A stretch of 32,804 nt of DNA from Lysobacteraceae bacterium (GCA_031285265.1 JAITWM010000078.1:1-32804); one strand, 5' to 3'; numbered from the stretch's first letter, positions 1 to 32,804 are shown. The notes: a model not told the origin generated them from the letters alone. Numbers and translations: made by a program.

Positions 1-2005
1 ACGCCGGCCAATTGCCATCGTGGACTTGCATGAAGCGCAAACCGCTACGGTGGCCGCCACTGGAGAACACCGCAAACGGCAGGAAGACGATCGGGTATTC
101 CAGTCCTTTGCTCTTGTGCAGTGTCCCGACTCGCACGGCCTGGGCATCGGTATCCAACCGCAAGCGATATTCGTCCGACGATGGCGGCCGCTCGCAGTGC
201 GATTCGAACCAATGCAGCAAGCCATGCAGACCGTGCTGCGAAGATGCTTGCGCTTGCAGCAGTTCGAGCAGATGCAACGCATCGGTCAACAGACGCACGC
301 CGCCACGCTCGGCCAGACGCGCTGAAGATACCTCGGTGAGAAATGGCAGCAGTGCCGGCAATGGTCCGCGCCGCTGCCACGTCGTCGCGGCGCGTTCGAA
401 ACGATCCAGCCAATGCGCCTGCCGGGCCGCGTCGTTCTCCAGTGCCGCGATTTGCGCCGCGTCCATGCCGAGCAATCGGGTGGATAGAGCCGTGTACAGC
501 CGGTCCGATCCCGGCGCAGCCAATGCACGCATCAGCCAGCGCACGTCGGTCGCGGCTTCCGATTCGAAGACATTGCCGCTGCTCTGACTTGCGGTGGCGA
601 CGCCCGCCGCCGTCAGTGCTTGGCGGACGAGATTGATCTGATCGTTCTTCCGCACCAGGACCGCAATATCGCTTGGTTGGACGCGGCGTTCCCCGGCGCG
701 GGTGCGCAAGATGCCGTGTTCGAGTATTCGCGCGATTTCCGCCGCAGTGACCGCCGCCGCCGCCGCCTGGCCGTGCTTGCCGCTCCGTTGGAATTTGTCG
801 TTGCCGCCGGAGGCCAGCCGGTGCAGCGTCAATCCGGGTGCGGACTGTCCTGCAAGCAGGAACGCGCCGTCGTCGTCGCGGGCCGCGTGAACACGATGAA
901 ACAGTATCCGGGAATCGCCGAACGGCTCGGCGCTGGATTCGAACAAGGTCTCGACGGCGCGCAATACGCTCGGGCGTGAACGGTAGTTGATTTGCAGGGA
1001 ATGCACGGCGTCCGGGGCTTCCCGCGCGATCACATACTCACGTGCGCGCAGGTATGTCGGCAGGTCGCCGCCGCGGAAACGATAGATCGCCTGCTTGGGG
1101 TCGCCAATCAAGAACAGACCGGCGGCATGCTCGATCTTCGCCTCGTGCATCCGCCGGAAAATGTCCCATTGCCGTGGATCGGTATCCTGAAACTCATCGA
1201 TCAGCAGCCAATGCCAGCGCCGGTGCAATGCCGCCGCGAACCGCGGCTGCGCACTGGCCCGCCAGGCATGTTCGATCAATTGGTCTTGCGTGCGATGCCG
1301 CCGCGCGGATAACGCTTGCTCGAATGCGCCGATGGCATCGGCGCGCAGACAGTGCAGCCAATGCGCCATGGCCGACGTCTGCGCTGATGGCAGCAATCGG
1401 CGCGAGACATCGCACAGCTTGGGCAGACTGCCGGCCAATGCCCCCGGCGTTTTCCACAATGCCGACAGCCGTTCGAACTCCTCCGCGTCCGCATGACTGC
1501 AGCGGCGCCAGAGATCGGCCGCCACATGTTGCCAAAGCTCTTCCGGGTGATCGAGCAATGGATCGTCGTTCAGATCGCCCGCCAGGAACCCGAATTCGTG
1601 CAATGCCCGCTGGCAGAATCCGTGAATGGTGAAAATGGATGCCTCGTCCAATTGCAGCAGCGCCACCTGCAATTGCGCGCGCAATTGCGCCGGCGAGCGT
1701 CCGCACTGCTGTGCTTGCTCGATGATCCGCGCGCTCTGTTCGGATTCCTCATCGCCGGGCGGGGTTCCGTCCAGCAACCGCGCCGCGCCGCGCAGCCGGC
1801 GGCGGACGCGCTCGCGCAGTTCGGCCGTCGCCGCGCGCGTGAAAGTCACCGCCAGCATGTCCGGCAACGCCGCATCCGCCTCCAACAACAACCGCAGCAT
1901 CCAGGCCGTCAGCGTGAAGGTCTTGCCGGTGCCGGCGCTGGCTTCGATCAAGCGCGATCCGGTCAGCGGCAGATCCAGTATCCAATCATGGGATGCCGAT
2001 GTCAT
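1..2005 (-). CDS. recB: RecBCD nuclease/helicase subunit RecB (5' part, runs off the window)
   Basis: RecB is the 3'-5' helicase and nuclease subunit of exonuclease V, which resects double-strand DNA ends and loads RecA. I read a continuous frame of 668 codons from ATG at 2005 to the left edge. Walker A (ASAGTGKT) is at residues 22-29 after the typical N-terminus LIEASAGTGKT. The Walker B/motif II sequence DEFQDTD begins at residue 270, and HKSKGLEYP (helicase motif V region) is at 630-638. Full RecB proteins are near 1200 residues, so the last helicase motif and the C-terminal nuclease domain lie outside the window. The start ATG overlaps the recC stop in an ATGA, so the two are translationally coupled. 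The usual partner recD is expected further left. The truncation is the window edge, not damage. Confidence 0.96.
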   Translation of the reverse strand, partial: MTSASHDWILDLPLTGSRLIEASAGTGKTFTLTAWMLRLLLEADAALPDMLAVTFTRAATAELRERVRRRLRGAARLLDGTPPGDEESEQSARIIEQAQQCGRSPAQLRAQLQVALLQLDEASIFTIHGFCQRALHEFGFLAGDLNDDPLLDHPEELWQHVAADLWRRCSHADAEEFERLSALWKTPGALAGSLPKLCDVSRRLLPSAQTSAMAHWLHCLRADAIGAFEQALSARRHRTQDQLIEHAWRASAQPRFAAALHRRWHWLLIDEFQDTDPRQWDIFRRMHEAKIEHAAGLFLIGDPKQAIYRFRGGDLPTYLRAREYVIAREAPDAVHSLQINYRSRPSVLRAVETLFESSAEPFGDSRILFHRVHAARDDDGAFLLAGQSAPGLTLHRLASGGNDKFQRSGKHGQAAAAAVTAAEIARILEHGILRTRAGERRVQPSDIAVLVRKNDQINLVRQALTAAGVATASQSSGNVFESEAATDVRWLMRALAAPGSDRLYTALSTRLLGMDAAQIAALENDAARQAHWLDRFERAATTWQRRGPLPALLPFLTEVSSARLAERGGVRLLTDALHLLELLQAQASSQHGLHGLLHWFESHCERPPSSDEYRLRLDTDAQAVRVGTLHKSKGLEYPIVFLPFAVFSSGGHRSGLRFMQVHDGNWPA

Positions 2006-5000
2006 TCCTCGCCTCCCGGTCCGGAAAAAACCCGCACCGCCAGCTGCCGGAATTCCATACCCGGCTCCGAGCCGGAATCGGCGAGCATGCCGCCGGGGCG
2101 AAACGCCAACTGGAACCAGGGATCGTAGCCATCGCCGAAGCCTTGATGATCGTCGAACGTTGCGACGGCCGCTTTCCATGCGGCTTCGCTATCGCCTTGT
2201 TTGTCCAGCGTTCGCACATACGCCCAGGCCGCATCCGCGGCGAACGGCAATGGCCGGGCTTGGCCTTGCCAGTACAGTGCCACCAGATCCTCCAGCCAAG
2301 CATGGGCGGCAATGCGGCTCATCGTCGGCAGCGGCGCAGATTCGATCTTGCCATTCTGATGCCAGAACAGCGCCGTGCGCGCCTCTTCGCCGATAGCCGC
2401 TGCCGACAGCAGATGTTCGATCAATGCCGGCAACCGGTGTTTCCCTTTCGCGTCTCCCGCCAGAAGTACGGTGCGCGGATTGGGAAAACATGCGCGGCCC
2501 TGGCCGGCATGAACACCGCCGCCTGCCGGCAGTCGATCGGTATCGATCCGAAGGCCGGCCACCGGCGATGGCACCGGAATGTTCGCAACGGCGATACCTG
2601 TTTCTTGCAGCCACTTCTGTGCGCTTTCCCGGATCGCGGCCACGATCGCGCGCGTCTGCTCGGCCATCCGGACGCCGTCGAATCCGGAATTCAGCAGTCC
2701 GCGCGCGCGCAGCGCCGGATCGTCGTCGTCGTAATCGAGCAGATGCCGGGTCAGTTGATAGCGAACCAGCGGCTGGTCGCCCAACGGTTCGCTATCGTGA
2801 TCGTCGCCCCCCGAATACGGCAGACGCAGGCCGAGCCGATCGCGCAGGAACGTGCGCGCCGGATTCCGGAGGAAAGCCTGCAATGCGGTTAGTGCGATCG
2901 TCGCGTCGTCCTGTTCTTCCATGACGATCGGTTCGGACGCGAACGGCGTCGTCGTCGATCTTCCCCCATGTCCGGACTGCCACCATTCATGGCGATAGGA
3001 AAATCGCCGCCGATCGTCTGCTCCGAACGCCTGCGGCGAAAACGGTTGCAAGGGATGTTCGATCAACCAACGTCGGCGCGCATCGGTACGCTGGTGTTCG
3101 GTGTCGCTGTCATCGCGTACGGGCGGCAGATAGGCCTGCGCCGCATCCAGTAGCTCCGATACCATCAAGGACGGCTCCAGTACCCGATCGTCGCGCGTAT
3201 CGCGGCCGCAATAACTGATGTAGAACACATCGCGCGCCGCGCTCAGCAATTGCAGGAACAGGAATCGGTCGTCCTCCCGCACGGAACGATCGCCGAGCCG
3301 CCGCGCGCCGCCGTGGATTTCGCCGATCAACCGGTTGATATCGCCCCGGGGTTCCCGGCGGGGAAATGCATCGGCATCCATCCCCAGCAGACAGATCACT
3401 CGGAACGGCACGGTACGCAACGGCACCATACCGGCAAACGTGACGCCGCCCCCGAGAAACGGTTGATGCGGCGAAGGGGCGTGCAGCAGATCTTGCAGCG
3501 CCGCCGTCACGACCGTGGCCGGTAACGGCCCGGCATCCGCCGCCTGCCGCGCGAACCGGTCCAACGCTTCCAACACGATGCGCCGCGCCTGCCGCTCGGC
3601 GTCGTCCAGCGGCGCTTCCGGCAACAGCGCCGAAAACTGCCGTGCCAGTAACGCCCCCCACTCCGGCGCTGGACGTGGCGACTGCAATTCGATGCTCAGT
3701 TCCTGCAGGCGGCGCAGTACTTTCAGCAAACGATTCAACCGCTCGCCGTCGGCGCCCTCCAGTCCGGCGGACGGTGCGATGCCGGCAACCAGAGCGCCGC
3801 TTTCTCCGGTCGCGTAACCCAGCAGCAAACGGTCCAGGCCGAAAGCGAAGCTGTATTCCCGCCAGCGGCCGAAACCGAGCCGTTCGCGCATCGCTTCGTC
3901 ATCGCCCCAGCGGATGCCGGCTTCATCGAACCACGCACCCAAGCGTTCCAGATCGGTTTCCTGTAATTCCAACGCCGTCATCACCGTCGGCACGTTCAGA
4001 AGATCCAACACATCGGAAACCGTGCGCCGCGACTGCGGCAAATCCAACAGCGACAGGAACAACCCGATCAGCGGATGTATCTGCACCTGCGGCCGGTCGG
4101 ACAACGTGAAAGGGATGAAGCGCGGATCATCGGCCTGCAAGCCATCGAATACCGCACGCACCAACGGCAGATAATCGCCGATATTCGGCGCCAGTACTGC
4201 GACATCCTCCGGGCGCAGCGTCGTGTCCGCATCGAACAGGCCGCGCAATCGGTCGTGCAGTATTTCCACTTCGCGCAAGCACGAATGGCAAACATGCACT
4301 TGCAGCGATAAATCCTCATCGCGCAGATCGGAAAGCGGATACGGCGATCTGCGCGCCAGCACATCCGATTGCAATGCATGCAGCAGGCTGTCGCGCGGCG
4401 GTTCGACGAACCGTTCTTCTTCGCGTCCGGGCTGGACCCACTCGTAAGAAAACAATTGCGCCACGAAATCACGGCCCGCGCCGCCCCAGGCTTTCAGCAG
4501 CGGATTGTCGTCCTGTGCCTGAGCCAATCGCTCGATCAACGTCTCACCGTCACGGTTGCGCAGCGATTGGCGCAACGTTTCCACATCGCCCCAGTATTCG
4601 GCGCACGGCGACGGCCGATAGAACACCAGCTCCCGATAACCCGCCACTACCGCCAATATCCGCAACACATCAGGCGACACATTGATCGTACCGAACGCAC
4701 TCAACCGTACTGGCAAGCCCGGTGGTTCGATACGGCCCGCGTGATAGCGCTGCAACCAGTCGCCGATCAGATGTGAGCGCGGCGGCGTCCGCGCCTGACG
4801 CAGGCGTCGCCACAATACGGCCTGCCAATCATCCGCCATTTCGCCTGCGTCCCACGCTTCGAGCCAGCCGCGCCGGTATGCCTGATATTTATCGAACGCC
4901 TGCGCCAGCGACTCCGCCAACCGCCATCGCACCAATGCATCGGCACCGCACAAATGATCGGATACCGCCTCCGGCAAATTCTCGACAGACAGCAGTGCGT

Positions 5001-5307
5001 AGATTCGCCAGCGCAGGTGCTCCTGGTCCCAAGGCGATTCTTCCGGCAACCCGGAATGCGCGGCTCGCAGCAGTCGCCAGACAAATTCGGAAGGCGTCAG
5101 AAATTCCAAGTTGGCCGCCACGCCCAGCCGCCGCGTCAATTCCACCTGCAACCAGCGCCGCAACGTCGGTTGCGGAATCAGCAAGGTCTCCGGCCACAGC
5201 GCATCGGCCGCAAGCGGCTCACTCAGGCGCGTGCTCAGATGCCCTGCCAGGTCGTCCAGGAAATTGCCGGAAACGAGATGGAAACCGGGTTGCGGAAGTT
5301 CATTCAT
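2002..5307 (-). CDS. recC: RecBCD subunit RecC
   Basis: RecC is the scaffold and Chi-recognition subunit of exonuclease V. It has a helicase-like fold that lost its ATPase motifs, and it splits the DNA ends. The 1101-residue product has the usual family length. Its N-terminus (FHLVSGNFLDDLAGHL) and the stretches LIPQPTLRRWLQ and LEFLTPSEFVWRLL are characteristic of RecC. No Walker A was seen, as expected. The start at 5307 is the first ATG of the frame; a second ATG four bases on is out of frame. The stop overlaps the recB start by 4 bp (ATGA), giving recC-recB order. A 927-bp gene-free region lies upstream, so the promoter should be there; I could not place it firmly. Confidence 0.97.
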   Translation of the reverse strand: MNELPQPGFHLVSGNFLDDLAGHLSTRLSEPLAADALWPETLLIPQPTLRRWLQVELTRRLGVAANLEFLTPSEFVWRLLRAAHSGLPEESPWDQEHLRWRIYALLSVENLPEAVSDHLCGADALVRWRLAESLAQAFDKYQAYRRGWLEAWDAGEMADDWQAVLWRRLRQARTPPRSHLIGDWLQRYHAGRIEPPGLPVRLSAFGTINVSPDVLRILAVVAGYRELVFYRPSPCAEYWGDVETLRQSLRNRDGETLIERLAQAQDDNPLLKAWGGAGRDFVAQLFSYEWVQPGREEERFVEPPRDSLLHALQSDVLARRSPYPLSDLRDEDLSLQVHVCHSCLREVEILHDRLRGLFDADTTLRPEDVAVLAPNIGDYLPLVRAVFDGLQADDPRFIPFTLSDRPQVQIHPLIGLFLSLLDLPQSRRTVSDVLDLLNVPTVMTALELQETDLERLGAWFDEAGIRWGDDEAMRERLGFGRWREYSFAFGLDRLLLGYATGESGALVAGIAPSAGLEGADGERLNRLLKVLRRLQELSIELQSPRPAPEWGALLARQFSALLPEAPLDDAERQARRIVLEALDRFARQAADAGPLPATVVTAALQDLLHAPSPHQPFLGGGVTFAGMVPLRTVPFRVICLLGMDADAFPRREPRGDINRLIGEIHGGARRLGDRSVREDDRFLFLQLLSAARDVFYISYCGRDTRDDRVLEPSLMVSELLDAAQAYLPPVRDDSDTEHQRTDARRRWLIEHPLQPFSPQAFGADDRRRFSYRHEWWQSGHGGRSTTTPFASEPIVMEEQDDATIALTALQAFLRNPARTFLRDRLGLRLPYSGGDDHDSEPLGDQPLVRYQLTRHLLDYDDDDPALRARGLLNSGFDGVRMAEQTRAIVAAIRESAQKWLQETGIAVANIPVPSPVAGLRIDTDRLPAGGGVHAGQGRACFPNPRTVLLAGDAKGKHRLPALIEHLLSAAAIGEEARTALFWHQNGKIESAPLPTMSRIAAHAWLEDLVALYWQGQARPLPFAADAAWAYVRTLDKQGDSEAAWKAAVATFDDHQGFGDGYDPWFQLAFRPGGMLADSGSEPGMEFRQLAVRVFSGPGGEE

Positions 5308-5684
5308 TCGTGGTTATTGTGCCGGTTTTATCCATACGCTTGGGTGATCATCCGTCACTATTTCGAATCAAACGATGGCGATGCTTTCATGCATCTCTCT
5401 GGGCGTGCGATTCTGTTTCGTTCGACGGTTTGCGTTCTCGCTGGGATCGTTCGAATTCCGGTTCTGCGCAACCACCGCACTCGGACTTCTACGTTGTAGT
5501 GCGAACCTCCGGCAACCAGCATCTCATCGTCCGGTTCGCATCGCTTGTTTATGACGAATCGAAATCCCGTTCTTTCATGCAGCCTTGCCTGCGGTACATC
5601 GCCTCGAGATGTGCGAATCCGGCCTTCTTTCGCGGAAGAGTTCGTTATTTATTTCTTTTATGCTCAACGAATTGGCAGGATGAA
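5308..5684. other. Gene-free region upstream of recC, with an AT-rich leader-like tail
   Basis: No credible gene is seen: open frames here are extensions of antisense frames over recC or lack coding character. The last part, about 5640-5672, is clearly more AT-rich than its surroundings (GTTATTTATTTCTTTTATG) and directly precedes the first degenerate CRISPR-like repeat, as a type I leader would. The recC promoter must lie at the left end, reading leftwards. Confidence 0.5.
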
Positions 5685-5915
5685 ATCGTAATCCCGCACA
5701 GATATGTGGATTGAAACCAAACTGGATTTGCATCGTAGTTTGGTTAATGCCGTCGTATCCGCCAACGGAAACGTGGATTGAAACGTCGAAAATCCGTAAT
5801 GACCGACAATAATCACGCGTCGTCTCTTCAACACGGGTGCGGTAGATTGAAACTTCAAGTAATCCTAGATATCCGTAATCAGTCGTCCTGTCATGCTGGT
5901 GCGATGGATTGAAAC
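5685..5915 (+). CRISPR. Degenerate type I-C-like CRISPR array remnant (4 diverged repeats)
   Basis: Four units of 33-35 bp lie at 5685-5717, 5752-5784, 5819-5853 and 5882-5915. Each ends in GATTGAAAC (GTGGATTGAAAC in the first two, GGTAGATTGAAAC and GATGGATTGAAAC in the others). Three begin with GTCGT; the first begins ATCGT. These are the two ends of the type I-C repeat consensus, but the central 12-14 bases that should form the hairpin differ in every copy. The intervals are 34, 34 and 28 bp; the first two match I-C spacer size. A possible fifth, weaker copy ends in CATCGATTTAAAC at 5975-5987. No cas gene is in the window. The orientation is set by the GATTGAAAC end, with an AT-rich tract just before the first unit. 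Alternative: a structured RNA or regulatory repeat derived from an array. Confidence 0.6.
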
Positions 5916-6171
5916 GGCCGGGCTCTCCGTAAACTTATGCGGATCTCAAGAAGAATCCGTGCCTGTTCGATAGCCATCGATTTAAACCCGGTTTAACTAG
6001 GACGCCTACGATATGTCGTCATTCATACCGCTCCGACGGAGCATGGGCGCCCCGGTTCCTTTATCATTGCTTTCCTTAACCGAGCCGTTTGACCTGTGCC
6101 GGAGCAGTGCAGTATTCCATCGTTAGCGGTGTTGCGAACAATGGCATACGACGATACAGGACGGGTGAGTT
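5916..6171. other. Gene-free stretch between CRISPR remnant and mla operon
   Basis: No coding frame is supported. The left part may hold one more decayed CRISPR-like repeat (around 5955-5987). The right part is presumably the upstream control region of the mla operon. Confidence 0.4.
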
Positions 6172-6177
6172 TATAAT
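6172..6177 (+). promoter_or_regulatory. Candidate -10 box (TATAAT) of the mla operon
   Basis: A perfect TATAAT is placed 58 bp before the mlaF start. No convincing -35 hexamer is found 16-18 bp upstream, so the promoter may be of a weak-35 or activator-dependent type. Transcription would start around 6184, just before the hairpin at 6193-6207. Confidence 0.35.
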
Positions 6178-6192
6178 TTCGCGGCAAAAAAC

Positions 6193-6211
6193 CGATGCAT
6201 AGCATCGTTTT
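6193..6211 (+). promoter_or_regulatory. Perfect hairpin with flanking A and T tracts in the mla leader
   Basis: CGATGC-ATA-GCATCG is a perfect 6-bp inverted repeat (6193-6207). It is followed on the plus strand by TTTT and preceded by a run of six A. Read on the minus strand it is a hairpin followed by G and six T, a good intrinsic terminator shape. That could stop antisense transcription toward the recC side. On the plus strand it would sit at the very 5' end of the mla mRNA, as an attenuator-like or stabilising stem, or as an operator. Confidence 0.4.
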
Positions 6212-6234
6212 CGTCGATTTCCTGATGAGTTCCG

Positions 6235-7023
6235 ATGACACCCTCCGTCGCCGACATTGCCGTGCAGTTGTCCGATGTCCGCCTGGATCGCGGCAGACGG
6301 ACGATCCTGCGCAATTTGTCGCTGACCGTTCCACGCGGCAGCATCACGGCGATCCTGGGTCCTTCCGGCAGCGGTAAATCGACGCTGTTATCGGCATTGA
6401 CGGGCGAACTGGTCCCGGCAACCGGCGATGTCCGCGTTTTCGGCAAGGAAATTCCGCAGACATCGCGAGCTTTGTTGGAAGCCCGTAAAAGCATCGGTGT
6501 GCTGTTACAAGGCAATGGTCTGTTGACCGATCTGACCGTCGCCGAAAACGTCGCGTTGCCGCTGCGCACGCATACCCAACTTCCGGACCCGGTATTGCGG
6601 CGATTGGTGCAAATCAAATTGAACGCCGTCGGGCTACTGAATGCCGCTGGATTGTTTCCTCGTGAATTGTCCGGCGGTATGGCGCGGCGGGTGGCGCTGG
6701 CGCGTGCGCTGGCATTGGATCCGCCGTTGATGCTGTACGACGAACCACTGACTGGCCTGGACCCGATCGCGAGCGGCGTCATCGTGAGCCTGATAGAACG
6801 CCTCAATCGTAGCCTCGGGCTGACCAGCATCATCGTCAGTCATCATGTGCATGAGACCTTGCCGATCTCCGATCATGCCGTCGTCATCGCCAATGCCGGC
6901 ATCGTTTTCTCCGGAACGCCGGCCGAACTGGAAAACAGCGCCGATCCGCTGATCCGGCAATTTTTGCACGGTGAACCGGACGGTCCGATCGCGTTCGATG
7001 CGGCAATTCAAGGAGGCGGCTGA
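6235..7023 (+). CDS. mlaF: Phospholipid ABC transporter ATP-binding protein MlaF
   Basis: Cytoplasmic ATPase of the MlaFEDB complex, which powers phospholipid transport between the inner and outer membranes to keep outer-membrane lipid asymmetry. The 262 residues show a full ABC domain: Walker A GPSGSGKST (42-50), Q-loop LLQGNG (90-95), signature LSGGMARR (145-152), Walker B LMLYDE (165-170) and H-loop SHH (202-204). The Q-loop context and the LTGLDP after Walker B fit the MlaF/Ttg2A group. The ATG at 6235 is the only ATG near the domain start in frame; the ATG at 6225 is out of frame, and no strong Shine-Dalgarno precedes 6235. It is the first gene of a six-gene operon and is followed after 2 bp by mlaE. 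Confidence 0.95.
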   Translation: MTPSVADIAVQLSDVRLDRGRRTILRNLSLTVPRGSITAILGPSGSGKSTLLSALTGELVPATGDVRVFGKEIPQTSRALLEARKSIGVLLQGNGLLTDLTVAENVALPLRTHTQLPDPVLRRLVQIKLNAVGLLNAAGLFPRELSGGMARRVALARALALDPPLMLYDEPLTGLDPIASGVIVSLIERLNRSLGLTSIIVSHHVHETLPISDHAVVIANAGIVFSGTPAELENSADPLIRQFLHGEPDGPIAFDAAIQGGG

Positions 7024-7025
7024 TC

Positions 7026-7778
7026 ATGGCGGGATTCTTCGGTTCATTGCGTGCGCTTGGCCGTGCCGGTCTGTTCGCGGTGTCGGTACTGCGCGCTTCC
7101 GTGCCGACGCGGGATTTTTTGGCCGAGCTGATCAAGGAAATCTATAAAATCGGTGCGCGGTCGTTGCCGATCATTGCCGTCGGCGGCGGGTTCGTTGGTT
7201 TGGTGTTGACCTTGCAGGGATACCGGGTGCTGTCGATTTTCGGTGCGACCGATGCGTTATCGATGTCTCTGGGCGTCGCGTTGTATCGCGAACTGGCGCC
7301 TGTGCTGACGGCATTGCTGTTCATTGGCCGCGCTGGCTCGTCGATCGCGGCCGAGCTGGGACTGATGCGCGCCACCGATCAGATCAAAGCTCTGGAGTTG
7401 ATGGGGATCGATCCATTGGCCAAAGCCGTGGCGCCCAGGTTCTGGGCAGCGGTGCTTACCGTTCCTCTATTGACCGCCGTGTTTTGCAGTTTGGCCATCG
7501 CGGGCGGTTATTTCGAAGCAGTGCATGTCATCGGTCAGGATAACGGCGTATTCTGGTCGACATTGCGCAGCAACGTCGATGTCCACGACGATTTCAGAGT
7601 GGCCTTCTTGAAAGCGATCGTTTTCGGCGCAGTCAGCGCACTGGTGGCGGCTTATGTGGGTTTCCATTCAGAACCGACCATCGAGGGTACATCGATCGCG
7701 ACCACGCGCGCCGTGGTCAACGCTTCGCTGTTGGTGTTGATGCTCAACTTCGTTATGTCGGCATTGTGGTTCCAATGA
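7026..7778 (+). CDS. mlaE: Phospholipid ABC transporter permease MlaE
   Basis: Inner-membrane permease of the Mla transporter. The 250-residue product has the usual MlaE/YrbE length. It carries family stretches: PIIAVGGGFVGLVLTLQGY, then YRELAPVLTALLFIGRAGSSIAAELG, then KALELMGIDPLAKAVAPRFWA, the coupling helix region that contacts MlaF. There are several hydrophobic segments, the last ending the protein (LLVLMLNFVMSALWF). A strong ribosome-binding site (AAGGAGG) lies at the end of mlaF, ahead of the ATG at 7026. Confidence 0.96.
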   Translation: MAGFFGSLRALGRAGLFAVSVLRASVPTRDFLAELIKEIYKIGARSLPIIAVGGGFVGLVLTLQGYRVLSIFGATDALSMSLGVALYRELAPVLTALLFIGRAGSSIAAELGLMRATDQIKALELMGIDPLAKAVAPRFWAAVLTVPLLTAVFCSLAIAGGYFEAVHVIGQDNGVFWSTLRSNVDVHDDFRVAFLKAIVFGAVSALVAAYVGFHSEPTIEGTSIATTRAVVNASLLVLMLNFVMSALWFQ

Positions 7779-7797
7779 TTATGCAAGGTAAATGACC

Positions 7798-8376
7798 ATG
7801 GCCATCCGTGGACCCCGTCTCGAATTTTCCGTCGGCATTTTTCTGTTGCTGACTTTGGCATCGTTATTGGTGCTGGCTTTCGCCTCCACCAATCGTGACT
7901 TCAGTTTCTCTCGCCACGGAAGCTACGATCTGATCGCGCGCTTCGGCGATGTCGGTCAGCTCAAGCCTCAGGCACAGGTCAAGATCAGTGGCGTCACGAT
8001 CGGCCAGGTCGCTTCGATTCGGCTCGATCCGGTCAAGTACGATTCCATCGTCACGCTGGAAATCAACAATCAATATCGCGACCTGCCCGCGGATACTTCG
8101 GCGGGAATTTTCACCAGCGGATTGCTGGGCAACAACTATATTGGACTCAGGCCCGGCGGCGATCCCGACGTGTTGTGCCCGGGAGATCCCGCCACCGCCA
8201 AGCCCAACAACGCCGAGACGACCGGCGTATGCGCCGGCAATGAAATCGTTTACGTGCAGGATTCGGTCGATCTGATCCAATTGGTAGGCAAATACATGTT
8301 CAGTGGCGGCGGCAAGCCGCCCGAATTCGATGGTGCGAACGACGCATCGTCGTCCACAACGGAACCACACCAATGA
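7798..8376 (+). CDS. mlaD: Outer-membrane lipid asymmetry protein MlaD (MCE domain)
   Basis: Membrane-anchored periplasmic MCE-domain protein; MlaD forms a hexameric ring that passes lipids between the MlaFEB core and MlaC. One N-terminal transmembrane segment (about residues 10-30) is followed by the MCE domain with the typical FGDVGQLKPQAQVKISGVTIG and the hydrophobic pore loop region SGLLGNNYIGL. After the MCE core comes an insert with two cysteines (VLCPGDPA...GVCAGNE) and a low-complexity tail. I chose ATG 7798 because AAGG at 7785-7788 is well spaced for it; the in-frame ATG at 7792 is too close. The stop overlaps the mlaC start in ATGA. Confidence 0.94.
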   Translation: MAIRGPRLEFSVGIFLLLTLASLLVLAFASTNRDFSFSRHGSYDLIARFGDVGQLKPQAQVKISGVTIGQVASIRLDPVKYDSIVTLEINNQYRDLPADTSAGIFTSGLLGNNYIGLRPGGDPDVLCPGDPATAKPNNAETTGVCAGNEIVYVQDSVDLIQLVGKYMFSGGGKPPEFDGANDASSSTTEPHQ

Positions 8377-9029
8377 AATACCGCTTACTCTCAATCGCTT
8401 TCGTTTCCGCTCTCGCCGCCCTCTCGCCAGCCGGCGCATCGGCACAACAAGCCGTCGCACCAGTAGCCGCCAGTACATCGGCATCGGCCAGTCAGACGGT
8501 ATTGCGCAACAGTACCGAGATCCTCAGTACATTGCAGCAGCGCCGCGCCGAATTCCGTAGCAATCCTAACGCGTTGCGCCAATATATCGACTCCGAGCTC
8601 AATCTGATCTTCGACCGCGAATATTCGGCACGACTGGTATTGGGTGTGCATGCACGTGGTGCTTCCGACGTGGATGTCAAGGCATTCGCCGATGCCATGG
8701 CCGACCGTCTGATGCAACGCTATGGCGATACCTTGTTGAATTTCGATGGCAAACCGCAATTCCGGGCCAAGTCCGAATCGCCACTGCCGGGCAATCGCGG
8801 CGTCAGAGTTTCGACCGAGCTGATTCGCCAAGGTAACGAACCGACGCCGGTGGACTACCTTCTGCGGCAAGTGGACGGTCAATGGAAAATCTTCGATGTC
8901 ATGATCGAAGGCATTTCCTATGTTCAGACATTCCGCAATCAGTTCGATGCGCCGTTACGGCGCAAGTCGATCGCGCAGGTAACGGCGGAGTTGCGCGGTG
9001 GTGGCCTGCAGCTCAATGACGTCAAATAA
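8373..9029 (+). CDS. mlaC: Periplasmic phospholipid-binding protein MlaC
   Basis: Soluble periplasmic lipid carrier between MlaA in the outer membrane and MlaFEDB. The 218-residue product starts with a signal peptide with probable cleavage after ASA (residue 24). The mature part has the MlaC/Ttg2D features: the region with VLGVHARGASDVDVKAFADAM, then VRVSTELIRQGNEPTPVDYLL, then QWKIFDVMIEGISYVQTFRNQF, close to the family consensus for the lipid-binding pocket. The start ATG overlaps the mlaD stop by 4 bp, so the two are translationally coupled. Confidence 0.95.
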   Translation: MKYRLLSIAFVSALAALSPAGASAQQAVAPVAASTSASASQTVLRNSTEILSTLQQRRAEFRSNPNALRQYIDSELNLIFDREYSARLVLGVHARGASDVDVKAFADAMADRLMQRYGDTLLNFDGKPQFRAKSESPLPGNRGVRVSTELIRQGNEPTPVDYLLRQVDGQWKIFDVMIEGISYVQTFRNQFDAPLRRKSIAQVTAELRGGGLQLNDVK

Positions 9030-9345
9030 ATCCATCGAAGCGAGCGTAGTGCGGACTGGCGAGCAATTGACGTTCGCCGGTCCGTTGGATCGCAATGCCG
9101 TCACGCGCCTATGGCCGCAACTGTGCAGCCTGTTGCCAGGTATCCGGCAACTGTCCATCAGTGATGTCAGTATGATCGATAGCGCCGGATTGGCGCTGCT
9201 GGCCGAGGTCATGGCGCAATTGCGCGCGCAATCGGCCACACCCATCGAACTGCTCGGCGAACCCAATGGAATTGCCGAGTTATGCGCGGCTTACCGGCTC
9301 GCTTCCGACCTCGACTTCGTTCGCTCGATCATTGCTACGACATGA
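9016..9345 (+). CDS. mlaB: STAS-domain protein MlaB
   Basis: Small cytoplasmic STAS-domain subunit that binds MlaF and supports complex stability. The 109-residue product has the STAS pattern: LTFAGPLDRNAVTRLW, then LSISDVSMIDSAGLALLAEVM, with the conserved D-S-A-G loop, then an amphipathic C-terminus. I chose ATG 9016, which overlaps mlaC by 14 bp. An in-frame GTG at 8998 would add six residues (MVACSS) of no evident function. Neither start has a strong ribosome-binding site, which suits translational coupling. The stop overlaps the mlaA start in ATGA. Confidence 0.9.
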   Translation: MTSNKSIEASVVRTGEQLTFAGPLDRNAVTRLWPQLCSLLPGIRQLSISDVSMIDSAGLALLAEVMAQLRAQSATPIELLGEPNGIAELCAAYRLASDLDFVRSIIATT

Positions 9346-10406
9346 ACGCGATCCGCCTTTCCCTTTTGCTGTTTCCACTGCTGCTCGCAGCCTGCGCCAG
9401 TGCGCCGAAGCCAGCGGCCGTCACCGCTGAGGACACTGTCGTTTCCGGCCAGGGACGCGCGCCGTCCGGGGCCGGTTCGGCAATCGTCATTGAGAATACC
9501 GGCCCGGGTTCCGTTTCATCGAGTGCAGCCATTCAAGATAGCGGTGTTTCCCTGTATGCCGAGTCCGGCAGCGATACGATTCCCACCGATACAGCGGAAG
9601 CAGGTGCTTCGATGTCTGCCGTTGAAGCGACCGGGGTTTCGGGAGCGGTCACAAGCCATGATCCGGATACCGTTCCGACCGAAGCAGAAGAGGATTTCGA
9701 GGCGTTGTATGGCAGTGGTAGCGCCAGCGGGTCCGTGCATTACGATCCATGGGAGCGGTTCAACCGCGAAATGCACGGCTTCAACAACGCAATGGATTAT
9801 GTCTTGTTTCGCCCCGTGGCCCGCGGCTATACCAGGGTGACTCCGCGGCCCGTGCGCACCGGCGTCAGCAATTTCTTTTCGAATCTGAAATCGCCGGTAG
9901 TGATGGTCAACCAACTCCTGCAAGGTCATCCCGCACAAGCCGGCAAGACATTGGTGCGATTTCTGCTCAACTCTACGCTCGGCATCGGCGGAGTCCTGGA
10001 CCCGGCCAGCGATGCGAAACTGCCGCCGAGCAATGCCGATTTTGGACAGACGCTCGGGGTCTGGGGGTGGAAGAGCTCGCGCTATTTAGTGTTGCCGTTT
10101 TTCGGTCCGCGCACGGTTCGGGATTCGTTCGGGCTGGCTGCCGACAGCGTCATGTCGCCGACTTGGTACATAGAGAGGGATAGGGTCCGTATCGGTACCC
10201 AGGCACTGGGAGTGATCGATACCCGTGCCCAGCTTTTGCCGCTGGATGATATCCGCGCAGGCGCTATGGACGATTATTCATTGATCCGGGATGCCTGGAT
10301 GCAACGTCGCCGCTATCTGTTGCAGAACAGCGGCCGTCCTCGCGCCGACCAAGGTGTGCTGCCCGATTACATGAACGAGGACGTTCCCGACCAGCGCATT
10401 CCCTGA
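9342..10406 (+). CDS. mlaA: Outer-membrane lipoprotein MlaA (VacJ) with a long N-terminal linker
   Basis: MlaA removes mislocalised phospholipids from the outer leaflet of the outer membrane and hands them to MlaC. The 354-residue product has a lipoprotein signal with lipobox LAAC (Cys18). A low-complexity Ser/Ala/Gly/Glu-rich linker spans about residues 19-133, and the MlaA domain begins at YDPWERFNREMHGFNN. Conserved family stretches follow: RFLLNSTLGIGGVLDPAS, FGQTLGVWG, YLVLPFFGPRTVRDSFG and IDTRAQLLPLDD. The linker makes it about 100 residues longer than the E. coli protein. The ATG at 9342 overlaps the mlaB stop (ATGA) and gives the signal peptide; an upstream in-frame start at 9282 would bury it behind 20 extra residues. 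Having mlaA in the same operon as mlaFEDCB keeps the whole pathway together. Confidence 0.94.
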   Translation: MNAIRLSLLLFPLLLAACASAPKPAAVTAEDTVVSGQGRAPSGAGSAIVIENTGPGSVSSSAAIQDSGVSLYAESGSDTIPTDTAEAGASMSAVEATGVSGAVTSHDPDTVPTEAEEDFEALYGSGSASGSVHYDPWERFNREMHGFNNAMDYVLFRPVARGYTRVTPRPVRTGVSNFFSNLKSPVVMVNQLLQGHPAQAGKTLVRFLLNSTLGIGGVLDPASDAKLPPSNADFGQTLGVWGWKSSRYLVLPFFGPRTVRDSFGLAADSVMSPTWYIERDRVRIGTQALGVIDTRAQLLPLDDIRAGAMDDYSLIRDAWMQRRRYLLQNSGRPRADQGVLPDYMNEDVPDQRIP

Positions 10407-10543
10407 TGCCTTCGCCCGTTCGCGACGTATCGCAATGAAATTCGAGCCCTGCTTCGCTTCGACGGAAGCCAGAGGCACGGAACGCGCAGCATCGATACCG
10501 GTAATGCCTGGCGGCGAACCGGTCCCGCGCGGGGCACGGACAG

Positions 10544-12652
10544 TCATTCGATCGGATGCGATATCGGAGAAACCCGGAACGCAGGTTCAATCGTGTGTAA
10601 AAACTCGAAGAAGTCCGGCGCCAATACTCGATTGCCGTATCCGGATAGATGATCGCCATCGAAGAGCAGCGGTTTGCCATCATGCATGCCGTTACACGTC
10701 TTACCCGGCGGACACAGTACCGGGAACGGGTCCCAAGTCACCGTCCCGGGAAGCGCCGCAATGATACGCGAATACGATTCCAAAACCGGCGCACGCAATT
10801 GTTGCAGATAATCCCGTGATACCGTCAGTGACTGTCTGCAAAGCGGGTTGTCGCGATTGAACCAATCCGAGCAACGGAACGGCGGCGCACGCAGCAGCGG
10901 CAACGGCGCTTCGAAAACGATATGCATGCCGCGTTCCCGAAACGGCTTCAAGACATCGATCGCATGCGCTTCGCCCTCCTTGCGCCATGCGATGGCCTGT
11001 TCCCCAAACATCGCTTCCCAGATCGCGACGGCGTCGCGGGCCGCATCTTGCTCGACCAAGCGTGGCAGGCGTAACGATGCCAAGAACAGAACGTCGTCGT
11101 GTCTGGCTTTGCTCAATATATCTTCGAGTGAAAGGACGGCGTAACCGTTACAGCGCGGGTCTTTGTATTCCTGATTTCCTGCCAGGCTGATGAAAGGACA
11201 TCCGCCATTGGTATAAATCGAAACTTCGCTGCCGGTCGCAAGCGCCGTTTGATGAAACATCGTCATGAAAGCGCCGGTATGGGAATCTCCGATCGCGAAA
11301 AGCCGTGGCGTATCGGAATCGGAATCACAGCCTTCGCGCCGCAGAAGATATACGCCCGCTCCGCCCAGATCCTCATAACGAGCCGCCACGCTGCATCCGG
11401 GGAAACGCGCATCGGTGCCGACGCCATGCGGATACCAATCGCTGCTGTTCTGGACCACCGTGCTCAACGAAATATTGGGTTGCTTTTTCCCGACCCAGTG
11501 ATGGCCGAGAGCGAAAACGCCGATTGTCGTCAATGCGATCGATACCACCGCCGGTCTCGGCAGCGCCCGGAGCCAGGATGCGTAACGCAACGGCTTTTCG
11601 ACGAACTGGTAAGACAAAATCGCGAACAGAAACGTCAACGCCAACGCTGCGCTTCCGGTGACGAACGACTCCATTCCGACCGTCCAGCGAAACAATACGA
11701 ATACCGGCCAATGCCACAAGTAGAGCGAGTAAGAAATCCGCCCGATGGCAACCATGCCGCGACTGCTCAGCAAAACGGCAATCGGATTGTCGGTTCGGTG
11801 ATATAGAAACCCGATGACGCCCAAGGTTCCGACGACCGGCAAAATCCCTCCCGGCCAAGGCGACATGCCTTCGCCGATAAACCACAAGCCCACCGCCAGC
11901 ACGATCAAGGAAATCAGAGCCCCCGCCATCGCTACGGACTGGCGCGGACGCCTGATGGCGACACCGGCATCGCGGGTTTTTCTCAGTGCGAACAATTGAT
12001 AGAGAACGACGCCGGATGCCAATTGCCAGAAACGCGACGTGATCATGTAGAACGCTTTGTTCGGATCGATGCTCGATATCCAGGCGGCATATATGACCGA
12101 ACAGGCCAGTGCCAGGGCGAACAATATCAACGAGATTCGTTTGCCTCGGATCGATAACATCCACGCGAAAAACAGAAACGGGAAGATGACGTAAAACTGC
12201 TCTTCGACGCCCAACGACCACGTATGCGTATAGGGGATATATTCCGCCCTCGGCGCGAAATAATCGCCGCCGTTGTAAAGCAGTGCGAAGTTGCTCAAGC
12301 CAAAGAAGGCCATCAACCCCACGCGCTGGTTGACATCGCTCAGCCACGCGTTGGGTATGAACAGCGCGCTCGCGATGCTGGTGACCAATAGGCAGACGAT
12401 CAGCGCCGGAGCGATCCGTTGCAATCGCCGGGCGTAGAAAAATGCTAAAAAACCGGGGAAAGTCTGTTTTTCGCGCCATGACACCGAGCCCATCACAACG
12501 AAACCGGAAATCACGAAAAACATATCGACTCCGGAAAAACCGCCCGGCAGCCAAGATGCCTTCAGGTGATAAACGATCACGGATAAAACCGCGATCGCAC
12601 GCAACCCATCGATATAAGGGAAATACTCGGATTTATTTTGCGAGTGGGCCAT
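10544..12652 (-). CDS. OafA-type membrane acyltransferase with C-terminal SGNH domain
   Basis: Predicted O-acyltransferase that modifies a cell-surface glycan such as LPS O-antigen; the substrate cannot be told from sequence. The N-terminal half is an acyltransferase-3 domain with about ten hydrophobic segments. It shows YFPYIDGLRAIAVLSVIVYH, where the His is the conserved catalytic candidate, then GVDMFFVISGFV and YTHTWSLGVEEQFY. The C-terminal third is an SGNH hydrolase-like domain with block I GDSH (FAIGDSHTG) and a terminal DGDHLSGYG containing the Asp/His pair. The start at 12652 gives the usual short cytoplasmic N-terminus; an in-frame ATG at 12694 would add 14 residues, and neither has a clear ribosome-binding site. 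It is convergent with mlaA and lies downstream of rmuC on the same strand. Confidence 0.9.
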   Translation of the reverse strand: MAHSQNKSEYFPYIDGLRAIAVLSVIVYHLKASWLPGGFSGVDMFFVISGFVVMGSVSWREKQTFPGFLAFFYARRLQRIAPALIVCLLVTSIASALFIPNAWLSDVNQRVGLMAFFGLSNFALLYNGGDYFAPRAEYIPYTHTWSLGVEEQFYVIFPFLFFAWMLSIRGKRISLILFALALACSVIYAAWISSIDPNKAFYMITSRFWQLASGVVLYQLFALRKTRDAGVAIRRPRQSVAMAGALISLIVLAVGLWFIGEGMSPWPGGILPVVGTLGVIGFLYHRTDNPIAVLLSSRGMVAIGRISYSLYLWHWPVFVLFRWTVGMESFVTGSAALALTFLFAILSYQFVEKPLRYASWLRALPRPAVVSIALTTIGVFALGHHWVGKKQPNISLSTVVQNSSDWYPHGVGTDARFPGCSVAARYEDLGGAGVYLLRREGCDSDSDTPRLFAIGDSHTGAFMTMFHQTALATGSEVSIYTNGGCPFISLAGNQEYKDPRCNGYAVLSLEDILSKARHDDVLFLASLRLPRLVEQDAARDAVAIWEAMFGEQAIAWRKEGEAHAIDVLKPFRERGMHIVFEAPLPLLRAPPFRCSDWFNRDNPLCRQSLTVSRDYLQQLRAPVLESYSRIIAALPGTVTWDPFPVLCPPGKTCNGMHDGKPLLFDGDHLSGYGNRVLAPDFFEFLHTIEPAFRVSPISHPIE

Positions 12653-12746
12653 CAGCAGCGAACCAGATAAAGGGGCCGGATTCCGTCCATGCATACTGCT
12701 GGAGCCGCCCGCCGGACAGGGCGAACGGATGCGGAAGATGCGGATT

Positions 12747-12959
12747 CTACGGCAATTGTTTCGTGTGAATCGTCATCGCCGTATCGCAACCGCGCATGTC
12801 TCGGATCGGGCCGCTGGCGGAGACGTTATCATCCTCGATGATCAGGGTCGAATACGGTCGCCCATTCCAGTCATCAGACGAATCGCGCCGCCGCAATCGT
12901 ACCGGCAGTTCGTCCGGTGGCGCAGAACGACGCGGGAACGGGCTCCATACGGTATCGAT
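12747..12959 (-). pseudogene. Possible remnant ORF without a start codon, between rmuC and the acyltransferase gene
   Basis: The gap between the rmuC stop (12990) and the acyltransferase start holds a 70-codon minus-strand frame from an upstream TAG at 12962-12960 to a TAG at 12749-12747. It reads IDTVWSPFPRRSAPP at its start and STLIIEDDNVSASGPIRDM further on, ending HTKQLP. The composition looks protein-like and mostly acidic, but no ATG, GTG or TTG opens the reading until well inside it. I do not recognise the family. It may be the C-terminal remnant of a lost gene or a chance open frame. Confidence 0.2.
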
Positions 12960-12989
12960 CTATCGATCTGTCTGCGCGTGATGTTTCCG

Positions 12990-14345
12990 CTATGCGTCGT
13001 CTTCTGGCGATAGCAATTCCGCGGCATCGGCGGCAGGGAGTGATTCCACTCCTCGCAACCGCCGCTCGATGGCGCGGCTGCGCACGCCGGTCTCCTCGAT
13101 CTTGTTGCTGGCTTCGGTCAGTTTTTTCCTGACCGCGTCCAGTGTCGCGCCGAATTTTCCGAATTCGGTCTTGACCTCGCCCAGTATCCGCCAGACTTCC
13201 GATGAACGTCTTTCTATCGCAAGCGTCCGGAATCCCACCTGTAAACTCGTCAATAACGCCAACAATGTGGTGGGTCCGGTGATCGTAATGCGATGATCGC
13301 GCTGCATCGTCTCGAACAGGCCAGGACGCCGCAGTACTTCCGCATACAGGCTTTCGGTCGGCAGGAACAGAATCGCGAAATCGGTGGTATGCGGAGCCGC
13401 CACGTATTTACTGCGGATACGCTTGGCTTCCTCGCGCACACGCCGTTCCAGCGCATCGCCGGCAATGCGCGCCGCTTCGGCATCATTACACTCCTGCGCA
13501 TCGAGCAGACGTTCGTGGTCTTCGCGCGGGAACTTGGCATCGATCGGCAGCCATACCGGCGTCTCGCCGGAAGATCCGGGAAAGCGCACCGCGAATTCCA
13601 CCCGATCGTTACTGCCGGGAATGGTTGCCACATTGGTCGCATACTGGTCCGGCGTGAATACCTGTTCCAACAACGCTGCCAGTTGCATTTCGCCGAATAC
13701 GCCGCGCGAGCGTACATTGGTCAGTGTGCGCTGCAATCCGCCGACGTCGGCCGCGAGCTTGTTCATGTCGCCCAACCCCTGATGCACTTGCGTCAGCATC
13801 TGCGCAACATTGCCGAAACTTTCCGTCAAACGGGTTTCCAGCGTCGCATGCAATTTTTCGTCCACGGTCTGCCGCATTTGCTCCAGGTGCACCGCATTAT
13901 CGGCCTGCAACTCTTTCAGCCGTGTCTCCAGAGTGACGCGCATTTCGCCGATTCGCTGTTCGTTGCGTTGAATCAGCGCATCGAGCTGCTGTCCCAGCAC
14001 GTCGGCGAATCGCTGCTGCGATTGGGCGCTTTCCAAGCGACTCTTGCGCGCGTCTTCGCTCAACGTATCGCGCAATGCGTCCATGCGTTGATCGGTGCGC
14101 GCACCCAGATCGGCCAGATGCCGGCCAAAGCCGGTGATCCTTTGCTCTTGCGCCGCCGACAGACTATCGAGCTGCTGCCGCAACTCCTGACGGCCTTCAC
14201 GCTGCTCCGCGCGCAGCGTTTCTTCGAACGAATGCAGCGATTCGTGGATCGAAGCCGGCCGCCGAAGCAACAGGATCAGCAACAGCGCGATCGCCAGAGC
14301 GATCAGTCCGATGAGAATGAAAAGCAGCGTGTGGATTTCCATCAT
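12990..14345 (-). CDS. rmuC: RmuC family DNA recombination protein
   Basis: RmuC proteins limit inversion and rearrangement at short inverted repeats; a nuclease role is predicted for the family. The product is 451 residues from ATG 14345 (another ATG at 14342). A single transmembrane segment spans about residues 5-28. A long Glu/Gln/Arg-rich coiled coil to about residue 215 follows, and then the RmuC domain: RGVFGEMQLAALLEQVFTPDQYATN, LPIDAKFPREDHERLL, FAILFLPTESLYAEVLRR and GPTTLLALLTSLQVGFRTL. The open frame could extend upstream to 14399, but that would put 18 extra residues before the membrane anchor. It is divergent from uppP. Confidence 0.95.
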   Translation of the reverse strand: MMEIHTLLFILIGLIALAIALLLILLLRRPASIHESLHSFEETLRAEQREGRQELRQQLDSLSAAQEQRITGFGRHLADLGARTDQRMDALRDTLSEDARKSRLESAQSQQRFADVLGQQLDALIQRNEQRIGEMRVTLETRLKELQADNAVHLEQMRQTVDEKLHATLETRLTESFGNVAQMLTQVHQGLGDMNKLAADVGGLQRTLTNVRSRGVFGEMQLAALLEQVFTPDQYATNVATIPGSNDRVEFAVRFPGSSGETPVWLPIDAKFPREDHERLLDAQECNDAEAARIAGDALERRVREEAKRIRSKYVAAPHTTDFAILFLPTESLYAEVLRRPGLFETMQRDHRITITGPTTLLALLTSLQVGFRTLAIERRSSEVWRILGEVKTEFGKFGATLDAVRKKLTEASNKIEETGVRSRAIERRLRGVESLPAADAAELLSPEDDA

Positions 14346-14750
14346 CTTAGTGTAGTGCGTGCTATGCGTTTCCGGATAAGCGCACGCGAAACCGCGCATG
14401 AGGCGATGCGGGTTTCATGACCGGACGTTCGGGCTCGATATTTGAATCGCATCGATCGCCCGTATCTGCTGGGCTCGTTCCGAACGGCACGCGATGACAG
14501 TCGGCCAAGTCGTGCGGATATACACGCCGGCGCTTCTTGACCAATGAGCTTCAAACGGCACGATGGCTTCTAGCGTTATTGCATACATATCGTTGATATC
14601 CCTGTACCACGACAGACGTGTCCGCACACGATGCAGTCGCCGCGATACGCGTCAACGTCCGTCATTTTCCGGCGTGCCTGCGCCATGGCGAATGGCGGAA
14701 TCGCACAGCGGTCGCGTATCCTTGCCGTTTCTTCTATCGCGTGCGACTCC
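14346..14750. other. Divergent intergenic region between rmuC and uppP
   Basis: No gene is supported in these 405 bp; open frames here are short and of unnatural composition. It must carry the promoters of both neighbours. An imperfect hairpin is seen at 14388-14416: GAAACCGCGCAT and ATGCGGGTTTC around a 6-base loop, with one unpaired base. Confidence 0.4.
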
Positions 14751-15554
14751 GTGTCCGATCTCCTTTCCGCTTTGATCTTGGGCATTATCGAAGGACTTAC
14801 CGAGTTCCTGCCGGTTTCCAGCACCGGGCATTTGCTGATCGCCCAGTATTGGCTCGGTCACCGTTCCGACTTTTTCAATATCGTGATCCAGGCTGGTGCG
14901 ATTCTGGCCATCACGCTGGTATTCCGGCAACGGTTGTGGAATCTGGCGACCGGTTGGCGCGACCGCGCCAATCGTGATTATCTGGGCAAGTTGATCATTG
15001 CGTTTCTGGTCACCGCGGCCGTCGGCTTGCCGATACGCCTGGCGGGTTGGGCACTACCGGAAAGTCTGACGCCCGTCGCCTGGGCGCTGATTATCGGCGG
15101 AGTTTGGATGCTGCTTGCCGAACGCTGGTCCGAGCGTCTGCCCGAAAGCGATCATGTCACCTGGAAAGTGGCGATCCTGGTTGGATTGGCGCAGGTCGTG
15201 GCCGGTGTCTTTCCCGGCACATCGCGCTCGGCCGCGGCGATTTTCATCGCGATGCTGGCCGGATTGAGCCGCCGGCCGGCCGCGACGGAATTCGTGTTTC
15301 TGGTCGGGATTCCGACGATGTTCGCCGCCAGCGCCTATGCTTTCCTGGAATTGGTGCGTCACGACGGTCTCGGCGGCGAACCCTGGGTTGACGTCGTCGT
15401 GGCATTCGTAGCCGCAACCGTCACTGGCTTCGCGGTCGTGAAATGGTTGCTGGGTTACATCAAATCGCACCGCTTCACGGGCTTCGCTCTTTATCGCATC
15501 GTTCTGGGTATCGTATTGCTGACGATGGTAACGGTACAAATGGTGGGACAATGA
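14751..15554 (+). CDS. uppP: Undecaprenyl-diphosphatase UppP (BacA family)
   Basis: Integral membrane phosphatase that converts undecaprenyl diphosphate to the monophosphate, recycling the lipid carrier of peptidoglycan and O-antigen synthesis; overexpression of the family gives bacitracin resistance. The 267-residue product shows both signature regions: EGLTEFLPVSSTGHL (14-28, with the catalytic Glu and Ser/His cluster) and PGTSRS (155-160, with the conserved Arg). Multiple hydrophobic helices fill the rest. I start it at GTG 14751 because the protein then begins MSDLLSALILGIIEG as in relatives. The open frame extends to 14631, but the extra 40 residues are not conserved in character. It is coupled to the next gene by ATGA. 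Confidence 0.95.
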   Translation: MSDLLSALILGIIEGLTEFLPVSSTGHLLIAQYWLGHRSDFFNIVIQAGAILAITLVFRQRLWNLATGWRDRANRDYLGKLIIAFLVTAAVGLPIRLAGWALPESLTPVAWALIIGGVWMLLAERWSERLPESDHVTWKVAILVGLAQVVAGVFPGTSRSAAAIFIAMLAGLSRRPAATEFVFLVGIPTMFAASAYAFLELVRHDGLGGEPWVDVVVAFVAATVTGFAVVKWLLGYIKSHRFTGFALYRIVLGIVLLTMVTVQMVGQ

Positions 15555-16690
15555 CGGCATCTGTCCGAAAGTTATTGCTGTTGAGCGTCTCGGCCGGCGC
15601 TGGACACGTTCGCGCTGCGGAAGCGTTGCAGGCCTGGGCCGCAACGATGCATCCAGACCTTCTGGTCGAGCATTTGGATGTCATGGACTATGTGTCATCC
15701 GGCTTCCGTGCCGTGTACGCCAGACTGTACTTGCAGCTGGTGACGCGTTATCCGACGCTATGGTCGCTGCTCTATCATGTCAGTTCGGAAACCCCACCCG
15801 ATGCGTTGGCACAGAAACTGCGCCGCATGGTCGAGCGTCTGAATACCCGGCCGCTGCTCAAAGCCATTGCGGCATTCGGCCCTGATGCAATCGTTTGCAC
15901 GCATTTCCTGCCTGCCGAAGTATTGATGTATGAAATCCACAGGGAACGCTTCGACAAGCCGGTATGGGTGCAAGTCACCGACTTCGACTTGCACGGACTG
16001 TGGGTCATCCCTGAAATGGCCGGTTATTTCGCCGGCAACGACGAAGTCGGTTTCCGCATGCGCCACGCTGGCTTGGACCCGGCAAAAATACATGTCACCG
16101 GCATCCCGATAATGCCGGCATTCGCTCGGGATCCGGCGCGTTCCACATGCATGACGGAGTTGGGATTGGATCCGGCGCGATTCACAGTCCTGTTGATGGG
16201 CGGCGGCGCGGGAATGGGGAATCTGTCGGCCGTAGCGAAACGATTGCTGGCGATCGACGACACACTGCAGATCGTCGTCCTGGCCGGCCGTAATGCCGAT
16301 CTTCTGCAAGAACTGCAGACCTTGGCGAGCCATTGTCCCGGAAGGCTGTTCCCGCAAGGATTCACCGATAAGGTCGAACGGTTGATGGCCAGTGCCGATC
16401 TGGTCATTACCAAACCCGGCGGATTGACTACTTCCGAATGCTTGGCGATGGGCACGCCGATGATCGTACATTCGCCGATTCCCGGACAAGAGGAGCGCAA
16501 CGCGGATTATCTGCTGGAACAAGGCGCCGCCTGGAAAGCCGTGGACGATGTCGCATTGGAATACCGTGTACGGGCACTGCTGCGCGATCCGCAACAGTTG
16601 CGCACCATGCGCGAACGCGCGCGCGCCATTGGCAGGCCGCAGGCCGCAGCAGAGGTTCTGTCGCAGGTACTTGCCGCTTCATCCTGGTGA
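15551..16690 (+). CDS. Glycosyltransferase of the MGDG-synthase/UgtP type (GT28)
   Basis: Predicted glycosyltransferase that adds a sugar from a UDP-sugar to diacylglycerol or another lipid acceptor, acting at the cytoplasmic face of the membrane. The 379 residues show the MGDG-synthase N-terminal domain with SAGAGHVRAAEAL (14-26) and VTDFDLHGLW (142-151). The GT28 C-terminal domain follows with MGGGAGMG (216-223) and the donor-binding loop KPGGLTTSE (288-296). The start at 15551 overlaps the uppP stop (ATGA); this places it in a two-gene operon with lipid-carrier recycling. The acceptor could be diacylglycerol (glycolipid formation) or a prenyl lipid; MurG is the distant relative of the fold. 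The acceptor is not determinable from sequence. Confidence 0.87.
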   Translation: MTASVRKLLLLSVSAGAGHVRAAEALQAWAATMHPDLLVEHLDVMDYVSSGFRAVYARLYLQLVTRYPTLWSLLYHVSSETPPDALAQKLRRMVERLNTRPLLKAIAAFGPDAIVCTHFLPAEVLMYEIHRERFDKPVWVQVTDFDLHGLWVIPEMAGYFAGNDEVGFRMRHAGLDPAKIHVTGIPIMPAFARDPARSTCMTELGLDPARFTVLLMGGGAGMGNLSAVAKRLLAIDDTLQIVVLAGRNADLLQELQTLASHCPGRLFPQGFTDKVERLMASADLVITKPGGLTTSECLAMGTPMIVHSPIPGQEERNADYLLEQGAAWKAVDDVALEYRVRALLRDPQQLRTMRERARAIGRPQAAAEVLSQVLAASSW

Positions 16691-16866
16691 ACCCATCCGC
16701 ATGGCATGCAATCCGTAAATCATGACGGCGCGATGCTCGTCGTAGCGGGATCGCATGCCGTTTCTTCGGTATTTGATGTTGAACCGTGGGCTCGATCGTT
16801 TCACCCTTTCACCCTGCCTTAATCACTCATGCGTTTGCATGACGGGGAATATTCAAGGAGAAATGC

Positions 16867-17721
16867 ATGAACCGTTATTTATTGCTAGCGCTGCTACCGA
16901 TCGCATTGACCGCCTGCGCCAGTTCTTCCTCTCCCAAAGCGAGCGACGCCTCCGTTGTCTCGCCGCCGGCCGCAAGCGCGGCCATTTCCTCTTCTCGGAC
17001 GAGCGATACCCATGTGAAAATACCCGGATCGGACGCCTACCACTGGCAATTGAGTGATGCCAGGAACGCACAAGGCCGGCGCATCGACACGCTCTTCGTG
17101 CGCGACGACAAGCCTGTACAGTTGGATTTTAGGGGGGGCCGGATCAATGTTAGCAATACCTGCAATAACATGATGGGCGGCTATTCGGTCGAAGGCGATC
17201 GTATGACGATTCCACGAATGGCATCGACGATGAGAGCGTGTCCCGATCCGAGGCTGATGGCCCTGGACGGTGAAGTCAGCAGCCGTTTGGACGGTGTTCT
17301 GACATTCGCAATGCATGCGGGCGATCCGCCGATGCTGATATTGACCACGATCACCGGCGACAAGTTGACCTTCACCGGCGAGCCGACTGCCGAAACCCGC
17401 TACGGTGGCGCCGGCGAAACCGTATTCCTGGAAATCGCTGCGGAAACGAAACCGTGCCCGCATCCCCTGATCCCTGATGCGCAGTGCTTGCAAGTGCGCG
17501 AAGTGTATTACGACGACAACGGGCTGAAGAGCCGTGCGCCGGGCGAATGGCGGAATTTCTTTCAGCAGATTGAGGGCTATACGCATCAGCCCGGAATACG
17601 CAACGTCGTACGGGCCAAGCGTTACCGTATCGCCAACCCGCCTGCCGACGCTTCCAGCACCGCCTATGTATTGGATATGGTGATCGAATCGGAAATCGTG
17701 AACCCGCCGCAACGGCGATGA
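16867..17721 (+). CDS. META and DUF4377 domain lipoprotein
   Basis: Predicted lipoprotein of unknown function. The N-terminal signal ends in lipobox LTAC (Cys17), followed by a Ser/Ala-rich linker. A META (HslJ-like) domain follows, with FRGGRINVSNTCNNMMGGYSVEGDRM and MASTMRACPDPRL; its two Cys are typical of the fold. The last third (from KPCPHPLIPDAQCLQVRE) fits DUF4377. META domains occur in heat-inducible or stress-related envelope proteins such as HslJ, but no activity is established. A good ribosome-binding site (AAGGAG, 16855-16860) sits six bases before the ATG at 16867. It is probably transcribed on its own and is convergent with the PEBP gene across a hairpin. Confidence 0.85.
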   Translation: MNRYLLLALLPIALTACASSSSPKASDASVVSPPAASAAISSSRTSDTHVKIPGSDAYHWQLSDARNAQGRRIDTLFVRDDKPVQLDFRGGRINVSNTCNNMMGGYSVEGDRMTIPRMASTMRACPDPRLMALDGEVSSRLDGVLTFAMHAGDPPMLILTTITGDKLTFTGEPTAETRYGGAGETVFLEIAAETKPCPHPLIPDAQCLQVREVYYDDNGLKSRAPGEWRNFFQQIEGYTHQPGIRNVVRAKRYRIANPPADASSTAYVLDMVIESEIVNPPQRR

Positions 17722-17730
17722 ACGGAATAT

Positions 17731-17763
17731 TCCCGGGCACATCCGCTGTGGACGTACCCGGGA
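17731..17763. terminator. Bidirectional hairpin between convergent genes
   Basis: TCCCGGG (17731-17737) pairs with CCCGGGA (17757-17763), and the inner bases extend the stem with mismatches around a GCTGT loop. It lies between two convergent stop codons. A run of six T follows on the plus strand at 17774-17779, a little far from the stem. It would serve both neighbours. Confidence 0.55.
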
Positions 17764-17771
17764 TTTCTGCC

Positions 17772-18455
17772 CTATTTTTTGACGAGGCTTTCGTAGGCCG
17801 CCATGAGTTCTTTGCCGCCGTCGTTGGGCGGCGGCGGCTCGGCATCGGCCAATCTCGGATTCAGCGTGTAAGCGCCACGCACCATCGCATCGGCCAGGAT
17901 ATGGCCATCCGCTGCTTGGAACGCTTCGTCGGAAGTGAACTTTGCCGGTAGCTTCAAGCGGTCGAGGTCGAGCGCAAACAGACGGAAGACATAACGATGT
18001 ATGCGAGCGTCGTTGAACGGCGGATACGGGCCATCGTAACCGAGATACGTGCCTTTCAGCCGCGAATCGTTCGCGAAATAGTGCGTGTAACTGTTCAAAC
18101 CCTGACGCGCGCCCTTCGGCCCGGGCGGATTGTTTTTCCCGCCGGTCGTAACGCCATTGCTGCAACTGCCGGCGGCGATTCCTCGCAGTTGCGCGTCGAT
18201 ATCGACCATTACCCAGTGGATGAACTCCTCACGCGATTGTTCCGCGGGAACTTCCATATCGGTGCGGCCGACCGTCGTCGGATCGGTTGGCGCATCGACA
18301 TCGCTGCATATCAGCATGAAAGAACGCGTGCCTTGCGGCACTTCGTTCCATGCCAGATGCGGATTCAGGTTCGGTGCGAAACCGCCAGGCTTGCCCATGG
18401 CGAATTCGACGGGAATAAATTCTCCGTCTTTGAAGCTGTCACTCCAGATACGCAT
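17772..18455 (-). CDS. PEBP family (YbhB/YbcL, Raf kinase inhibitor-like) protein
   Basis: Member of the phosphatidylethanolamine-binding protein family; bacterial members are small ligand-binding proteins of unclear role. The 227-residue product shows LICSDVDAP (48-56), HWVMVDI (80-86) and GYDGPYPPFNDARIHRY (139-155), the motifs that form the anion-binding pocket. It is somewhat longer than YbhB, with an insert around DPTTVGRTDMEVPAEQS and a C-terminal tail. I chose ATG 18455 because GAGGGAG precedes it at good spacing; the open frame runs to 18554, but the added residues are not family-like. No signal peptide is seen, so it is probably cytoplasmic. Confidence 0.9.
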   Translation of the reverse strand: MRIWSDSFKDGEFIPVEFAMGKPGGFAPNLNPHLAWNEVPQGTRSFMLICSDVDAPTDPTTVGRTDMEVPAEQSREEFIHWVMVDIDAQLRGIAAGSCSNGVTTGGKNNPPGPKGARQGLNSYTHYFANDSRLKGTYLGYDGPYPPFNDARIHRYVFRLFALDLDRLKLPAKFTSDEAFQAADGHILADAMVRGAYTLNPRLADAEPPPPNDGGKELMAAYESLVKK

Positions 18456-18547
18456 AAGCACTCCCTCGAATTGAGAATCGAAAATTGAAACGGCGAGCAC
18501 AGACCGCATTGTCCATGTACTTCCCATGTCGCGTAAAGCGCGATTGA

Positions 18548-18575
18548 CGATCACCGCGCCAGAACGGCGCGATCG
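18548..18575 (-). terminator. GC-rich hairpin downstream of the TPR gene
   Basis: CGCGCC-AGAAC-GGCGCG is a perfect 6-bp stem (18555-18571), extended by outer CGAT/ATCG after a 3-base bulge. It starts 36 bases past the TPR-gene stop. No T tract follows on the minus strand, so it is a weak terminator candidate, or a structure in the 5' region of the PEBP gene. Confidence 0.3.
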
Positions 18576-18610
18576 GCCGCAATGCTCCGGCGTTACATGT
18601 GCCGGATATT

Positions 18611-20680
18611 TCAGGCCTCAGGATAACCAAATCGCACGGCAACCGGCTTCAGCGACTCGAACGCACGGGTCAACGCATCCGCATAGTCGCGCCAACGACC
18701 GGTAGGGAATCGTGCCGGTCCGACGCTCGATGGTGCGGATATTTCCGCTTGCAATGCTTCCCCCAATGCTGCCGCAATCGCGGACGGATCGTCTTCGATG
18801 CCGTCCAGCCGAATCAGTTGGTGCGGATAGAGATCCTGCTCGTGCAGTTGCGCAATCTGTTCGAGCACCGCAGCCAAGTATTCGGCGCCATGCTCTGGAG
18901 ATTCCAATGCCAACGGAACCGGCGAGCCGAATGCCAGCCAATCCAGCAGCATATCGCGCGGATCGCGCAATGCCACGATCACCCGTCCTTCCGGAAGCTG
19001 CGGCCGCAATGCCAGCAACAGCGCGTTGTCCCACCACAATAGCCAGTCGACCAGATTGCCGTCGTCGATGCCGCGTTCCGGCAATCGGGTCCGCCAGTCT
19101 CCGATCATCTCCGTTGGATCGAGCTTGCCTGCGGCCAGTGCCGGCGCCGTGGCGTATTTCTGAAACGCATCGGCCGGTGGCGCAGGTCCGGAGCGATCCA
19201 TCCGCAACGCGCGGCTGGCACTGCCGATTACGGCGAGCAAACGCTCCACGCCGGAACCGGGCGCTCCCCAGAGGAACAACGGACGTGCCGATATCGTTTC
19301 CGGAATCGGCGCCAACGGCGGCCAGTTTTCCGGAGTTTGCGTCATCGCCGGCAACGGCAGTTGTTGCGCCGCTTGCTCGCGATGCAGCGCACTCCAGGAT
19401 TCTACGGCATCAGCATAACGCCCCATTCGATCTTGGATCCAGCCCATCCAGTTGCGCAGGGCGGGTTTCGCCGTTTGCGGTGCTTGTGCGATCAATTGTT
19501 CGATATGCGGTACGACTGCTTCGGGATCACGCGCCATCAATGCTTCGACGATCCGTTCCTCGCCACTGAAGCGGCCCGGCTCCAGCGTGACGATACGGCG
19601 TGCGCTGGCTTCCGCGGCCACGGCATCTCCCGTCATGTCATGTATTCGCATTTGCGCTTCATGCGCGGGAATATGCTCGGGCATGGCCGTCACCCAACGT
19701 TCGACTACCGCTCGCGCCGCATCGCTGGCGACCGTCTCCAACGCCAGCCGCGCCAGCCACAGATCATGTTCATCGGCCGTTGCCGCCAATGCCGCTTCCA
19801 ACGTCGACCGTGCATCGCCGAGATCGTCCAGATGCTGCCAAGCCGCCAACAACGCTTGCAATGTGCGGCGATCCCCCGGCCAGACCGCGAGCACTTCGCG
19901 CAGATGCCGCAACGCCGATTCCGGTCGACCCGCCCGTAACTCGTACTCGCCCGCGAGACGATGCAATCCCGGCGAAACGGAAGCGGGATCGCCCAACAGC
20001 GGCGTCAGCGTTTCGATCGCATCGTCCAAGCGTCCCTGCCGATGCGCCAGCTGCGCGATCAATGCGCGCAGTCCAGCGGTGTCGGGAACGCATTCGACGA
20101 CCCGGCGAAACGCCTGTTCGGCAAATGCCCAATGCTGCTTGGCCAGATACGCGAATCCCAACGCATACGATATGCCCGGATCGTCGGGTGCTCGCTGACT
20201 GGCGATGGTCAGGATCGACAATGCACGATCCGCATCACCCCGGCGCAAGGCGATCATGCCATCGATTGCGGCCAACTGCGGATGTTCGGGCTCCAGCCGT
20301 GCCGCCGTTCGGCTCAACCGTTCGGCTTCATCCAGATCACCGCGCCCCAAGGCCAGCTGCGCCTGCACCAGATATGCATCCCATTGGTTCGGATTCAAGC
20401 TCATGCTATGCGTCAACGCGGCATCGGCTTCATCCAGTTGCCGCGATCCCATCAACATGACGGCGCGTTCCAGATGCAATGACGAATCCTCCGGAGCCAA
20501 TGCGATCGCCTGCTCGATGGCGGCCCGCGCTGCCGCCGTATCGCCTTGCCGTCGCAATGCAGTGGATAACCAGCGTTGTGCTTGTGCATCGGTAGACGCG
20601 GCTTCCACCCAGGCGCGTGCCGCTATAACGGCTTCATCGGCCGCATTGCGCCGCAGCGCATCGATGATCTTGTTCTGCAT
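18611..20680 (-). CDS. TPR protein with C-terminal sulfotransferase-like domain
   Basis: The product is 689 residues. Roughly the first 420 are tandem tetratricopeptide repeats: repeated patterns such as DTAAARAAIEQAIALAPEDS, ADAALTHSMSLNPN and LDEAERLSRTAARLEPEHP. The last 220 have a sulfotransferase/P-loop fold: a 5' loop FLWGAPGSGVERLL and a later VIVALRDPRDMLLDWL, which matches the 3'-phosphate-binding element of PAPS-dependent sulfotransferases. The first loop departs from the usual GxPRSGTT and lacks its Arg and Thr, so catalysis is uncertain. I chose ATG 20680; an in-frame TTG at 20698 would overlap the upstream hydrolase stop. No signal peptide is seen. It is probably co-transcribed with the hydrolase gene. 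Confidence 0.82.
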   Translation of the reverse strand: MQNKIIDALRRNAADEAVIAARAWVEAASTDAQAQRWLSTALRRQGDTAAARAAIEQAIALAPEDSSLHLERAVMLMGSRQLDEADAALTHSMSLNPNQWDAYLVQAQLALGRGDLDEAERLSRTAARLEPEHPQLAAIDGMIALRRGDADRALSILTIASQRAPDDPGISYALGFAYLAKQHWAFAEQAFRRVVECVPDTAGLRALIAQLAHRQGRLDDAIETLTPLLGDPASVSPGLHRLAGEYELRAGRPESALRHLREVLAVWPGDRRTLQALLAAWQHLDDLGDARSTLEAALAATADEHDLWLARLALETVASDAARAVVERWVTAMPEHIPAHEAQMRIHDMTGDAVAAEASARRIVTLEPGRFSGEERIVEALMARDPEAVVPHIEQLIAQAPQTAKPALRNWMGWIQDRMGRYADAVESWSALHREQAAQQLPLPAMTQTPENWPPLAPIPETISARPLFLWGAPGSGVERLLAVIGSASRALRMDRSGPAPPADAFQKYATAPALAAGKLDPTEMIGDWRTRLPERGIDDGNLVDWLLWWDNALLLALRPQLPEGRVIVALRDPRDMLLDWLAFGSPVPLALESPEHGAEYLAAVLEQIAQLHEQDLYPHQLIRLDGIEDDPSAIAAALGEALQAEISAPSSVGPARFPTGRWRDYADALTRAFESLKPVAVRFGYPEA

Positions 20681-20694
20681 CAGCGGAAAACCGG

Positions 20695-21726
20695 TCAAGT
20701 CGCCTGAAGGGCGCTCAGTTTACCGTGCTCGCGTTGTGAATCGGACCGGATGGCTTTCTTCAGTTTTTGCGCGATCCAGCGTTCGGCAAAGCCATCGCCG
20801 GATGCGTTGACGATAAAGCCGCAGTGACCACCGCACTCGGCGATTTCCAATTGAACGCTGCCGGGTAATCGCCAATCCTGAAAATCACTGACCGGAATCA
20901 CCGGGTCGTCTTCCGCCATCAGGATATGCGCCGGAACTTTCAGCCCCATCAAACGATCGTCGGCGATCGTGTAGCAATCGAAATACTCTTCCAACGATTC
21001 GAATCCTTCGCGCAGAGCGATCGAAGCCATCAACCCGCGCGTATCCTGCGCCAAGGTGGCATCGTCGTAATCGTGCAGTTCCGGAAACAGTTCGCGTTTA
21101 CGGACCAGCGATGCACGCCATTTGCTACGGAAATACCAGTCATACAATCCACCGTGCCTGGCGTTGGTGACGGCCGTGGAGGGATTGATCAGCGGACAGA
21201 TGGCCGCAACCCGTTTCAATGGCAATCCGGCCGGCTCCGCCCGCAACGCCAACCGCAACGCAAAATTGCCGCCCAGCGAAAATCCCGCCACGACCAACGT
21301 TTCCACGGAAAACTGCTGCACGATCGTTGCGGCGGCATCGGCCACCTCGTCCAGCAGCCCGGAATGGAACAATCCCGGATTGAGATGATGCGTATCGCCA
21401 TGATCGCGGAAATTCAATCGGAATATTTCGAACCCGTGGCGCAGCAACTGCGCTGCCGTCATCCTCATGTAACTGGATTCGGTGCTTCCTTCCCATCCAT
21501 GCAACAACAACGCCAGCGCACGTGAGCGGCGTTCCGGAAGATAGCTGTGACATCCTTGTAAGCGCACGCCCTTGCCGACATCGAGAACATGCACATGATT
21601 GACCGCGCCGCTGGCGACCAAGGCGCGCAACCCGCGCTGGCGTCGCAGCGAACTGGTGCTCAGAACCGATTGCAGATGCGGATTCCGCAGCCATCGGGGC
21701 GGGCGATAATGGGTGGCGCCGTTCAT
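20695..21726 (-). CDS. YheT-type alpha/beta hydrolase
   Basis: Alpha/beta hydrolase of the YheT/YMR210w (UPF0017) family, predicted esterase or acyl-glycerol hydrolase. The 343 residues show the family N-terminus PPRWLRNPHLQSVLS and the oxyanion region LLHGWEGSTESSYM. The nucleophile elbow is GFSLGG (Ser150), the acid region is AEDDPVIP (273-274) and the catalytic His is in GGHCGF (His301). ATG 21726 is the natural start, but no Shine-Dalgarno precedes it: the leader is a pyrimidine run instead. It lies 92 bp downstream of the PlsC-like gene and next to the TPR gene. It is not OleB, which belongs to the haloalkane dehalogenase-like group and has a different elbow. Confidence 0.9.
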   Translation of the reverse strand: MNGATHYRPPRWLRNPHLQSVLSTSSLRRQRGLRALVASGAVNHVHVLDVGKGVRLQGCHSYLPERRSRALALLLHGWEGSTESSYMRMTAAQLLRHGFEIFRLNFRDHGDTHHLNPGLFHSGLLDEVADAAATIVQQFSVETLVVAGFSLGGNFALRLALRAEPAGLPLKRVAAICPLINPSTAVTNARHGGLYDWYFRSKWRASLVRKRELFPELHDYDDATLAQDTRGLMASIALREGFESLEEYFDCYTIADDRLMGLKVPAHILMAEDDPVIPVSDFQDWRLPGSVQLEIAECGGHCGFIVNASGDGFAERWIAQKLKKAIRSDSQREHGKLSALQAT

Positions 21727-21818
21727 AAGGAGAAGGAGGGATTAAAGGGGATTGGGGATATCCGGAACTCCGATTTTGAGCCGTTGAACGGGTTTCAGTC
21801 ACGCACAGCGTCGCTATT

Positions 21819-22574
21819 TCAGCTTTCCATCGCCGCAACGATGCGTTCGCGCGACAGTTCGGCGATTCGCCGCCGCCCCTCTGCATCGGCGGATACGTGG
21901 ATCGGTTCCAAAAAGTGTATTTCGGCCAACCGCACCGGTTCACCCAGCAAGCGGAAGAAATTGCCCATGAAACTTTCATTGGGCGCGAATGCCACCACGG
22001 TCTGTGCATCGCCGCGCTTGCCGTAACGTAACGCCACCGGCTGCACTGGTGCCTGCGTTTGTACTGCCGCTTGAAAAATACGCGCATGGAACGGACCGAC
22101 CTCCCGCCCACTGCGGGTCCGGCCTTCCGGAAACACGCCGACCGACCGGCCGCTCGACAGCCGTGCCTGCATCTGTTCCACGACATCATTGAGCGAATGG
22201 GGATTGCCGCGCTGATGGAAGATGCTCTGTCCCTGCGCCGTCAGCCAACCTATGAGCGGCCAGCGCGAGATCTCGTATTTGGCCACGAATCCCATCATCC
22301 GTTGGCTGTGCAGGGTTTCGATATCGATCCAGCTGACATGATTGGCGACGAACAGTACGCCTCCCGGCAATGGCGTTCCGAAGCGGCGTAGCCGGAAACC
22401 AAAAATCCACATCAAGCCTGCCGACCAGGCGCGCACTGCACGATCGCTGAGCCGATCCCCGCCGATGGTTATTTTCACGAATGGCGGCGACAGACACAGC
22501 ATGATGATTGGTAACGACACCAGAACGTGCAGTGACAGCAATGGCAAACGGACGAGATAGCGAAATAGACGCAT
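21819..22574 (-). CDS. PlsC-type 1-acylglycerol-3-phosphate acyltransferase
   Basis: Membrane-associated acyltransferase of glycerophospholipid synthesis: it acylates lysophosphatidic acid or a similar lysolipid. The 251-residue product has a hydrophobic N-terminal segment (about 5-28). Motif I is NHVSWID (78-84, the His-x4-Asp catalytic pair), and motif III is FPEGR (148-152), followed by TRSG. ATG 22574 is preceded by a GGCGGGG stretch at suitable spacing; the longer open frame to 22718 adds residues of no family character. It could be plsC itself or one of several paralogues. Confidence 0.9.
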   Translation of the reverse strand: MRLFRYLVRLPLLSLHVLVSLPIIMLCLSPPFVKITIGGDRLSDRAVRAWSAGLMWIFGFRLRRFGTPLPGGVLFVANHVSWIDIETLHSQRMMGFVAKYEISRWPLIGWLTAQGQSIFHQRGNPHSLNDVVEQMQARLSSGRSVGVFPEGRTRSGREVGPFHARIFQAAVQTQAPVQPVALRYGKRGDAQTVVAFAPNESFMGNFFRLLGEPVRLAEIHFLEPIHVSADAEGRRRIAELSRERIVAAMES

Positions 22575-22891
22575 AGCACCCCGCCGGGGGATGCGGCGGA
22601 CAACATGGAGATTATGTTCATTTTGGCACGAAATCGACCGTTGTCGATCTTGCCGATGGCGAGGGGCACGTGTTGCCAGCAGGATGGACGTGGACCGTAT
22701 GCGGCGAAACCACTCCAATCGTATCCGCGCCGTACCGATCCTATCGACCAGGCAAGATGGTACCTGCCGGGCCGATACGGTCGATCACGACGTTCCAATT
22801 GCTGGCAAGCGGTTTCACGCCTTTGTTTTGGGAGATTTGCCCGTACGTACCGCCTTGCCGGCGTGCCCTTCTATCGGACTGGTCCGTGCCA
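22575..22891. other. Intergenic stretch without a supported gene
   Basis: These 317 bp separate the ATP-grasp gene from the PlsC-like gene on the same strand. A minus-strand frame is open at 22741-22850 (SQNKGVKPLASNWNVVIDR), but its only starts lie inside the ATP-grasp gene, so I do not call it. No terminator hairpin was found. Confidence 0.4.
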
Positions 22892-24043
22892 TCACGCCGC
22901 CGCGTCCCCATTCCATTCGATATCGTAGGTCGATGCCGCATACAAATCGATCCGGTGGCGTTGCGCGCTGCGCATGAATCCCATCCAATCGATGATTCCG
23001 CCGAAGAACGGCCACCGGTCGCCGGGTTCCATCAACACATCGCGTGCGCGACGAAAATCCTCGCGCCACAGCGATTGAATACCCAAGCGTCGCGCCAGAG
23101 GCCAGCCCAACGCCAGCATCAGGGCAGCGATCATCCGCGGTTGCCGGCTGCCGATCGGTGCGACGGTGATCGGAATGCCGCTCATGGCATCGACCGGATT
23201 TTCGTTCTCCGCAAATACATGCACGCCGCTGGTCGCGCGTGGATTGCATTCGATGGCACGGATACCGCCCTCGTCGTCGACGATCCAATCGAACGAAATC
23301 TGGCCGCTGTAATTCAACCTTGCCACCAGCCGCCGTACTGCTGCCTCGATCGCATCCGAAACGCAGGGTTCGAAATAATAGCCGGCTCTGCCAACCAATC
23401 GATAACGCGCAAAATAAACCGCATGCGCAAGCAGGCATCCACGCTCGGCAATACCGTAGGAACACATTTCACGGCCGGTGCAATAACGCTGCGCCACCCA
23501 TGCCCCTTGATTCTCCAGTGCTGGCGCATCGGCAGGAATTCCTTCCGTATAACAACGCACGTGTGCGCCAAAACGGGAATATTCCGGCTTCAGCACGACC
23601 GGTCCGGCCTCAGCCCACTTACGGGCTTCTTCGAGATTCCGAACCAACATGCTTGCTGGTGTCGGCACTTTCGCCGATTGTGCCAACTCCAGAAATCGCC
23701 ATTTGCTGTGCAAGGCGTGTAGCTGTTCGAAATCATCCACCAATATCTGTACTTGGCGCGGCAAATCATTCCGATGACGCGCTAAGTAGAACGTCTCTTC
23801 GCATGTCGGCACGATCAGATCGATTCCGTATTCACGGATCAGCGTATTCAAATCATCGAGAAATCTTTCCGGCGCGAATCGCGGCGAAGCCACCTGCGCT
23901 ATTTTTCTCACCGCGCGTGACCAGGCCATCGCGCGACATGGCAAACTGTCGGCGGCATATACGTGCCATTGACGTGCCGCGAACCGGCGCGCCAACTCCA
24001 ATGCCACCGGTGCGCGCGCGCCAAGAATCAGGACATTAGGCAT
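22892..24043 (-). CDS. ATP-grasp domain ligase of the OleA/OleD-like cluster
   Basis: Predicted ATP-dependent ligase that activates a carboxylate as acyl phosphate and joins it to an amine, thiol or other nucleophile; the substrate is unknown. The 383-residue product starts with a Rossmann-like pre-ATP-grasp domain (MPNVLILGARAPVALELARRF). The ATP-grasp domain has VVLKPEYSRFG (Lys152), VAQRYCTGREM, and the metal-binding ISFDWIVDDEGG...AIECNPRATSG (Glu265, Asn267). ATG 24043 has GGAGG just upstream and overlaps the stop of the MBL gene by 8 bp. The longer frame to 24094 overlaps more and adds nothing family-like. It is the last gene of the four-gene unit; in the classical ole cluster the ligase-like step belongs to OleC, which is unrelated in fold. 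Confidence 0.87.
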   Translation of the reverse strand: MPNVLILGARAPVALELARRFAARQWHVYAADSLPCRAMAWSRAVRKIAQVASPRFAPERFLDDLNTLIREYGIDLIVPTCEETFYLARHRNDLPRQVQILVDDFEQLHALHSKWRFLELAQSAKVPTPASMLVRNLEEARKWAEAGPVVLKPEYSRFGAHVRCYTEGIPADAPALENQGAWVAQRYCTGREMCSYGIAERGCLLAHAVYFARYRLVGRAGYYFEPCVSDAIEAAVRRLVARLNYSGQISFDWIVDDEGGIRAIECNPRATSGVHVFAENENPVDAMSGIPITVAPIGSRQPRMIAALMLALGWPLARRLGIQSLWREDFRRARDVLMEPGDRWPFFGGIIDWMGFMRSAQRHRIDLYAASTYDIEWNGDAAA

Positions 24044-24863
24044 CCGGCCTCCATTCCGAACAATGTGAAGGCACGATCCGAACATCCGGCGCATTCCGGC
24101 TCAATGCGTGCAACCGCGCCAACGTCTGCCTATACGTTCTGGTATCACCCAACCAGCCCGTCACCAGCCGTGGCGGCGGTACTCCATCACGGATCGCCTG
24201 GCTCGACCATGCTGCATCGGCGATCAGGAAAACCATCCGGCCGCTGGTTTCCCGAAACAACAGACCGTATTGACCGGCGGCATGTCCTGGTAACGGCACG
24301 GCCAGTAGAGCGCCGTCTCCCAATACATCGCGGCCATCGCCGAAATCGGAGAATGCGGGCGGCAACGCGACTGCCGGGCGCTGTTCCAGCCAATGCAGAC
24401 GATTGCGCGCGGCGATGACCAGTCCCGGCAGCAGCCCTTTGCTCAAGGCATTGAGCCGGCCCCGCCTGGTCATATCGTCCCAGGCCCGTTGCGCACAGAA
24501 CAGCATCGCACGCGGAAAATCCTGTATGCCGCCGACATGATCCCCATGCAAATGCGAAAGTACGATCATGCGGATATCCGAAGACGGCAAGCCTATTCCA
24601 CGCAATTGCTCGCGCAGAGACTCACCCGGGCGTAATTGCACCGGCGTCGCCACACGGTACAACCGTTCCGGCATATGTTCGGTAGCACGCAGGAACGCCT
24701 CCGAATATCCGGTATCGAACAGGATGGCGCCCACATCCGGATGCCGGATCAATGCCGCCAATGCCGGAAACTGGCATCGATGCCGCGATCCGCCCTTACG
24801 GGCCGCCCATTCTGCATGCGTGCAATATCCCGCCTCGAACAATTGCCATTCAAGTGCGCGCAT
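24036..24863 (-). CDS. Metallo-beta-lactamase-fold hydrolase of the OleA/OleD-like cluster
   Basis: Predicted metal-dependent hydrolase, related to lactonases and thioesterases of the MBL superfamily. The 275 residues contain the metal motif SHLHGDHVGG (His104, His106, Asp108, His109), a later LPGHAAGQYG (third His), IADAAW (bridging Asp) and PSHCSEW near the C-terminus. I chose ATG 24863: GGAGG lies nine bases before it, within the end of the epimerase gene, giving a 14-bp overlap. The open frame reaches 24953, but that start would overlap the epimerase by 104 bp. It overlaps the ATP-grasp gene downstream. A role in hydrolysing a lactone or thioester intermediate is inference from fold and neighbours. 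Confidence 0.88.
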   Translation of the reverse strand: MRALEWQLFEAGYCTHAEWAARKGGSRHRCQFPALAALIRHPDVGAILFDTGYSEAFLRATEHMPERLYRVATPVQLRPGESLREQLRGIGLPSSDIRMIVLSHLHGDHVGGIQDFPRAMLFCAQRAWDDMTRRGRLNALSKGLLPGLVIAARNRLHWLEQRPAVALPPAFSDFGDGRDVLGDGALLAVPLPGHAAGQYGLLFRETSGRMVFLIADAAWSSQAIRDGVPPPRLVTGWLGDTRTYRQTLARLHALSRNAPDVRIVPSHCSEWRPDA

Positions 24864-25869
24864 GTTCGGATGCCTCCATGCGGCCGCACGATATGCCGCG
24901 CCAATAATCGGCGAATCTTCGGATACCGGCGTCGATACTGATGCCCGGTTCATATCCGAGCTCGTTCCGCGCCGCGCTGATATCCAGCGTCTGCGAATAG
25001 CCGATCACTCCGACACCGTATCGCGTCAAACGCGGTTCCGGGCATCCCGGCCGGATTCTGGCAATGAGCTCGGCCAGACCTGCTGCAGTCAATGCCAATT
25101 TTCGCGGTAGGCGCACCCAGCGTACGGTCATATTCAATGCATCGAATACCTTACTCATCAATTCACCCGCACGAATCGGATTTCCGTTGGTGATGTTGTA
25201 CGCGCGGCCATGTGGCAGTCCATCGGCCTGTAATGCCAGTTCGATCGCATCCACCACGTTGTCGATATGCGTGATGTCGATCAGTGCATTACCACCGCCA
25301 ATCAGCGGAAAACGGCCTCCCGCTGCCATCGCCAACAAACGTGGCAGGATGGCTTGATCGCCTTCGCCGAATACGGCGCGCGGACGCAGAATCAATGCAT
25401 GAGGAACTCGTCCATGCAATGACCGCAGTGTTTCTTCAGATTCCCATTTGCTTCGTGCATAGTGCGTGATCCAGCGCTTTGGAGGGGTGAAAGCTTCTTT
25501 CACTTCATATTGGTCCGCGAACCGGAAGTAAATGCTGGGCGAGCCGATATGAATGAAACGAACGACACCTGCTTTCCGCGCGGCCAATGCCAATCGCCGG
25601 GTCGCATCGACATTAGCGCGCTGGAAATCCTCCGCTCTTCCCCATGGCGCGGATAGTGCGGCGCAATGCACGACGGCTTCGCAATCATTCAACAGCGGCA
25701 TCAATGGATCGCTGGTCAAATCGGCCGCAATTACTGCGGTCGATATATCCAGCCCCCTCAAACGACTGTGATCGCGTCCCGTCGCGACGACGCGATGTCC
25801 TTTGGCCGCCAACCGCAACGCGGCATGCCGGCCGATGAACCCTGATGCACCAGTGACCAGTATCCGCAT
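24850..25869 (-). CDS. NAD(P)-dependent epimerase/dehydrogenase, OleD-like
   Basis: Extended short-chain dehydrogenase of the 3-beta-hydroxysteroid dehydrogenase/OleD type. The 339-residue product has the nucleotide-binding GASGFIG (7-13), an acidic/basic selector region (ATGRDHSRL), the Ser region IGSPSIY (108-114), and the catalytic YARSK (Tyr137, Lys141). OleD reduces the 2-alkyl-3-ketoalkanoate made by OleA; an equivalent ketone reduction is a reasonable guess here. It begins 3 bp after the stop of the condensing-enzyme gene and overlaps the MBL gene. The overall length matches OleD-type proteins. Confidence 0.88.
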   Translation of the reverse strand: MRILVTGASGFIGRHAALRLAAKGHRVVATGRDHSRLRGLDISTAVIAADLTSDPLMPLLNDCEAVVHCAALSAPWGRAEDFQRANVDATRRLALAARKAGVVRFIHIGSPSIYFRFADQYEVKEAFTPPKRWITHYARSKWESEETLRSLHGRVPHALILRPRAVFGEGDQAILPRLLAMAAGGRFPLIGGGNALIDITHIDNVVDAIELALQADGLPHGRAYNITNGNPIRAGELMSKVFDALNMTVRWVRLPRKLALTAAGLAELIARIRPGCPEPRLTRYGVGVIGYSQTLDISAARNELGYEPGISIDAGIRRFADYWRGISCGRMEASEHART

Positions 25870-25872
25870 CTT

Positions 25873-26886
25873 TCAGTACTTCAAAATGCTTCCACCGAGC
25901 GACAAGCCGGCGCCGGAACCGAGCAGTGCCACGGTTTGACCGCGCTGTAAACGGCCGTCGGCGATGACGCGGTGCAATCCTGCCGGGATCGATGCGGACA
26001 GTTGGTTGCCATGATCTTCCAGAATATGGACCACGCGCTCCTCCGGCAATATGGATGCTTTCCGTAAATGCGCCAATGCTTTTCCGCTGGCCTGATGCGG
26101 TATCAGCCAATCCATGTCACCGATCTCCATTTCGGCTCCCGCGAACAGCCGGCGCAGAAAACCCGGCAACTGTGAGGCGGCCTGCTTGTATACCATTTTC
26201 CCATCCATCTCAAAATGCGCGCCATCGATGAATGTCCGGACATCGTCTTTGACCCGTAATCGGGTTCCTCCCGCACGCACTCGGCAGAAATCGGCGCCAT
26301 CACCATAAGCTTCCAATCGTGCCGTCAACAATGCCGATCCCGTCTGTTCGGTATCCGACTCCACGAGAACCGCCACGGCACCATCGCCGAACAATGGCGC
26401 AGTAAGCACATCGTCCCAATTCAGCCCGCATGATGGGACTTCCACCGAAACGATCAGGATGCGGCGGTAGCGGTGCGTAGCGATCGCCAGCGACGCCATA
26501 TCCAGCGCCACGAGAAAGCTCAGGCAGGTCGCATTGATGTCAAACGCTGGAATACCGCTGTTGCCATAACCCATTTCACGCTGCAGCAATGCGCCCAGGC
26601 AAGGAATCGGCTGTTCCATCACACTGCATGCGGAAATCAGGCAATCCACTTCTTCGAAACGGATTCCTGCAACTTCCAAAGCGTCCCGCGCGGCTCGTGC
26701 GCCCATGAACGAACTGGTTTCGTGCGATGCTGCAAACCGACGCCTGGCAACACCGGTCTGCTGGAACGTCCATCCTTCCGGTTTACTCCAACGTCGATCG
26801 AGTTCGACCGACTCCACTCCTCTGCTGGGCAGATATTCACCCGTGCCGACAATACGCATCGGTATCGGCAAACCGATCATACTCAT
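25873..26886 (-). CDS. OleA/FabH-like thiolase-fold condensing enzyme (3-oxoacyl-ACP synthase III)
   Basis: Predicted Claisen-condensing enzyme acting on acyl-CoA or acyl-ACP. Counted from ATG 26886 (337 residues) the triad is Cys121 (DINATCLSF), His264 (LIPHQASGKAL) and Asn294 (HGNQLSASIPAGL), with the terminal LLGSGAGLSLGGSIL. The spacing of Cys, His and Asn fits FabH and OleA. A Glu at 91 (SVMEQPIPC) sits where OleA has its catalytic Glu117, suggesting head-to-head condensation rather than malonyl-ACP use; this is from unaided alignment. The start is uncertain: ATGs at 26910, 26904, 26886, 26880 and 26859 are in frame, and only 26886 has a G-rich tract upstream (11 bases away). It is the first gene of the unit, divergent from an HTH regulator. 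Confidence 0.85.
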   Translation of the reverse strand: MSMIGLPIPMRIVGTGEYLPSRGVESVELDRRWSKPEGWTFQQTGVARRRFAASHETSSFMGARAARDALEVAGIRFEEVDCLISACSVMEQPIPCLGALLQREMGYGNSGIPAFDINATCLSFLVALDMASLAIATHRYRRILIVSVEVPSCGLNWDDVLTAPLFGDGAVAVLVESDTEQTGSALLTARLEAYGDGADFCRVRAGGTRLRVKDDVRTFIDGAHFEMDGKMVYKQAASQLPGFLRRLFAGAEMEIGDMDWLIPHQASGKALAHLRKASILPEERVVHILEDHGNQLSASIPAGLHRVIADGRLQRGQTVALLGSGAGLSLGGSILKY

Positions 26887-26913
26887 ACTGGTCGATGCCC
26901 CCATCACCATAAA

Positions 26914-26931
26914 TGTCAGTACACACTGACA
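26914..26931. promoter_or_regulatory. Perfect inverted repeat upstream of the condensing-enzyme gene
   Basis: TGTCAGT-ACAC-ACTGACA: 7-bp perfect arms around four bases, just upstream of the condensing-enzyme start region. Its size and symmetry fit an operator for a dimeric HTH protein; the divergent HTH gene is the obvious candidate regulator. It shares the TGTCA/TGACA half-site with the repeat at 27032-27045. Confidence 0.5.
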
Positions 26932-27031
26932 CGTTCCCCCTTCGGCTACCAAAGCCGGCAGCCGGAAGCTGCAATTATTATCAGCCGAAAGATCATATCT
27001 TGATACTCTTATCGATATTTTTTTCGGTTAT

Positions 27032-27045
27032 TGACACTCATGTCA
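27032..27045. promoter_or_regulatory. Inverted repeat overlapping the start codon of the HTH regulator
   Basis: TGACA-CTCA-TGTCA is a perfect 5-bp inverted repeat that includes the ATG at 27040. It uses the same half-site as the 26914-26931 repeat, with the arms facing the other way. Binding here would block the regulator's own translation start or early elongation, consistent with autoregulation. Confidence 0.4.
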
Positions 27046-27795
27046 GGATCTCAGCTCGTCGTACAAGCCATTCGCGATCTATTGCGTGCCCGCGGCATGA
27101 CCTACCGCGAGTTGGCAGAGCGGCTAGGCGTCAGTGTGCCCACGGTCAAGCGCGATCTGAGTCGCGGCGATTTCTCACTGAGCCGGCTCGATCAGATCTG
27201 CGAAGCGCTTGAAATCACTATCGGCGATCTGTTGCAGAACGAAGTCCGACAGAGCGAGGAATATCTCACGCAACTCAGTAGCACACAGGAAGACGCACTG
27301 GTCACCGATCCCAAGTTATTACTGTTGACATACTTACTGATCAATCATTGGAGTTTCGACGAAATCATTTCGACATACTCCATCGATGAAAACGAGCTTA
27401 TTTCATTGCTGCTACGACTCGATCAACTGAAGATCATCGATTACCGCCCGCCGCGGCGGGTAAGGAAACTGACGGCAAGGAATTTCACCTGGCGTAAGGA
27501 TGGCCCTGTTCAGGAGTTTTTCCTGAAACGGATCGTCCCGGAATTTTTTGACATTCATTCCGAAGAACGCGATGCCGATTCGTTCTACTTTGTCGCCGGC
27601 ATGTTGTCCGAAAGTTCCAGACAATATCTAGCTAATTCAATGCAACAGTTGGCGCGTGAATTCGACGAGCTGTCGCGGCGAGATAATCGGTTATCGCTAG
27701 GATCGCGTCACGGATGCAGCGCCGTCCTGGCGCTGCGTCACTGGGAATTTTCCGATTTCACTCACCTGCGCCGGAAGCCACGGACACCTGCGTGA
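27040..27795 (+). CDS. HTH (XRE-family) transcriptional regulator, divergent from the condensing-enzyme cluster
   Basis: DNA-binding regulator. From ATG 27040 the product is 251 residues. An XRE/lambda-repressor-type HTH covers about 6-64 (MTYRELAERLGVSVPTVKRDL is the helix-turn-helix core, with DQICEALEITIGDLL after it). The remaining 185 residues hold an unrecognised effector or dimerisation domain. It contains LLLLTYLLINHWSFDEIISTY, a second winged-helix-like stretch around LLLRLDQLKIIDYRPP, and a helical C-terminus (SRQYLANSMQQLAREFDEL). An in-frame TTG at 27031 is a less likely start. It is divergently placed next to the condensing-enzyme operon, so local control is likely. No repressor or activator role can be decided from sequence. 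Confidence 0.85.
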   Translation: MSGSQLVVQAIRDLLRARGMTYRELAERLGVSVPTVKRDLSRGDFSLSRLDQICEALEITIGDLLQNEVRQSEEYLTQLSSTQEDALVTDPKLLLLTYLLINHWSFDEIISTYSIDENELISLLLRLDQLKIIDYRPPRRVRKLTARNFTWRKDGPVQEFFLKRIVPEFFDIHSEERDADSFYFVAGMLSESSRQYLANSMQQLAREFDELSRRDNRLSLGSRHGCSAVLALRHWEFSDFTHLRRKPRTPA

Positions 27796-28028
27796 TCGGA
27801 ATCGTAATTCCCGCTCATGGATGCTTTGGACGGACGACCCCCGGGAAGGAGGCTAGGCGGATGGGCGATACATGACCTCTACCGTCGTCGTGATTTACAG
27901 ACTTGCCGTGTCCCGGATGACACAGTGGCGGCCAATCATAACGAGGCCGCCGGTCGATATATCGCCTTCGTCATTTTCTCTCCTGGGTAGCGGAATGCCG
28001 GCGTCATCCGCTTGTTGTTTGCCGTCCT

Positions 28029-28517
28029 CGTACCCTGCACGAAATAAGCGTGAATTGAAACCCGGAACTCCAGCGCATGACCTTGAGAAAGACATGTCGC
28101 ACGCTCACAGGCGTGCGTGAATTGAAACCGCCGCTATGAACGCAGATAAAAATCTCTGGCGGGTCGCACGCTCACAGGCGTGCGTGAATTGAAACTTTTA
28201 GAGAAATTCGGGATGCCGACAGCCATCGGGTCGCACGCTCACAGGCGTGCGTGAATTGAAACTGACGTGGCCACCGTTGGTCACGAACCAGTAGGCGTCG
28301 CACGCTCACAGGCGTGCGTGAATTGAAACGAGGATGGCGAGATCATCAACACGGCCACGGCCGTCGCACGCTCACAGGCGTGCGTGAATTGAAACTTGGC
28401 GGGGCGTTAGACAATGGCTGGATCAGCGCTGTCGCACGCTCACAGGCGTGCGTGAATTGAAACTGCGCGTGAGTCTGGTGCTGGCACTGGAGGGCAGGTC
28501 GTATGCTCACAGGCGTG
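28029..28517 (+). CRISPR. Short type I-C-like CRISPR array with six identical repeats and decayed ends
   Basis: Six identical 33-bp repeats start at 28096, 28163, 28230, 28297, 28363 and 28431. Each begins GTCGCACGCT and ends GCGTGAATTGAAAC, with a GCACGC/GCGTGC stem around TCACAG. Spacers are 33-35 bp. A degenerate repeat at 28029-28061 keeps only the last 14 bases (GCGTGAATTGAAAC) and has lost the hairpin. At the right end a copy starting at 28498 (GTCGTATGCTCACAGGCGTG) loses its 3' half. The ATTGAAAC end points rightwards, so the leader should be on the left (27796-28028); that stretch shows no marked AT-rich leader. No cas gene is in the window. The repeat belongs to the I-C family by its GTCGC...GTGGATTGAAAC-like ends. 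Confidence 0.97.
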
Positions 28518-28577
28518 GAAAGCGAGAATTTTGCACAACATCATCCGATATGTGTCGAATTTCTAAATCTCCCCGAT

Positions 28578-29000
28578 TTAGCGGCGTGGAATGACCGCCA
28601 GCGTCAATCGAGAGATACACACTAATCGAGCTTCTTCATCTTCGATGCGAATCTCCCAGACATGGGTACTTCGGCCGATATGCAACGGGCGAGCAGTGCC
28701 AGTAACGATACCCTCGCGTATTCCACGGACGTGGTTGGCATTGATATCCAGGCCCACGCACACCTCTCGTTCGGGGTCCAAGCACAATAGTCCGGCCACG
28801 CTGCCCAGTGTTTCCGCCAACGCAACCGACGCGCCGCCGTGCAGCAAGCCGTATGGTTGCCTGGTCCGCTTGTCTATTGGCATGGTGGCGCGCAGCCAAT
28901 CATCTCCCGCTTCGGTGAAAACAATGCCGAGATGGTCGATCATCGTGTTTTGACGGAGCGCGTTGACGGCTTTCAAAGAAACAGGTTCGCGAAAGGTCAT
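28578..29000 (-). CDS. Hotdog-fold thioesterase, YdiI/MenI-like
   Basis: Acyl-CoA thioesterase of the PaaI/YdiI group. The E. coli relatives hydrolyse DHNA-CoA and other aryl- or acyl-CoA substrates; the true substrate here is unknown. The 140-residue product has family length. It shows the catalytic region YGLLHGGASVALAETLGSVAG with His54 and Glu63 in the expected places, and conserved DINANHVRG after it. ATG 29000 is the natural start. It lies right next to the CRISPR array and is transcribed toward it; its last codons are about 60 bp from the final repeat. Confidence 0.93.
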   Translation of the reverse strand: MTFREPVSLKAVNALRQNTMIDHLGIVFTEAGDDWLRATMPIDKRTRQPYGLLHGGASVALAETLGSVAGLLCLDPEREVCVGLDINANHVRGIREGIVTGTARPLHIGRSTHVWEIRIEDEEARLVCISRLTLAVIPRR

Positions 29001-29232
29001 GAGAGGGTTCCTGGACTCTGGGGAATACGGATTCTAGATCGTGCAACAACGCTCGAAGCGGACTCGCATCGCACGTACCGGACCGATTTATGATCGAAAC
29101 CCGCTCGGAAGCAAACAGACGTGTACCGCATACGGATTCCTTAAGCGAATGAGAATCCAATATCGGAAACGCCGCTTACGTGCCGTTTTCACCTCGCCAC
29201 TGATGCGGCGGCGATTCGTCTGCTTTCGGGTA

Positions 29233-31242
29233 TCACATGATCGGTACGGCCAAACCGGCGCCGATTGCCATCAGCATTCGCGCCAGCAAAATCTTTGGGC
29301 CCTTATCGACCTCGGGAAAATCGCCGACCTGGACGTAACATTTATGGAAGTCCGGATGCCTGTACGATGGCAACGGATTCGGACATCCCGGACCTGGGCG
29401 GAAATCGTAGTTGGTCGCATAGCGCCAGGGCCAAATATCCAAAATCGGCATCGCTTCGGAAACTTTGCCCACACTGTAATTGAGGCCTGACAATACCGGA
29501 GGGCGGATTCTCGGTGCGACGATCCAGGAATTTTCCGGCTCGATATCGCGTTCGATACTACGCGCCAGCGCCTCCGCGAAAGCGGCATCCTTGATGACGA
29601 TGATTCCTTCCGTATTGTAGTTCTCACTACGCGGGTCGAAATTATGTGTGCCGATCACCGCAACGTGCCGGTCAATGACCATCGATTTGGCGTGTAATCC
29701 CATACGCGCGCCTGCGCCATGGACCGGCATCAACTTATTGCCTATCGTGCTGCCGCGCAACAGCGAACCACGGGTTTCGGTGCGTTGTTTGCGCGTCAAT
29801 TCGTTCGCATCCCCTTCGTCCCCATAACGATATGAGCGGCCGCGTGGCGATGGCGGGGTATTTTGCGGTGGATTTGCGTCTTCCATAGCGAGCAGGTCCG
29901 GCCACATACCGATATGATTCACCGGCGCATTTTGCGGAAAGGGCTTGAGTTCATATATCTCGAAGCCGAAATCGCGCATATTGCGTCGCTTGTATTTGAA
30001 TGCCACCGAATAAACGACCGGATTATCCGTCGCTGCCAGACTATTGGTGGAAACGATCACCCGTGGTGGAAGCGGGCGCGTACGCATCTCCCGAAACAAA
30101 TCACGGGCGGGCTTGGAAAGCACCAGATACGGCGTCTGCAACAGAATCTCTTCTTGCGCGTTTTCAAGCAACTGTCCCAGTTTAGGGTCCACGGGAGCCG
30201 CCGTTCGCCGTGGCCTGCTCTGGTGCTTTTCCGGCAGATCGCTGATGAACGCGACCGATCCTATCGGCAATGCCTCATGAACGAACAGCATCTCGATCAA
30301 CTCCGTGTCGTCCGCTTCCATCTGTATGCGTTGTACGCGTTCCGGCTGTTTCGGGTTCGATTCCGGCAATTGAGGAACACCCTCCCGCAATAAGGTCAGA
30401 CCGACATCGTTGAGCCGCTCGACGGGTATGCTGCGCGGCGCACGCCAATAGGCTTCGAAACTCTGGGCCATTTCTTTGACGACCGGTCCGGCGACCAATA
30501 CATCGCGATCGCGGAAATTGTATTTCGAATCCCAATCGTAATAATCGTCCTGATAATTACGGCCGCCCGTAATGCCGACGGCTGAATCAATCAACAGCAA
30601 TTTGTTGTGCATGCGTTGGTTGAAACGGCGGAAACAGCACACGACACTGGCCGCATAATGAAAATAATTCGGTGTAGCCAGTCCGAAAGTCGGGTTGTAA
30701 ACCCGCAACTCGAAATTCTGATGCGCTCCGGACAATGCGGCAAGAATCCTCAAATCGGAAATCGCCGAAAGCTGATCGATCAATACCCGTATCTGTACGC
30801 CGCGCTTGGCGGCCGTCAGCAATTCGTCAATGATCAAGTACGCACTATCATCCTTGTCGAAGATGTATGTCTGCAGATCGATATGCCGAGTCGCGCTGCG
30901 GATAAGATTGACTCGTGCCAACAGCGCATCTTCGCCATTGTCCAGGATCAGGGCATAGTGTCTTGGTGTCTGCTCGGTGGATTCCACGAATGCCGCATCG
31001 GCAAGCGCCCGCAACGGCGAAGGCTGTGCGCAGCGATCCACGGCGTCGCAATTCACCTCCTGCGAACGGCTCGCTGTCGCGATATCGGCCACGCGTGCGT
31101 GCTGCCGCGACGACAGACTGACGCAGGCGCTGCTCAAAAGCGCCAATCCAAGAATCACGATACGCAGCCAATTGCTCACGGCCAGATCCACTCTCGTAAA
31201 CGATCCGTTGCCGACATGCCGCTCGCCATGCATAAAGCGCAT
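29233..31242 (-). CDS. Phospholipase D family lipoprotein, cardiolipin synthase C-like
   Basis: Two-HKD phospholipase D superfamily protein; close relatives (ClsC/YmdC type) make cardiolipin from phosphatidylethanolamine and phosphatidylglycerol. From ATG 31242 the product has 669 residues. HKD1 is HNKLLLID (His212, Lys214, Asp219) followed by GGRN; HKD2 is HAKSMVID (His517, Lys519, Asp524) followed by GTHNFDPRS. An N-terminal hydrophobic stretch ends in SSAC (Cys40), a possible lipobox. A GGAG 11 bases upstream supports ATG 31242; a later in-frame GTG (V18 or V22) would give a more normal signal-peptide length. A proline/arginine-rich insert lies around residues 455-505, before HKD2. The gene is flanked by gene-free DNA on both sides. 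Confidence 0.9.
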   Translation of the reverse strand: MRFMHGERHVGNGSFTRVDLAVSNWLRIVILGLALLSSACVSLSSRQHARVADIATASRSQEVNCDAVDRCAQPSPLRALADAAFVESTEQTPRHYALILDNGEDALLARVNLIRSATRHIDLQTYIFDKDDSAYLIIDELLTAAKRGVQIRVLIDQLSAISDLRILAALSGAHQNFELRVYNPTFGLATPNYFHYAASVVCCFRRFNQRMHNKLLLIDSAVGITGGRNYQDDYYDWDSKYNFRDRDVLVAGPVVKEMAQSFEAYWRAPRSIPVERLNDVGLTLLREGVPQLPESNPKQPERVQRIQMEADDTELIEMLFVHEALPIGSVAFISDLPEKHQSRPRRTAAPVDPKLGQLLENAQEEILLQTPYLVLSKPARDLFREMRTRPLPPRVIVSTNSLAATDNPVVYSVAFKYKRRNMRDFGFEIYELKPFPQNAPVNHIGMWPDLLAMEDANPPQNTPPSPRGRSYRYGDEGDANELTRKQRTETRGSLLRGSTIGNKLMPVHGAGARMGLHAKSMVIDRHVAVIGTHNFDPRSENYNTEGIIVIKDAAFAEALARSIERDIEPENSWIVAPRIRPPVLSGLNYSVGKVSEAMPILDIWPWRYATNYDFRPGPGCPNPLPSYRHPDFHKCYVQVGDFPEVDKGPKILLARMLMAIGAGLAVPIM

Positions 31243-31597
31243 TTCGGCTCAGACTCCAATTGCGCATCCCGACACATATTGCCGGCACCCCCTTGTTGTA
31301 AACGATCGAATGCAAAAAACGACATCCAATTGCCTTTATGAAATGTCGTGAACGGCCACATCGGAAAAACCGTCCATGTTCCATAGACAGTTTTACGCCC
31401 GAGCTCTGACAAAGTGCGCACGATGCAGCGATTCAACTCCCCCGGCCGCGTATTCTATCAGCGTCCGCACAGGAACCCGAATTGCATTCGAGCACGCGAA
31501 TTTTTCGTTCGACCATACCTGAATGCCGCGTTGACCAAACGCGCCATCGCTTCAGATTGATCCGGTCGATATCAGTGCCTTACTGGCACCGTCTGCC
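31243..31597. other. Gene-free stretch between sixA and the PLD gene
   Basis: No coding frame is supported here (open frames overlap the N-terminus of the PLD gene in other phases). It should contain the PLD gene promoter. No convincing promoter or terminator could be placed. Confidence 0.35.
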
Positions 31598-32074
31598 TCA
31601 AGGCCACCAAAATGCGGACAATATCGCGCCACCCGGTTCTATGGCGTCTCCCGCCGGAAATGTCAGCACTGCCACACCCGCCGTAGGCATACCGCGATAA
31701 TCTCCCGACCGGCCGCTATGCAATAACGCAAGCAGACGCTCCATTCCCGGATTGTGTCCCACCAGCATCAACCGCTCCACTTCTTGTTGTGCTTGGATCA
31801 ACCCGATCAATGTACCGGGCGAGGCCTGATAGATATCCGACTCCAATTGATGCTCGATATCGCCGATCGCATCGAATACTGCCTCCAGCGTTTCTCTGGT
31901 CCGGCGCGCGGGCGAGCAGAGTACCCGATCGGGGATCAGTTTCTGCGATGCCAGCCACTGCCCTGCGTCGGCCGCTTCGCTGAGTCCCTGCGAGGACAAT
32001 GCCCGATCAAAATCCGTTTGTCCCGTTCCTATGGGTTCCGCGTTGGCATGCCGCAATAGAATTAATTCACGCAT
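31598..32074 (-). CDS. sixA: Phosphohistidine phosphatase SixA
   Basis: SixA removes phosphate from phosphohistidine, for example in ArcB-type Hpt domains or the nitrogen PTS. The 158-residue product has the RHG signature at its N-terminus (LLRHANAE, His9 as nucleophile). It also has the SPARRTRETLE region and VGHNPGMERLL with the second catalytic His107. The length matches SixA of other proteobacteria. A purine-rich site (GAGAGAAAG) precedes ATG 32074. It starts 19 bp after the stop of the ParA-like gene and is probably co-transcribed with it. Confidence 0.93.
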   Translation of the reverse strand: MRELILLRHANAEPIGTGQTDFDRALSSQGLSEAADAGQWLASQKLIPDRVLCSPARRTRETLEAVFDAIGDIEHQLESDIYQASPGTLIGLIQAQQEVERLMLVGHNPGMERLLALLHSGRSGDYRGMPTAGVAVLTFPAGDAIEPGGAILSAFWWP

Positions 32075-32093
32075 TTTCTTTCTCTCGAGGGGG

Positions 32094-32726
32094 TTATGCC
32101 TTGGTCAGCCACTTCAACAATGGCTCCCAATCGCTCTGATGGTCGCGTACCTGCGCGGACCGATAGTCGAATAGCGTATACCCAAGTCCCACCATCACGG
32201 CATAAGCCTGGGTATCGCGAAGGCAGGCAACCAGCGGATAGGGCCAGCCTTGCAACACTTCCATTGCCTGCTGGGAGGCGTTCGTCCATGGCTTGGCCCG
32301 GTTCAGGACCAGCCCCACAGGCAATTGCCGCTGGTGTACGCGTGCCACTTTGGCCAACGAATTCAGGAACCCGATGATTGCTTCAATATCCAAGGCGGAT
32401 GGTAATACAGGAACCACCACGGCATCGGCTGCTCCCAGCAATACATCGAGATCGTCGGCCAAGGCCCCGGCGGCGGCATCGATCACGACATATTCCGCAT
32501 CGTCCGGTATCCGTCCCGGCCAGGATCGGCGGCGGCTGACGTCCACCGAGACAACGGTCCCGCCATGTTCCCTTTGGCGCTCGGCCCAGCGTGACGCCGA
32601 TCCTTGCGGATCGGCATCGGCCAATACGGTCAACTTGCCGCTGAGAGCGTAATATGCTGCAAGATGCGTGGAAATGGTGGTCTTGCCGACGCCGCCTTTG
32701 GAGCCGGCAACCAAGATCGTCTTCAT
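32094..32726 (-). CDS. Orphan ParA-family ATPase
   Basis: Small ParA/MinD-type P-loop ATPase that positions or partitions cargo (plasmid, chromosome, or protein complexes). The 210 residues contain the deviant Walker A KGGVGKT (10-16), ADADPQGSA (36-44), the switch region YVVIDAAAG and the [13 protein letters not shown] stretch. No ParB or parS partner is visible in the window, so its cargo is unknown; single ParA genes of this size often position chemotaxis, carboxysome or cell-pole complexes. GAGG precedes ATG 32726. It probably forms a two-gene operon with sixA. Confidence 0.9.
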
Positions 32727-32804
32727 GCGCGCCTCGCTTCCGGATTGGAATGTCCGCAGAGTACACCGACGCTTGCGATGAGGATAGAAACGCCGCCTGC
32801 CCGC

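Follow-up and report, generated by a model that had tools for sequence, protein, structure and literature searches.

A compact operon encoding a ketosynthase, a reductase, a metallo-hydrolase and an ATP-grasp ligase belongs to a widespread family of bacterial gene clusters

Four tightly packed genes in a Lysobacteraceae genome form a real, regulated operon. We place them in a family of clusters for acyl-chain biosynthesis that is widespread and apparently undescribed, and of which they are a short member; its core consists of ketosynthase (KS), reductase (RED) and metallo-beta-lactamase-fold hydrolase (MBL). We give this reading, together with the mechanism proposed below, a probability of about one half. 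The window, by which we mean the whole 32,804-nucleotide stretch of DNA analysed, is contig C55 of a 2.44-Mb genome assembled in 229 contigs, with an estimated completeness of 86.65%. The superfamilies of all the enzymes are known ones, and in its layout the operon is reminiscent of both the olefin (Ole) and the pyrone systems.

Table 1. Features of the operon and its divergent regulator in the window
Feature	Position	Strand	Remarks
Ketosynthase III (KS), PRK07204 / MxnB-CorB kind	25873..26910	-	345 aa; Cys129, His272, Asn302; Ile102 at OleA-Glu column
NAD(P)-dependent extended SDR (RED), OleD/HpnA-like	24850..25869	-	339 aa; predicted beta-keto reductase
Dizinc metallo-beta-lactamase-fold hydrolase (MBL), AHL-lactonase-like	24036..24863	-	275 aa; predicted thioesterase or lactonase
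ATP-grasp ligase (GRASP), PRK06849-like, ATP-grasp_3	22892..24043	-	383 aa; predicted carboxylate-amine ligase
XRE/HTH_26 regulator, divergent from KS	27040..27795	+	conserved next to cluster in seven of the loci fetched
Divergent region between KS and XRE genes	26911..27039	.	
Predicted operator AGATCATATCTTGATAC	26990..27006	.	consensus GTATCA-N5-TGATAC, 2 mismatches

The coordinates confirm the packing described in an earlier note on this DNA: the four minus-strand genes are separated by 3 bp between KS and reductase, and overlap by 14 bp between reductase and MBL and by 8 bp between MBL and ATP-grasp. The unit starts, as the note had also stated, at a divergent region, with the XRE gene facing away. 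Longer in-frame starts are available for MBL (to 24953) and ATP-grasp (to 24094). All four reading frames are open, and the catalytic residues that the note had regarded as intact were located in every case. The note had further proposed looking for the four-gene combination in other genomes. Among 149 genomes of the window's family examined for the KS-RED-MBL-GRASP form, 11 displayed it, all Xanthomonadaceae with the genes in the same order and the window among them, while Oleiagrimonas displayed the window's gene order with one gene for an AMP-forming enzyme (ADN) inserted; the grouping is therefore not due to chance. Relative to one congener, the four genes are under strong purifying selection (dN 0.23-0.35, dS 1.4-2.4), and this, along with the conserved order, supports the view that the unit is coherent and functional. 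Two nearby genes were rejected as further members: one encodes an LPLAT (21819-22718) that turned up in 6/6 genomes searched, of which one has no cluster and the others carry the gene apart from it; the other encodes a YheT-like hydrolase (20695-21726).

The cluster family, as delimited in this analysis, consists of adjacent, co-directional KS, SDR and MBL genes recognised by three profiles, and the window carries such a set. Clusters of this kind are widespread across Proteobacteria and Bacilli. A GNAT-like gene (NAT) accompanies the KS-RED-MBL-GRASP form in every genome except the window's, and a Rieske gene was found in eight within the stretch read. The fullest set described here, from Oleiagrimonas citrea, comprises XRE, KS, RED, MBL, ADN, GRASP, NAT, a Rieske oxygenase and a phosphopantetheinyl transferase, its ADN being an AMP-forming TIGR02304 protein (441 bits, cut-off 252). 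Other genera hold either a bare KS/RED/MBL triad or KS-MBL-RED followed by GT21, a 203-aa protein and GT28. The latter arrangement occurs in genomes g234, g238 and G560; G560 represents another family of the same taxonomic order, and g238, whose OleA is about 97% identical to the solved Xanthomonas-type OleA (3fk5), is probably a Xanthomonas. GT21, GT28 and a sulfotransferase are the hydroxyl-modifying neighbours observed in relatives.

Outside the order, the core plus ADN is found in genomes of other families, and on plasmid records of Paraburkholderia, Shinella, Ketogulonicigenium, Paracoccus, Pseudomonas, Paenibacillus and Pontibacillus. In Escherichia coli, the KS-RED-MBL-ADN genes and, after them, PAP2, fatty-acid-hydroxylase-type and acyl-CoA desaturase genes are located between narI and purU, for example in strains ABU 83972 and LF82. 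The first three of these genes were matched in 672 of 5,426 complete E. coli genomes (12%), 670 of the 672 at no less than 99% identity. A crude pattern search near the clusters gave no believable candidate for a carrier-protein gene. No paper on this gene combination was found in the open-access literature; a description may exist in subscription journals, which lie mostly outside that scope, and the family as a whole stands a fair chance of being undescribed.

Regulation of the unit can be approached through the divergent XRE gene, which faces away from KS in seven fetched loci (the window, L005, L052, L057, L060, L061 and L096). The palindrome GTATCA-N5-TGATAC was derived from the first six of these, with L096 held out. 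Allowing up to two mismatches, it occurs once in each of the seven loci and always between XRE and KS, including L096; near KS it was found in 0/21 loci without XRE. The match in the window is unremarkable by sequence alone (0.68 hits expected per window), so the strength of the predicted operator lies in its shared position. Judged by this pattern, the divergent regulator and the predicted operator belong to the unit. A scan for consensus promoters and terminators was no richer than shuffled sequence.

The ketosynthase displays the Cys-His-Asn (CHN) catalytic triad and is of the kind of the NCBIfam model PRK07204 (377 bits, cut-off 402). It also approaches the FabH-type model PRK09352 (239 bits, cut-off 249) and stays far below the cut-off of the OleA-type model PRK09258 (90 bits against 285). 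In an alignment with the genome's own OleA and FabH, the column of the OleA catalytic glutamate (E117 of Xanthomonas campestris OleA, which reaches across the dimer) holds Glu in OleA, Phe in FabH and Ile102 in the window KS. The earlier note had called the enzyme OleA-like and singled out its Glu91; this residue exists (Glu99 when not counted from Met9), but it sits outside the position of the OleA base. With this column, a score of 90 bits and an oleA gene elsewhere in the genome, the label is not supported.

Meanwhile, the best matches among solved structures, over the whole length, were MxnB (4v2p, 223 bits) and CorB (4yuc, 217 bits), with OleA entries at about 48 bits. A tree built from 29 rows places the cluster KSs with MxnB and CorB, apart from FabH and OleA, both of which form long branches. 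The sisters of MxnB/CorB (support 100/98) are the KSs of KS-RED-MBL triads from two other genera (g236 and g247), the only cluster KSs in that position; the window KS lies outside this sub-branch. It shares the MxnB/CorB trait of a CHN triad with no glutamate base: the Glu used by PpyS and OleA is absent from MxnB and CorB (PMC4578411), and MxnB builds alpha-pyrones out of two beta-ketoacyl chains (PMC5724707). Since the OleA glutamate is missing and MxnB/CorB are the closest among solved structures, an OleA-like fusion of two plain fatty acyl chains is improbable for the window KS, and a malonyl or beta-keto partner appears more likely.

The reductase carries the motifs TGASGFIG, GSPSIY and YARSK. 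OleD is its best NCBIfam match, at 186 bits where the equivalog cut-off is 580. Genes that do belong to the olefin pathway were found on other contigs of the same genome: oleA on C124 (450 bits to PRK09258, catalytic Glu retained), oleC on C65 (716 bits, cut-off 478), where it adjoins the start of oleD, and oleD itself, split by the contig end between C65 and C112 (76 + 506 bits; whole in the congener, at 616 bits against 580). No OleC is encoded inside the four-gene unit and no alpha/beta-hydrolase that could be OleB within the operon, as the earlier note had said; the alpha/beta-hydrolase gene further downstream is the YheT-like one. That note had considered that oleB and oleC homologues elsewhere in the genome might work with the KS and reductase of the unit. 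An oleC does lie elsewhere, but in the company of its own oleA and oleD. The four-gene unit thus does not represent an altered form of the olefin pathway already known; the oleA, oleC and oleD of that pathway lie elsewhere.

The hydrolase displays all the metal ligands of a dizinc enzyme (HLHGDH, matching HxHxDH, with His194, Asp216 and His267), and these seven residues are invariant in 13 rows. Its AlphaFold2 model (mean pLDDT 73) best matches the AHL lactonases, with a Foldseek E of 6e-12 and a VIA-align Z of 15.2 (3.8 A over 204 residues). Its sequence score stays under all curated lactonase cut-offs (72 bits where AttM requires 390, and lower values for the others). PqsE-type thioesterases are absent from the listed structural matches, which is uninformative either way. 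An active site of the lactonase type serves lactones and, by superfamily precedent, thioesters, and the enzyme is predicted to be a thioesterase or a lactonase.

The ATP-grasp protein retains Lys152, Asp252, Glu265, Asn267 and Arg269 of the ATP/Mg motifs, invariant in 12 rows. PRK06849 is by far its best family (301 bits, below the curated cut-off of 406), and the Pfam ATP-grasp_3 match lies above its cut-off. Of the four genes, this is the least conserved relative to the congener (58% identity, dN 0.35). The structure model (pLDDT 46) is too poor for use, so family and motifs are what identify the enzyme as a predicted carboxylate-amine ligase. A distant homologue adjoins a protein with AMP-binding and carrier domains, an adenylation-carrier neighbour that would fit, without proving, a ligase of activated acids or amino acids.

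The distribution of this ligase bears on its role. ADN and GRASP occur together in nine fetched clusters (L005, L097, L098, L102, L103, L108, L109, L112 and L114), GRASP without ADN in eleven, all Xanthomonadaceae, and ADN with MBL and no listed GRASP in seven (L099, L100, L101, L110, L111, L113 and L115); a TIGR02304 protein was found neither in the window's genome nor in its congener. Because ADN and GRASP coexist in nine clusters, the ATP-grasp enzyme is best seen as an added step and not as a stand-in for OleC. The earlier note was right that an ATP-grasp ligase and a metallo-hydrolase accompany a condensing enzyme and an OleD-like reductase, and its guess that related groupings with other ligases exist is borne out by the clusters with AMP-forming enzymes. 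Its proposal that ligase and hydrolase replace OleC and OleB fails in view of the nine clusters that hold ADN beside GRASP and the seven that hold ADN beside MBL.

From the families of the four enzymes we infer a route of condensation, keto reduction, release by the MBL and formation of an amide or similar bond by the ATP-grasp enzyme. An acyl chain would be loaded on Cys129 of the KS. Its condensation partner would be malonyl-ACP, as for FabH, or a beta-ketoacyl chain, as for MxnB/CorB; neither reaction calls for an OleA-type glutamate. The reductase would convert the keto group into a hydroxyl, and the dizinc hydrolase would free the acid from its thioester or open a lactone. The ATP-grasp enzyme may then activate the carboxylate and couple it to an amine or amino acid, and XRE would control the operon at GTATCA-N5-TGATAC. 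The product would probably be an amide of a reduced acyl acid, built from one chain or two. In relatives, the product of the core may be further modified by an AMP-forming enzyme (TIGR02304), a GNAT-like transferase, a Rieske oxygenase or glycosyltransferases.

Among the alternatives, the one that survives best is a special case of this explanation. A decarboxylating, FabH-like KS and the reductase would make a single 3-hydroxyacyl chain, which the MBL would release as a thioesterase and the ATP-grasp enzyme would turn into an N-(3-hydroxyacyl) amino acid or amide. The CHN triad, the hydrophobic residue at the Glu column and the near-threshold PRK09352 score all agree with FabH, and the hydroxyl-modifying neighbours of the relatives would suit such a product. 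Yet the closest characterised KS relatives fuse two chains, and fatty acid synthesis already supplies 3-hydroxyacyl-ACP, so that a dedicated KS and reductase would be redundant. We therefore regard this version as unlikely, though it deserves to be kept in mind.

A signalling role is harder to accept. The KS could join two beta-ketoacyl chains into an alpha-pyrone or lactone signal, with the MBL as a lactonase that opens or recycles the product and XRE as its sensor; the kinship with the pyrone-forming MxnB and with CorB, the resemblance of the MBL to AHL lactonases in sequence and model, and the dedicated regulator with its predicted operator speak for it. However, no polyketide synthase lies nearby, the window KS falls outside the MxnB/CorB sub-branch, the ATP-grasp step is left without explanation, and the reductase present in every cluster would remove the keto group needed for pyrone closure. 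This makes a pyrone or lactone product rather improbable.

The short form of the window also raises the question of decay. The window holds the core and the ATP-grasp gene only; the GNAT-like, Rieske and AMP-forming genes seen in relatives are absent from it, and searches of the window for remnants of the three with tblastn returned chance-level hits. No NAT homologue was found in the window or its own assembly, and one was found in the congener, which indicates a shorter form that arose by loss or reflects an assembly gap elsewhere. Lacking these genes, the pathway may be incomplete. One could suppose that the GNAT-like and Rieske genes were lost in the window's lineage, and the AMP-forming gene in its family, and that the remainder is disappearing; that the ATP-grasp gene is the least conserved of the four speaks for this. 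Against such erosion stand the four open frames with intact motifs, a dN far below dS and the retention of the regulator and predicted operator; besides, in an assembly of this completeness a missing gene is no proof of loss. We consider an eroding cluster very doubtful.

A variant Ole pathway, in which the KS would fuse two acyl chains as OleA does, the OleD-like enzyme would reduce the ketone and ATP-grasp and MBL would replace OleC and OleB, can draw on the OleD match of the reductase, the formal parallel of the four enzymes with OleA/D/C/B and the AMP-forming enzyme in most homologous clusters outside Xanthomonadaceae, but it is highly improbable given the OleA-model score of the KS beside that of the genome's true OleA, the isoleucine at the Glu column, the separate oleC and oleD, and the coexistence of ATP-grasp and AMP-forming enzymes.

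Returning to the preferred reading of a short member of an acyl-chain cluster family, these findings turn an isolated curiosity into a testable family. The core of three genes is found again in different phyla, combined with interchangeable ligases and decorations, so the identification of a single product would account for many clusters, covering Xanthomonadaceae, Rhizobiaceae, Rhodobacterales, Burkholderiaceae, Bacilli and 12% of complete E. coli genomes. The narI-purU form of E. coli is open to simple gene removal, and the predicted operator offers a direct handle for switching on the Xanthomonadaceae form. More tentatively, and at somewhat less than even odds, the clusters may produce a large and undescribed class of bacterial metabolites, assembled on a KS-reductase-MBL core with no polyketide or peptide assembly line of the classical type. 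Such a class would range from Bacilli to some of the complete E. coli genomes, its exchangeable tailoring sets would include ATP-grasp amidation, AMP-forming transfer, GNAT-like transfer, Rieske oxidation and glycosylation, and the window would represent the minimal amidated version, controlled by an XRE operator of its own.

The operon shares with OleABCD of X. campestris a thiolase-fold condensing enzyme, an OleD-related extended SDR, an ATP-using ligase and a hydrolase. It differs in a KS that scores far under the OleA model and does not have the OleA Glu, in a ligase that is an ATP-grasp protein (TIGR02304 in relatives) and not OleC, and in a hydrolase of the MBL fold where OleB has the alpha/beta fold, with oleA, oleC and oleD elsewhere in the genome. 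The myxopyronin and corallopyronin enzymes MxnB and CorB are the closest solved KSs (217-223 bits), with the same CHN triad and no Glu base, and the triad KSs of two other genera branch beside them; here, in contrast, there are no polyketide assembly lines, the KS comes together with a reductase and a hydrolase, and that of the window belongs to another sub-branch. The AHL lactonases (AiiA, AhlX, GcL) and 4-pyridoxolactonase share with the window MBL the fold and all seven metal ligands, and its model reaches a Z of about 15 to AiiA, whereas the window enzyme falls below the curated cut-offs and sits in a biosynthetic operon. Also close are clusters annotated by NCBI as a KS III C-terminal protein, an NAD(P)-dependent oxidoreductase, an MBL fold hydrolase and an F390 synthetase-related protein (TIGR02304). 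These display the same KS-RED-MBL core in the same order, and many also carry ATP-grasp and GNAT-like genes; the Xanthomonadaceae form, including the window, differs in having no TIGR02304 gene.

In E. coli, the ketosynthase (KS), OleD-like reductase (SDR) and metallo-beta-lactamase-fold hydrolase (MBL) genes are the first three of an operon that continues with F390-synthetase-related, PAP2, fatty acid hydroxylase and acyl-CoA desaturase genes. Among 5,426 complete genomes of this species, 672 carry the first three. The operon is apparently uncharacterised so far. The clusters of Ketogulonicigenium and Paracoccus (KS, reductase, MBL and AMP-forming enzyme) are accompanied by divergent sulfotransferase and TetR genes.

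An operator-like palindrome, GTATCA-N5-TGATAC, was found in the window and at six further loci, accompanying a divergent XRE regulator in all seven. The thioesterase gene of the window lies outside the conserved cluster. The GNAT-like family had no Pfam or NCBIfam match, and sequence comparison revealed no relatives of solved structure.

Locations of cluster-associated features
Feature	Location	Remarks
Seven-gene operon, lipid-type	L116:8001-14882	E. coli ABU 83972; flanked by narI and tRNA-Tyr/purU
Sulfotransferase/TetR	L111:4345-5358; L115:4341-5387	
Palindrome	window 26990-27006	
Acyl-CoA thioesterase, hotdog-fold, EntH/MenI-like	window 28578-29000	past XRE gene
GNAT-like family	L005:9300-10409 and relatives	NCBI record name: GNAT family N-acetyltransferase

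The glycosyltransferase form of the cluster combines, in this order, KS, MBL, reductase and GT21 (HpnI-like) genes with a 203-aa protein, which had no Pfam match, and GT28. It occurs in genomes g238 (L065-L068), taken to be Xanthomonas, and g234 (L062-L064), and at locus L096.

Loci L069, L070 and L071, from the same family as the window (genomes of 6.2-6.3 and 3.2 Mb), displayed KS-reductase-MBL triads. The myxopyronin and corallopyronin ketosynthases are sisters of the L069 and L071 KSs.
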